From assembly GCA_947593615.1 (NCBI GenBank), contig CANQDR010000005.1, positions 23,696 through 87,695 on the forward strand: a stretch of 64,000 bases of DNA, read 5' to 3'. Both the position numbers and the translations under genes were made by a program. Position 1 is the stretch's first letter, and each line of letters starts with the position of its first letter. The notes under the pieces are model-generated. The model saw nothing but the letters and a program-made list of their open reading frames with translations. It made no database searches and was not told the origin of the DNA. The stretch comes from an uncultured Clostridia bacterium (lineage in GTDB: Bacteria; Bacillota; Clostridia; Oscillospirales; Acutalibacteraceae). This document shows, in pieces, positions 1-64,000 of the stretch.

Positions 1-1
1 T

Positions 2-355
2 ATAGGAATAATAGAAACAATTGATAAAAAAGTAAAAACTATAAAAATTAATTTCTATGACAAAACTGCTGTCTATACATATGATTATGCCTCGGATCTT
101 GACTTTGCCTACGCAGTTACGGTTCACAAAAGCCAGGGCAATGAGTTTGACGCCGTAATTATCCCTATGTTTTCTGGGCCTCCGCAGCTTTACTACAGAA
201 ATCTGCTTTACACAGCGGTAACAAGAGCAAAGAAAACTCTGATTCTTGTGGGCAATCCGCAGACAGTTGAATATATGGTAAACAACAACCGCCGTACCAA
301 AAGATACAGCGGACTAAAAGAATTTTTATTACGTGATGATGACGGACTTTATTAA
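2..355 (+). CDS. C-terminal part of RecD-like / SF1 ATP-dependent DNA helicase (truncated by window edge)
   Basis: Open frame from base 2; ...YAVTVHKSQGNEFDAVIIP...LLYTAVTRAKKTLILVG is the C-terminal UvrD/RecD helicase motif V/VI region. Confidence 0.85.
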   Translation: MGIIETIDKKVKTIKINFYDKTAVYTYDYASDLDFAYAVTVHKSQGNEFDAVIIPMFSGPPQLYYRNLLYTAVTRAKKTLILVGNPQTVEYMVNNNRRTKRYSGLKEFLLRDDDGLY

Positions 356-1001
356 AAAAATTATAAACGCAGTATATGACTGTCTGTTTCCCGTCAGATG
401 TCCCTACTGCGGAAAGGTAATCAATAAAAACGATTATGCCTGTACTGACTGCAAAAAGTTGTTTCCCGAAAAGTCAATTGAAAGATATGCCGTCGGCGGA
501 TATAAATGCGTATCACCCTTTCCATACAGCGGAATTTTCAGCAAGGCAGTAAAAAAATTCAAATTCGGCAACTGCGGCGGATATTCAAAACAGCTGTCAT
601 TTATGGTGGTACAAAGCATACTGCAAACATATAATATTTCAGAAATTGATGTTGTTACCTGTGTTCCCATGCACAAAAAATCACTGAAAAAACGCGGATA
701 CAATCATTCTCAACTTCTTGCAAAGGAATGTGCGCAAATAATGAATATTCCGTATGCAGATTTGCTTAAAAAAACACGTGAAAATAAAGCTCAACATAGT
801 ATAAAAGCCAACAAACGAGCCGATAATGTCAAGGGTGTTTATGAAATAATCAGTAAAGATTCAGTCAAAAACAAAAATATTCTGCTCATTGATGACATAA
901 TAACAACGGGAAACACTTTAGGCGAATGTTCAAGAATACTGACTCAACACGGCTGTAAAGCAGTAAACTGCGCTGTGTTATGCAGTGTTGATTCACACTA
1001 A
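333..1001 (+). CDS. ComF family protein / phosphoribosyltransferase
   Basis: CPYCGKVINKNDYACTDC zinc finger plus PRPP motif ILLIDDIITTGNTLGEC. Confidence 0.9.
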   Translation: MMMTDFIKKIINAVYDCLFPVRCPYCGKVINKNDYACTDCKKLFPEKSIERYAVGGYKCVSPFPYSGIFSKAVKKFKFGNCGGYSKQLSFMVVQSILQTYNISEIDVVTCVPMHKKSLKKRGYNHSQLLAKECAQIMNIPYADLLKKTRENKAQHSIKANKRADNVKGVYEIISKDSVKNKNILLIDDIITTGNTLGECSRILTQHGCKAVNCAVLCSVDSH

Positions 1002-1070
1002 TATATTCTTGAAATATGTATTATATTGTAATATAATACACTTAATTAATATTAACAATGGAGCGATTTT

Positions 1071-2087
1071 ATGGATATTGCAATTGACCTCGGCTCGGAC
1101 AGAACAAGGGTCTTTATAGAAAACAAAGGCAAAGTGCTTGATGAAGCAAGCGTTGTGACCTATGACATTGACACAGGTGAAATATATTCCGTAGGCGATA
1201 AAGCATATGCAATGATTGGCAAAACGCCGGTAGGAGTAAAAGCAGTTCATCCTCTTGACAGCGGAGTGATTGCAGAGTCCGACCTTGTGGAGGATATGGT
1301 TTCGATTCTGCTTAAAGAGGTGTGTTCGGCAAAGGTAGTAATGCCGAGAGTAGTTACGTCTATTCCCTGCGATGTTACCGAGGTTGAGAAACGCGCTGTA
1401 GTCAATGCAGTAAGCTCATTTGGAGTAAGACGAGTTTATTTGATTGAAAGTCCCAAGGCGGCGGCTATGGGGTGCGGAATTGATATTACAGGCGCGCACG
1501 GAGTAATGATTGCAGACATAGGAAGCGGAACCGCCGACATTGCAGTTTTGTCGCTGGGCGGAATATCAATTTCAAAGAGCATTAAACACGCAGGCTGTGC
1601 TATGGATGAAGAGATCATAAAATACATCAGAAAGCAGTATAACCTGATTATAGGCACAAATATGGCAGAAAGCTGTAAGAAAGCAGTGGGCTGTGTAAAA
1701 GTGCCCGCCGAGCCAAAAACATTCAGAGTAAAAGGCAGAGACGCTGTAAGCGGACTGCCCAGATTTGTTGAAGTAGGTTCAGAAGAAATAAAAAATGCAA
1801 TTGAAGAAATCTCAATGGAAATAGTAAATGCAATTAAAGATGTGCTTGAAAAAACTCCGCCGGAACTTATCGGAGACATATATACCGACGGAATAATTTT
1901 GACGGGCGGTCTTGCAAAGCTTACAGGCTTTGCAAAGCTTGTAAGCGAAGCAACAAAGCTGAGGGTTCGTGTGCACAAATCTGCTGAGGACTGCGTAATA
2001 ATGGGGTGCGGCAAGGCGATAAAATATATCGGTGAAACCGAAAAAGTTCAGTCAAGCGGCATATCACCTCTGCTTGCGGCATTTTGA
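1071..2087 (+). CDS. mreB: MreB/Mbl-family rod-shape-determining actin homolog
   Basis: IAIDLGSDRTRVF, IADIGSGTADIAVLSLGG, ILTGGLAKL motifs. Confidence 0.85.
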   Translation: MDIAIDLGSDRTRVFIENKGKVLDEASVVTYDIDTGEIYSVGDKAYAMIGKTPVGVKAVHPLDSGVIAESDLVEDMVSILLKEVCSAKVVMPRVVTSIPCDVTEVEKRAVVNAVSSFGVRRVYLIESPKAAAMGCGIDITGAHGVMIADIGSGTADIAVLSLGGISISKSIKHAGCAMDEEIIKYIRKQYNLIIGTNMAESCKKAVGCVKVPAEPKTFRVKGRDAVSGLPRFVEVGSEEIKNAIEEISMEIVNAIKDVLEKTPPELIGDIYTDGIILTGGLAKLTGFAKLVSEATKLRVRVHKSAEDCVIMGCGKAIKYIGETEKVQSSGISPLLAAF

Positions 2088-2205
2088 TAAAATTCATTAA
2101 AAGCGGCGGAATGACGCCGCTCACAATTCGGGCAGGCGGTGTGTCAAATCAGATGTCTTTTTACCCAAATATCGCTGACCAGTTTCCTATACAACAAAAT
2201 GAAAA

Positions 2206-2240
2206 CCCCGATATACCAACTAAAAAGGTTATCGGGGCTT
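2206..2240 (+). terminator. Hairpin terminator downstream of mreB
   Basis: aaaaccccgata...tatcggggctttt. Confidence 0.6.
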
Positions 2241-2253
2241 TTCAATGCATAAG

Positions 2254-2286
2254 AAAAACGCCTGTGCATAAAGCACAGGCGTTTTT
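2254..2286. terminator. Hairpin aaaaacgcctgtgc-ataaa-gcacaggcgttttt, copy 1 of 3
   Basis: Perfect inverted repeat with flanking A/T tracts; near-identical copies at 5820 and 8661. Confidence 0.75.
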
Positions 2287-2400
2287 AAAGAAAGAAGAAA
2301 AATTATGAAAAGCAATATTAAGTCATAAGCGTTAATCAATTAATAATTAAATAACTAATAAAATATCTATAATTCATAAATATATAGAAATTTCAATTAA

Positions 2401-5073
2401 TTAGCTTATAATTTCTCCAGTTTCAGGGTTATAAACTCCCCAACTGCCAGTATAATGATTCTTATTATCTAACGTCGTACTTGCAATAAATATATTTTTA
2501 CCGGCTTCTGTTGCCAAATCACCGGTTTGTCGAGCGCCGTTCCAGCAACTTTCATCCGTACCATTTGGTATATCTTGACTTACAAAAAGGAAGCCCTGAA
2601 TACCGTCTACAGGTAATTCTTCATAAATTGTAATTGACCAAATGTCGTTTCCTTCAAACTCCATTGGCAGCGACTCGTTACGAATTCCGGCATATGACCA
2701 ACTGTAGAAATGAACTTGCGACCACTGAGTCTTACTATTATCAAAATAAATGGTTCTTTCTGTCTCATCATCACCCAAAGCCGGGTCATAAGTTGTGTAA
2801 GAACCTACTCCGTCAGCGACTACTTTAAAGCAGTTAGCATCGCCTCTGTCTGCAAGATTTTGCCATACGTTCAAAATATAAGTATCAGGATGATCATCAC
2901 TATATACTTGGCCTGTCTCCTTAAAATCAGCCAATGAAGTACGGAAGTCTTCTTCTGATACCTCTATTTTTTCATCTTCTTTTCCGCGTTGATACAGAGG
3001 TGTTCTGAAGAATGATATATTTGTCCAGTCATCCGGCAAATTATCAGTATAGTATACTCCGGTATCTTCATCATAATTATCAAAACAAATAACTGCATCC
3101 GTCGCATTATTATATATCCATATTTTTGCGCCGTACTCATTAAGCCATTTTACATAATTCGGCATGTAGAATCTGTTTGCGGGAGGCTCTGTAGGCGTTG
3201 GAGGATTTGTAGGCTGAGGCTTATCAGGAAGCGGCTTTTTGGCTGTTACACCTGTATGGTTACCTTCTTCGATTTGATCTACAATATATTTCTGAACTAA
3301 TGTTGCGTCTATAACAGTGATTCTTTCGTCTTCATTAACATCGGCTGCAACATAAGGTACACCTTCTAAAACGGATAAGTTTACTATGTGTGCCTGTATA
3401 GCTGTTGCGTCCTGAACGCTGATGCGTCCGTCGCCGTTTGTATCTCCTATAAGCACATCTACATACTCAGATGCTGATGACGGTTCAGTTCCATTAGTCG
3501 TTGCAGTTGTTTCATCACCGGCTTCAACCAAACCAGCTATTGCATCTTCAAGAGTTTTACAAGCACTATCAATGTCTGCTTGTTTCGAATTTTTGTTGTT
3601 AAGCGTTCTCTTTGCGTCAGTCGTAGCAGACTTAAGTGTTGCATATGAAGCAGCGGTATACTTACTTTCATTTTTCAGTAACTCATCTGCTTTATCAATT
3701 GTTTCCTGTAATTTTGCTGTGTCCAGATTAATTATACGGAAAGTGTGTCCAACCTCATTTGCATACGCTTCAGTTGTGCTGCCTTCGTAACCGTATAATT
3801 TAACAACTGAGGAACCTTGGCCCTCGCTAAAGACACCAAAAATTTCTTTTCCACGATCGTCGCCAAAGACTACATCCTTGGATTCTACATAAATCATTCC
3901 CAAGCCGTTTCTTTGGTAAAAAGCGCGATAAGCTATATTTTTTAAAGAGGCCGGAAGATGAATTTCACCTAAAGTATCTCCTCCCTGACCCGCTGTTAAT
4001 GCAAATGCTTCACTTGCTATGGAGGTTAGCTGGCTTTCTTCTTCAAAAGTAACACTTTTTAAATAACGGCAATCAAAAAATGCTTTACTACCTATTGTTC
4101 TTACCGATGCCGGAATTGTTAGATTATTTATTCTTAAACCGCTAAAAGCATTGTCGGCAATAGCTATAACCGGTCTGCCGTTAATCTCTGATGATATTTC
4201 AACATCTTCCATAGAGGTATAGCCGTCTTTTAATCCTGTGATTACAACTGCTTCACCATCGTCGCCGTTCTGGATAACCTGCCATTTAAAAATAGACATA
4301 TCCGGTTCTGTAGGTTCTGCAGTAGTTGACGTTGTCGGTTCGTCGGGAGTTGCAGGTGTCATTACCTCACTCTTAAAACCTTTTTCAGTTACGTAATTTT
4401 CTACAGAAGAGCCTTGATAATAATGAAAAATTATATCAGTATTAATCTTCGCGCCAAAAGCCGTACCCGTAAAATTCGGTGAACCGTAACAATAAACATC
4501 TGCCAAAGCTGCACAACCGTTAAAGGCTAATGCTAATACTTTTGCATCACTATTAAAAGTTATTTTAGTCAAAGCTGAACAACCGTTAAATGCCGTAGCA
4601 CTAATTTGCGTTAATGTTGCAGGAAAATTAATTTCAATCAGTCCTGTGCATTTCGCAAATGCAGAACTATTTATATTTAATAATCCACTGTTTAATGTTA
4701 TTGAATTAATTGTTGTTTTATCTGAAAACGCTGAAGCTCCTATTTCTTCAACGGTATATTCAACTTCATCATTTTTAACTGTACTCGGAATGTTTACGGA
4801 ATCACTATCTCCTGTATAACCCGTTACTCTAACGGCATTCCCAAGTAAAGATTCTCTTATAACTACATATTGTAAACCTTGTTCATCAGAAAATGAACTA
4901 CCTTCAGCAGCAGAAGCTGACATTGGCACAATAGTAAAAATTCCCATCAGCATAGCAGCTACAAGCAGAAAACTCAGAAGTTTTGTCTTTTGTTGTACTA
5001 TTATTTTCTTATGATTAATTTTCATTTTTTTATTCATCCTTTCATTCATTATCATAACTTTCTTTTTTATCAT
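2401..5073 (-). CDS. Secreted LRR_5/BspA-like, FIVAR-like, dockerin type I and C-terminal CBM26-like starch-binding protein
   Basis: Signal peptide LLSFLLVAAMLMGIFTIVPMSASAA; leucine-rich repeats; dockerin repeats GDTNGDGRISVQDATAIQAHI / ADVNEDERITVIDATLVQKYI; C-term IYFDNSKTQWSQVHFYSWSY. Confidence 0.85.
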   Translation of the reverse strand: MIKKKVMIMNERMNKKMKINHKKIIVQQKTKLLSFLLVAAMLMGIFTIVPMSASAAEGSSFSDEQGLQYVVIRESLLGNAVRVTGYTGDSDSVNIPSTVKNDEVEYTVEEIGASAFSDKTTINSITLNSGLLNINSSAFAKCTGLIEINFPATLTQISATAFNGCSALTKITFNSDAKVLALAFNGCAALADVYCYGSPNFTGTAFGAKINTDIIFHYYQGSSVENYVTEKGFKSEVMTPATPDEPTTSTTAEPTEPDMSIFKWQVIQNGDDGEAVVITGLKDGYTSMEDVEISSEINGRPVIAIADNAFSGLRINNLTIPASVRTIGSKAFFDCRYLKSVTFEEESQLTSIASEAFALTAGQGGDTLGEIHLPASLKNIAYRAFYQRNGLGMIYVESKDVVFGDDRGKEIFGVFSEGQGSSVVKLYGYEGSTTEAYANEVGHTFRIINLDTAKLQETIDKADELLKNESKYTAASYATLKSATTDAKRTLNNKNSKQADIDSACKTLEDAIAGLVEAGDETTATTNGTEPSSASEYVDVLIGDTNGDGRISVQDATAIQAHIVNLSVLEGVPYVAADVNEDERITVIDATLVQKYIVDQIEEGNHTGVTAKKPLPDKPQPTNPPTPTEPPANRFYMPNYVKWLNEYGAKIWIYNNATDAVICFDNYDEDTGVYYTDNLPDDWTNISFFRTPLYQRGKEDEKIEVSEEDFRTSLADFKETGQVYSDDHPDTYILNVWQNLADRGDANCFKVVADGVGSYTTYDPALGDDETERTIYFDNSKTQWSQVHFYSWSYAGIRNESLPMEFEGNDIWSITIYEELPVDGIQGFLFVSQDIPNGTDESCWNGARQTGDLATEAGKNIFIASTTLDNKNHYTGSWGVYNPETGEIIS

Positions 5074-5819
5074 AATTTTCTTGTATCATAATTTTAATCT
5101 TTTTTGTTTTTAACGCTTTTATGACGTTTTTTATAACTTTCTATTCATTCATTCTTTCGTTAACTTTTATGTGTTTTATCATAATTTTCCTCCCCTTTCC
5201 GTATTATTTATAACATCTAACAACTTTTATCATACAAAACGATAAATTTGTTAGTAATCATATGAAATCTGCTCTTTCTATGCAGTAATGCACTACTCTC
5301 CTTTTCGATAAAGATTGAGACATTACTACAGTTGTGTTATATTCAATTTTCAAGGTTCTGTAAAGTATTTTTATCTTACTTCCTATTTGAGAATTTATTT
5401 TATGTATATAAAAAATTTTAACTATTTTCTGTATTGAGCCCTCCGGTATCAAATTATAATTTTGCAATATTAGGTATAAAATATAGTGTATTGTTACGTT
5501 TTATAACATTATTATACTATATTATTTATGCAAAATTACCACTTTATTTGCATTATAATTCTATATAAGGTATTTGTCAATGATTTTTTTGGCATTTTAA
5601 ACTATTTTGCGTAATTTTTTATATATCCTACAATTTTTATGTCCCAAAATATCAATATTGCACAAAAATTGACACAATGCTGCTCACAATTCAGGCAGGC
5701 GGTGTGTCAAATCAGATGTATTTTTACCCGAGTATCGCTGTCCAGTTTCCTATACAACAAAATGAAAACCCCGATATACCAACTAAAAAGGTATTATCGG
5801 GGGCTTTTCAATTCATAGG

Positions 5820-5852
5820 AAAAACGCCTGTGCTTTATGCACAGGCGTTTTA
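5820..5852. terminator. Hairpin terminator, copy 2 of 3
   Basis: aaaaacgcctgtgctttatgcacaggcgtttt. Confidence 0.7.
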
Positions 5853-5925
5853 AAGAAAGAAGAAAATTATAATTACAAATTGATAAATAAGCTCTTCTCA
5901 TATTTTATTTTAAAAGCAAAGGCGT

Positions 5926-8577
5926 TTAAATTGTCAAAACATACGTTACTTCTTCACCGGCGGAAATCAGCGGCTCCTGGTTTGGAAGAACATTACCCTC
6001 TTCATCTCTTATTATAAACTTTCTGGCTGTATTCCAGTTATTATACGTTGTAAAAATAACCTTAGCAGAACCATTGATGCTGTAAGTATATACTTCTTCA
6101 TCTGCATCATAGGTCATTTTGTTAAATGATGTTCCAACTCTGTCTCCGCCAAAGGTATATACATAGATGTCACCTGTGTAATCTTTAGCAGTAACAGTAA
6201 TTACAGCGTGTGGCTTCTTTGTATAAGTATAAGTCTTTGAAACATCACCGAGAGTAACTGTAAGTGTTGTTGTTTCTGTAAAAATAAATGAATGAGAACC
6301 GGTAAATGCTACAGGTTCTTCTTCATTAACCTGATATGTTGCAGTTTCGCCTTCGGGAACATTAAATGCATACACACTTACATTAATTGAGTCAGTAAAG
6401 TCTTTTGAACCGGGAGCTGCCAAAACTTCCGACTGTGGGGGAACGTCTGTGTATGAAAATTCAACACTTGTTACATTACCGTCTGAATCAACTACAGGTG
6501 TGTATGTGTTCATGCCAACTTCAACAGACATATCAGCTGTCTGCTTACCGCTCCAAGTAGTTGAGTTTGTAAAAAGGAAATATTCCGTAAGTTCAATTTC
6601 CCCATTTTGTTCAACATAAGACGGTACATCTACAGGAACAACTACACTGTAGAGATTTTCATGATCTGCAACCGGCTCCATTGTAACAAAGTCACCGAAG
6701 TAGCCGTAGTTCCAAGCGTAAAAGTAAATTTCATCCCACTGTGTATTTGTGTTGTCAAAATAAATGCGCGAACCTGCTTCTATTGCAATATCACCATATA
6801 TCGGCGCCAATGTTAAGATGTATGTTACTTCTTCACCGGCGGAAACCAGCGGCTCCTGGTTTGGAAGCTCATTATAATCCATATCTCTGATTATAAATTT
6901 TTGAGCTGTATTCCAGTTATCAGAAGTTGTAAAAATAACCTGAGCTGAACCATTGATGCTGTAAGTATATACTTCTTCATCTGCATCATATGTCATTTTG
7001 TTAAACGATGCTCCAATTCTGTCGCCGCCAAAAGTATATACATATATGTCACCTGTGTAATCTTTAGCAGTAACAGTAATTACAGCGTCTGACTTCTTAA
7101 TATAAGTATAAGTTTTTGAAATGTCGCCGAGAGTAACTGTAAGTGTTGTTGTATCTGTAAAAGTTAATGAATTATTACCTGTAAATGCTACAGGTTCCTC
7201 TTCATTAACCTGGTATGTTGCAGTTTCACCTTCGGGAACGTTAAATGCGTATACGCTTACAGTTATTGATTTTGTAAAGCTCTTTGAATAGGGAGTTGCC
7301 AAAACTTCGGGCTGTGGGGGAAGGTTTGTATATGATAATTCTACAGATGTTATGTCTCCGCTTGAATTTACCAAAGGAATATATGTGTTCTTTCCTCTTT
7401 CAACCGGCATATTTCCAGTCTGTTTGCCGCTCCAGTTGTTTGAGTTTGTAAAAAGGAAGTATTCAGCGCCTTCCGGCACAACTTTAGGAACAACGACTTT
7501 ATAAATGTTTCTGCGACCGGGAACTTCCTCCATAGGAACGAAGTCGCCGTAGTAACCGTAATTCCATGCGTAGAAATAAACATTATCCCACTGTGTGTTT
7601 GAGTTATTAAAATAAATAACTGAACCCGGTGTAAGAGCAATATAATAAGGCAATTCCAATGTAAAAGTTACGTGTTGACTCGAAGGAACAAGCGGTTCAC
7701 TAAGTACTTTCCCATTTTCATCTTTTATTATAAATTTCTGCTGAGTAACAGAGTCCCAATTATTTTCTGTTGTGAAAATAACTTTGGCGGAACCATTAAT
7801 TCTGTAGGTGTATATTCCGTTACCCCTGTATTCCATTAAATTAAATGATGAACCGACCCTGTCACCGCCAAAGGTATATGCGTAAATATCGCCTCTGTAA
7901 TCACCCGCATTAACGGTAATTACGGCATCATCAACTTTTGTGTAAGTAAAAGTTTTGGAAACACTGCCCGCAGTAACAGTGATTTTGGTTGTTTCTGTAA
8001 CAGTAATTGACGCTGAATCAGTAAATTTTACGGTAGTGGCTCCGTTAATTGAAAATGTAGGAGTTACACCCTTAGGAACATTAAATGCATATACATTAAC
8101 TGTAAGAGGTTCTGTAAACTCCTTTGAATAAGGAGCTGCTGTCACTTCTGTTTCAGCAGGAAGATATGTATAGGATAACTGAACAGATGTTACTCTGCCA
8201 GATTGATTTGTTATAGGAGTGTATGTGTTTTTTTCTGCCTGAACAGTCTGATCCTTTGTCTGCTGACCGCTCCAATCCGTTGAGTTTGTAAACAAAAAGT
8301 ATTCAGCGCCAACAGGTACAGCTTTAGGTACAACGACTTTGTAAAGATTATTTGTACCGCTGACTTTATCCATAGGAACAAAGTCGCCAAAGTAACCGTA
8401 GTTCCAAGCGTAGAAGTAAATATTTTGCCACTTTGTATTTGTGTTATCAAAATAGATAACCGAACCCGCTTCAAATGCAATATTATCCGTCACTGCGGCA
8501 GAAGCAGAAACAGACCCGAAAGTAATTACTGAAAATGCAATTACTGCGGTTAACAACAGAGATATTATTTTTTTCAT
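5926..8577 (-). CDS. Secreted three-repeat CBM26-like (starch-binding) protein
   Basis: Signal peptide; three tandem IYFDNTNTQW..FYAWNYGYFGDFVPME + SxxYAFNVPxG + GDIYVYTFGGDRVG modules; start moved to MKKIISLL behind aggaggtttgttATG. Confidence 0.85.
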   Translation of the reverse strand: MKKIISLLLTAVIAFSVITFGSVSASAAVTDNIAFEAGSVIYFDNTNTKWQNIYFYAWNYGYFGDFVPMDKVSGTNNLYKVVVPKAVPVGAEYFLFTNSTDWSGQQTKDQTVQAEKNTYTPITNQSGRVTSVQLSYTYLPAETEVTAAPYSKEFTEPLTVNVYAFNVPKGVTPTFSINGATTVKFTDSASITVTETTKITVTAGSVSKTFTYTKVDDAVITVNAGDYRGDIYAYTFGGDRVGSSFNLMEYRGNGIYTYRINGSAKVIFTTENNWDSVTQQKFIIKDENGKVLSEPLVPSSQHVTFTLELPYYIALTPGSVIYFNNSNTQWDNVYFYAWNYGYYGDFVPMEEVPGRRNIYKVVVPKVVPEGAEYFLFTNSNNWSGKQTGNMPVERGKNTYIPLVNSSGDITSVELSYTNLPPQPEVLATPYSKSFTKSITVSVYAFNVPEGETATYQVNEEEPVAFTGNNSLTFTDTTTLTVTLGDISKTYTYIKKSDAVITVTAKDYTGDIYVYTFGGDRIGASFNKMTYDADEEVYTYSINGSAQVIFTTSDNWNTAQKFIIRDMDYNELPNQEPLVSAGEEVTYILTLAPIYGDIAIEAGSRIYFDNTNTQWDEIYFYAWNYGYFGDFVTMEPVADHENLYSVVVPVDVPSYVEQNGEIELTEYFLFTNSTTWSGKQTADMSVEVGMNTYTPVVDSDGNVTSVEFSYTDVPPQSEVLAAPGSKDFTDSINVSVYAFNVPEGETATYQVNEEEPVAFTGSHSFIFTETTTLTVTLGDVSKTYTYTKKPHAVITVTAKDYTGDIYVYTFGGDRVGTSFNKMTYDADEEVYTYSINGSAKVIFTTYNNWNTARKFIIRDEEGNVLPNQEPLISAGEEVTYVLTI

Positions 8578-8660
8578 AACAAACCTCCTCATCATAATAT
8601 TTTGTCTTATATATTAATATTGCATATTAAATTTATTTTTATATAAATTTAATGTTTAGG

Positions 8661-8692
8661 AAAAACGCCTGTGCATAAAGCACAGGCGTTTT
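8661..8692. terminator. Hairpin terminator, copy 3 of 3
   Basis: aaaaacgcctgtgcataaagcacaggcgtttt. Confidence 0.7.
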
Positions 8693-8816
8693 AAAGAAAG
8701 AAGAAAATTATGATAACGAAAATAAGTAATAAGCGTTATTTAACTAATTATTAAAATATCTATTAAATTAAAAAGTTAAGGTAAGGTATGGTATGATATA
8801 TAGAAATTTCAATTAA

Positions 8817-11525
8817 TTAGCTTATAATTTCTCCGGTCTCAGGGTTATAAACTCCCCAGCTGCCGCCATATTTTCCTTGACCATCTCTACCACCGGGTAT
8901 AAAGATGTTCTTGCCGGCTTCTGTTGCTAAGTCACTTGTCTGAGAAGCACCTCCCCACTCAGATGCGTCAGTACCGTTTAATATTTCTTTACTAACAAAC
9001 AGGAAACCCTGAACATTGTCTTTTGGCAATTCTTCATAAATTGTGATCGACCAGATGTTGTTGCCTTCGAACTCCATCTCTGCAGTCTCATTTCTAAGAC
9101 CATTATATGACCAGCTGTAGAAATATACGCTGCCCCACTGAGTTTTACTGTTATCAAAGTAAAGGGTTCTTTCAGTTGGAACTTCTACATTAGGATCATA
9201 AGTTGTATAAGAACCAACTCCGTCGGCAAGAACCTGGAAGCAGTTTGAAGTTCCTCTGTCTGCAAGGTCTTTCCAAACATTCAGGATACAAGTATCAGGA
9301 TGATCGGTTTCATTGTATACTTGACCTGTAGCCTTATAATCAGCCATTCCTGATTCAAAAGTCTCTTCAGAAGTTTCAAAAGGAGTTCTGTAGAAGCCTA
9401 TGTCAGTCCAATCTGCCGGTAAATTATCCGTGTAGAATACTCCGGCATCTTCATCATAGCCTTCTATAACAAAGTATTCCTCAGTCTTGTTGTTATATAT
9501 CCAGATCATTGCGCCGTACTCATTGAGCCATTTTACATCATTTGGCATATAGAATCTGCCTGTGGGAGCCTCTGTAGGCGTTGGAGGCTCTGTAGGCTGA
9601 GGCTTATCAGGAAGCGGCTTTTTGGCTGTTTCGCCTGTATGGTTACCTTCTTCGATTTGATCTACAATATATTTCTGAACTAATGTTGCGTCTATAACAG
9701 TGATTCTTTCGTCTTCATTAACATCGGCCGCAACATAAGGTACACCTTCTAAAACGGACAAGCTTACTATGTGTGCCTGTATAGCTGTTGCGTCCTGAAC
9801 GCTGACGCGTCCGTCGCCGTTTGTATCTCCTATAAGCACATCTACATACTCAGATGCTGATGACGACTCTGTTGCTGATGTTGATGATTCAGTTGGTGCA
9901 GTAGTTTCACTACCACCAATTGGAACCAGTTTATCTAACGCTTCGTTAAGAGCCGCAAGTGCTGCATTAACTTCAACTTGTGTTGCGTTTTTATTTTTAA
10001 GCACACGATTTGCTGTTGTCATAGCACTTGTCAGACTTGCATATGAAGCGGCAGTATATTGGGTGCTGTCAATTTCCTGAGCTTTGTCATATGCTGCCTG
10101 AAGCTCGGTGGTATCAAGGTCAAGATAACGAACCGTAATGCCGTTCTCTAAAGCATATTCTTCTGCCGTGCTGTTTCCCGAGCAATAAATTTTCAGTGCT
10201 GTCGATGGAGCATGTGGTGTGCCGGAGTCCTGACTGCCGCCCTCATAGATATCAAAAATCTCCGCGCCTTTTACAGCATCTCCAAAGATTACGTCTTTTG
10301 AGTATATATAAACATTTACAAGAGCTGATCTGTTAACGAAAGCCTGCCAACCTATAAGCTTTAGATATTTGGGCAAACTAATTTCGTTCAGACGAGAAAT
10401 CTCAGGGTTTGATAAACCAAAAGCACGGTTGCCTATCTTCACAAGTTGCGAATCATCAGGGAATTTAACTTCCGTTAACTGAGAACAATTATAAAAGGCT
10501 TCATCATCAATAAGTGTTACTGAAGCAGGAAACTCAATACTCCTTAATATTTTATTTCCTGAAAATGCTGACTTATCTATAGTTGTAACAGGAATTTTAT
10601 TTATTTCTGATGGAATTATAACATTCGCTTTACCGCTTTCATCTTTAAGACCCGTAATTTTAATGGCAGCGCCGTCATTAATACGCTCCCATTTAAATTC
10701 TGATGTATCGGGTTCTGTAGTAACATCCGGATCTGTAGTTGGCTCCACTATTTGTATAAATTTAATTTCTTTTACATTTACGTTATTTTTTTCAGCTTCT
10801 AACAAGAAATTGTGTATTGGACTTCCCTCAATAACATAAAATGTTATATCACTCGATGGAAATGTTTGACCGTTAATAATAGGTGAAGGAGAATAAAAAT
10901 ATATCTCATTAATTGCTAAACAATCAGTAAAAGAGGAACCGCTACCAAACTGTACATTTGACCGTACTTTTACAGTTGCTAAAGATGTACAACCTTTAAA
11001 TGCATTATTTGATACACTCTCTAATGATTCCGGTAAGTCAATACTAAGTAATGAGGTATTATTTAAAAACGCACTGGCTTTTATCTCTTTTATACCGTTA
11101 TTTAAAGTAACATTACTAATATTTGAACATCCAGAAAACCATCTTGCACCTATAGTACTTATCGTACCGGGAATATTTACAGAATTAATATTCTTATTAT
11201 CTTTAAAAGCAAACTCATCAATAGAAGTTACATTATAAGATACTCCACTTTCATTACTAACCGTCTGGGGTATTACTACATCTCCGCTTGCATTATCAGC
11301 CTTAACTAAAGTAACTGTATTTGTTACAGTTTCATCTGTAACCTTATAGGTGTAATCACCAGAAACAAATTCATCAGATATTGCAGCAGAAGCTGACATT
11401 GGTGTAATAGCAAAAATTCCAAACAACAGTGAAATAACCAACAAGAAGCTAAGCAGTTTGGTTTTTTGCTGTATTATTATTTTTATCATAATCACCTCAA
11501 ACAAAAATAATATTGCGAGTTTCAT
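8817..11525 (-). CDS. Paralog of the 2401..5073 protein: LRR/FIVAR-like/dockerin/CBM26-like secreted protein
   Basis: Dockerin and linker nearly identical to the first copy; divergent N-terminal LRR region; C-term RTLYFDNSKTQWGSVYFYSWSYNGLRNE. Confidence 0.85.
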   Translation of the reverse strand: MKLAILFLFEVIMIKIIIQQKTKLLSFLLVISLLFGIFAITPMSASAAISDEFVSGDYTYKVTDETVTNTVTLVKADNASGDVVIPQTVSNESGVSYNVTSIDEFAFKDNKNINSVNIPGTISTIGARWFSGCSNISNVTLNNGIKEIKASAFLNNTSLLSIDLPESLESVSNNAFKGCTSLATVKVRSNVQFGSGSSFTDCLAINEIYFYSPSPIINGQTFPSSDITFYVIEGSPIHNFLLEAEKNNVNVKEIKFIQIVEPTTDPDVTTEPDTSEFKWERINDGAAIKITGLKDESGKANVIIPSEINKIPVTTIDKSAFSGNKILRSIEFPASVTLIDDEAFYNCSQLTEVKFPDDSQLVKIGNRAFGLSNPEISRLNEISLPKYLKLIGWQAFVNRSALVNVYIYSKDVIFGDAVKGAEIFDIYEGGSQDSGTPHAPSTALKIYCSGNSTAEEYALENGITVRYLDLDTTELQAAYDKAQEIDSTQYTAASYASLTSAMTTANRVLKNKNATQVEVNAALAALNEALDKLVPIGGSETTAPTESSTSATESSSASEYVDVLIGDTNGDGRVSVQDATAIQAHIVSLSVLEGVPYVAADVNEDERITVIDATLVQKYIVDQIEEGNHTGETAKKPLPDKPQPTEPPTPTEAPTGRFYMPNDVKWLNEYGAMIWIYNNKTEEYFVIEGYDEDAGVFYTDNLPADWTDIGFYRTPFETSEETFESGMADYKATGQVYNETDHPDTCILNVWKDLADRGTSNCFQVLADGVGSYTTYDPNVEVPTERTLYFDNSKTQWGSVYFYSWSYNGLRNETAEMEFEGNNIWSITIYEELPKDNVQGFLFVSKEILNGTDASEWGGASQTSDLATEAGKNIFIPGGRDGQGKYGGSWGVYNPETGEIIS

Positions 11526-11574
11526 AAATATAAGGGCGGCCGTTAAAGCCGCCCCTATTAGAGCGCTCTATGAA

Positions 11575-12585
11575 TTAGCTAAGAGTTAATGTGTATGTTA
11601 CTTCTTCACCGGCGGAAACCAACGGCTCCTGGTTTGGAAGAACATTACCATTCGCATCTCTGATTATAAACTTTCTGGCTGTATCCCAGTTATCAGAAGT
11701 TGTGAAAATAACCTGAGCAGAACCATTGATGCTGTAAGTATATACTTCTTCATCTGCATCATATGTCATTTTGTTAAACGATGTTCCAACTCTGTCTCCG
11801 CCAAAGGTGTATACATAGATGTCGCCTGTGTAATCTTTAGCAGTAGCAGTAATTACAGCTTCTGACTTCTCTGTATAGGTATAAGTCTTTGAAACATCAC
11901 CGAGAGTAACCGTAAGTGTTGTTGTCTCTGTAAAAGTAAATGAATGAGAACCGGTAAATGCTACAGGTTCCTCTTCATTAACCTGATATGTTGCAGTTTC
12001 GCCTGCAGGAACGTTAAATGCATATACGCTTACAGTAATTGAACCTGTAAAGTCTTTTGACAGAGGAGCTGCCAAAATTTCCGGCTGTGGAGCAATGTCT
12101 GTGAATGACAAATCAACAGATGTGATATGTTTTTCAGCATCATATGTGAATTCGCCGTCAGTCTTTACAGGCTTGTATGTGTTCATGCCTGTTTCAACAG
12201 ACATATTAGCTGTCTGCTGACCGCTCCAATCGGTTGAGTTTGTAAACAGGAAGTATTCTGTAGGTACACTTACACCGCCTTGTTCAACAGTTGCCGGAAC
12301 GTCAACCGGAGTTACTACATAGTAGAGATTATCTCCAACAGGATTACCTTCTTCATCAACTTTAGCCTCTTCCTTTTCCATAGGAACGAAGTCTCCGAAG
12401 TAGCCGTAATTCCAAGCGTAGAAGTAAATTTTATCCCACTGTGTGTCTGTGTTATCAAAATAAATTCGTGAACCTGCCTTAAATGCAATGTTGTCATCTT
12501 CAGCAGCAGATGCAGAAACTGCGCCAACTGTCATAGCTGAGAATGCCATCAAAGCAGTTAATAATAATGATACGATCTTTTTCAT
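11575..12585 (-). CDS. Single-unit paralog of the 5926..8577 CBM26-like secreted protein
   Basis: Signal peptide MKKIVSLLLTALMAFSAMTVGAVSASA; one IYFDNTDTQWDKIYFYAWNYGYFGDFVPME unit plus GDIYVYTFGGDRVG module. Confidence 0.85.
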   Translation of the reverse strand: MKKIVSLLLTALMAFSAMTVGAVSASAAEDDNIAFKAGSRIYFDNTDTQWDKIYFYAWNYGYFGDFVPMEKEEAKVDEEGNPVGDNLYYVVTPVDVPATVEQGGVSVPTEYFLFTNSTDWSGQQTANMSVETGMNTYKPVKTDGEFTYDAEKHITSVDLSFTDIAPQPEILAAPLSKDFTGSITVSVYAFNVPAGETATYQVNEEEPVAFTGSHSFTFTETTTLTVTLGDVSKTYTYTEKSEAVITATAKDYTGDIYVYTFGGDRVGTSFNKMTYDADEEVYTYSINGSAQVIFTTSDNWDTARKFIIRDANGNVLPNQEPLVSAGEEVTYTLTLS

Positions 12586-13774
12586 TGTTTTAATCCTCCT
12601 AACTGGAAATTTTTATAATCTTTTCTTATTATTTTATTGTTTAAGTATACAATAAAAAAACTAAGACTTTCGGAAGATGCTTTTTAAAAGCACTTCCTAT
12701 GTTTACGAATGTACACCCGATAAACAATTTGTTAATTTAAGATCCCCCTCTTTGGTACGGCATAATGTCTATACCAAAGAAACCTTAATTTTCAGGTGCA
12801 GGAGCAGTAGTGTCTGTTCCACACAATAAAAAGAATTTTGCCGGCAGACGGAAAACTAATTGTTATGGCGTCTGGTTCTTGGGAAAAATATTCTAAAATT
12901 GCTTTTGTGTTCATCAAATTAATATTATCAATTAAATTAATTACTCTTTGAACCGAAATTAAATAAATTCCCAATTGATTTCTTTCTTAATATTCAATTG
13001 TCGTTGGGCGTTCCACCCATTATTAATTAACGTCATAATTAATGCCCGATTATTAAATCTGCATTAACTATGACCCATTAATTCCCATCGCAATATCACT
13101 CCTTTCTTTTACAGAGGTTTTAACGAGTGTAATTATTTGTTATTTTAGTGATAAAATATCACCTAAAAGCGTTTTAAAAAACATTTCATATATACTTGCA
13201 ATATTTTAAGATGCTTACTATATGAAAATATAGCGTGCGTATGCAAATATAATTAGAAATGGACTTATTAATATGAATATTCAAAAATCATTGCACGTAT
13301 AACACAATCAACAAAATTTTTATATGCATTTTTTTAGAAATCACAAAGTCTAAAAACCGATATTTAAAACTAAATTGTCAATTTTATTTGTATTTCAAAG
13401 AATTAATACATGCTTTTGAATTCATTTTTTCTTAACTTTGACTATATTATAATCCTAAAATATTCTTTTGTCAATAAGTTTTTGTAAATTTTTTTATAAT
13501 TTGTTTGAATTTAATAAAAAAGGAAACCATATTCTAATATTCAACAATTTTGTTCTTAGGACATTTTACACCTATAAACACAAAAATCACCTATTTAATT
13601 TATATTTCGACTTCTTTCGATCAAAAATCAAGGTGGTTTTGCCGAATATTCGGGCAAACTGTGCTGATTGACAGCAATTAAGACAAGCGATGTTTTGTCA
13701 CTTAAAATTTATGCAGACAGTTCTGACTAATTATATTTTTTGTATTCAAAGCATTTCCGCACGATTTTATGTTC

Positions 13775-13814
13775 AAAAAAATCCTCTAATGCAAAAAACA
13801 TTAGAGGATTTTTT
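13775..13814 (-). terminator. Terminator of alkaline phosphatase gene
   Basis: aaaaaaatcctctaatg...cattagaggatttttt. Confidence 0.7.
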
Positions 13815-13829
13815 AATGTGTTATTATGT

Positions 13830-15059
13830 TTAATTTTTATGAGATTCATTGAGCACTTTTCTCATATATTTTGCAATATCGGTATTGTCAATTAATTCTT
13901 TTTCGCAAATGCCTGCCGACTGCGCTCCGCCTGCCATTAACAGAACATCTGTATTCGTGTGCTCTCCGCCTGATGTGAAACAACTGTTATTAATATCCTC
14001 GGGCTTTGGATTATCGGGAAGCTTTACTCCTCCTGTTTCGTGGTCGGCTGTTACTATTACAAGCGTTCCCACATGCTCCTGCGCCCATTTGAGAACATAA
14101 TCTACGGAATGGTCAAATGCCTGCATCTGTTCAAGAGTAGATTCCATATCCTCCTCAGATTCAAAAACGTCAATGTTGCTTCCTTCTACCATAAGGAAAA
14201 ATCCATTGTCATTGTCAAGCATTTCAAGAGCTTTTGAAGTCATTGTTGTAAGCGACGGCCACTTATCAGCCTTATCCATATTGTCATAGGCAAACAGTCC
14301 AAGTACCTTGTCGTCATCTGCTGTAAGCTCTAAAAGCTGTTTTTCATCTGTAATGTACTTATATCCATTTTCGTCAACAGCGCTCTGTACCTTTTTGGAA
14401 TTTTTATAATACTTTTCTCCGCCGCCAAACATTACATTTATATTTGAGTTTATCATTTCTCGCAAAATCTGCGGATAATTTTCTCTTGAAGTGTTATGCG
14501 CCGCCATTCCGGCAGGTGTTGCATGGCAAACGTAATGCCTGTCAACAAGTCCTGTTTTCAGCCCAAGCGACTGAGCAAACTCGCATATTGTTTCAAGCTC
14601 GTTTCCGTCGGGATCAACCCCTATACAGCCGTTGTATGTCTTATATCCTGTGCTGATTGCCGTTGCAGAAGCCGCGCTGTCGGTAAACTCGGCGTAACCG
14701 TCAGCTACCGACTGTGAATATGTAGTGACATGAGTTTTATTCTTTAATCCACTCATAACGAGCTTATCTCCCTTTACGACTTCAGAGGCTTTGATTATGT
14801 TTTCTCCCATTCCGTCACCGATCATAAGAATAATATTCTTGACGGGTACATCTTCGTCGAGGTTGTACTCTGCATAGTCAACCCATTCAAGAACATCCGT
14901 TTCGGCGCTAATTTTGTCTGCATTGTCTTTAGCCGGCTGCTCTGTTGTTGTCTGCACAGACGCCGCAGTATCGGCGGTTGAATCGCTTTTTGAATTTGAG
15001 CATGCGCAAAATGAGCATACCATTACGGCAGCAAGCAAAACTGATAGTATTTTTTTCAT
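13830..15059 (-). CDS. Alkaline phosphatase (lipoprotein signal)
   Basis: VKNIILMIGDGMGENI, TDSAASATAISTGYKTYNG, VTADHETGG; lipobox-like VCSFCAC. Confidence 0.9.
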   Translation of the reverse strand: MKKILSVLLAAVMVCSFCACSNSKSDSTADTAASVQTTTEQPAKDNADKISAETDVLEWVDYAEYNLDEDVPVKNIILMIGDGMGENIIKASEVVKGDKLVMSGLKNKTHVTTYSQSVADGYAEFTDSAASATAISTGYKTYNGCIGVDPDGNELETICEFAQSLGLKTGLVDRHYVCHATPAGMAAHNTSRENYPQILREMINSNINVMFGGGEKYYKNSKKVQSAVDENGYKYITDEKQLLELTADDDKVLGLFAYDNMDKADKWPSLTTMTSKALEMLDNDNGFFLMVEGSNIDVFESEEDMESTLEQMQAFDHSVDYVLKWAQEHVGTLVIVTADHETGGVKLPDNPKPEDINNSCFTSGGEHTNTDVLLMAGGAQSAGICEKELIDNTDIAKYMRKVLNESHKN

Positions 15060-15134
15060 AGTTTTTCCTCATTATGTACTAATTTGAATTTTTAAGCCGC
15101 ATGTGTTAGATATTATACGGACAAGCTCTGGGTT

Positions 15135-15533
15135 TTACGGAAGCTTGTTGTATTCTTCGTCTGCAACGGGTTCAAGCCATTCGTTTGACGAGCCGTCCGC
15201 CGGGACCTCAACCGCAAGATGTGTAAAAAGACTGTCTTTTGCAGCACCGTGCCAATGCTTGACTTCGGGAGGAATGTTGACAACATCACCCGGGTTAAGC
15301 TCGCGGGCAGATTCTCCCTCTGCCTGATGCCAGCCTCTGCCGTTTGTAACAAGCAAAATCTGACCGCCTTTGTGGTGTATATGCCAATTGTTGCGGCATG
15401 ACGGCTCAAAGGTTACGTTTCCAATAGGCACACCGGTAGTTGTGAGCATTTCAAGATAAGCGTTGCCAGAGAAATATTTTGAAAACGTTTCCGGCATTGG
15501 TTCGCCTTTTTTGAATAAGACATCATTTCCCAT
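15135..15533 (-). CDS. Cupin-domain protein
   Basis: NNWHIHHKGGQILLVTNGRGWHQAEGE...GDVVNIPPEVKHWHGA. Confidence 0.85.
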   Translation of the reverse strand: MGNDVLFKKGEPMPETFSKYFSGNAYLEMLTTTGVPIGNVTFEPSCRNNWHIHHKGGQILLVTNGRGWHQAEGESARELNPGDVVNIPPEVKHWHGAAKDSLFTHLAVEVPADGSSNEWLEPVADEEYNKLP

Positions 15534-15811
15534 TTAATTCACCTCGTATATTTTTAATTTTAAAAAATAACATAAATTAAAAAAGTCAGTCTTATAAATG
15601 TTTTTTAACTTGTTATTTTTATTATATATTTGAGAACAACTTCAAGTCAAGGGTTTTTAATAATATTAGTTTTTATTATGAAAAATTCCATAAAATACCT
15701 AAGCTAAAAAACAAAATCAAAGTCGAATCTCGGAATAATAATTTATCATTATCACACAATATTAAAGCAATTATTTTGCTAATTTTTTTAAAATAAAGGG
15801 AGTTTATAGAT

Positions 15812-16354
15812 ATGAAAGCAACAGGTATTGTAAGAAGAATTGACGACCTCGGAAGGGTCGTAATTCCAAAGGAAATTCGCCGTACTCTGCGTATTCGCGA
15901 GGGCGATCCTCTGGAGATTTACACGGCAACAGACGGAGAGGTTATTTTTAAAAAATACTCTCCGGTCGGAGAACTTTCGGCATTTGCAGGACAATATGCT
16001 GATGTGCTTGCACGCATAAGCTCATTGCCGACTATAATTTGCGATAAGGATCATGTTATTGCCGCCGCAGGCGTATCAAAACGCGAATATCTTGAGCGCA
16101 GAGTAAGCACAGTCCTTGAAAATTATATGGAAAACAGAAAAAGCTATGCCGCTACTCAGCAGAGCATAAACGATGTTCAGCCGATTGAGGGCATTGAACA
16201 CTGCGCTTCGGTAATTTATCCGATTATCGCATCGGGCGATGTTACCGGCGCAGTTGTAATGCTGACGGGAGAAACTTTAAAAATTCCCACAACCGCAGAA
16301 ATAAAGCTTGCACAGTCAGCAGCCGCTTTTCTTGGAAAACAAATGGAAGAATAA
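15812..16354 (+). CDS. spoVT: Stage V sporulation protein T, AbrB-family regulator
   Basis: MKATGIVRRIDDLGRVVIPKEIRRTLRIREGDPLEIYT AbrB N-terminus plus GAF-like C-terminus. Confidence 0.9.
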   Translation: MKATGIVRRIDDLGRVVIPKEIRRTLRIREGDPLEIYTATDGEVIFKKYSPVGELSAFAGQYADVLARISSLPTIICDKDHVIAAAGVSKREYLERRVSTVLENYMENRKSYAATQQSINDVQPIEGIEHCASVIYPIIASGDVTGAVVMLTGETLKIPTTAEIKLAQSAAAFLGKQMEE

Positions 16355-16361
16355 ATACTAA

Positions 16362-16392
16362 AGGGCTGCAGCAAATGCTGCAGCCCCAATTT
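16362..16392. terminator. Bidirectional terminator between spoVT and ftsZ
   Basis: gggctgcagcaaatgctgcagcccc. Confidence 0.7.
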
Positions 16393-16405
16393 TTATAAAT
16401 ATTTA

Positions 16406-17500
16406 TTACTTATTAAAGATTGACATAATATCGTAGAAGGTATCGTCTTCATCATCTGTTTTATCCTTTGTAGAAGCAGTGGAATTATCACTCTTTTCAG
16501 AGATTACAGATTCTTCTTCAAGCTTCTTTTTTGCAATCTGACCGCCGGCGTTAAAGCCTGTAGCAATAACGGTAACGCTCATTTCATCATCCATCTTATC
16601 GTCTATTACAGCACCCCAAATGATATTTGCGTCTTCAGACACTTTATCCTTGATCATTGTGGAAGCTGCGTCAATATCATCAAGACTTACGTCTGCCGAA
16701 GCTGTGATATTAATAATAAGGCCTTTAGCTCCGTCAATTGAAGTTTCAAGCAGAGGACTTGAAATAGCCATATCAGCGGCAACAGTTGCTTTGTCTTTGC
16801 CTGTTGCGCTTCCCATACCCATATGAGCATAGCCGGCATCTTTCATCACAGATGTTACGTCTGCGAAGTCAAGATTTACAAGACCCGGCAAAAGAATAAG
16901 GTCGGAAATACTCTGAACGCCCTGTCTTAAAACATCGTCAGCAATTGCAAATGCATTCTGAAGCGTAATACTTTGGTCAGAAACATATTTAAGTCTTTCG
17001 TTAGGAACAATAATCAGTGAGTCAACACAAGCGGAAAGCTCTGCAATACCCTGTTCAGCCTGCGTCATTCTTCTTTTGCCTTCAAATGCAAAAGGTTTTG
17101 TAACAACGCCTACTGTAAGAATACCCATATCTTTAGCAATTTTTGCAACAATTGGAGCCGCGCCTGTACCTGTGCCGCCGCCCATACCTGCCGTTACAAA
17201 CACCATATCAGTGTCTTTCAGCAATGCGGCAATTTCATCTCTGCTTTCTTCAGCGGCACTCTGACCGATTGCAGGCATTGAACCTGCTCCCTTGCCTCGT
17301 GTCAGCTTTTCGCCGATCTGTATTTTCTGTGATGCTTTGGATAATCTTAAAACGTGCTCGTCCGTATTTATCGCAATGAACTCTACATTCTTGACCTCCA
17401 TTGCTACCATGCGGTTTACAGCATTTCCGCCGCCGCCGCCGACACCTATAACTTTGATCTTAGGCATATACTCATTTTCCAATTCCAGTTCAAAAGCCAT
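16406..17500 (-). CDS. ftsZ: Cell division protein FtsZ
   Basis: [32 protein letters not shown]. Confidence 0.97.
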
Positions 17501-17678
17501 CTTTACGTCCTCCTTATATATCTGTCAATTTATCCCAATAAAATACATGCTATTTATAAATAAATAATTATACTGTAATATATTATCATACTTTTGCAAA
17601 AATATCAATGCTTTTAAGTGTTTTTTCTGTATTTTTATTATTACTTTCGTCATTAACTTTATAAATTCCACCTAAAAG

Positions 17679-19085
17679 CTATTCTTCTTGATATATATTG
17701 CCGTCATCATAGGCGTTGTCGCTGTATGTATCGTCATACGTTCCGTCGTCATAGGCGTTGTCGCTGTATGTATCGTCGTACGTGCCGTCATCGTAGGCGT
17801 TGTCGCTGTATGTATCCTCATATGCTCCGTCATCATATGTGTCGCCGCTGTATGTATCCTCATATATTCCGTCGTCATACGTATCATCACTATATGTGTT
17901 ACCGCTGTCTGGCGGAGTTGTTGTCGGCTGTGTAGAAGCTGTCGGAATGGTTTCGCCGGGTTTATAGTGCGACATCTTAGTAGTATTGCAGGACGACACA
18001 TCAAGTGTTCCCGATATTGAACCAGTATTATTCGGGTCAAGCTTTTCATTGATTATTGCCATAGCCGTTCGTATTTTATAGTCTATATCTTCGGGCAATC
18101 CTATATTAATTTTTATTCTGTTGTCGTAATTCAGAGTTATATTGGCAGTATCGGTAACATCAAATCCTGTTATATCCTTAACTTCGTTGGCTCTCAGGCT
18201 TTCGGATACATCTTCAAGAATATCAGGAATATTTTCATCTTCAAAAGAAACATAAGCACCGATTTTTGTGCTTTGCAGTTTACCGCATTTTAATTCGGGA
18301 AGCTTGTCCGTGTTAACATCTATATTATCAAGGATTCTTCCCTTTGAGCTTATAAGCAGATAGCTTTTGCCGTTTTTGATAACGTATGAAGGAACTGCAT
18401 CGGTAATATTAATTGTAATTGTGTCGGGAATAGTAAAATTAACTTCCGCTTTTTCTATATAGGAAAGATTTTCGGTAATGTTTTCAGGGGTACTGCCCAG
18501 TGCAGCGATAAAAATATTTTGCTGCATCTCAACACCGCTGAAAGCTATTATCTGATCATCATAATAATATTCGTCGCCTTCAACAACTATTTTCTCTGTT
18601 TTAAACAGGACTGTAAAACTGAGAATAATTCCGATTGCAAGCACTGCAATAAAAATTCCGCTGTAAAGAAAAATTCGTCTGTGTTTAAGCTGTTTTCCTG
18701 TAAGCGGTTTTTTGCGCCTGTGTATCACTTCATTTTCCTGATCGTGAATTTCTCTTGCACGGCGCTCCTGTTTTTGCCTTTCGCCGTACTCATCTATATA
18801 ATAGCCGTCATTAAAATCCTTGGGTTCAAGATTTCTGATTTTCTCTTCACTCTCACGTCTGAATTTTTCTTCACGGCTTAAATTTTCATCTTTGTATTCC
18901 GAACGTGAATTAACCGCCTGTTCAATTTTACTTAAGGAACGCTTTCTTGAATTTGCATAGGATTCTCTCGCCCTTTTTTCCTGCTCCTTATGATACTTCT
19001 GAGCCTGCTTTGCCGCTGCCTTTCTTTGCTTGGCAAGCTGTTTTTTATCTCTTGCTGAAAGCGGTTGTCTTTCACTCACCGACAA
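17679..19085 (-). CDS. ftsQ: FtsQ/DivIB-type POTRA division protein with acidic 14-aa C-terminal repeats
   Basis: Basic cytoplasmic N-term, one TM (RIFLYSGIFIAVLAIGIILSFTVLF), POTRA-like KIVVEGDEYYYDDQIIAFSGV; position in dcw cluster. Confidence 0.8.
   Translation of the reverse strand: MSVSERQPLSARDKKQLAKQRKAAAKQAQKYHKEQEKRARESYANSRKRSLSKIEQAVNSRSEYKDENLSREEKFRRESEEKIRNLEPKDFNDGYYIDEYGERQKQERRAREIHDQENEVIHRRKKPLTGKQLKHRRIFLYSGIFIAVLAIGIILSFTVLFKTEKIVVEGDEYYYDDQIIAFSGVEMQQNIFIAALGSTPENITENLSYIEKAEVNFTIPDTITINITDAVPSYVIKNGKSYLLISSKGRILDNIDVNTDKLPELKCGKLQSTKIGAYVSFEDENIPDILEDVSESLRANEVKDITGFDVTDTANITLNYDNRIKINIGLPEDIDYKIRTAMAIINEKLDPNNTGSISGTLDVSSCNTTKMSHYKPGETIPTASTQPTTTPPDSGNTYSDDTYDDGIYEDTYSGDTYDDGAYEDTYSDNAYDDGTYDDTYSDNAYDDGTYDDTYSDNAYDDGNIYQEE
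17688..17900 (-). repeat. Tandem 42-bp coding repeat (YSDNAYDDGTYDDT) at FtsQ C-terminus
   Basis: About five consecutive 14-aa units visible in the translation. Confidence 0.9.
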
Positions 19086-19280
19086 TCCCTCCTTTCTTAT
19101 ACTAATCTCTGATTAAAAGCTTTAATGGGTTTTTAATGGATTTTCGTCAGACGAGAACTATACTGCAGGAAGGCAGACACCTTCCGAGAATATAGGACAA
19201 AGTATGGCGGAAAACACGCCGAAAATACATAAAGTTTTTGGTTAGAGTTTAGTATAAACGTCCTTTATTTCCAAATTCAT

Positions 19281-20534
19281 CTATACCTTTTTTATATCCG
19301 CACCAAGTGCTGATAATGTCAATTCAAGATTTTCGTAACCTCTCTCAAGGTATCTAATTCCGCTTATTTCAGTGCTTGACTCTGCACAAAGCCCTGCAAC
19401 AACAAGGGCCGCCGCACCGCGCAAATCGGTAGCCTCAACAGGCGCACCATAAAGAGAGTTTACGCCCTCTACCACAGCAACTTTCCCCTCTGTTTTTATG
19501 TTCGCACCCATTCGCACAAGTTCGCCTGTGTGTCTGTATCGATTTTCAAATATATTTTCCACAAACACGGATGTTCCGTCGGCAATACACGCTGCAGCAA
19601 GCAGAGGTGCCTGAGCGTCGGTAGGAAAACCGGGATACGGCATAGTACGCACAACTTTCATTGATTTCAGTTTTTGCGGAGCAGAGAATTTCATACTGCC
19701 TCCGCTGCATTTTATATTACAGCCTGCATCCTCAAAAACAGGAATTACCGAGGCGAGATGACTGCTTACAATACCATTCAATGTTATATCAGAGCCGGTA
19801 ACCGCCGCACACGCCATGAGCGTTGCCGCAACAATTCTGTCGGCAATTATGGTATGAGGAGAACCTTTAAGCGAAGTAACTCCGTCAATTACAATGACGC
19901 CTTCTCCTGCTCCGTAAATTTTAGCACCGCATTTGTTAAGGTAATCTGCAAGGTCACATATTTCAGGCTCACGCGCGGCATTTGTAATTGTAGTTGTGCC
20001 TTTTGCAAGACTGGCTGCTATCATGATATCTTCTGTTGCCCCAACGCTCGGAAATGAAAGAGCAATTTTTGCTCCTATAAGTCCCGACGGTGCATAGCAG
20101 TCGAGATAACCGTGTTTTTCTTTTATAACGGCACCCATTTCCCTAAGTGCCTTAAGGTGCAAATCAATGGGTCTGGGACCTATTTCACATCCTCCCGGAA
20201 ACGAAAGCTTTGCCTTTCCCATTCTTGCGAGAACTGCTCCCAAAAATACAATTGAGCTTCTCGTTTTACGCATAAGCTCATCAGGTATATCCGACCTGTT
20301 CGCCGAGTCTCCTTTTATAATCAATGTATGATTGTAACGCTCAACCTCACATCCCAGATAGCGAAGTATCCGCGATGACGCGTCAACATCTGAAAGCTCG
20401 GGACAATTATATATTACATTTTCACCTTTTGTCAGTATAGTTGCCGCAAGAATTGGCAAAGCGCTGTTTTTCGCTCCCTGCACATACGTTTCGCCGCTCA
20501 GCTTTTGCCGTCCCTTAACAAGCAGTTTTGACAC
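19281..20534 (-). CDS. murA: UDP-N-acetylglucosamine 1-carboxyvinyltransferase
   Basis: VQGAKNSALPILAATIL, FPGGCEIGPRPIDLHLKAL, AACIADGTSVFVENIFENRY. Confidence 0.95.
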   Translation of the reverse strand: MSKLLVKGRQKLSGETYVQGAKNSALPILAATILTKGENVIYNCPELSDVDASSRILRYLGCEVERYNHTLIIKGDSANRSDIPDELMRKTRSSIVFLGAVLARMGKAKLSFPGGCEIGPRPIDLHLKALREMGAVIKEKHGYLDCYAPSGLIGAKIALSFPSVGATEDIMIAASLAKGTTTITNAAREPEICDLADYLNKCGAKIYGAGEGVIVIDGVTSLKGSPHTIIADRIVAATLMACAAVTGSDITLNGIVSSHLASVIPVFEDAGCNIKCSGGSMKFSAPQKLKSMKVVRTMPYPGFPTDAQAPLLAAACIADGTSVFVENIFENRYRHTGELVRMGANIKTEGKVAVVEGVNSLYGAPVEATDLRGAAALVVAGLCAESSTEISGIRYLERGYENLELTLSALGADIKKV

Positions 20535-20609
20535 AATAACACCCTCTCAAAAAGAATACCTATACATTCTATGAGAAAATGTACGCTGTGTTACTGCTTA
20601 TACTAATCT

Positions 20610-21728
20610 CTAAACAAGTCCGAGAGTTTTTTTGACAACCGAATATATTCTTTCATTTGCATCTGTTATTGCCATTTTTCGCGAATTTTCGCTTATTGCT
20701 TTAAGCTTATCGGGGTCAAGCAGCATTTCATCGGCTTTTTTCATAAGCAATTCGCCCGAAAGCTCGGATTCTTCAATAATTCCAGCCGCTCCTGCGTTTA
20801 CAAGAGCCATTGCATTGTGGTACTGATGATTTTCGGCTACATTCGGCGACGGAATAAGTATTGCCGGCTTTCCCATAGCCTGAATTTCGCTGAGCGTAAT
20901 TGCGCCTGCACGGCATATCACCAAATCGGCAGCCGCCATACAAACAGGCATATTATCTATATATGCTCTTATATCAAGGTTGTCGCATTTGTCTATATCC
21001 GTTCCCTTTTCTTTTACAAGTTGAGGGAACCATTCGCCGTAGCTTCCGTAAGCATGTATATGCTGATATCTGCCGTCCTTGCCGCTTCTTGCCACAAATT
21101 CAGCTACAGCCTCGTTAATTTTCCTTGCGCCAAGACTTCCGCCGAACGAAAGCACCAAAGGTCTTGCGTCAAGTCCAAGTTCAGCCCTTGACGCCTCTTT
21201 ATCGGCAGTAAGGATTTCTCCTCTCACGGGATTTCCCGTAATAACAAAATCTGCTTTTTCAAAATACTTTTTGGCGTCGGGTACTGCAAGCATTACCTTT
21301 TTAACGCTCTTGGCAAGCATTTTGTTCGTAACGCCCGGATAAGCATTCTGCTCATGAATAATGCAGGGAATTCCCATTTTTGCAGCGGTTCTTATTACCG
21401 GTCCGGAAACATAACCGCCTGTTCCTATGCAGATGTCAGGCTTGAACTCGGCAATGATCTTCTTTGCCTCGTGAGAAGACGTAAAAGTTCTTTTTACCGT
21501 TTTAGCATTATCAATCATACTTTTGAGTGAAAAGCTTCTCTTAAATCCGCTGATTGTAATTGATTTTATTTCAAACCCTGCCTGAGGAACAAGTCTTTGT
21601 TCCATACCACCGCGGTTGCCTACAAACAAGAACTCCGCTTCTGGACGTTTTTTTCTGATGTATCCTGCAATGGCAAGCGCAGGATTTATGTGTCCTGCCG
21701 TGCCGCCGCCTGCAAGCAATATTCTCAT
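20610..21728 (-). CDS. murG: UDP-N-acetylglucosamine--N-acetylmuramyl-(pentapeptide) pyrophosphoryl-undecaprenol GlcNAc transferase
   Basis: LLAGGGTAGHINPALAIA, GTGGYVSGPVI, SFGGSLGARKIN, ICRAGAITLSE. Confidence 0.95.
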   Translation of the reverse strand: MRILLAGGGTAGHINPALAIAGYIRKKRPEAEFLFVGNRGGMEQRLVPQAGFEIKSITISGFKRSFSLKSMIDNAKTVKRTFTSSHEAKKIIAEFKPDICIGTGGYVSGPVIRTAAKMGIPCIIHEQNAYPGVTNKMLAKSVKKVMLAVPDAKKYFEKADFVITGNPVRGEILTADKEASRAELGLDARPLVLSFGGSLGARKINEAVAEFVARSGKDGRYQHIHAYGSYGEWFPQLVKEKGTDIDKCDNLDIRAYIDNMPVCMAAADLVICRAGAITLSEIQAMGKPAILIPSPNVAENHQYHNAMALVNAGAAGIIEESELSGELLMKKADEMLLDPDKLKAISENSRKMAITDANERIYSVVKKTLGLV

Positions 21729-21748
21729 GAAAATTCCTCCGTATATAT

Positions 21749-23005
21749 CTACTGTCTTTCTATATTTGCCGTTCTTGAAATAGAAAGCACTATTCCCATC
21801 TGCATCAGCAGCATTATAAGCGAGCTGCCTCCGTAACTGAAAAACGGAAGACTGATACCTGTATTGGGCAGCCAGTCAGTTATAACCAGAATATTCAGAA
21901 CAACCTGAATTCCAATCTGTGAGGTAAGTCCGATTCCGAGAAGCTTTCCGAATTTATCTTTTGCGCGCAGCGAAAGAGTAATTCCTCTCCAGACAAGAAG
22001 CGCAAATATAAGCAAAATCATAGCCGCGCCAATGAGTCCGAGTTCCTCTACAACAATTGCAAAAATGAAGTCGTTCTGCGGTTCGGGAAGATAGAGATAT
22101 TTCTGTCTTGACTGGCCAAGTCCCAATCCCCACAGACCGCCAGAGCCTATGGCGTAAAGCGAATTTCGTGTCTGCCATGTTGTCTGCCACATATCCTCGT
22201 CAGTATATACAAGCGCCTGACCCCAGCCGTCCATTCGGCTCATTGCATATGACAAGCCGCCTGTTACCGCAAGAATACCCACAAGGGCAACTATAAGTAC
22301 AAATCCTATAGCCAGATATTTGGTTTTCATACCTCCGATATACAGCATAAGAACCGTAAGTATTCCAATAATTACAATACCCGAATAGTGAGGTTCCAAA
22401 AACAGGAGCATCGCGGTTGTTCCGAAAACAATAATACCCGGCACAACGCTGTAGCGTACAATCTGCATTTTATTGTAATATTTGCTTGCCCAGTGTGCAA
22501 AGAAAAGTATAATTGCAAACTTAGCTATTTCGGAGGGCTGAATGTTAAATATTCCAAGGGGGATCCAGCGTTTTACGCCGTTAGTACCCGGTAAAACAAG
22601 CACTAACAACAGCGAAATGTACGCAATACCCAAAATTACAGGCGCAATACGATGGAACTTATTGTAGTTAAAAAATGACATTATTAACATTCCGGCTAAA
22701 CCAATCACAATAAATATGAGCTGTCGGATAAGGTAATAATAACTGTCACCCTGCGTGTAATACGAAAAAGCATAGCTTGCCGAGAACATCATTATTGTTC
22801 CGATTGTAAGAAGAATAAGTATGATTATACAAAACGGCAAATCTATACCCATACCGATAGAAAACCATTTGGTTTTCTTCATTTTACGCTGACGGGAGGG
22901 TCGAACAAAAAACTTTTCCTGTTTGATTTTCTGCTCCGAATAATATTCATCATCATATATTCTGTTAATGTCTGCTTTTAATATCATTTTCTTATGCGGA
23001 GCCAT
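21749..23005 (-). CDS. ftsW: SEDS-family peptidoglycan polymerase FtsW
   Basis: Multi-TM; GVKRWIPLGIFNIQPSEIAKFAIILFFA; PEPQNDFIFAIVVEELG; PFFSYGGSSLI. Confidence 0.93.
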   Translation of the reverse strand: MAPHKKMILKADINRIYDDEYYSEQKIKQEKFFVRPSRQRKMKKTKWFSIGMGIDLPFCIIILILLTIGTIMMFSASYAFSYYTQGDSYYYLIRQLIFIVIGLAGMLIMSFFNYNKFHRIAPVILGIAYISLLLVLVLPGTNGVKRWIPLGIFNIQPSEIAKFAIILFFAHWASKYYNKMQIVRYSVVPGIIVFGTTAMLLFLEPHYSGIVIIGILTVLMLYIGGMKTKYLAIGFVLIVALVGILAVTGGLSYAMSRMDGWGQALVYTDEDMWQTTWQTRNSLYAIGSGGLWGLGLGQSRQKYLYLPEPQNDFIFAIVVEELGLIGAAMILLIFALLVWRGITLSLRAKDKFGKLLGIGLTSQIGIQVVLNILVITDWLPNTGISLPFFSYGGSSLIMLLMQMGIVLSISRTANIERQ

Positions 23006-23068
23006 GACTATTCCCTCCTTTTTATAATAATTATAAAAATATCAATATCAATATGCTTTATTAGCTGT

Positions 23069-24100
23069 CTATTTCACACCGAAATAAACAAGAGCAAATG
23101 CAACCGCGCCGAATACGGCAGTTACTGCGCTGAACACGGCAACAATCTTAACCTCGCTCCATCCTGACATCTCAAAATGATGATGAATGGGGCTCATTTT
23201 AAACAGTCTTTTGCCGTGAGTAATTTTAAAATACGATACCTGTAATACAACAGAAAGGATCTCTGCAATGTAAACAATGCCAATCGGAAGAAGAAGCACA
23301 GGCATATTCATTGCAAATGCAATTGAACACACAAGTCCGCCCAAAAACAACGAGCCGGTATCACCCATAAACACCTTTGCAGGGTGAAAATTCCACACTA
23401 AAAATCCAAGACACGCACCTGCCGCTGCCGCACTCATTGCTGTAATGCCCAGACTGTTGAGCATGCTTGCAATCAACATATAGGCAACACAGGCAAAAAA
23501 GGTTATTGAGCCGTCAAGACCGTCAACACCATCGGTAAGATTAACGGCATTTACCATACCTACAATTACAACTGCGGCAAGAACGTAATAGAAAATACCT
23601 AAGTCAATTTCACCGACAAACGGAATAACAGTTGTTGTGCCGTAACCTGCAAATCCGAGAACTGCAAGATAAGCGCCTGCAACTATAAACTGTAAAACAA
23701 GCTTCTGAATTGCAGTAAGACCGAGGTTTCGCTTTTTTACAACTTTAGTAAAATCATCAATAAATCCGATAAGTCCGTTGGCAAGCGCAAGACCGAGTCC
23801 TGCAAATATAAACACACTTTCACGCGGAATGTCCGCAAAAAAGGTATCTATGAATTCAGGGCCTGCAAGTATATACACAACCGTACTGATTACTGTAACC
23901 GAAATTATGGCAACAATGAACATTATTCCTCCCATTATGGGAGTTCCCTGTTTGCTTTTGTGCCAGCTCGGTCCTATATCTAAAATTGTCTGTCCAAAGT
24001 TTAGCTTGTGAAGATAAGGAATTAAAAATCTGCCGAGCACTGCAGAAATCATAAATGCCGCCAGTGCCGAGCAAAATGTCCATATTCCGTATATCATCAT
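23069..24100 (-). CDS. mraY: Phospho-N-acetylmuramoyl-pentapeptide-transferase
   Basis: QGTPIMGGIMF, NLTDGVDGLDGS, FMGDTGSLFLGG, SPIHHHFE. Confidence 0.95.
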   Translation of the reverse strand: MMIYGIWTFCSALAAFMISAVLGRFLIPYLHKLNFGQTILDIGPSWHKSKQGTPIMGGIMFIVAIISVTVISTVVYILAGPEFIDTFFADIPRESVFIFAGLGLALANGLIGFIDDFTKVVKKRNLGLTAIQKLVLQFIVAGAYLAVLGFAGYGTTTVIPFVGEIDLGIFYYVLAAVVIVGMVNAVNLTDGVDGLDGSITFFACVAYMLIASMLNSLGITAMSAAAAGACLGFLVWNFHPAKVFMGDTGSLFLGGLVCSIAFAMNMPVLLLPIGIVYIAEILSVVLQVSYFKITHGKRLFKMSPIHHHFEMSGWSEVKIVAVFSAVTAVFGAVAFALVYFGVK

Positions 24101-24195
24101 AATTATCTTTCCTTTCAGACTTATTTTGCCTTTTCTTTGATACCAAAACCGATTAAATATATCCGTTTTTTAATTGGTATTCAGTATAATAAAAA

Positions 24196-26463
24196 TTAGT
24201 CGTTAAATGTTGACGCAGATGAGAACGTAACGGTAATTACCGTGCCCGGACTGACTGATGTCCCCTCTGCAATATCCTGAGATGAGCTTATAACATCCGA
24301 ACTTGCCGCACCTACAAAGCTTATATTAAGTCCGTATTCGCTTGCTACGGAGTTTACTTCCGATGCGGAATATCCTACAAGATTAGGTACCGTTACTGTT
24401 TCCGCCTTGCTGTTGTCGTCCGTATATAAAACAATATTTCCTCCTGTAGGAATTTTTGAAGAAACATACGGAATTTGTGAAATAACCTTATCGCCCTCGC
24501 CCTTGACGGTAGTAGTAAATCCGTCATTCTGTGCGGCGGCTTCTGCTTCGCTTACAGAAAGACCTACATAGTCGCCTGCCGAAACATCAACATATTCAAG
24601 CTCGCTTTCAGTATATTCTGTTTTGACTTCAAGATACGGAAGAACCTCCGTCATAATATTGATAAACACGGGAGCGGAGACCTGAGAACCGTAATAAGCC
24701 CCTCCCGAAGGTGTGTCAAAGAAGATGAGCATTGCAATCTGAGGGTCATCCGCAGGTGCGTATCCGCAGAATGAAGATATGTAGTCCTCACTGAAAACAC
24801 TCTGTACTTCAGAGCCTATTTTCTCTGAAGTACCTGTTTTACCTGCTACCTTATAGCCTGCAACATATCCTGCCGTAGAGCCTGCCGTTGCAGTATTGTA
24901 GGCAAGAATTTCATTCATTTTATTTGATGTTTCCTTTGAAATAACCTGACGCTTGATATTTTTTTCTACATTTTTTATTACATTTCCTTCAGAGTCTGTA
25001 ATTTTAGAAACAACATACGGCTGAAGAACATATCCGCCGTTTGCAACAGCAGAACAAGCTGTAATCATCTGAATGGGAGTAATAGAGAAGTTCTGACCGA
25101 ATGACGCAACAGCAAGGTCAACGTCGGTCATAGTGCCATCTTTCCAGAAGCTGTCCTCAGCTTCGCCCGGAAGATCGATTCCTGTTTTGTCAGCAAAACC
25201 AAATCCCTGATAATACTGGCAGAATTTATTCATCCCAACCATCTGACCTATCTGAATAAACGCAGGGTTGCAGGAATTGCAGATAGCCTGAACAAAGTTC
25301 TGTGTTCCGTGACCTTGGACCGCGTGACAATGAATCGTCTCGCCGCTTACAACAAATGAACCACCGCATACAAATGTGCTGTTGTCATTCACTTTGCCCT
25401 CTTCAAGTGCCATAGATGCCGTACACATCTTAAATACCGAACCGGGCATATAGGTATCGGTAATTGCCTTGTTGCGCCACATAGCGGAAAGAGCTTCGCT
25501 CTCTGCGGCAGACCGTTTATCTTTAGGCAGAGCGTCTATTTTTTTCTGCTGTTCCTTAGGAAGTGTGTAAGGGTCATTTAGATTATAGCCGTCAACCGTT
25601 ACCATTGCAAGTATTGCGCCCGTATTTACATCCATTGCAATGCATACTCCGCGGTTTAGTACGTTATTGTCAACAATTCCCTGCTTCATATATTTTTCGC
25701 ATATGGACTGCACTGTTTCATCAATTGTCAGATAAATATTGTTGCCGTTTTCCGCGTCAACATTTTGTTCATATTGAAACGGCATATCCGTTCCCGTGGC
25801 ATTTTTAGCAGTTATAATTCTGCCCGGAGTACCTGCAAGATACTCGTCATATTCATACTCAACTCCCTCAAGGCCCTGTTCATCGCTTCCGGTAAATCCG
25901 ATAACGCAGGATGCCAAATCATCCTGAGGGTAGTAACGCTTGTAATCGTCCAGAAGCTCTACTGCGTTGCCGCAGTTATAGTCCTTTTGCAGAGTATCTA
26001 TAAATTTTAATATTTTATCTCTTGCTTCTGTTTCAATTTTACGTTTTACAACCACATAGTAGCTTTTCTGCTGAGTTTTTTCGTATACATTATCATAATC
26101 AAGCTCAAGTATTTCCGACAGTCCCTGAGCAACCGCCTTGCGCTGCTTATCATCTTTAAGATATGCAGGTGCCATTACAACCTGCCATACCGACGCACTC
26201 TCTGCAAGCACTTTGCCGTTTGCGTCATATATTGTGCCTCTTTTGGCGGAAATCGTTGTATCCTTAAGCTGCTGATCTACAGCGTCCTCCTGTAAAGAAT
26301 TACCTTGTATAAGAGTAAGATAGGCAAGTCTTGTTATTGCTGCGCCAAAACCGATAAGGAGAATAAGTATAATCAGAATTACCGTACGCTGTCTTAACCG
26401 CTGATTAGGACCTTTGGCAGCTCTCTTTTTTGCGCCGTTGTGCGTGCGTTCGTTTTTTTCCAA
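24196..26463 (-). CDS. Class B penicillin-binding protein with PASTA domain(s) (SpoVD/PBP2-type)
   Basis: PGSVFKMCTASMAL (SxxK), VAGKTGTSEKIG, C-term PASTA-like VPNLVGYSASEVNSVASEYGLNISFVG. Confidence 0.92.
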   Translation of the reverse strand: MEKNERTHNGAKKRAAKGPNQRLRQRTVILIILILLIGFGAAITRLAYLTLIQGNSLQEDAVDQQLKDTTISAKRGTIYDANGKVLAESASVWQVVMAPAYLKDDKQRKAVAQGLSEILELDYDNVYEKTQQKSYYVVVKRKIETEARDKILKFIDTLQKDYNCGNAVELLDDYKRYYPQDDLASCVIGFTGSDEQGLEGVEYEYDEYLAGTPGRIITAKNATGTDMPFQYEQNVDAENGNNIYLTIDETVQSICEKYMKQGIVDNNVLNRGVCIAMDVNTGAILAMVTVDGYNLNDPYTLPKEQQKKIDALPKDKRSAAESEALSAMWRNKAITDTYMPGSVFKMCTASMALEEGKVNDNSTFVCGGSFVVSGETIHCHAVQGHGTQNFVQAICNSCNPAFIQIGQMVGMNKFCQYYQGFGFADKTGIDLPGEAEDSFWKDGTMTDVDLAVASFGQNFSITPIQMITACSAVANGGYVLQPYVVSKITDSEGNVIKNVEKNIKRQVISKETSNKMNEILAYNTATAGSTAGYVAGYKVAGKTGTSEKIGSEVQSVFSEDYISSFCGYAPADDPQIAMLIFFDTPSGGAYYGSQVSAPVFINIMTEVLPYLEVKTEYTESELEYVDVSAGDYVGLSVSEAEAAAQNDGFTTTVKGEGDKVISQIPYVSSKIPTGGNIVLYTDDNSKAETVTVPNLVGYSASEVNSVASEYGLNISFVGAASSDVISSSQDIAEGTSVSPGTVITVTFSSASTFND

Positions 26464-26613
26464 ATTAAAGCTCCTTTCACAGCAAAATTTATGATAATTT
26501 CATTCTCATCTTTTAAATAATTTATTCTACATCTTTATTATACCGAAAAAAGAGTCAAGACGCAGTCTTAACTCTCATTCTTTCATAACATATTTATTAA
26601 ATTGAAATGAATG

Positions 26614-27165
26614 TTATGACCAAAGATTTTTTATAGAGTCTATAAACTGAGTGAATATATTTTCACTTTCCTGAACAAATACCTCAGCTTTATCTCCCCC
26701 CGACAGGGCAATGAATTCTTTCTGAGCATTTGAGGCTTTGGTCATGCCAAGAACATCTTTAGCATACTTCTCAATTTCAGCATTTGAAAGATTAGCTTCA
26801 ACTTTCATCTGATTTTGAGTATAAATACTCTGACTGTCAGCCAAAGTTTCCTTTGCAGTGATAATCTCCTGATTGAGTTCGGTAAGCTGAACTTGTCCCA
26901 CAATAATGGCTCCGATCACCAATGAAACCACAGCACCGCCCAGACTTCCGAGCGCAATTTTCAGCGGATTATGTCTGCGGCGTCTTATTTTATTCAGTTC
27001 CTGTTCAGGCAAGGTCATAACCTTGTTTTTGTTTTTATGGGCTTTGGTCTGTTTTTTATGTACTTCCTGCTCGCGGCGTTTCGGCAAAGCCGAACCCGAA
27101 GAATAGGTTATGTCGTCATCAAAAAGATTTAAATCGTAAGCCGCACTTTTGTTTTCAAATGCCAT
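26614..27165 (-). CDS. FtsL-like division protein
   Basis: Short bitopic protein with coiled-coil after the TM, located between rsmH and pbp. Confidence 0.65.
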   Translation of the reverse strand: MAFENKSAAYDLNLFDDDITYSSGSALPKRREQEVHKKQTKAHKNKNKVMTLPEQELNKIRRRRHNPLKIALGSLGGAVVSLVIGAIIVGQVQLTELNQEIITAKETLADSQSIYTQNQMKVEANLSNAEIEKYAKDVLGMTKASNAQKEFIALSGGDKAEVFVQESENIFTQFIDSIKNLWS

Positions 27166-27446
27166 TACTTCTGCACCTTGTGCCTTTCTATATCAAAAAT
27201 TTTCATAAAACACACTTCTTTTTTACTTTATAATTCTATAAAATAAAAAAGTTTCAAAATCTTAACAATTTCTTTAAATTGTTTACCGCACAATCTGTTC
27301 TTTTTAAAGAACTAATTGAACTAAAACCATATATGTAGTAATTGCAGTCAAGTAAACCACAATTGATTGTATTTGTAATTTTCTTTACAACTTTGTTATA
27401 TTTTACTACAGATTTGTCGCTTTGTCTATAGCTGAGAGAAAATTTT

Positions 27447-28370
27447 TTATATTTTTTCGCATATTCTCAACTTTGCACTTCTTGCCCTCGGGTTTTCGCT
27501 TAATTCTGTTTCATTTGCACAAACAGGTTTTTTGTTTACAATCTTTGCCTTGGGTTTGTTTCCGCAAACGCATACCGGAAAATCCTTTGGGCAGGTACAG
27601 CCCTGACACCATGAAGCCATTTTTTGCTTAACAATTCTGTCCTCAAGAGAATGAAATGTAATTACCGCCAGACGTCCGCCGCTTCCAAGCATTTCAAAAG
27701 CTCCGTCAAGCCCTTTTTCAAGAGCGCCGAGCTCGTCATTAACCGCAATTCGCAAAGCCTGAAAAGTCTTTCTTGCAGGATGTCCGTCACGTCTTACCTT
27801 TTGAGGTACATTAGCCTTTATGATTTCAGCAAGCTCCAGCGTAGTTTTAATCGGCTTGCTTTCCCTTGAATTTACAATGCCTTTGACAATTGAAGCCGCA
27901 TATTTTTCTTCTCCATACACGCTTATTATACGTCTTAGCTCCTCAGCAGAAAGAGTGTTTACAAGTTCTTCTGCCGTCGTGCCACTCTGACTCATACGCA
28001 TATCAAGCGGAGCGTCCTCATGAAAAGAAAATCCCCTTGAAGCAGTATCAAGCTGGTGCGAAGAAACGCCTATATCAAGCAGAATTCCGTCAAGCCTGCC
28101 TACTCCCCTAAGTTGAAGCAGTTCTTTAATATCAGCAAAATTGCCTTTGATTATTATTGAATTCTCGTTCTTTTTAAATCGTTCAGTCAACATGCAAATC
28201 GCGTCGGGGTCGCGGTCAATTAAAATAAGCTTGCCCGTTGTGAGCCGTTTCAGGATCTCCGAGCTGTGACCGCCGCCTCCGGCAGTTCCATCGACATAAA
28301 TTCCGTTTTCCTTTATGTCAAGCCCTTCGATTGTTTCATTAAGAAGAACAGGAATGTGAGAAAATTCCAT
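27447..28370 (-). CDS. rsmH: 16S rRNA (cytosine1402-N4)-methyltransferase
   Basis: HIPVLLNETIEGL, DGTAGGGGHSSEIL, DGILLDIGVSSHQLD, ITFHSLEDRIVK. Confidence 0.96.
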   Translation of the reverse strand: MEFSHIPVLLNETIEGLDIKENGIYVDGTAGGGGHSSEILKRLTTGKLILIDRDPDAICMLTERFKKNENSIIIKGNFADIKELLQLRGVGRLDGILLDIGVSSHQLDTASRGFSFHEDAPLDMRMSQSGTTAEELVNTLSAEELRRIISVYGEEKYAASIVKGIVNSRESKPIKTTLELAEIIKANVPQKVRRDGHPARKTFQALRIAVNDELGALEKGLDGAFEMLGSGGRLAVITFHSLEDRIVKQKMASWCQGCTCPKDFPVCVCGNKPKAKIVNKKPVCANETELSENPRARSAKLRICEKI

Positions 28371-28380
28371 ATTGTCCTCC

Positions 28381-28809
28381 TTATAATGTCAACATTGATA
28401 GGGCCTCTGAAATGGTACTCTGCTGAGAAGCCATATACTCATCGAATTTGACTTTGCTCCAGATTTCAATTCTGTTGTTCATTCCGATTACAAGCGCATC
28501 ATTCTCAAGCCCTGCAAATTCGCGCAAAGTCTGCGGTATGATCACCCTGCCCTGTGAATTAGGAGTGACCTCAACAGCGGTGGCGTTAAAAGTGTATTGA
28601 AGTGCCATTGACTTATCCGCAGGCAACGCGAGGATTTTTGAGCATATTGAATTAAACTGCTCTGATGACATCGCCTGAATACAACAATTGCCAAAGCCCT
28701 TTGCAAGAAAAAATGTACTGCCAAGTTCTTCACGGAACTTTGCAGGCAAAACTATTCTGCCTTTAGCATCTATTGAATGATTTGTCATTCCCGAAAACAT
28801 TTTGCCCAC
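28381..28809 (-). CDS. mraZ: Transcriptional regulator MraZ
   Basis: NHSIDAKGRIVLPAKFREELG, SQGRVIIPQTLREFAGL. Confidence 0.95.
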   Translation of the reverse strand: MGKMFSGMTNHSIDAKGRIVLPAKFREELGSTFFLAKGFGNCCIQAMSSEQFNSICSKILALPADKSMALQYTFNATAVEVTPNSQGRVIIPQTLREFAGLENDALVIGMNNRIEIWSKVKFDEYMASQQSTISEALSMLTL

Positions 28810-29162
28810 CTCCGTACATTTTTTAAGGTTTTAATTAAAAAATCAGCATTTATGTTCACTTAATGACACTATATGCCACCATTTGATATAATTATACTCT
28901 ATACATTAAAAAAAATCAAGATAAAAGTTACCAAAATCACAATAAAATTTACATTTTTTTTAATTTTTTTGCAAATTGATATTTTTTATTGATTTTTTAA
29001 TTATAATATTCCTAAAAAGAATAAAAATAAAACCGAATACAGATAAAAATCTTATGTATTCGGCAAATAATTTAAAAAATATTTTAAAATGGTTACAATT
29101 AAGCTAAATATATTACAAACATATGTTTGTAATTGCTTACTTATATTTATATTAAAAAAAAC

Positions 29163-29187
29163 AGCCGTCCGTTAAAAGCGGACGGCC
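29163..29187 (-). terminator. Terminator hairpin
   Basis: gccgtccgttaaaagcggacggc. Confidence 0.65.
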
Positions 29188-29203
29188 TGAGCTTTGCTAA
29201 AAA

Positions 29204-29680
29204 TTATCCCTGCTGTTTGGATTTTTGAGAATTGAGTATATTGGTCCTAGTTTTTTTAATTTCATCAAGCTGTGAAGAAATACCCTCTTCCGTGCGCCTT
29301 ATAATACTGTCAACATAAACATTAGCTGCCTTTCTGATTTCAGCAGACTTCTGTTTTGCGTCGTCAACGATTTCCTTGGCCTTAGCCTGAGCTTCTCTAA
29401 CAATTTCATTCTGATTAAGCATAGCCTTCTTGCGCTCTTCAGCCGCTCTGATAATATTCTCCGCCTCACGGTTAGCCTCTGAAAGAATTTGCTTTCTGTC
29501 CGCAACAATGTTTTTGGCTTGTCTTACTTCCGCAGGCATGGCGTCCTGGATCTGGTCAAGAATATCGTAAACTTCTTCACTGCTTACCATAACCTTTCCG
29601 CCTGTAAAAGGCATTGACTTTGCCTCATTAATAACGTCCTGAAGTTGTAAAATCAAATCATCAACTTTCATTTTTTCCAC
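29204..29680 (-). CDS. Coiled-coil protein, ATP synthase F0 subunit B / V-type subunit H-like
   Basis: Continuous charged helix (EANREAENIIRAAEERKKAMLNQNEIVREAQAKAKEIVDDAKQK). Confidence 0.6.
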   Translation of the reverse strand: MEKMKVDDLILQLQDVINEAKSMPFTGGKVMVSSEEVYDILDQIQDAMPAEVRQAKNIVADRKQILSEANREAENIIRAAEERKKAMLNQNEIVREAQAKAKEIVDDAKQKSAEIRKAANVYVDSIIRRTEEGISSQLDEIKKTRTNILNSQKSKQQG

Positions 29681-29709
29681 TCCTTATTCATTAATATCCA
29701 AAATAAATT

Positions 29710-30201
29710 TTAGCATTTTGAATTATTTATTCTCTCAACAATTCTGTCGTGAACGCAGGGAGGGACAAAATTGCTTATATCTCCACCCATTGACGCAACC
29801 TCACGCACCATACTTGAGCTTAAGTACATTGAATCGGCGTCTGCCATAAGGAAAATAGTTTCAAGCTGCGGATTCAGCTTTTTATTTGTTATAGCCATTT
29901 GAAATTCGTATTCAAAGTCGGATACTGCACGCAGACCCTTAACGATTGCGTCAACACCGCGTTCTTTGCAATACTCAGCAAGCAGTCCCTCAAAGCTTAC
30001 GATTTCAACATTTTCCAAATCTTCCGTGACTTTTTCTAAAAGCTCAATACGTTCTTCAATAGAAAAGCTTGGCGACTTTGCCGAATTTATAAGTACCGCA
30101 ACAATTACATGGTCAAACATTTTTGCTGAACGCTTTATAACGTCCAAATGACCGAGAGTTACCGGGTCAAAACTTCCCGGGCAAATTACTGTTTTATTCA
30201 T
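29710..30201 (-). CDS. coaD: Pantetheine-phosphate adenylyltransferase
   Basis: VICPGSFDPVTLGHLDVIKRSA, YEFQMAITNKKLNPQLETIFLM, SSSMVREVA. Confidence 0.95.
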   Translation of the reverse strand: MNKTVICPGSFDPVTLGHLDVIKRSAKMFDHVIVAVLINSAKSPSFSIEERIELLEKVTEDLENVEIVSFEGLLAEYCKERGVDAIVKGLRAVSDFEYEFQMAITNKKLNPQLETIFLMADADSMYLSSSMVREVASMGGDISNFVPPCVHDRIVERINNSKC

Positions 30202-30746
30202 TGCACAAAATCCTTATGTCTGAATGTACTTACTTTTATTTTACCATAGCGATATTGTCTGTCAAGTACAAAATTTCCGTAATTCGACAAAATTTCTTCA
30301 TCAAGAGGATTTTCCGCAATAATTATCCCCGTATCTTTCATTGCACCTGCGACAAGCTCAAGAGCCTTTTGCAGTGTTCCCGTTCTGTAAGGAGGATCAA
30401 GAAATGCGATGTCAAACTCTTCTGTATTCACAGCAAGAAAGCTCATATAATCCATTGAAAAAACCTTTGCATTAGTTTCAAGTTTAGTAGTTTTTAGATT
30501 TTTTTTGACGGTTTCAATAGATTTTTTGGAATTATCAATAAAGGAAGCAGTCTTTGCACCTCTGCTGAGGGCTTCTATACCCATTTGTCCGGAACCTGAA
30601 AATAAGTCAAGAAAGCTTCTTCCCTCAACCTCAAACTGAATTATGGAAAAAACCGCTTCTTTTATTCTGTCGGTAGTAGGTCTTACATCTTCTCCCTCAA
30701 GGGTTTCAAGACGTCTGCCTCTTGCTGATCCTGTAATAACGCGCAT
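30198..30746 (-). CDS. rsmD: 16S rRNA (guanine966-N2)-methyltransferase
   Basis: MRVITGSARGRRLETLEG, VRPTTDRIKEAVFSI, DIAFLDPPY. Confidence 0.95.
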   Translation of the reverse strand: MRVITGSARGRRLETLEGEDVRPTTDRIKEAVFSIIQFEVEGRSFLDLFSGSGQMGIEALSRGAKTASFIDNSKKSIETVKKNLKTTKLETNAKVFSMDYMSFLAVNTEEFDIAFLDPPYRTGTLQKALELVAGAMKDTGIIIAENPLDEEILSNYGNFVLDRQYRYGKIKVSTFRHKDFVQ

Positions 30747-30810
30747 AATATCTTTCCTTTATATTTGTGATGTAAGTATAACACATTACTGAAAATTTTA
30801 CAACAATATT

Positions 30811-32658
30811 TTATTCTGTTTCGTTGTAAGCTTCATTCTTATGAAAATATCTGTAAACCGAAAGAGCGCAGTCTTTTGTCATCTTCGGTGCATTTTCAAG
30901 CTCCTGCAAGTCGGCGTTGGAAATATTGTCAATCGTTCTGAAATGCTTTAACAGAGCCTTTGCCCGCACCTCTCCTACGCCTTCAATATTCGTCAGCGAA
31001 CTTTTAAATGTGTTTTTGCTTCTTCTGCTGTGGTGGTATCCTATTGCAAAACGGTGTACTTCATCCTGCATTTTGCTCAAAAAAGTAAAAACAGAACGCT
31101 TTGAATTAATGGCAATTTCTCCGCCCTCGCCTGTTACTGCGCGGGTACGGTGCTTGTCATCCTTTACCATACCGAAAAGCGGTACATTTATATTCATTCT
31201 TGCAAATACATCTTTTACCGCCGCAACCTGACCCTTACCTCCGTCAAGAAGAATTAAGTCGGGCAGTTTTCCAAAGCCTTCTTCATTATTTTTCGCTTTG
31301 TAATACTCTTCAAAACGGCGAGTAAGAACTTCTGCCATTGAGGCGTAGTCGTCCTGCCCCTGAAAGCCTTTAATTTTAAATTTTCTGTATGCAGACTTAA
31401 GAGGTTTTCCGTTTTTATAAACAATCATCCCCGCCACATTTTCCGTACCTGCAAGGTTTGAAATATCATAAGATTCAATATATTCCGGCAGCTTTTCAAG
31501 GCCGAGCAATTCCTTTAGCTCTTCCAGAACTCCGTACTCGCGGACAGTAGCTCCCTTTCGCTGTGCAAGTGCTTCCGCTGCATTTGAACGGCACATTGAA
31601 ACAAGCTGTGCCTGCTCTCCTCTTTGCGGAACGGTAACATTAACCTTGCTTCCGCGTTTTTGCGAAAGCCATTTAGCTACATCATCTATTCCGTCAAAGC
31701 TTTTATCTAACGCTATATTCTTAGGAACATCATTTCTGATGGTATAGTAACGCAGAATAAATTCCTCGGTTTCAGATTCCGAATCTCCACTGTCAAAAAT
31801 AAAGCTCTCTCTGTCAAAAAGCCGACCGCCCTCAAACCTAAATATCTGAAAACAGGTTTTTCCGTCATCGCAAAAGCTTGCAATAACATCTTCGTCAAGC
31901 ACTTTATTGGCAACTACCTTTTGCTTGTCACCCATTTTTTTAACTGCATTGATTTTGTCGCGAATTCTTGCAGCGCGCTCAAATTCAAGATTTTCAGCAG
32001 CCTCTTCCATCTGAGCAGTCAGCTGTTTGATTGAATTTGACGAGCCGCCTTTCAAAAAATCAAGAGCCTGTTCAAGATTCTCTTTGTAATCCTTTAATTT
32101 TACTCTGCCCGTGCACGGCGCCATACATTGTTTAATGTGATAATTCAGGCACGGTCTGCCTTTTCTGAAATCCTGAGGAAAGCGCCTGCTGCACGTAGGG
32201 AGCATAAAGATTTTGTTGGCTTCCTCGACTGCACTTTTTACGTAATAGCTGCTTTTATACGGACCTATATATTCAGCGCCGTCATCTTTTTTCTGAAGCA
32301 CATATGATATTTTTGACCAATCGCCGGGACTTATGCGGATATAGCTGTAGCCTTTGTCATCTTTAAGCAAAATATTATATTTAGGAGTATGTTGCTTGAT
32401 AAGACTGCATTCAAGAATTAAAGCCTCAAATTCACTGTCGGTGATAATATATTCAAAATCATCCACATTATCAACCATTCTGCGTACCTTTTCAGCATGA
32501 TTGTTCTGTGAGCCGAAATATTGGCTGACTCTGTTTTTCAAAGCCTTTGCTTTGCCGATGTAGATTATATCGCCGCTTTTGTCATGCATAATATACACTC
32601 CGGGCAGCAAGGGCAGAGCCATAGCCTTTTTTCGCAGTTCGGATATTTTTGAATTCAT
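30811..32658 (-). CDS. uvrC: Excinuclease ABC subunit C
   Basis: LPLLPGVYIMHDKSGDIIYIGKAKALKNRV GIY-YIG; CMAPCTG; PDLILLDGGKGQV. Confidence 0.96.
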   Translation of the reverse strand: MNSKISELRKKAMALPLLPGVYIMHDKSGDIIYIGKAKALKNRVSQYFGSQNNHAEKVRRMVDNVDDFEYIITDSEFEALILECSLIKQHTPKYNILLKDDKGYSYIRISPGDWSKISYVLQKKDDGAEYIGPYKSSYYVKSAVEEANKIFMLPTCSRRFPQDFRKGRPCLNYHIKQCMAPCTGRVKLKDYKENLEQALDFLKGGSSNSIKQLTAQMEEAAENLEFERAARIRDKINAVKKMGDKQKVVANKVLDEDVIASFCDDGKTCFQIFRFEGGRLFDRESFIFDSGDSESETEEFILRYYTIRNDVPKNIALDKSFDGIDDVAKWLSQKRGSKVNVTVPQRGEQAQLVSMCRSNAAEALAQRKGATVREYGVLEELKELLGLEKLPEYIESYDISNLAGTENVAGMIVYKNGKPLKSAYRKFKIKGFQGQDDYASMAEVLTRRFEEYYKAKNNEEGFGKLPDLILLDGGKGQVAAVKDVFARMNINVPLFGMVKDDKHRTRAVTGEGGEIAINSKRSVFTFLSKMQDEVHRFAIGYHHSRRSKNTFKSSLTNIEGVGEVRAKALLKHFRTIDNISNADLQELENAPKMTKDCALSVYRYFHKNEAYNETE

Positions 32659-32726
32659 ACTTCACCTCCAAAATAAAAAGGGCGGAAACAATCCGCCCAA
32701 AATTATATTTAACCGTTAATCGCCGA

Positions 32727-32990
32727 TTATTCGGCAAAACCTGATTCTACGAGAGCAACAAGGCCTTCAACTGCATCAGTTTCATCAGAACCGTCTGCAA
32801 TGATTTTGATTGTTGTGCCGCCGATAATTCCAAGTGACAATACGCCAAGCAAACTTTTTGCATTAACACGGCGCTCCTCTTTTTCCACCCAGATAGTTGA
32901 CTTGAACTCATTGGCTTTCTGAATAAAGAAAGTAGCCGGACGAGCGTGTAAACCTGCTTTGTTTTGTACTAAAACTTCCTTAACATACAT
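32727..32990 (-). CDS. HPr family phosphocarrier protein
   Basis: MYVKEVLVQNKAGLHARPATFFIQKANEF; start moved from the ORF-track start to the ATG behind agaggg. Confidence 0.93.
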   Translation of the reverse strand: MYVKEVLVQNKAGLHARPATFFIQKANEFKSTIWVEKEERRVNAKSLLGVLSLGIIGGTTIKIIADGSDETDAVEGLVALVESGFAE

Positions 32991-33309
32991 TTTGAAAACC
33001 CTCTCTGCTTTAAAATAAACATATAAAGCCTGTTTATGGCTCAATTTATTAATTATTATAATCTTTTTTTTTATTAAGGTCAATACAGTAAAATATTTTC
33101 GTATTAATATTCACTTGCGGTCAAAATTTCAAATTGATTATTGTGCAATTTTACAAAACAAAAAATTCCAGCTTAATCTACCTGCCAAATACTTGGCATT
33201 TTTCCCCGATTTTTCCTTGCAATATGACCAAAACACTCAACATAAATTATTCCATATAATTATAAAATTATTTTATTATTACTGAATTTTTCCGCATATT
33301 AATAATGTG

Positions 33310-33996
33310 TTATTTTTCTTTTTTAAGAAGCTCCGGACGTTTCTGAGCTGTTACCTCAAGGCTTTTTTCTCTCCGCCATTTTTCAATGTTTGCGTGATGA
33401 CCGCTCAGAAGAATCTCGGGAACATCCAATCCTCTCCAGCTTGACGGCTTTGTATATTGAGGATATTCAAGCAATCCGTTAAAATGGCTTTCCTCGGTAA
33501 AACATTCATTGTTTGAAAGCACTCCCGGCACCATTCTTGAAAGCGCGTCGGCAAACACCATTGCAGGAAGCTCGCCTCCTGTAAGTACATAGTCCCCAAT
33601 TGAGATTTCTTCGTCGATAAACGTATCAATAACCCTCTGGTCAACTCCCTCATAATGACCGCAAAGAATACATATATTTTCAATCTGCGCAAGCTCCCTG
33701 AGTCTGTTTTGACTAAGAGTTTTCCCCTGAGGCGACATATACACAAAATACGGTTTTGTATTCGTCTGTCTGCATATATCCTCAAAACAGAGCGCAATAG
33801 GCTCTGCCTTCATCAACATTCCCATTCCTCCGCCGTATGGAGTGTCGTCAACACGGCGATGCTTGTCAAAAGCATAGTCGCGAAGCTGATGGCACACAAT
33901 TTCAATTGCGCCGCTTTTTTGCGCCCTGCCTATTATGCTTTCGCTCATAACCGTGTCAAACATTTCCGGAAATAATGTTATTATGTCAATTCTCAT
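33310..33996 (-). CDS. trmD: tRNA (guanine37-N1)-methyltransferase
   Basis: MRIDIITLFPEMFDTVM, YGGGMGMLMKAEPI, CGHYEGVDQRV, GDYVLTGGELPAM. Confidence 0.96.
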   Translation of the reverse strand: MRIDIITLFPEMFDTVMSESIIGRAQKSGAIEIVCHQLRDYAFDKHRRVDDTPYGGGMGMLMKAEPIALCFEDICRQTNTKPYFVYMSPQGKTLSQNRLRELAQIENICILCGHYEGVDQRVIDTFIDEEISIGDYVLTGGELPAMVFADALSRMVPGVLSNNECFTEESHFNGLLEYPQYTKPSSWRGLDVPEILLSGHHANIEKWRREKSLEVTAQKRPELLKKEK

Positions 33997-34501
33997 CGTC
34001 AAAAATTCCTTTCATAGGGCGAATTAACACAAATCCTCCGTCAACGTCGGTTTTAACTATTACCTCATCAATAACGGGCGCAAGATACTTTTTATTACTT
34101 GAGTCCGTAATTTCGTAAACATCATTCGCTCCCGTTCTCAGAACATCGGAAATTTTTCCGTAAACGGTTCCGTTATCGGCGTCCTTTACTTCAAGTCCGA
34201 TTAAATCCTGAATGAAGTTTACTCCCTCGCCGAGAGTTATATCGTCACGATTTATATATACAATTTTTCCTCTGAGTTTTTGCGCTTCCTCAATTGTATC
34301 AATCCCCTTGATTTTAGCAAGGGTAATATTCTTGTGCGGACGTGATTTTACTTCTATAGAGGTTTGTCCGTTTTGGTCAAGATAAAGCTTTTTAAAGGCA
34401 CACAAAAATTCGGGAGAATCACACCACGGGTCAATTCTTACCTCGCCCTTTATTCCGTGCGTGCCTACGATTTTTCCCGAATCAAGAAATTGTTTTTTCA
34501 T
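33986..34501 (-). CDS. rimM: Ribosome maturation factor RimM
   Basis: GKIVGTHGIKGEVRIDPWCD; adjacent to trmD. Confidence 0.93.
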   Translation of the reverse strand: MKKQFLDSGKIVGTHGIKGEVRIDPWCDSPEFLCAFKKLYLDQNGQTSIEVKSRPHKNITLAKIKGIDTIEEAQKLRGKIVYINRDDITLGEGVNFIQDLIGLEVKDADNGTVYGKISDVLRTGANDVYEITDSSNKKYLAPVIDEVIVKTDVDGGFVLIRPMKGIFDDEN

Positions 34502-34611
34502 ATATTTCACCTCGAATTTACAATACGGATAAATTATTGACGGTTGTCAGAAATTAAAAAACTGTTTGTTTTTTAATAATCACGGTTAAATCCTGCCAAT
34601 GTAAAATCATA

Positions 34612-35457
34612 TCACATTATTATGTCAATATCAAAATACCGCTCTTGAAAATTTATTAACTCAGCAATTTGTTGCTTTGAAAAACTCATATCTTCAGGTA
34701 CAACCACCCATTTGTCCTCAACATCATTTTTTCTGTGTACTACAGCTATTATTTTTCCAGTAAATTTCTTAATAGGAACTGACACACCAAGTATATAAGC
34801 ATCCTGATCTTTTCCGTCAGGTGCAATAATCCCGCTGACAAAACCGTAATTTACGGGATAGTAAATATCCTTATGTTTTGGATGAAATGAACCCAACTGT
34901 CTGTCAACAGTTACGTTAACAATACAGCCGAGAATACTCGATTTTTCATAAAACGGTTGTTCAGCCTTTGAAATGATATACGGCAAAGCTCTTTTGCGAT
35001 GCAGACGAACATAGTCTGACGAATTAACAAACTCAACCACTTTATCTTTTGGTATCCACTTATATGAAATTGTTTCATTCTTCTGTAATTTAATATCTGT
35101 TTTTAAGCAGTCAACTTTGCAGAAATAGCCAAAATAAATACTCTGTGAGTTAATATAACAAATATCAAATATTTGCTGTAAATATGAGCAGACAATACCT
35201 GTTTCTTCAAAAAGTTCACGTTTTGCACACTCAATTACCGTTTCACCTTTTAGGACACTTCCGCCGGCTGTTATTTCATATTTTCCGGGATAATTCTGTT
35301 TTGAAAAGTCACGCTGTACCGCAAGAAAGTCACCGTCTTTGTGCTGAACAATTACTTCGGATACAAGATGGAACAGTCCATCGGGAATTTTCTCTCCCCG
35401 AACCAAATCGATACCGACCTTTTCATAACACTCATTATATGCATCCCAAATTTCCAT
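34612..35457 (-). CDS. NUDIX hydrolase fused to a C-terminal inorganic-pyrophosphatase-like domain
   Basis: Nudix box GGSVLKGETVIECAKRELFEETGI; C-term VTVDRQLGSFHPKHKDIYYPVNYGFVSGIIAPDGKDQDAYILGV. Confidence 0.85.
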   Translation of the reverse strand: MEIWDAYNECYEKVGIDLVRGEKIPDGLFHLVSEVIVQHKDGDFLAVQRDFSKQNYPGKYEITAGGSVLKGETVIECAKRELFEETGIVCSYLQQIFDICYINSQSIYFGYFCKVDCLKTDIKLQKNETISYKWIPKDKVVEFVNSSDYVRLHRKRALPYIISKAEQPFYEKSSILGCIVNVTVDRQLGSFHPKHKDIYYPVNYGFVSGIIAPDGKDQDAYILGVSVPIKKFTGKIIAVVHRKNDVEDKWVVVPEDMSFSKQQIAELINFQERYFDIDIIM

Positions 35458-35481
35458 TAAATCCTCCAGACTGTTAAATAT

Positions 35482-36093
35482 TTACATATTTTTTGAAAAA
35501 ACACATCCGCAGTAATTTTGTCTGTACAGATTATATTCCCTCGATAAAATTATGGAGCGTTTATATCCCTCGCGCTTTTTAAAATCGCTGTAAAGCCAGT
35601 TGACGCCGTATTTTTCGCCGTATTGTGCGCCAATCTGATTAAGCATATCAGCATTTTTCAGCGGACTTATCGTCAGCGTGGTTGTAAAATAATCTGCATT
35701 TATTTCTTTTGTTTTCTTTGCGGAGGCCTCTAATCTGAGTTTAAAACACTCATAACACCTTTTTCCTCCCTCAGGTTCATTTTCAAGTCCCTTTACAGCG
35801 TTGAAAAATTCCTTTGGGTTATATTCGCTCTCTGCAATTTTTACGGGATTTTTAAAATTCATCAGTGAAATCAGCCGTTTTTCTTCACTGTACCTATAGT
35901 CATATTCTTCTTTTAAGGAAATATTAGGGTTAAAATAAAACACGGTGATATTAAAATATTCAGACAGATATTCAAGGCAGTAGCTTGAACAAGGAGCACA
36001 GCAAACGTGAAGTAAAAGTGACGGAGTTCTGTTATCCTCAATGTTTTTTCTTATAATTTTGTCGAGTTCTTTTTGATAATTAATCTTATTCAT
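35482..36093 (-). CDS. queH: Epoxyqueuosine reductase QueH
   Basis: LLLHVCCAPCSSYCLEYL, FYFNPNI, GGKRCYECFKLRLE; start assigned to MNKINYQ. Confidence 0.9.
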   Translation of the reverse strand: MNKINYQKELDKIIRKNIEDNRTPSLLLHVCCAPCSSYCLEYLSEYFNITVFYFNPNISLKEEYDYRYSEEKRLISLMNFKNPVKIAESEYNPKEFFNAVKGLENEPEGGKRCYECFKLRLEASAKKTKEINADYFTTTLTISPLKNADMLNQIGAQYGEKYGVNWLYSDFKKREGYKRSIILSREYNLYRQNYCGCVFSKNM

Positions 36094-36748
36094 AATAACC
36101 ACAAATATATTTATAAAGCTCTTCTGCAGTTTCGGCAACAAACGGTGCGCCTGCATTAATCAGTTCTTCTCTGCCGCGGAATCCCCATCCTACTCCTGCC
36201 ATTTTTACACCTGCGTTTTCGGCTGTAAAAACATCAACGTCGCTGTCACCGATATAAATACAATCGTCTTTTGAAATATTATGCTTTTTAAGCATTGCAA
36301 GCAGTGCTTCACCATCGGGTTTACGCTTAAACTGAGGTTTTTGTCCCCATGCTTCTGCAAATTTATGTTCAGGATAAATTTTTTTCAATATTCTTGCGAC
36401 AAATTCATCGGGTTTGTTCGATAGTACGGCTGTCATAATACCTTGATTTTCAAGTTTTTGTAGAAGCTGAGAACATCCTTTGTACGGCGTTGTATTGTCA
36501 TTGCAATGCAGATAATACTCTTTGTCAAAGGTATCTCTGACTACTGAGCGAAGCTTTTCGTCCTCTGCAAAACTCCCCATTGCCTTTTTTATAAGAACAT
36601 CTCTGCCATTGCCGACATAGTGATTGTAGTTTTCAATCGGTTTTTCTTTAAGTCCTGCCTTTACAAGTCCCTTATTCACGCTCTGCGCTAAATCCGTGAG
36701 AGAATCTGCAAGAGTACCGTCTAAATCGAATATCGCCATTTTTATCAT
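36086..36748 (-). CDS. HAD-family hydrolase (phosphoglycolate phosphatase-like)
   Basis: AIFDLDGTLADSL, AVLSNKP, CIYIGDSDVDVFTAENAG. Confidence 0.9.
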   Translation of the reverse strand: MIKMAIFDLDGTLADSLTDLAQSVNKGLVKAGLKEKPIENYNHYVGNGRDVLIKKAMGSFAEDEKLRSVVRDTFDKEYYLHCNDNTTPYKGCSQLLQKLENQGIMTAVLSNKPDEFVARILKKIYPEHKFAEAWGQKPQFKRKPDGEALLAMLKKHNISKDDCIYIGDSDVDVFTAENAGVKMAGVGWGFRGREELINAGAPFVAETAEELYKYICGYYE

Positions 36749-36756
36749 AATTAATT

Positions 36757-37356
36757 TCAGTTAAGTCCTTTCTCCTGCTCAAAAATAATTGCTCTGCACG
36801 GAGCAGCTTCAAGCCCTCCGAGCTTTACCGGAAATGCACATAAATCATACTCACCGTCCTCAATATCAGACAGATTGAGGTTTTCAAGAACTGCTATTCC
36901 TGCTCTTGCAAGTTCAATGTGGGTTGCTTCTTCATCAAATGACGGAGCAATTGATTCTGCATCTGTTCCCACAAGCACTACGCGGCTTGACGCAAGGACT
37001 ATTGCCGCAGAATGTGATATGAACGTATTGCCTTCACCGTGAAACAAAATTCGTCTTTTGCAGTATGGCAGCAGACGTTCCATATCCTCTCCCGTAAGTA
37101 TTCCTTCAACAGAAATAACCGTACATTTTCCGTAAAATGTATTTAGGCGTATTTTGTCTATTGAATTTCCGTCAGGACAAAAATGCAGAGGTGCGTCTAT
37201 GTGAGTTCCTGCATGTGCTGTCATTGAAATTACGGATAGATTATATTCATCACCGTCGTCAATGTTTTTTATACGTTCAGCTTTAGTCTGCGGATCACCG
37301 TCATAGACAGGCGTATTTATAGTATCTTTTGAAATATCATGAATAATCATTTTCAC
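36757..37356 (-). CDS. Cyclase family protein (kynurenine formamidase-like)
   Basis: MTAHAGTHIDAPLHFCPDG motif. Confidence 0.88.
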   Translation of the reverse strand: MKMIIHDISKDTINTPVYDGDPQTKAERIKNIDDGDEYNLSVISMTAHAGTHIDAPLHFCPDGNSIDKIRLNTFYGKCTVISVEGILTGEDMERLLPYCKRRILFHGEGNTFISHSAAIVLASSRVVLVGTDAESIAPSFDEEATHIELARAGIAVLENLNLSDIEDGEYDLCAFPVKLGGLEAAPCRAIIFEQEKGLN

Positions 37357-37518
37357 ACCGCCTTCTTTTGCATATGTATTATTTTATCACAAATAATCCC
37401 TGCTTGTACAGAGGTAAAGTCGAAATTTCTGCCTTTTTGCAAAACAAAAAGCCCCACAAATGTGGGGCTTACATAATTTAAATTAAACAATCTGACTTAA
37501 GCAATCTGACTGAAGTTA

Positions 37519-38652
37519 TCATGCAGCTATATCAGAAGGCTGACCAACAACACCAATGTTTTTGTAATCAACTTCTGCAAGATATTTCTGAACCATTGTA
37601 ACATCGAGAATAGAAACTCTACCGTCCTGGTTTACATCAGCAAGAGTTGTCTCAACTTCATCAAGAGCTACCATTTCAAGACCTGCTTTTTGAATTAAAG
37701 TAGCGTCCATTACAGTAACGCTGCCATCTTTATCAACATCACCATAAGCTAAAAATGCTGTTGTTGTAGGTTCTGGTTCTGTTGTTGTAGGCTCGGGTTC
37801 TGTTGTTGTAGGCTCGGGCTCTGTTGTTGTGGGTTCTGGTTCTGTTGTGGGTTCTGTTGTTGCATTAGGATCAACGCCGAGCAATTCTGCAATAACCTCA
37901 AGAGATGCTGTTTCAGGATTTCCTGCCTCAAGCTCTTCTGCATAATCAGTAGCATACTGATTGTAAACGTCCATTGGGTCAACGCCAAGCTGTGCACAGT
38001 CTGCCTGAACAATTTCAGGTGAGAGAATTCTATTGTTCTCATTTACATAGTTCTTTATAGCCCAAGAACGAAGGAACTGAGATACTATCTGCGCTTTTGG
38101 CTGATATACAGGGAAACACTTACCAACGATTTTACCTGTAGATGTAAGAGCTGCCTTTGCACCGTACTTGTCGGAATTGTTCTTCCAAGTAGCTTCAAAG
38201 TCCATCTTATTTGAGTCCTCAGTATTTTCAATCATTTCTCCTGTAACATAAACTGTGTCGCCAAGGCAAGCTTTACCAAGTGTTACGTTACCTGTCTGAT
38301 GCTCAACACCTGCAGTGTCTTTTGTATAGAAAAGAACTGCGTAATCAGCACCATCTTCAATAGTACCAACTTTAGTGGTATCAAAGTAGTACAAACCTGT
38401 AGCAGAATCTTGTTTGCACCTTTCGTCTTTTGAACCCCAGGATGCTGTATTCAAAGCAGAGCCGCCATATACGTTATAAATATGGCAGGAAACTGTTTTT
38501 GTTGTACCCCAGCTTTCAAGAGTAGGTACTTCAAAATAAATTTTTGTTTCTTCGTCAGCTGCTGATGCAGAGAAAAGCGAAAGACCTGCGAAACAGGACA
38601 TTGCAAGAACAGCTGCAAGAACAATACTGATAATTTTTGATGATTTTTTCAT
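37519..38652 (-). CDS. Secreted dockerin type I protein with TTTEPEP linker
   Basis: Signal peptide; YGDVDKDGSVTVMDATLIQKAGLE / ADVNQDGRVSILDVTMVQKYL dockerin repeats. Confidence 0.88.
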   Translation of the reverse strand: MKKSSKIISIVLAAVLAMSCFAGLSLFSASAADEETKIYFEVPTLESWGTTKTVSCHIYNVYGGSALNTASWGSKDERCKQDSATGLYYFDTTKVGTIEDGADYAVLFYTKDTAGVEHQTGNVTLGKACLGDTVYVTGEMIENTEDSNKMDFEATWKNNSDKYGAKAALTSTGKIVGKCFPVYQPKAQIVSQFLRSWAIKNYVNENNRILSPEIVQADCAQLGVDPMDVYNQYATDYAEELEAGNPETASLEVIAELLGVDPNATTEPTTEPEPTTTEPEPTTTEPEPTTTEPEPTTTAFLAYGDVDKDGSVTVMDATLIQKAGLEMVALDEVETTLADVNQDGRVSILDVTMVQKYLAEVDYKNIGVVGQPSDIAA

Positions 38653-38792
38653 CGTTAATTCCTCCTTTTTGATTACTCAGAGTTTGAGTAATTACATTAT
38701 ATATTAAATTTTCTTATTTTACAAGCCTTTTTTAGAAATTATGTAATATTTTTTTAACTTTTTTATTCTTAAATATCTATTGTTTTACTCAC

Positions 38793-38821
38793 TTGACATA
38801 ATCTGAAAATAATTGTATTAT
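38793..38821 (+). promoter_or_regulatory. Sigma-A-type promoter for glyS
   Basis: TTGACA - 17 nt - TATTAT upstream of ATG 38860. Confidence 0.65.
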
Positions 38822-38859
38822 TTTTATTGTATATATTTACCGAGAAGTGAGGTCAACTT

Positions 38860-40236
38860 ATGGAAAACACTAAAAAAACAATGGATAAAATTGTTGCATT
38901 GTGCAAAAACAGAGGTTTTGTTTATCCTGGTTCTGAAATATACGGAGGACTTGCAAATACATGGGATTACGGTCCTTTGGGAATGGCTCTTAAAAACAAC
39001 ATCAAACAGGCTTGGCTTAAAAAGTTTGTTCAGGAAAACAAATATAACGTAGGTCTTGACTCTGCTATTCTTATGAATCCGCAGACATGGGTTGCTTCGG
39101 GACATTTGGGAGGTTTCTCCGACCCCCTTATGGACTGCAAGGAATGTAAAACACGCCACCGTGCCGACAATCTTATTGAGGATTTTGACGGCACAAATGT
39201 TGCAGGCTGGACAAATTCACAGATGATGGATTATATTAAGGAAAAAGAAATCCCATGTCCAAACTGCGGCAAGCATAACTTTACCGATATACGCCAGTTT
39301 AACCTTATGTTCAAGACATTTCAGGGCGTTACGGAGGACAGCAAAAATGAGATTTATCTGCGCCCGGAAACTGCGCAGGGTATTTTTGTTAACTTTTCAA
39401 ATATTCAAAGAACAAGCCGCAAGAAAATTCCGTTCGGCGTTGCTCAGGTGGGCAAGTCGTTCCGCAATGAGATTACTCCGGGTAACTTTATCTTCCGTGT
39501 ACGCGAGTTTGAACAAATGGAACTTGAATTCTTCTGCAAGCCGGGAACTGACCTTGAATGGTTTGAATATTGGAGAGGCTTCTGCCGTGACTTCCTGTAT
39601 TCTCTCAACATAAAAGAGGAAAACCTCAGACTGCGCGACCACTCTGCCGAAGAGCTTTGTTTCTATTCAAAGGCAACTACAGACTTTGAGTACCTCTTCC
39701 CGTTTGGCTGGGGCGAGCTTTGGGGTGTTGCAGACAGAACAGACTACGACCTTACTCAGCACAGCAACACAAGCGGCAAGCCGCTCGAATATTTTGACCA
39801 AAACACAAACGAAAAATATATCCCATATGTTATTGAACCGTCTCTCGGCGTTGAGCGTCTTTTCCTTGCACTTGTTACAGAGGCTTATGACGAAGAAACA
39901 ATTGACGAAAAAGACACAAGAGTTGTTCTTCACTTTCATCCCACTCTTGCTCCGTTTAAGGCTGCCGTTCTTCCGCTTTCAAAGAAGCTCAACGAAAAAG
40001 CAGAAGAAGTTTACGATATGCTTTCAAAGGACTTTATGGTTGATTATGATGATGCAGGTTCAATCGGAAAGCGTTACAGACGTCAGGACGAAATTGGTAC
40101 TCCGTTATGCGTTACATACGATTTTGATTCAATTGAGGACGGCTGCGTGACCGTACGCGACCGCGACACAATGCAGCAGGAACGAGTTGCAATTGAAAAA
40201 CTCAGCGAATATATCTCGGAGAAAATTAAATTCTGA
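38860..40236 (+). CDS. glyS: Glycyl-tRNA synthetase
   Basis: [50 protein letters not shown]. Confidence 0.97.
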
Positions 40237-40295
40237 TTTAGGAAATATCAGTAAACACAAATAAAAAATCAAATTAAAGATAAATAAGATAAATA

Positions 40296-40332
40296 AAAAC
40301 GCTAAGTGAAGTTAAAAATCACTTAGCGTTTT
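40296..40332 (+). terminator. glyS terminator
   Basis: aaaacgctaagtga...tcacttagcgtttt. Confidence 0.8.
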
Positions 40333-40418
40333 CTTTGTTTTTCGACATCAAAAGAACTACACCTGAATATAATGTAATAAAAACAACTGCTCTTATAAGC
40401 AGTTACTACAGAATTTAT

Positions 40419-40445
40419 TTTCGTGAAATTTATAATTTCACGAAA
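40419..40445. repeat. Inverted repeat tttcgtgaaatt-tat-aatttcacgaaa (left partner of 41812)
   Basis: Perfect 12-bp arms. Confidence 0.85.
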
Positions 40446-40604
40446 TGTTATTTAGATTATTCGTGTAAATATATTACACTATTTGACATTAAAAGTCAAT
40501 AATTTATTAAAAATTCATTTGTACTTATTTTAAATTCCAAAAATTAACCTATATTACGCAAATTTAATATAGAAATTTGGGGTCAAATAAGTGGTCAAAA
40601 AGAG

Positions 40605-41738
40605 GTGTTTAAAATGGCAAGAAGGGGAGAAAACATAAGAAAGAGAAAAGACGGAAGATACGAAGCACGCTATAAATCGGGGTTTGATAATAACGGGATT
40701 CCTGTTTATAAATCAGTTTATGGCAAAACATATACAGAAGCTAAAAATAACAGGCTTAATTTTCTATTTGGAAATAAAAAAACAAAAGATAAAAACATAA
40801 TAACAATTAAGGATGTATCTTTACAATGGCTTGAAATTAAAAAATTAGAGGTAAAAAAATCCACCTATGCCAAATATTACGATACTGTATATAATCACAT
40901 TATCAAGAGTTTGGGAGGCATAAGATTAAACAATATAAATCAGACTGTTGTTAATAATTTTATAAAAGAAAAGTTTATTAATGGCAATTTGATAAATGAA
41001 AAACCATTAAAGAGCAAAACAATAAAAGGTATTATTAATATATTAAAGCAAATTCTAAAATTTGCAGAAAAACAATACAAATGTAAAAATCAAAGTTTTG
41101 ATTACGTTATTCCGAAAGATGAGTGTACCGAAATACAAACATTGTCACACGAGGAACAAACAAGGCTGATTAAATATCTTTTAAGTAATCTTGACAGAAA
41201 AAATTTAGCACTGTTGATTTGCATTAACACAGGATTGCGAATTGGTGAAATATGCGCTTTAAAGCATGGAAATGTAAATCAATACAGGTCTTGTATATGT
41301 GTAAGAAAAACAATGCAGAGAATTAAAAACACAATGGGAAATTCAGATTTCAAAACTATTATTAATATAGATGAACCGAAAAGCAAAACTTCAATAAGAG
41401 ATATACCTATAAAACAGTATCTTATTGATAAAATAAATAATTTTGGCGGGAATGAAAACGATTTTCTTTTAACAGGAAGCTGCAGTGAATATATAGAGCC
41501 AAGAACGTTGGAAAATCACTTTAAAAAGATATTAAAAACAACAAATATTAAAGAAGTAAAGTTCCACGCATTAAGGCATACATTTGCAACAAATATGATA
41601 GAATCAGGGTGCGATCCTAAAACATTAAGCGAATTATTAGGACACGCCAATGTACAATTAACATTAAAGACATATGTGCATTCATCATATGAGCTAAAAC
41701 AAAAAAGCATTGAAAAGTTGCCTGAATACTGTGCCTGA
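40605..41738 (+). CDS. Tyrosine recombinase / phage-type integrase
   Basis: LLICINTGLRIGEICALKHGNV, KFHALRHTFATNMIESGCDPKTLSELLGHANVQLTLKTYVH (R..HxxR..Y). Confidence 0.95.
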   Translation: MFKMARRGENIRKRKDGRYEARYKSGFDNNGIPVYKSVYGKTYTEAKNNRLNFLFGNKKTKDKNIITIKDVSLQWLEIKKLEVKKSTYAKYYDTVYNHIIKSLGGIRLNNINQTVVNNFIKEKFINGNLINEKPLKSKTIKGIINILKQILKFAEKQYKCKNQSFDYVIPKDECTEIQTLSHEEQTRLIKYLLSNLDRKNLALLICINTGLRIGEICALKHGNVNQYRSCICVRKTMQRIKNTMGNSDFKTIINIDEPKSKTSIRDIPIKQYLIDKINNFGGNENDFLLTGSCSEYIEPRTLENHFKKILKTTNIKEVKFHALRHTFATNMIESGCDPKTLSELLGHANVQLTLKTYVHSSYELKQKSIEKLPEYCA

Positions 41739-41778
41739 CCTCTAAAAATTCGGGGTCAAAAATATGGTCAAAAAAGAA

Positions 41779-41815
41779 CCACAAGCCCATTGCAATCGGG
41801 TTTGTGGCTATTTTT
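41779..41815 (+). terminator. Putative integrase-gene terminator
   Basis: ccacaagccc attgcaatc gggtttgtgg ctatttttt. Confidence 0.6.
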
Positions 41816-41842
41816 TCGTGAAATTATAAACTTCACGAAAAA
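41812..41842. repeat. Inverted repeat tttttcgtgaa...ttcacgaaaaa (right partner of 40419)
   Basis: Same core TTTCGTGAA/TTCACGAAA. Confidence 0.8.
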
Positions 41843-42034
41843 TTACTTTTTACTTTATAGTTTTAATTATTTTTATCTTGTTTTTTTAAATTATACAGAA
41901 TTGGAGGAATGTTTAATAATATTATATTTAATATAAAAATTTTTTAAAGGGTGGATGATACAAATCATATTAAAATTTGTGAAGATCAATTAATATTAAC
42001 ATCATTTACAGTAAGATAAAACGGAGGTTCAAAA

Positions 42035-42649
42035 ATGCTTTTTGAAAATAATGGAACAGAAATTCAAAACGAGGAAACATATTGCCAAAATTTCGGAGAA
42101 TCTGATGAACAGAGTATTACCGAAAACGAAAACATAAATAGCAACTTTTTAAATTCACCGCCAGAGATAGAACATAAAGCCGTTGTAAAATTAAAGCGAG
42201 TTTTTACTATTAAAAGATTAATAATTATAATTTTATCGGCTATTGTTATTACATCCCTTTTATGTTTATTTTTTCAAAAAAGAGATGAGGAAAATATCTT
42301 GTCAATAACTAATGAGCTTGCCATAGCACTTAACGAAGGAGATTACCAAAAGATGGTTTCATGCTTTGAGCCTTCAGCACAGTCTGCAATTAAATCAACG
42401 ATGGATTTAGGATCTGATTTGTTTGGTACGGATTTGTGGAATTTGTGGTCGCTGGGATCAATAGGATTATCTAATTCCGGGAAAAATTCCAAAATATATA
42501 TAACTGTTTATGATTTATCAATTACAAGTGATACGACAGCAACTGCCGATATTTCTATCGACTACAGTACAAAGGATAAGGACCGTAATTCAGTAAAATA
42601 TGTAAAAATTAATGGAAAATGGTATTTTTCAATAAAAAATTTAATGTAG
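42035..42649 (+). CDS. Single-TM hypothetical protein, NTF2/DUF4878-like ectodomain
   Basis: TM RLIIIILSAIVITSLLCLFF then ELAIALNEGDYQKMVSCFEPSAQSAIKS. Confidence 0.6.
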   Translation: MLFENNGTEIQNEETYCQNFGESDEQSITENENINSNFLNSPPEIEHKAVVKLKRVFTIKRLIIIILSAIVITSLLCLFFQKRDEENILSITNELAIALNEGDYQKMVSCFEPSAQSAIKSTMDLGSDLFGTDLWNLWSLGSIGLSNSGKNSKIYITVYDLSITSDTTATADISIDYSTKDKDRNSVKYVKINGKWYFSIKNLM

Positions 42650-42669
42650 TTTGAAAGGACGAAATTTAT

Positions 42670-43320
42670 ATGATATGTAAAAAATGTAAAAAAGAAATTG
42701 ATAACAATGCAAGATTCTGCATTTATTGCGGAAGTAAAACAGACACGTCTGTTAACTTTGACATAAAAACATTAAAAGAGAAAGCACATTCTTTTTTGGC
42801 ACCGCTTGAAAACGGACAAGTTTTATTTATTGTAACCTTATTTTTATTACTGTTAAACCCTATATTTGCAGCTTTTAAAAATGTTAATATTTCTGAAAAT
42901 TTAACTGGAAGTAATATGATATCACAATCATATTCGCTTTTTGATTTTCTGATTGAGTTTGCTAAATATATTCCTTTTATATTTCTTCCTTCTTATATTT
43001 TTTTAATTGTTTTTGGAATTGGTGCAATTATAGTTGCTGCGTTATCAATGCTGTTTCCGCTGATTAAACAAAGAAAATACACTGCAAAATATTTGATTAT
43101 GACGAAAACGATATCAATTATTATTTTATTGGTCATGCTTTTTTGGTATATACTTATGTTTGCTGCTTATTACTCCAGCAACGCCGTCTATATTGATCTG
43201 AGAATAACATTTGGCGGATGGCTTTTCATCCTTGACAGTATTGCACTTGTAATAACATCATTTAAGCTTTCTTCGATTGTAAAGAAAAATAATATAAAGG
43301 TGATGAATAAGTTTGAATAG
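42670..43320 (+). CDS. Zinc-ribbon multi-TM membrane protein
   Basis: MICKKCKKEIDNNARFCIYCG N-term, several TM segments. Confidence 0.75.
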   Translation: MICKKCKKEIDNNARFCIYCGSKTDTSVNFDIKTLKEKAHSFLAPLENGQVLFIVTLFLLLLNPIFAAFKNVNISENLTGSNMISQSYSLFDFLIEFAKYIPFIFLPSYIFLIVFGIGAIIVAALSMLFPLIKQRKYTAKYLIMTKTISIIILLVMLFWYILMFAAYYSSNAVYIDLRITFGGWLFILDSIALVITSFKLSSIVKKNNIKVMNKFE

Positions 43321-43349
43321 ATTTATACGAGCATTGCTTATGGTAGTAG

Positions 43350-43535
43350 ACTCCAATCAATGTTAATGATGATCTGGAAAAATCAAAAAAATATTCGATT
43401 GCGGACTACTGTAGGTTAAAAATCAATGATTTAGCTGATATGTGGGGTTCTGATTATACCACAATGTATGGTTGTATAACAGAGAATGAAATAGCTATTG
43501 GGTTTACTGGGACGGACAACAATGAGATTCCATAG
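43350..43535 (+). pseudogene. Start-less remnant ORF
   Basis: Frame reads TPINVNDDLEKSKKYSIADYCRLKINDLADMWGSDYTTMYGCITENEIAIGFTGTDNNEIP* without a plausible start. Confidence 0.4.
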
Positions 43536-43573
43536 AAAATTAAAATAACATTTGTGCAATAAACAAACTAATT

Positions 43574-44038
43574 TTGGGAGGTAATACTATGTATTGCAAA
43601 AAGTGCGGAAAACAATTAAGCGAAGGTGAAGAATTCTGCGAAAATTGTGGAACTAGCACAAAGGAGATAATGATCCCGCAAAAGAAAACAGATCAGGAGA
43701 AATGTTTACCAGCATTTATTCTGGGGTTAATTGGCTCAATATTCGGGATCCTCGGAGGTTTATTCACAACCTTTTTGGCAGGTGCTTTTGGCGGTTATCG
43801 CGGTGATGTAGCTTTTATATTAATTTTTGGCGGAGCAATCGTAGGGCTAATCGGTGCTTGCAAATGCTTAAACAAATTGAAAAGCGGTTCTATTTTAGAA
43901 TTATTATCTGCAATCATGATGATTATTTGCGCATATGTTATTTCAGGCTCTGATTGCATGACTGTAATTGGGCTATTGTGTATGCTTGTAGGTGGAATTA
44001 TCGGTGCAATCCAAGCATTTATCATTAAGCGGAAATGA
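43574..44038 (+). CDS. Zinc-ribbon membrane protein
   Basis: MYCKKCGKQLSEGEEFCENCGTST followed by TM helices; aattttgggaggtaatact RBS. Confidence 0.75.
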   Translation: MGGNTMYCKKCGKQLSEGEEFCENCGTSTKEIMIPQKKTDQEKCLPAFILGLIGSIFGILGGLFTTFLAGAFGGYRGDVAFILIFGGAIVGLIGACKCLNKLKSGSILELLSAIMMIICAYVISGSDCMTVIGLLCMLVGGIIGAIQAFIIKRK

Positions 44039-44242
44039 TTTCGTATACACATGCTCCTTGGAAAAATCTTTAGACATTTATCCTATCAGTTACCGTTGAT
44101 ATCCATAAATCATTTTTACAATAGTAATAATTCGTATGGCATATAAAAAGCAAGGCTTACAAAGAATGAACACATAGTAAAACAAATGCGTTATACTTAT
44201 TGCGTTTATGCACAATGACAGTCAAATAAAATTTAAGGAGAG

Positions 44243-45172
44243 TTGACCACCATGAAGAAAACATTAAAAACATTAAGCGTACTGTTGATTATTTTATGTA
44301 TATTTAATCTTTATGGATGCGCATCTGAAAACGAATACATAATTAATGAAAGGTCAAATAATAACTCTGATTTATCGGATTCAGGTGCAGATTCTGACGG
44401 AAAAATATCTCTCGATCCTTTTGAAGGATTAGTCGTCGATTTTGACGGTGTATCGCCGTTTTGTACAGTTTCTTTTAATAATTCAAGGTGTGCTGAAGAT
44501 GTACAGTTAAATGTAGAATATTCAACATCACCCGATACGGTTACAACTGATGGGACTTTCAGCATCGGAGAAGATGTTACAATTTATGCATTGCTGAAAA
44601 ATCAATATGATGATACACAGGAGTATTCGCTAACGGAAACATCAAAAACATATAAAGTTAGTGATGTTCCACAGTATATTACAGAAATAACATCTGACAT
44701 GGATCTGACACAGTTTAAAAAACAAGCTAACGATTATCTGGAATCAATTACTGCTTTTAAAGTTGGAGAATATGAACGTCTATATTCTGATTGGGGTTGT
44801 GATGGTGGTTATATAAGTAATGATAGGCCAAACAAACACGATACCTATTTCAGCGCATTAAAATTAAATAAATATAGTAAATACCCTGATGAAACAGATT
44901 ATTTTAACAGCATTAATATTATGTATTCTATTAATATAACCTCTAAACACAACAATGACCCGGAAGAAACATCTAATAGATACTTTACCGTTATTGCCAA
45001 AAATATTGTACAATACCCTGACGGAACAATTGGATGGGGAAAAGAAGATCCGGCAGATTTGAGTTTTGAACACAATATTGATTGGACAAACATGGACAGT
45101 TTGATAAATGCTAATATTACATCCAACAAAGCTGATTATAATGTAACCGAAATATCAAATGATTTTAAATAA
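44243..45172 (+). CDS. Putative lipoprotein of unknown function
   Basis: Signal LSVLLIILCIFNLYGCAS lipobox. Confidence 0.65.
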   Translation: MTTMKKTLKTLSVLLIILCIFNLYGCASENEYIINERSNNNSDLSDSGADSDGKISLDPFEGLVVDFDGVSPFCTVSFNNSRCAEDVQLNVEYSTSPDTVTTDGTFSIGEDVTIYALLKNQYDDTQEYSLTETSKTYKVSDVPQYITEITSDMDLTQFKKQANDYLESITAFKVGEYERLYSDWGCDGGYISNDRPNKHDTYFSALKLNKYSKYPDETDYFNSINIMYSINITSKHNNDPEETSNRYFTVIAKNIVQYPDGTIGWGKEDPADLSFEHNIDWTNMDSLINANITSNKADYNVTEISNDFK

Positions 45173-45271
45173 TTAAAAATAAATTATTTATAGACACCAC
45201 GTTCAACGTTAATACAATAGTAATTAAATATATACTTAAAAAAACAGCTTTCGCCAAACTTTTTCAACAAG

Positions 45272-45314
45272 CTGAGACCGCTGAAATTAAAAATAATTTC
45301 AGCGGTCTTTTTTA
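45272..45314. terminator. Terminator hairpin
   Basis: gaccgctgaaattaaaaataatttcagcggtctttttt. Confidence 0.75.
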
Positions 45315-45347
45315 TTATTCTAATTTATATAAAAAATTATTAAAAAA

Positions 45348-46538
45348 TTATTTTGATAAAAGCTTTTTGATTCTCTCAACGGCTTCAATTGTGTTTTCTC
45401 TGTCGCCGAAAGACGTAAGACGGAAGTATCCTGCGCCGTTTTCGCCGAAGCCCTCTCCCGGAGTTCCAACAACATTTGCTTCCTTGAGGAGCAAATCAAA
45501 GAACTCCCAGCTTCCCATATTGTTCGGACACTTAAGCCAGATGTAAGGCGAATTTTTTCCGCCTGTGTAGTAAATTCCCAGTTCGTCAAGCGCAGAGGAA
45601 ATAATTCTTGCATTCTCCTGATAATAAGAAATATTCTCCTTAATCTGCTTCTGACCCTCTTTGCTGAATACAGCCGCAGCCGCACACTGAACAGGCCATG
45701 AAACACCATTGAACTTTGTGGCCTGACGGCGGTACCATGTTGCATAAATATTATGACCGTCACGTTCAAGCTCTTTCGGAATAACCGTGTAACCACAGCG
45801 TGTGCCGGTAAATCCTGCTGTCTTTGAAAGAGAGCACATTTCTATTGCGCACTTTCTGGCACCCTCAATCGCAAAAATAGAACGGGGCAAATCCTCAGTA
45901 ATAAACGCCTCATATGCAGAATCATAAAGTATGATCGCATTGTTTTTAATAGCGTAATCGACCCACATTTTGAGCTGTTCGGCAGTATAAGCCGAGCCTG
46001 TAGGGTTGTTAGGCGAGCAAAGATAAATTATATCTGCCTTTACGTTTTCATCGGGAAGTGCAGCAAAACCGTTTGCTTCGTTTGAAGCGGCATATACAAT
46101 CTTTCTGCCTGCCATAATATTCGAATCAACATAAACGGGATAAACGGGGTCGGTAACAAGAACCGTGTTATCCTTGTCAAAAATATCTCCTATATTTCCG
46201 CAGTCGGACTTTGCACCGTCGGAAACAAAAACTTCATCAGCCAAAACCGTTACGCCAAAGCTTTTGTAATAATCCGAAATAGCTTCTCTCAGAAATGCAT
46301 AACCCTCATAATCGGGATACCCCTTAAAGGTTTCTTTGTGAGCCAGGTCCTCTGCGCCCTTTTTCATTGCTTCAATTACAACAGGTGCCAGCGGCAGAGT
46401 AACGTCGCCGATACCAAGCTTTATAATCTTTTTATCGGGATTTGCCGCTGCGAAATCACTTGTCTTTTTAGCCACATCTGCAAAAAGATAATTTGGCACA
46501 AGGTTATCAAAATTCTTATTAATCTTCATTGTAATCAA
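45348..46538 (-). CDS. dapL: LL-diaminopimelate aminotransferase
   Basis: KLGIGDVTLPLAPVVIEAM, YLCSPNNPTGSAYT, SLSKTAGFTGTRCGYTVIP. Confidence 0.93.
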   Translation of the reverse strand: MITMKINKNFDNLVPNYLFADVAKKTSDFAAANPDKKIIKLGIGDVTLPLAPVVIEAMKKGAEDLAHKETFKGYPDYEGYAFLREAISDYYKSFGVTVLADEVFVSDGAKSDCGNIGDIFDKDNTVLVTDPVYPVYVDSNIMAGRKIVYAASNEANGFAALPDENVKADIIYLCSPNNPTGSAYTAEQLKMWVDYAIKNNAIILYDSAYEAFITEDLPRSIFAIEGARKCAIEMCSLSKTAGFTGTRCGYTVIPKELERDGHNIYATWYRRQATKFNGVSWPVQCAAAAVFSKEGQKQIKENISYYQENARIISSALDELGIYYTGGKNSPYIWLKCPNNMGSWEFFDLLLKEANVVGTPGEGFGENGAGYFRLTSFGDRENTIEAVERIKKLLSK

Positions 46539-46587
46539 TCCTTCTTATTTTTGCTGAGATTTTTAATATGGTATGATTATGTATAAA

Positions 46588-52267
<5,680 letters not shown>

Positions 52268-52308
52268 ATAATCATTCCTTATTCAAAATTCAAATTTTTC
52301 AGTTATGC

Positions 52309-53391
52309 TTACTTCTTATTATCTTTCATCAGTTTAATAAAGCGGTCGAATAAAAATGCCGTATCCTGCGGTCCGCCGCATGCTTCGGGATGGAACTGTA
52401 CCGAGAATGCAGGCATATCAGTGTAATTAACTCCTTCGCAGGTGTTGTCGTTGCCGTTTACAAAGCTCACCTTGCCGTTTTCAGGCATACTGTCGCTTAC
52501 TACGGCATATCCGTGATTTTGCGAAGTGATATAAACCCTGCCTGTTTCAACTTCCTTTGCAGGCTGATTTGCCCCGCGATGTCCGTATTTGAGTTTTTCT
52601 GTCTTTGCTCCCTGCGAAAGTGCAAGAAGCTGATGTCCAAGACAAATGCCGAAGGTCGGAATTTTATTTTCACACAGCTTTTTGAGCTCTGCGATAATCT
52701 GAGTATTGGCAGACGGGTCTCCCGGACCGTTTGAAAGCATTACGCCGTCGGGATTTAACGCCATAATTTCTTCAGCAGTTGTATCGGCAGGAACAATCGT
52801 CAAATTGCAGCCGCGCTTTACAAGCTCGCGGCCTATATTATGCTTTGCTCCGAAATCCATTAAAACAACATTGAGGTCGCCGTTTTCAGCCTTGAACTGC
52901 TGATTTTCTTTTATTGTTGTACTTTCAACAGCGTCGGTAATAACATATTTTTTAATTTCCTCAATTTCGCTCTCAGTAACTTCGGGAGAGTATGAAATCT
53001 TGCAGTTAAGCACACCGTACTCACGCACAATTCTCGTCAGAGCACGTGTGTCAATTCCGTAAATTCCCGGTATTCCGGACTCTTTTAAAAAGGTGTCAAG
53101 ATCACCCTCACAACGGAAATTGGAAGGAACTTGGCACCACTCTCTAACAATATAACCTTTCAGCGAGGGAGAAACGCTTTCAAAATCGGCAGGAATAACA
53201 CCGTAATTGCCGATTAAAGGGAATGTCTGAATAACCACCTGACCAAAATAGCTGGGGTCGGTGAGTGTTTCAAGATAACCTGTCATTGCAGTTGTAAAAA
53301 CAAGTTCTCCCGTTGTTTCTTTTTCGGCACCGAATGCCTTGCCTTCAAAGACCGTGCCGTTTTCAAGAATTAAGTACGCCGTACGGCTCAT
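52309..53391 (-). CDS. carA: Carbamoyl-phosphate synthase small subunit
   Basis: YLILENGTVFEGKAFG, LSNGPGDPSANTQII, GICLGHQLLAL; start at MSRTAYL. Confidence 0.95.
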   Translation of the reverse strand: MSRTAYLILENGTVFEGKAFGAEKETTGELVFTTAMTGYLETLTDPSYFGQVVIQTFPLIGNYGVIPADFESVSPSLKGYIVREWCQVPSNFRCEGDLDTFLKESGIPGIYGIDTRALTRIVREYGVLNCKISYSPEVTESEIEEIKKYVITDAVESTTIKENQQFKAENGDLNVVLMDFGAKHNIGRELVKRGCNLTIVPADTTAEEIMALNPDGVMLSNGPGDPSANTQIIAELKKLCENKIPTFGICLGHQLLALSQGAKTEKLKYGHRGANQPAKEVETGRVYITSQNHGYAVVSDSMPENGKVSFVNGNDNTCEGVNYTDMPAFSVQFHPEACGGPQDTAFLFDRFIKLMKDNKK

Positions 53392-53420
53392 AAAAAACAC
53401 ATTCCTTTCAGAAGTTTTTA

Positions 53421-54005
53421 TCAATTCTCGTATGTTTTAATAACCTGTTTGGCAATTTGAAGCTTGCTCATTCGCAAATCCATTGCCTGTTTTTCAAGAT
53501 AGCGGTGAGCCTGTATTTCAGACATATTAAGGCAGGAAATAAGCAGTAGCTTTGCTCTGTTTATTACTTTCATATCTTCAACCATATGTCTGAGTTTTTC
53601 ATTTTCTTCCGTAACGCGGAACATACGCATTTTAAAACATTCCGTAAATTGGAGAAAATGATGGAAAAGATGCTTGTTAATCGGTTTTGCAATAACCAGA
53701 ACTCCGTGTTCTGTAAGAAGATCGTTTACCTCGTCCGCATTTTTCTGCGGAACAATTATTACAACGCACGATCTTGTTGTCTTTGCAAAATGCTCGGAAA
53801 GCTCAATGCCTGTTTCCTCCTGTAAAGGTGCATTGACGCATATTAAGTCAAACTCATCTCTTTCAACAAGCTTCCTCGCTGATTTAGCAGTGTTTGAAAC
53901 GGAAATTTGAGTATAATTCTCATTTCTGAGCAGTTCCGACAAGGAAACCGCACTTTGCTCCGAATGTGAAACCAACAAAGCTTTTTTCAAGGATACCACC
54001 GCCAT
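53421..54005 (-). CDS. ANTAR-domain response regulator
   Basis: Receiver-like N-term; C-term NRAKLLLISCLNMSEIQAHRYLEKQAMDLRMSKLQIAKQVI (ANTAR). Confidence 0.85.
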   Translation of the reverse strand: MAVVSLKKALLVSHSEQSAVSLSELLRNENYTQISVSNTAKSARKLVERDEFDLICVNAPLQEETGIELSEHFAKTTRSCVVIIVPQKNADEVNDLLTEHGVLVIAKPINKHLFHHFLQFTECFKMRMFRVTEENEKLRHMVEDMKVINRAKLLLISCLNMSEIQAHRYLEKQAMDLRMSKLQIAKQVIKTYEN

Positions 54006-54291
54006 ATTGTTTCATTCATATTATTGTACAGGATTTGCCGTAATTCAAATTTACATAAAGGAATTAAAGAAAAGATTTTTTATCTTTTGTGTCGAAACAT
54101 TTTAACTACTCTTTTTTAAGAATATATTTTTCATATTATTATTGGAATTTTTACATTTATATATGAGTTTAAATAAATCCATTTTTAAACAAAACACTTT
54201 TTAAATATTCTTATATATATCTTATATATAATAGAAATATGAAATATAAATTTATCTTTTTCTTATTATGTCATATGGTATTATATACCGC

Positions 54292-54324
54292 AAAAAAACT
54301 CCAAAACTCTTGTGAGTTTTGGAG
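54292..54324 (-). terminator. Terminator directly after the tRNA 3'-end remnant
   Basis: - strand CTCCAAAACTC ACAA GAGTTTTGGAG TTTTTTT. Confidence 0.75.
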
Positions 54325-54335
54325 CTAGTGGCAGG
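54320..54335 (-). other. Remnant of tRNA 3' end (tRNA-Thr-like), candidate attachment-site core
   Basis: - strand CCTGCCACTAGCTCCA matches a tRNA T-stem/acceptor 3' half plus CCA; no tRNA body follows. Confidence 0.55.
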
Positions 54336-54621
54336 AACTTTTTAAATCGGATTTTTTATGATTTTTTGGTGTTATTTCATATGTTTTAATTGCCTTACAA
54401 AAACAGTTTTTGTGCAAAATAACACTAAATAACACAAGGTAACACTAACTAAAAGAAGAAATTTAGCATAATTTTTAGAAAAATTTTTAGAAAGAATTAC
54501 ATGCAACAACTATCAACTTCAACATAGAAATTTAACAGTTAATATAACAAAAGGTAGAGCCTTTTACAGCTCCGCCTTTTGTTACTTTTATGACTAATTT
54601 ATATTTTGAACAACTTGTTTA

Positions 54622-56376
54622 TTAATACCAACCTGCTTCTTTTACAAGTACCTTTTCACTCCAAGCCTTCTTTACAAGTACCTTTTCCGACCAAGCTTCT
54701 TTTACAAGCTTCTTTTCAGACCATGCATCCTTAACAAGAACTTTCCTCTCACCATATTCGGCTGGGTGGTTTACTTTCTTAGTTCCTACTTGTACGTCAC
54801 GCCATTCTGCATGATAAGAACATATATGCTTTTTACAGTTTGTGTTAGAACTATTACACTCAGGACAGTCAAAGGTATCTAAAGCGTGCTGATATTGATG
54901 TTCATCTACACAATCTGTTATATCTAAGCCTTTACCATCCGGTCCCTTACAACTCGGGTTATTGCAAATAGCTCTACATTGGTTCTCATAAATCGGGACT
55001 TCTTCAGTCCAAGCTGCCTTAGTTACATATTTTTCTGTTTTGTATTCGGCAGGATGGTTGACTGTCTTGTATTCCGCTGGGTGGTTAACCGTCTTATACT
55101 CAGCAGGGTGGTTTACCGTCTTATATACCGCCTCATGATAAGTCTTTCCTGCATGCGGGTCAGCCGTCGCACTCGTATTTTTCTTAGATTCGGAATTACT
55201 TCCTGTATTAGTATTATTCTTTGTAGTATTGCTACTCGTACTTGACTTATATACCGTGCTATTAGAAGCATTACTTGTGGTATTATTAACCGCCGAGCTT
55301 CCCTTATTAGTATTGGACGAAGTACCATTTGAATTGTTTACCGTTTTAACCGTATCACTGCTTACCTTAACAGTTTTGCCATCATCGGTCTTAACCTCAA
55401 CCTTACCTTCCTCATCAGCTTTAAGGGTGTTTCCCTCTTTGTCAACAATATTTCCTTTATTATCAACTTTAAGCTCGTTGTCTTTGATTGCATCTGATAC
55501 CGTTTTTTCAACCGTAGGACTTTCAGTTACAACATTTTGTACACCGTTATCAGAGTTTGCTAAAACTACGGCAGTAGCAACACCGCCACCGACAAGAGCT
55601 AATGCGCAAGCTGTTGCAATCGCCTTGACCTTTATTGTTGAAATAAGTCCTTTTCCTGTTGCTTTTACTGCTTTTTCAGCACCTTTTGATAAAACGCTTA
55701 TTCCGTTTTGACTTGCATTAGCAGGTAAAGAAATATTAATTTTTGGCACCTTAAGACTTTTTGATTGAGCTTCAAAAATTGAAGAAAACAGAGGAACGGA
55801 AGCAACAGAATGAAGTCTATCGTTATTTTGTGTTTCGTAATCTGTAATTGCCTTTTTCATTTTAGCTCTTGCAAGATTAAGTCTTGACATTACCGTTCCC
55901 TCAGGACATTCAAAAACCTCTGCAATCTCGGCAACAGACATATTATCAAAGTAATACATAATTACAGTTTGATATTGGAAAGCCGATAAAGCATTTCCCA
56001 TAAGCTGTAAAATAATCTCTCTTTTTTCGCTCTTCTTTATGTATTCCTCGGGTAACATAAGTTCGTCAGTTTCCATAATTTCTCCAATTTCTTCAAAATC
56101 AGAATGTTGTTCAGCTTTGTTCTTAAAAAAATCCTTACTTTTATTTACCGCTATCTTTTTTATCCAACTACTGAATTTGTCGTTTTCTGCAAGAGTGTCA
56201 AGCTTTAAAAAAGCAGTTAAATAGGTATCCTGCATAATATCCTTTGCATTATCTTCATTATTAAGCAAAGACATACAGGTAAACCATACTTCCTTTTTTG
56301 TAAGCTCGTACAGCTTATCAAAAGAATGTTCATTTCCCTTTTTTGCGTTTGTAACAAGTTTTTCTATTTTACTCAT
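54622..56376 (-). CDS. ECF-type RNA polymerase sigma factor fused to a TM helix and extracytoplasmic repeat/Cys-rich domain
   Basis: Sigma-70 r2 (NNEDNAKDIMQDTYLTAFLKL) and r4 (YFDNMSVAEIAEVFECPEGTVMSRLNLARAKMK); TM IATACALALVGGGVATAVVLA; C-term NHPAEYKTV and KVLVKEAWSEK repeats. Confidence 0.88.
   Translation of the reverse strand: MSKIEKLVTNAKKGNEHSFDKLYELTKKEVWFTCMSLLNNEDNAKDIMQDTYLTAFLKLDTLAENDKFSSWIKKIAVNKSKDFFKNKAEQHSDFEEIGEIMETDELMLPEEYIKKSEKREIILQLMGNALSAFQYQTVIMYYFDNMSVAEIAEVFECPEGTVMSRLNLARAKMKKAITDYETQNNDRLHSVASVPLFSSIFEAQSKSLKVPKINISLPANASQNGISVLSKGAEKAVKATGKGLISTIKVKAIATACALALVGGGVATAVVLANSDNGVQNVVTESPTVEKTVSDAIKDNELKVDNKGNIVDKEGNTLKADEEGKVEVKTDDGKTVKVSSDTVKTVNNSNGTSSNTNKGSSAVNNTTSNASNSTVYKSSTSSNTTKNNTNTGSNSESKKNTSATADPHAGKTYHEAVYKTVNHPAEYKTVNHPAEYKTVNHPAEYKTEKYVTKAAWTEEVPIYENQCRAICNNPSCKGPDGKGLDITDCVDEHQYQHALDTFDCPECNSSNTNCKKHICSYHAEWRDVQVGTKKVNHPAEYGERKVLVKDAWSEKKLVKEAWSEKVLVKKAWSEKVLVKEAGWY
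54630..54740 (-). repeat. Coding repeat KxLVKxAWSEK (about 4 units)
   Basis: ctttacaagtaccttttc(c/a)gaccaagc repeats. Confidence 0.8.
55035..55140 (-). repeat. Coding repeat YKTVNHPAE, 27-bp units
   Basis: VYKTVNHPAEYKTVNHPAEYKTVNHPAEYKTEKY. Confidence 0.85.
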
Positions 56377-56390
56377 TATTTATCCTCCTT

Positions 56391-56479
56391 GGTATTGTAA
56401 AAATTTTCCGTATCTAATAATAAGACGATTCAAAAAGCCGTTTCATTTAATTTTTTGACAAATTTTTTAAAAAATTTTA
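56391..56479 (-). promoter_or_regulatory. Conserved promoter/leader, copy 1 (upstream of sigma gene)
   Basis: - strand aaattttttaaaaaatttgtcaaaaaattaaatgaaacggctttttgaatCGTCttattattagatacgg; near-identical to 57081..57180. Confidence 0.65.
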
Positions 56480-56494
56480 TAGTCTAAAAGTCCT

Positions 56495-57079
56495 TTACTC
56501 AAATAATGATTCAAATAAACTGACAGCTTCGTTTTTAGCAGAAAGATCATAAAGGTTCAGTGTTAGCACTGTATTTTCTATACAGCAGATTGCTAAATAG
56601 TACTCATCTTTCCTCTGGGAAGTGTGATAGAAATAATTGTTACCGATTTTATTTGTTATAGCAAAATCATCTTTATTTTCATAGATAAACGATTTCGTTT
56701 CATTGTCATATGAATATTCGTAATACTTATCTTCTGCCGTCCAAATAGTATGGTTATAAAACGCAACAGCATTTTCTTTAGCAATGTAATATTTGTAATC
56801 AATAGTAAATTCTTTTTCACCGTCTTTACTATAATACTTACACAATTCTAATGACCTTAATATTCCATCTACGTCACCTGAATCGCCATAACTGACAGGC
56901 AAACTATTTGAAACGGCAATTTCTAAAAATTCTTGTTCTGTGATTTGCTTTACAGTCTTAGTATCAGTTACTGTCGTTTTAGTCGTGCTATCCTCACTGT
57001 TACCACTACTTGAGCAACCCGCAAATAAAAATAAAATCGTTGCTGACAACAACAAACTTGCTAATTTTTTTCTGTCCAT
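56495..57079 (-). CDS. Lipoprotein of unknown function
   Basis: MDRKKLASLLLSATILFLFAGCSSS lipobox; start behind aggaggataaaa. Confidence 0.75.
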   Translation of the reverse strand: MDRKKLASLLLSATILFLFAGCSSSGNSEDSTTKTTVTDTKTVKQITEQEFLEIAVSNSLPVSYGDSGDVDGILRSLELCKYYSKDGEKEFTIDYKYYIAKENAVAFYNHTIWTAEDKYYEYSYDNETKSFIYENKDDFAITNKIGNNYFYHTSQRKDEYYLAICCIENTVLTLNLYDLSAKNEAVSLFESLFE

Positions 57080-57080
57080 T

Positions 57081-57180
57081 TTTATCCTCCTGTATGTTGT
57101 AAATTTTTCCATCTAATAATAAGACGATTAAAAAATTCATTTCATTTAATTTTTAGACAAATTTTTTAAAAAATTTTTTA
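57081..57180 (-). promoter_or_regulatory. Conserved promoter/leader, copy 2 (upstream of lipoprotein gene)
   Basis: - strand aaattttttaaaaaatttgtctaaaaattaaatgaaatgaattttttaatCGTCttattattagatgg. Confidence 0.65.
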
Positions 57181-57207
57181 TCTTACTATTTTCTGATTAA
57201 ATCCAAA

Positions 57208-57370
57208 AATAAAAAAAGCACGCAACCGAAGCTACGTGCCGAAAAATACAGCTCCGATTGTCGCCAAACAAAATATATTCCACTAAAATGAAATGTGAAA
57301 TAGAGCCTGTATTTTTACCGAAATAAAAATACACACTTCATATTAGTGAAAAATTTAAATTTTGTTTGGC
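57208..57370 (-). ncRNA. Candidate ~160-nt structured small RNA
   Basis: Promoter TTGATG-17-TAAAAT (57400..57377), 5'/3' pairing GCCAAACAAAAT/ATTTTGTTTGGC, internal hairpins, terminator GCACGTAGC-UUCG-GUUGCGUGC-UUUUUUU. Confidence 0.6.
57211..57239 (-). terminator. UUCG-loop intrinsic terminator
   Basis: - strand gcacgtagcttcggttgcgtgcttttttt. Confidence 0.75.
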
Positions 57371-57532
57371 ACTTTTATTTTAGCACATAAATTTTTAAAC
57401 ATCAATATATTTTGAAAATAAACTTTCAAAATATTTCCAATTATTGCAAGATTAAAACTAATATGATACAATAGCATAGTAAAGGAACGGTGGCGGCTGT
57501 TTCAGCTCCCTTGTGAAAGGGGGTGTATATGC

Positions 57533-57595
57533 TTGGAATACATAATTTGTTTTACTTTGTTAGTAACTATTATAGTTTTAAGCATAAAGAAATAA
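57533..57595 (+). CDS. Candidate type I toxin peptide (20 aa, TTG start)
   Basis: MEYIICFTLLVTIIVLSIKK*; RBS aaagggggtg 7 nt upstream; promoter TTGCAA-17-TACAAT at 57444..57472. Confidence 0.5.
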   Translation: MEYIICFTLLVTIIVLSIKK

Positions 57596-57676
57596 CCGCC
57601 CTGTAACGCGAATACAAGGCGGTTAATCTATAAAATTAAACGAATTGTAGCGGAACAGCTAAAACCGTTCCTTTAC
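57590..57676 (-). ncRNA. Candidate antitoxin RNA convergent to the toxin transcript
   Basis: - strand promoter TTGACA (57711..57706)-17-TATTAT (57688..57683); ends at shared hairpin. Confidence 0.45.
57593..57625. terminator. Bidirectional terminator hairpin shared by the convergent transcripts
   Basis: taaccgccctgt-aacgcgaat-acaaggcggtta. Confidence 0.65.
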
Positions 57677-57689
57677 ACTATTATAATAT

Positions 57690-57773
57690 CATACGTTTAT
57701 TTTTTTGTCAACTAAATCATACGCATATTTTTTTGTCAACTAAATCATACGCATATTTTTTTGTCAACTAAAT
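57690..57773. repeat. Three tandem 28-bp repeats catacgcatatttttttgtcaactaaat
   Basis: Copies at 57690, 57718, 57746; copies 2 and 3 identical, copy 1 differs by a few bases. Confidence 0.95.
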
Positions 57774-57901
57774 ATTATGGACTATAAAAGGAAACAGCAA
57801 AAATGTTGTTTCCCTTATTTTTTACCCTTTAAGCACAAGTTCCTTTTCTTCTTTCTGCTCGTAACTTTGAGAACCGAACATATCTCGAATTTCATCAAGA
57901 G

Positions 57902-58309
57902 TTAATTCTCGTCTGCTTTTCTTTCTGTACGGTTCGGTGTGATAAACCAAGCCTGTTTTTTGTTCGGCCATTTGAAATTGAGATTTTTCAAGATTTCTTT
58001 ATGTTCTCTTGTATTGCCTGAAACCCATATCCAAGAACCGCAAATTTCAACATCAATACCTTTTAGCTTTGTAAGCACATCGATTATATGTATAAATTCT
58101 TGTGGGGTTTCGGTGGTTTCTTTGGTGTAGGTTTCGCCCTCTGAATTTGTATGAACATTTTTTAAGCGTTCCCACATTTGCTCATATTCATTTTGCATAT
58201 TCTTAAAGACTTCTTCATCTCCGCCTAAATCGGGGTGCAATTTCATAGCAAGTTTTCTGTATTCTTTTTTGAGTTCTTCGGCTGTTTTACAATTCTGAAA
58301 ATATTTCAT
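57902..58309 (-). CDS. J-domain (DnaJ-like) protein
   Basis: EELKKEYRKLAMKLHPDLGGDEEVFKNMQNEYEQM (HPD motif). Confidence 0.85.
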   Translation of the reverse strand: MKYFQNCKTAEELKKEYRKLAMKLHPDLGGDEEVFKNMQNEYEQMWERLKNVHTNSEGETYTKETTETPQEFIHIIDVLTKLKGIDVEICGSWIWVSGNTREHKEILKNLNFKWPNKKQAWFITPNRTERKADEN

Positions 58310-58882
58310 TGTCAGTACTCCTTTTTGATTAAATTTGAATATTCGGTAATTCTGAATTGGCGGGCTTAAAAAAGTCCGATATTAAGTTTTCACGCTATTT
58401 TCTCTCCTCTCTTATTTTTGGAATATTCGTATAAATCGTCATCGTATGGGCTTTATGGCTCATAAAAAGCGTAGGGAACATTGGTAAGTCAAGTAGCAAG
58501 TAACACGATACGCCGTCAGGGCAATACTTTACTTAACAATGGTGACCGTAGCAAAATATGAGTTTTAAAGCCTGCGGTGATGATTTGAATATTCAATACA
58601 GATTGAGAGTTATTGAGCGTGATACTGTCAAATATCGGACATAAAAATAAAACGCTGTGACACTCACAGCGTAAACCTTATTAAATTAAAAATTGAACAA
58701 CTGAAAATGAAAATAAACTTTCAATTTTATTTTTTCACAAAATTAAAAGTTTTCTAAAATGGCTATTTTCTATATAAAAATTCTAATTATATGCAATTTT
58801 CATATTTTATAATAGTAGTAAAGAAATGATAAATAGCGCTGAGTTTCATATTCTTTTTAACCCTTAAAGGGAAAATAATAAA

Positions 58883-59680
58883 TTGGAGGCATTTTATATG
58901 CAAAAAATTTCAAATTATAAGAAGAACAAGAAACAAGACAGTAACGAGGACATTCGCCGAATGACTTGGAGCGTTGCAGCTATTGGCATAACCATAATGA
59001 TTATGGTTCTGTTTATTTCCCTCAGAAACATTTCTGAACTTTCCTTACAAGAACTAAACCGACAAATTCCGCATATTTTTTACTATTTAGCATTTTGTTT
59101 AATTGTGTTTGGTCTTTCAGCGATTATTACATTTACCTTGTTTAAATGTTTGGACAGTAAAACATTGAAAACATCAATTCATTTGCTTTCTAATAAAATT
59201 AATAACCGATTAATTGCTAAAAACAGTAATTCTATTCGGCCTTGTCTGCGTTCATTTCTTTATGAGTTGCTCACTCGTAACAATGATATGCTGCAACTAA
59301 ATCTCGGTCAGGATCAATCGTGCCTATTTGTAAACGGTGCTGATGTTCGTAAAAAATGTGTGTTTTACAGATTCGGTCTGATAACAACCAAACCTCAATA
59401 TGAGGATAAGCAGTTAAGGCAGATTATACAGGGATATATAAGCTCTGAATTGAATGATTACGGCATTTTTGGTTTATCACCTATATACAAGAGCATAACA
59501 ACTCAATGCTATTCTGTATATTTGGACAGATGTTTTTATGATGAAAATAACAGCATACTTGTGTTTGACTTGCTTTATATCTGTACAGAACAATCAGCAA
59601 ACTACTTTAATCAAGCTGTTGTAAGAGATACAGACAAGCCAAAAGCAGAAAAGACGGTGTTTGATGATGAAATCATATGA
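58883..59680 (+). CDS. Two-TM conserved mobile-element protein of unknown function
   Basis: Two N-terminal TM helices; start codon of the downstream FtsK-like gene overlaps its 3' end. Confidence 0.6.
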   Translation: MEAFYMQKISNYKKNKKQDSNEDIRRMTWSVAAIGITIMIMVLFISLRNISELSLQELNRQIPHIFYYLAFCLIVFGLSAIITFTLFKCLDSKTLKTSIHLLSNKINNRLIAKNSNSIRPCLRSFLYELLTRNNDMLQLNLGQDQSCLFVNGADVRKKCVFYRFGLITTKPQYEDKQLRQIIQGYISSELNDYGIFGLSPIYKSITTQCYSVYLDRCFYDENNSILVFDLLYICTEQSANYFNQAVVRDTDKPKAEKTVFDDEII

Positions 59681-60383
59681 TAATACGCTTGTAGTAGGTG
59701 TAAGTCAATTTGGACTTGATAACAATATTATACTGCCTGTTAAGATTGACTTTTCGTCAGTACCGCATTTAATAATTGTCGCTCCAAGCGGCAGTGGAAA
59801 AACTTACTTATTAACATTCCTGTTAGGGCAAATAGCAAAGAAGCCTGTCAAATTGATTTTGGCAGACTTCAAAGGTATTGACTTTACAGAATTTGACGGC
59901 TGTAAAGACTATTACAAACATTCTGATATTGCAAAGGCTTTAGATTATGTGTTTGAGGAACTCCAAAAACGTATGGAAGAACCAAAGAAAGATAATCAAC
60001 CGATTTACTTTTGCGTTGATGAGTGGTCGGGATTTCTTTGTTCTTTAACTACTAAAAAAGAACAAGACAGCTTTAAACAAAAAATGGCTTCAATTTTAAT
60101 GTTGGGGCGTGGTGTAAACATATTTGTTATAATGTCACTGCAAAGAGCCGATTCAGCCTATATTACAGGTCGCGACAATTTTGGAAATGCTGTTGGTTTA
60201 GGTGCGTTAAGCAAAGAAAGCATAGCCATGTTATTTAATGATGATAAAGAGCTTATACACCCAAAGATAAGAGGAAAAGGCTATCTGAAAACAGACGGTA
60301 AATCACTTTCTGAAATTGTTGTGCCTAAAATTCGTGATATAGCAAAATTAAAGGAAATAATTAAAACGGCTTTATTAAAATAG
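59661..60383 (+). CDS. FtsK/SpoIIIE-domain ATPase, TcpA-like conjugation coupling protein
   Basis: Walker A VAPSGSGKTYLL; LILADFKGIDF; Walker B-like IYFCVDEWSGFL. Confidence 0.85.
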   Translation: MMMKSYDNTLVVGVSQFGLDNNIILPVKIDFSSVPHLIIVAPSGSGKTYLLTFLLGQIAKKPVKLILADFKGIDFTEFDGCKDYYKHSDIAKALDYVFEELQKRMEEPKKDNQPIYFCVDEWSGFLCSLTTKKEQDSFKQKMASILMLGRGVNIFVIMSLQRADSAYITGRDNFGNAVGLGALSKESIAMLFNDDKELIHPKIRGKGYLKTDGKSLSEIVVPKIRDIAKLKEIIKTALLK

Positions 60384-60415
60384 TATAATTATACATTAAA
60401 AACGAATTATTATAC

Positions 60416-60458
60416 AGCGGTTTAGTCAAAATTAATTGACTGAACCGCTTTTTCTTCT
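60416..60458 (+). terminator. Terminator after FtsK-like gene
   Basis: agcggtttagtcaa...ttgactgaaccgctttttctt. Confidence 0.75.
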
Positions 60459-60679
60459 GTTAAAACTATGTGGTTAAATTTTGTGGTTTAATAGTTAATT
60501 TTTATGGTTGAGGGTTAGTTTAAGCTAACATGAAAGGAGATTGCACTATACCTCATATTACATTCATGCTTCCCTTGATACTTTTAAAGCTAAGGTTAAT
60601 CGAATATTTGTTCTGGTTGAGCATATTTTTGCTAAAAACACATCAATTCTTCCCTGCGTTTCAAACATAAACACTTATA

Positions 60680-60720
60680 TTCTTGTACCCTGCGCATTGC
60701 GTAAATTTATGGTACAAGAA
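60680..60720. promoter_or_regulatory. Candidate operator, inverted repeat ttcttgtacc / ggtacaagaa
   Basis: Perfect 10-bp arms immediately upstream of HTH gene 60734. Confidence 0.5.
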
Positions 60721-60733
60721 AGTTTGATATTTT

Positions 60734-61417
60734 ATGCAAAAAAATGCATATGAGTATGTAGGTGCAAGAATAAAAAAAATAAGGGGTGAAGTATCACAAA
60801 AAAACTTTTTGAAGAAGTTGGAAATTTACGATATTTTGAATTGCACCACTTTGTCAAAAATTGAAAATAATCAAATACCACCACCAATGAATTTATTGGT
60901 CGTAATCAGTACTCACTATTCTATGACTATGGACGAAATTGCGTTTGGAAATGTTTTGTCGGAAGTTAGTGATTTTAGATTGATATATTCAAAGTTAAAT
61001 GAGGTAGATAAGAATATGCTCATTAAGGTTTGCTTAAAGGTTGCAGAACAATTCGAAAAAGATAACACTTTTGATTATAATTCTGAAGATGATTTTTCTG
61101 TAAAAAAACTTGATTGGCAAATTCGGCTGGCAGAAATTCGTAGGTTACTAAGAATGAGTAATGATGAATTCAAAGCAAAAATTGGCAAAAGCGTGAAAAC
61201 AGCATATTACCACGAAAACTGCGAAGAACTTCCGCCTTACAAGTATTGCTGTCAATTCGCATCAGTTGCAAATGTTTCGCTTGACTACATATTTCACGGC
61301 ACATTTTGTTGTTATCCATTGATTTTATCAGATGTTCTTTATGAATACAATTTTGATAAGCAAAAACAAATTATTTTACAATGGGCAGAAGTCGCTAAAA
61401 AAGTCATGATAAAATAA
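60734..61417 (+). CDS. Helix-turn-helix (XRE-like) regulator
   Basis: VGARIKKIRGEVSQKNFLKKLEIYD...LSKIENNQIPPPMNLLVVIS. Confidence 0.65.
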   Translation: MQKNAYEYVGARIKKIRGEVSQKNFLKKLEIYDILNCTTLSKIENNQIPPPMNLLVVISTHYSMTMDEIAFGNVLSEVSDFRLIYSKLNEVDKNMLIKVCLKVAEQFEKDNTFDYNSEDDFSVKKLDWQIRLAEIRRLLRMSNDEFKAKIGKSVKTAYYHENCEELPPYKYCCQFASVANVSLDYIFHGTFCCYPLILSDVLYEYNFDKQKQIILQWAEVAKKVMIK

Positions 61418-61528
61418 AATATTTTTCGAAATGTTTATATTTTCTAATTGTGTGCAACCTTGCTGTGCTATTTTAAAATCAAGAACTTCGGGAGGAGTTT
61501 TTGATTTTAAAGAAAGGAGGAATTTTAA

Positions 61529-61870
61529 ATGGAAGTTAAAAATTTAAAAATTGATACTTTGGGTTCTACCGGTGGAAAAATGTTATTGGTTGATGTGGTA
61601 GCCGCTTACGCTTATGTTGACGGTCATAGAACTAATACCATATCAGGATACAAATACACCGTAGTTCTCGAAGAGCGAATGTTTGATAAATTGGCGGTTC
61701 GAATTGACGGAGAAAAACAAATGGACAAGCCTGTTGACGGTAACAGTCATATTTATGTCCGTTTCGATAATCTCGAATTATCTCTCTTTTGGACACCTTC
61801 GGGTCATCAAGTATCTGCCAAAGCAAGCGGTATTCACTTAGCAAATGAGAATATTAAATCTCAAAAGTAA
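61529..61870 (+). CDS. Small conserved conjugative-element protein (unknown function)
   Basis: 113-aa ORF with strong RBS (aaaggagg) upstream of Rep gene. Confidence 0.6.
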   Translation: MEVKNLKIDTLGSTGGKMLLVDVVAAYAYVDGHRTNTISGYKYTVVLEERMFDKLAVRIDGEKQMDKPVDGNSHIYVRFDNLELSLFWTPSGHQVSAKASGIHLANENIKSQK

Positions 61871-61873
61871 CTG

Positions 61874-61925
61874 CTTCGCCGTGGGCGGTGGTGCCAAAGG
61901 CACTTAACCGCCCTAACGGCAGAAG
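61874..61925. other. Strong long hairpin, candidate oriT/double-strand origin
   Basis: cttc gccgt gggcggt g gtgcc aaa ggcac tta accgccc ta acggc a gaag upstream of Rep_trans gene. Confidence 0.45.
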
Positions 61926-62008
61926 CCGAAATCCCCAGTATATAAAGATGGGGATTAAATAAAATTATAGTTAAAATTTTTCACTAAAAAGGAAGTTGAT
62001 AATATGGA

Positions 62009-63295
62009 ATGAATAAAGAATTATTAGTCGGCGTTGATGAGTTTAGCCTTGTACTTTTTTCACAATTTCCAGTTGATAGTGAAGGCTGGTTGCAATCAGC
62101 TTATGTTATTATAAATGAATTTATTGGCTTATCAAAAATTGAAGTTCTGTTTGGTAAGGTAACCGAAATGTACGAGAAAAAGCCTGCGGCTTATTCACAG
62201 GCATTTACTATTGAAAATGTACCGTGGTATTTCGCTATAGCAGTCCACGAATATTTTCCGCATATGGGAATTTTGATTAAGTTCTCTGCCGAAGCTTGGG
62301 CAAACTATCAGAAAGCATATTTAGAACAATACAATCAAACTATGAACATTGCAGTCTTTTTAAAAATAATCGAAAGTCCTATTTATCAATACAGGTTAAG
62401 CAGAATTGATTTCACGGCTGATTACAAGAATTACGGTTATTTGTCACCGCACTACATATATAACAAGCTGTTAGACGAAAATTATCATATTGAAGACCAT
62501 AACGGAAGAACAGCCCAAAAAAAGTTATCTGCATTGCAGAATGACTTTGAAACGAATACCTTTTATGTTGGCTCTCGTAAGGAGAACAGCAAATTACTTT
62601 TGCGTGTCTATGATAAAAAGCGTGAGCAGACTTCGCAAAATGGATTTCGTCTTGATGAAGCATTGAACTGTAACAGTTGGACAAGATTTGAAGCTTCATT
62701 CAAAGGTGATTATGCTCATCAAATAACTGAACAGCTTGTAAATGGTGTAAGTAGTGAGATTGAATTATCTCAATTTATAGCAAGTAAAATATGCGACAAA
62801 TACCGTTTTGTAGATAACTCCACAGGCGAATATACATCGTTTACAAAAGATTTATTGTTTATAGTTGATAACAGTACTTACTCAGCATTACGCTCTGAAA
62901 GCCCGAAAAATAACAGCCTCAGTAAATCAATAGCACATATAATTAAAGGAAGCGGTCTATATCCGCTTTTATATAAGATTGGGCAAATATGGAACAAACA
63001 AACCGAAACCGAATTTCTCGAATTTATCTACCAAATTTACGAAACTTATTATAAACAAGAAATGCAACGAAGCCTACAACTTAATAGTTGGATAAAGAAG
63101 AATTATTCAAGCCTTTCAAAGAAGAAATTATCAGATTGTTTTATAGGTGAAAGTTTAAGTAAGTATGATATTTCCAAACTTTCAAAGCAACCTCAACAAA
63201 TATTTAACCTAAAAAAATTAGATACCGAAACTTTTAATTATGATAAAGAAATATCAGACGAAGAATTTAATAAATTATTATACGAGGAGTTTTAA
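62009..63295 (+). CDS. Rep_trans-family replication initiator / relaxase
   Basis: SRIDFTADYKNYG, NTFYVGSRKENSKLLLRVYDKKREQ, WTRFEASFKGDYA typical of RCR initiators (Tn916 Orf20-like). Confidence 0.85.
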   Translation: MNKELLVGVDEFSLVLFSQFPVDSEGWLQSAYVIINEFIGLSKIEVLFGKVTEMYEKKPAAYSQAFTIENVPWYFAIAVHEYFPHMGILIKFSAEAWANYQKAYLEQYNQTMNIAVFLKIIESPIYQYRLSRIDFTADYKNYGYLSPHYIYNKLLDENYHIEDHNGRTAQKKLSALQNDFETNTFYVGSRKENSKLLLRVYDKKREQTSQNGFRLDEALNCNSWTRFEASFKGDYAHQITEQLVNGVSSEIELSQFIASKICDKYRFVDNSTGEYTSFTKDLLFIVDNSTYSALRSESPKNNSLSKSIAHIIKGSGLYPLLYKIGQIWNKQTETEFLEFIYQIYETYYKQEMQRSLQLNSWIKKNYSSLSKKKLSDCFIGESLSKYDISKLSKQPQQIFNLKKLDTETFNYDKEISDEEFNKLLYEEF

Positions 63296-63298
63296 ATA

Positions 63299-63772
63299 AT
63301 GAATAGTTTAACTAAATTATGGCAGGAAAACCACAATATAAAAATAACGTTTTATTGTCCTGATTGCAGAGAATATAAGTCACATATTGTTGAATTAACG
63401 CCTGATATGGTTGATGAAATTCTGCTTATCGGTTTTATGTTTGGCATAAGACATTGGTGCTGTAAAACCGAGATTTTGGAAAGCAATTACCTTGGAATGT
63501 ATGATAGTGAGCAGGTATCAAGAGGTGGTTCGGTGATTTTATATGACAGAAACGAAACAGGAGTACATATTCTGAATTTAGATAATTTACTTGTTGGATT
63601 TTGTGAAGTATATGCAATGAGTGTTATCTATCATTGGGAAGAACATAAGGCAGACGGCAGATTGTATTTTTCAAATCGTTTATGCGATTATATAATTCAG
63701 TATGCGTTATTTGAAGAAATAAAATATCCTCATATAGAGGATAAAGGAGGTAACTGTTATGTTAATAAATGA
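63299..63772 (+). CDS. Hypothetical mobile-element protein
   Basis: 157-aa ORF just after rep; translation includes FYCPDCREYK. Confidence 0.55.
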   Translation: MNSLTKLWQENHNIKITFYCPDCREYKSHIVELTPDMVDEILLIGFMFGIRHWCCKTEILESNYLGMYDSEQVSRGGSVILYDRNETGVHILNLDNLLVGFCEVYAMSVIYHWEEHKADGRLYFSNRLCDYIIQYALFEEIKYPHIEDKGGNCYVNK

Positions 63773-64000
63773 TGACGGCATTTTAATTGATGAAGAATTA
63801 CAGGAATACTTTGAAAAAGGTGATTTCTCAGACCTTAAAATAACACCCGTTTATTTGCCTTATTCTCAATGGCGGATTAAACAGATACTTTTGGAATACT
63901 ACGGCTGTGAGCTACGCCCCTATTATAATTGGTATAAGGCTATGCGTTATCGTTCGTGCCAAAGTTATGTAATCGTTTCTCTTGCCGATAACAGCATAAT
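63759..64000 (+). CDS. Partial hypothetical ORF running off window
   Basis: ATG behind aaaggaggtaactgtt; MLINDDGILIDEELQEYFEKGDFSDLKITPVYLPYSQWRIKQILL... Confidence 0.6.
   Translation, partial: MLINDDGILIDEELQEYFEKGDFSDLKITPVYLPYSQWRIKQILLEYYGCELRPYYNWYKAMRYRSCQSYVIVSLADNSI

Follow-up and report, generated by a model that had tools for sequence, protein, structure and literature searches.

Membrane-tethered ECF sigma factors have, to our knowledge, been little studied. In the fused transmembrane (TM) ECF sigma factor IutY, release by regulated proteolysis has been shown, and activation by proteolysis has been proposed for the fused TM-ECFs of groups ECF48, ECF52 and ECF53 (PMC8999054). Signal peptidase is the site-1 protease for the anti-sigma factor RsiP (PMC8844934). 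Among mobile elements, those that combine MobT/Rep_trans relaxases with FtsK-like coupling proteins form a described class of mobilizable elements (PMC5704250). At the locus analysed here, in a stretch of 64,000 nucleotides of DNA from a clostridial gut bacterium (the window), a putative switch, its anchor and a candidate receptor are joined in one gene that appears to travel with such an element. Architectures of this class are already known in kind; against the libraries searched, the ectodomain is new.

Results

A single gene for a sigma factor, a membrane anchor and an ectodomain

A sequence-only reading of the window had proposed that one ORF links ECF regions 2 and 4 to a TM helix, a stalk and a C-terminal domain. 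The frame of 584 aa and its coordinates were confirmed exactly, with an AAGGAGG ribosome-binding site ahead of the ATG at 56376, and the intact ORF, the Pfam matches and hydropathy bore out the proposed order of parts:

54622..56376 (-), whole fused gene, 584 aa (intact ORF and homologs)
56116..56313 (-), sigma-70 region 2, residues 22-87 (Pfam PF04542)
55858..55971 (-), sigma-70 region 4, residues 136-173 (Pfam PF08281)
55639..55830 (-), cytoplasmic juxtamembrane segment, residues 183-246 (sequence, other TM-ECFs and alignment)
55558..55638 (-), TM helix with GGG motif, residues 247-273 (hydropathy scan and alignment)
55342..55557 (-), membrane-proximal extracellular module, residues 274-345 (read from translations)
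55147..55341 (-), Asn/Ser/Thr-rich stalk, residues 346-410 (alignment)
54967..55146 (-), ectodomain, N-terminal repeat arm, residues 411-470 (modelled as strands by AF2)
54817..54966 (-), Cys/His core, residues 471-520, with C471, C476 and H497 (invariant columns of alignment A3)
54625..54816 (-), C-terminal repeat arm with KVLVKEAWSEK repeats, residues 521-584 (AF2 model)

Sigma70_r2 scored 36.5 bits (Pfam cut-off 24) and Sigma70_r4_2 40.2 bits (cut-off 25.7), while the NCBIfam model TIGR02937 (sigma70-ECF) gave 82.5 bits with the 584-aa protein. The solved structure nearest to the sigma part was SigW (E 8e-20). Regions 2 and 4 lie within about 180 residues, without region 1.1 or 3, which is the arrangement of an ECF sigma factor. 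An HSVASVPLF motif follows region 4 directly, in the juxtamembrane segment. This segment has no Cys and is thus without a ZAS-type zinc motif. The hydropathy scan gave a single TM helix, in the 244-273 region, C-terminal to the sigma part within the one protein. Beyond the helix, the membrane-proximal module is also recognizable in four stand-alone lipoproteins (L095, L098, L152 and L153), and the low-complexity stalk is little conserved (12-31% versus orthologs). The NHPAEYKTV repeats, the Cys/His segment and the KVLVKEAWSEK repeats were all present in the translation as claimed. No anti-sigma gene adjoins, as had also been stated: none of the neighbours scored as an anti-sigma factor in Pfam, and no anti-sigma domain was matched in the extension of the 584-aa protein or in the neighbouring genes.

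The fusion in related genomes

A homolog in a Clostridia MAG (L040) was the only relative that a peptide-pattern scan of the species-genome collection returned; it aligned over residues 3-584, its best segment being 44% identical. Searching the genus directly yielded L091, L092 and L093 and pieces in L094, L096 and L097, and a profile census of the genus added L148 and L151. Full-length sigma-TM-ectodomain fusions are encoded by L091, L093, L148 and L151; L092 ends early, inside the stalk, and L094, L096 and L097 are fragments at contig ends. As far as the contigs allow, homologs in six further genomes of the genus retain the arrangement. The search for homologs of the same architecture found sigma and TM helix in one frame several times, L040 being an example, and no stop separates the two parts in L040 or in the full-length homologs. 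Architecture and homologs together support a single-protein, TM-tethered ECF. Given the full-length match to L040 and the full-length orthologs, the fusion is real and no accident of assembly.

The same bacterial family has about 30 more TM-helix ECFs whose ectodomains are of other kinds, LRR_5 in several cases, and many of the family's other TM-ECFs have a K-L-Y-G-x-A-P-x-P-L-like motif right after region 4. At one of these loci (L057 4506-8848), the two genes after a TM-ECF with an LRR ectodomain encode products that match this ectodomain.

The mobile element

The proposal that the gene is carried on a mobile element was examined through the genes at 57.9-64.0 kb of the window:

57902..58309 (-), DnaJ-domain protein, element gene (Pfam; homologs beside the sigma gene in L094 and L148)
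59661..60383 (+), FtsK/HerA-like ATPase, candidate coupling protein (Pfam)
60734..61417 (+), HTH_3 regulator, element gene (Pfam)
62009..63295 (+), Rep_trans (MobT-type) candidate relaxase (PF02486, E 2.4e-16)

The gene order DnaJ-FtsK-Rep is common to the window, L094 and L148, and an integrase is present in L094 and L148. In L094/L101 and in the complete genome G578, the sigma gene lies at one end of the element and a tyrosine integrase at the other; in G578, about 10.8 kb lie between direct repeats of 16 bp at a tRNA-Leu gene (3' end). In L151 the sigma gene has different neighbours, a serine recombinase among them. The element of the window reaches the end of the contig, its far end lying beyond the sequence. 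Its near end was looked for by empty-site comparison at the ANTAR gene. Because the gene upstream of the ANTAR gene differs between congeners, this end could be narrowed down only to about 54.1-54.6 kb; for an att-like end near 54.3 kb, the source assembly contained no second copy. Carriage on a mobile element is clear in the relatives, and the window has the same gene order in an element that runs off the contig. We conclude that this version of the sigma gene in all probability sits at one end of an integrative element of MobT/Rep_trans type.

Elsewhere in the window, a second tyrosine integrase (40605-41738, +), related to that of the element, is followed by genes for a zinc-ribbon membrane protein and a lipoprotein, and possibly belongs to another small element. 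At 48215-52267 (-), one ORF of 1350 aa runs without a stop from carB into dapF-like sequence, as a fusion or a sequencing effect.

Distribution of the ectodomain

The profile census found the ectodomain in 22 of the 161 genomes of the genus. It was found in none of 398 other genomes of the phylum, in none of 393 other genomes of the order (searched with a narrower, 3-row model), and in no plasmid or phage record and no viral contig. Within the searches made, it was found only in this genus and in the Clostridia MAG, and the source genome has a single copy. Most copies are secreted proteins or lipoproteins, not sigma factors, and several stand-alone copies join a lipoprotein-like signal sequence to the sigma protein's membrane-proximal module. 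Of the 21 non-sigma copies examined, nine have two or more of the gene types adhesin (TED), pilin and sortase nearby, and another two have a single one; the Pfam check of this context covered one locus. In 355 kb of control loci these queries gave no match, and neither did they at the eight sigma loci, some of which are short contigs. The C-terminal domain is a family of its own, which occurs chiefly in stand-alone secreted proteins or lipoproteins, many of them encoded beside pilus and sortase genes.

Two loci of the complete genome G578 (L149 and L150) are near-copies of one pilus/sortase locus, in which the C-terminal domains of the lipoproteins have diverged. In G550, the element integrase has as its neighbour a secreted protein of fibronectin type III (L101 1260-2636, -), whose ectodomain belongs to the subtype of the local sigma copies.

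A domain that is mostly found in stand-alone lipoproteins or secreted proteins might serve for surface display or adhesion, and not as a sensor, in the sigma protein, the sigma factor being active while tethered or after constitutive cleavage and regulated by its expression only. The alignment has a perfect LAGC lipobox at the TM end in L093, L094, L148 and L151, a hint that some orthologs could be substrates of signal peptidase II, and routine cleavage there would suit this explanation. However, the window protein, L040 and L091 lack a lipobox, and the sigma factor is in frame with the domain in several separate homologs, a link that pure display does not need. We consider this explanation rather unlikely.

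The Cys/His core and the exchange of parts

The Cys/His-rich segment itself was upheld: in alignment A3 (10 rows), compared with the two Cys and two His in set spacing of a C2H2-type zinc finger, two Cys and one His of the core are invariant and a second His is variable. The AF2 model of the ectodomain (three rows; mean pLDDT 75.7, pTM 0.30) predicts strands for the two arms and, for the core or tip, where confidence is low, a short helix. A PDB fold search with this model returned nothing at E <= 0.001, and the ectodomain of the window copy had no meaningful match in Pfam. Other rows of A3 gave scattered and mostly weak Pfam matches of zinc-binding type, and the PDB profile matches of the ectodomain to zinc fingers covered short stretches only. 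That the core might bind zinc is a guess from the motif.

The core is the counterpart of a tip that varies among other copies. In three within-genome pairs, the scaffold is 92-94% identical in amino acids and the C-terminal domain 61-73%; a scaffold kept while this domain diverges is as would be expected of a recognition part. Domain-wise identity identified chimeras, the sigma parts of L148 and L151 being 55% identical and their juxtamembrane segments 100%. Similarly, two copies in G550 are identical over 461 nt, spanning the juxtamembrane segment, the TM helix and the proximal part, and diverge beyond. In L040, the tip of the sigma protein and that encoded by the next gene share 147 identical nt (49 codons) between diverged flanks. 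Between copies, sigma part and ectodomain have been exchanged separately. A single origin of the sigma-linked ectodomains was unsupported, as the sigma copies do not form one clade in the domain tree; the tree places the window copy without support. A general match between TM-ECF ectodomains and a neighbouring secreted protein was rejected (2 of 24 loci).

A promoter-like block shared with a lipoprotein gene

Upstream of the sigma gene lies a putative promoter element that recurs at the neighbouring gene:

56413..56430 (-), putative promoter -10 block AATCGTCTTATTATTAGA, upstream of the sigma gene (exact motif search)
57112..57129 (-), second exact copy of AATCGTCTTATTATTAGA, upstream of the lipoprotein gene (exact motif search)
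56495..57079 (-), lipoprotein gene with the same upstream block (ORF; no Pfam family)

Because the second copy overlaps an ATG at 57112, the ATG at 57079 is the likelier start of the lipoprotein. The 18-bp block occurs exactly twice in the 2.2 Mb genome, at these two genes, and both copies could stem from one local duplication. Genome-wide, matches with 3 mismatches reached only the level of a reversed-pattern control. An ECF-like promoter pattern, TGAACC-N16-CGTCTA, stands at the same position upstream of L091 and L093, with similar sequence in L094 and L148; in its -35 position, the window promoter differs from those of the orthologs.

A block common to the two genes is also what would be seen if the lipoprotein controlled the tethered sigma factor, the more general form of this explanation being a separate anti-sigma factor encoded elsewhere. 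The lipoprotein would, however, lie outside the membrane, no clear relative of it was seen beside other sigma copies, and Pfam detected no anti-sigma domain nearby. Control by such a separate regulator is very doubtful.

The genome-wide search bears equally on sensing of polysaccharides or cellulosomes in the manner of SigI/RsgI, in which the ectodomain would bind a plant polymer and the sigma factor would turn on degradative genes. The genome has 39 dockerin matches and 4 cohesin matches, two of them over the cut-off, and the partner gene in L040, which follows the sigma gene, encodes a secreted dockerin protein. Against this, neither in the protein nor in the adjacent genes did Pfam match an RsgI anti-sigma domain or a carbohydrate-binding ectodomain, matches to the promoter-like block in the rest of the genome stay at the level of the control, and the domain family accompanies pilus/sortase loci more often than dockerins. 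We hold polysaccharide sensing to be quite improbable; a cellulosome-wide regulon was unsupported by the motif search. Three of the 39 Dockerin_1 matches lie in secreted proteins of the window, at about 3283, 9666 and 37579 (-).

Discussion

The sequence shows the architecture, its setting in an element, the domain family, the variable tip and the doubled promoter-like block. These are consistent with a transmembrane transcription switch made of one component, which an integrative mobilizable element of MobT type would carry as cargo at one of its ends. We favour this reading, by a small measure, as the probable one. The protein's own TM helix would keep the sigma part at the inner side of the membrane. 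On the outer side, the stalk would bear a domain of two strand arms, and its Cys/His tip would contact a ligand or a surface protein acting as partner. Engagement or cutting of the ectodomain would lead to cleavage of the TM anchor, perhaps in two steps, by an enzyme like signal peptidase and after it an intramembrane protease. The freed sigma factor would act on a small local regulon, consisting of the sigma gene itself and the neighbouring lipoprotein gene. We infer topology and sensing, as well as proteolysis and autoregulation; tethering, release and autoregulation are suggested by the architecture and by the precedents of IutY, ECF48/52/53 and RsiP. An AF2 model of residues 1-290 (two-row alignment) had a pLDDT of 37 and was unusable, leaving inhibition of the sigma factor in cis without structural support. 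Lipobox-coupled release was not adopted for the window protein, as its TM helix has no lipobox Cys.

What the switch might respond to could be a co-resident conjugative element or a neighbouring cell, the element's sigma factor detecting conjugation or surface activity. Signals from helper elements are believed to set the time at which integrative mobilizable elements (IMEs) excise (PMC5704250). The ectodomain would then imitate, or pair with, the surface lipoproteins encoded beside the pilus genes of such elements, and the varying tip would set specificity. This more specific proposal strikes us as unlikely. Under the one-component switch, if the ectodomain is a receptor, mobilizable elements could time the expression of their own genes by the outside of the cell, and a new extracellular domain family would gain a function to test.

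The locus differs from a canonical ECF/anti-sigma pair in that no anti-sigma gene adjoins, and from SigI/RsgI in having, by Pfam, neither an RsgI domain nor a carbohydrate-binding ectodomain. Like IutY of Pseudomonas putida (ECF243), it fuses the sigma factor to a membrane-bound regulatory part, but IutY belongs to iron-starvation cell-surface signalling in a Gram-negative bacterium, a context that the window locus lacks (PMC8999054). It shares with the actinobacterial ECF48, ECF52 (SCO4117) and ECF53 the order ECF sigma, TM helix and extracytoplasmic part in one protein; those have a ZAS-like zinc-finger segment in the extension, whereas the juxtamembrane segment here has no Cys (PMC8999054). 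The ectodomain is also unrelated to theirs, the host is a Firmicute, and the gene is placed on a putative integrative element. Closer by, TM-ECFs of the same family (L011, L015, L018, L060, L074 and others) have a sigma part, a related motif after region 4, one or more TM segments and a large ectodomain, but that ectodomain is different (LRR_5 or unassigned), and no Rep_trans element was seen beside the family's TM-ECF loci examined. The element, putatively mobilizable, has a Rep_trans relaxase and an FtsK-like ATPase in common with the MobT/TcpA integrative mobilizable elements, as well as a tyrosine integrase and a tRNA attachment site that are seen in relatives; unlike those elements, it carries a membrane sigma factor as cargo (PMC5704250).
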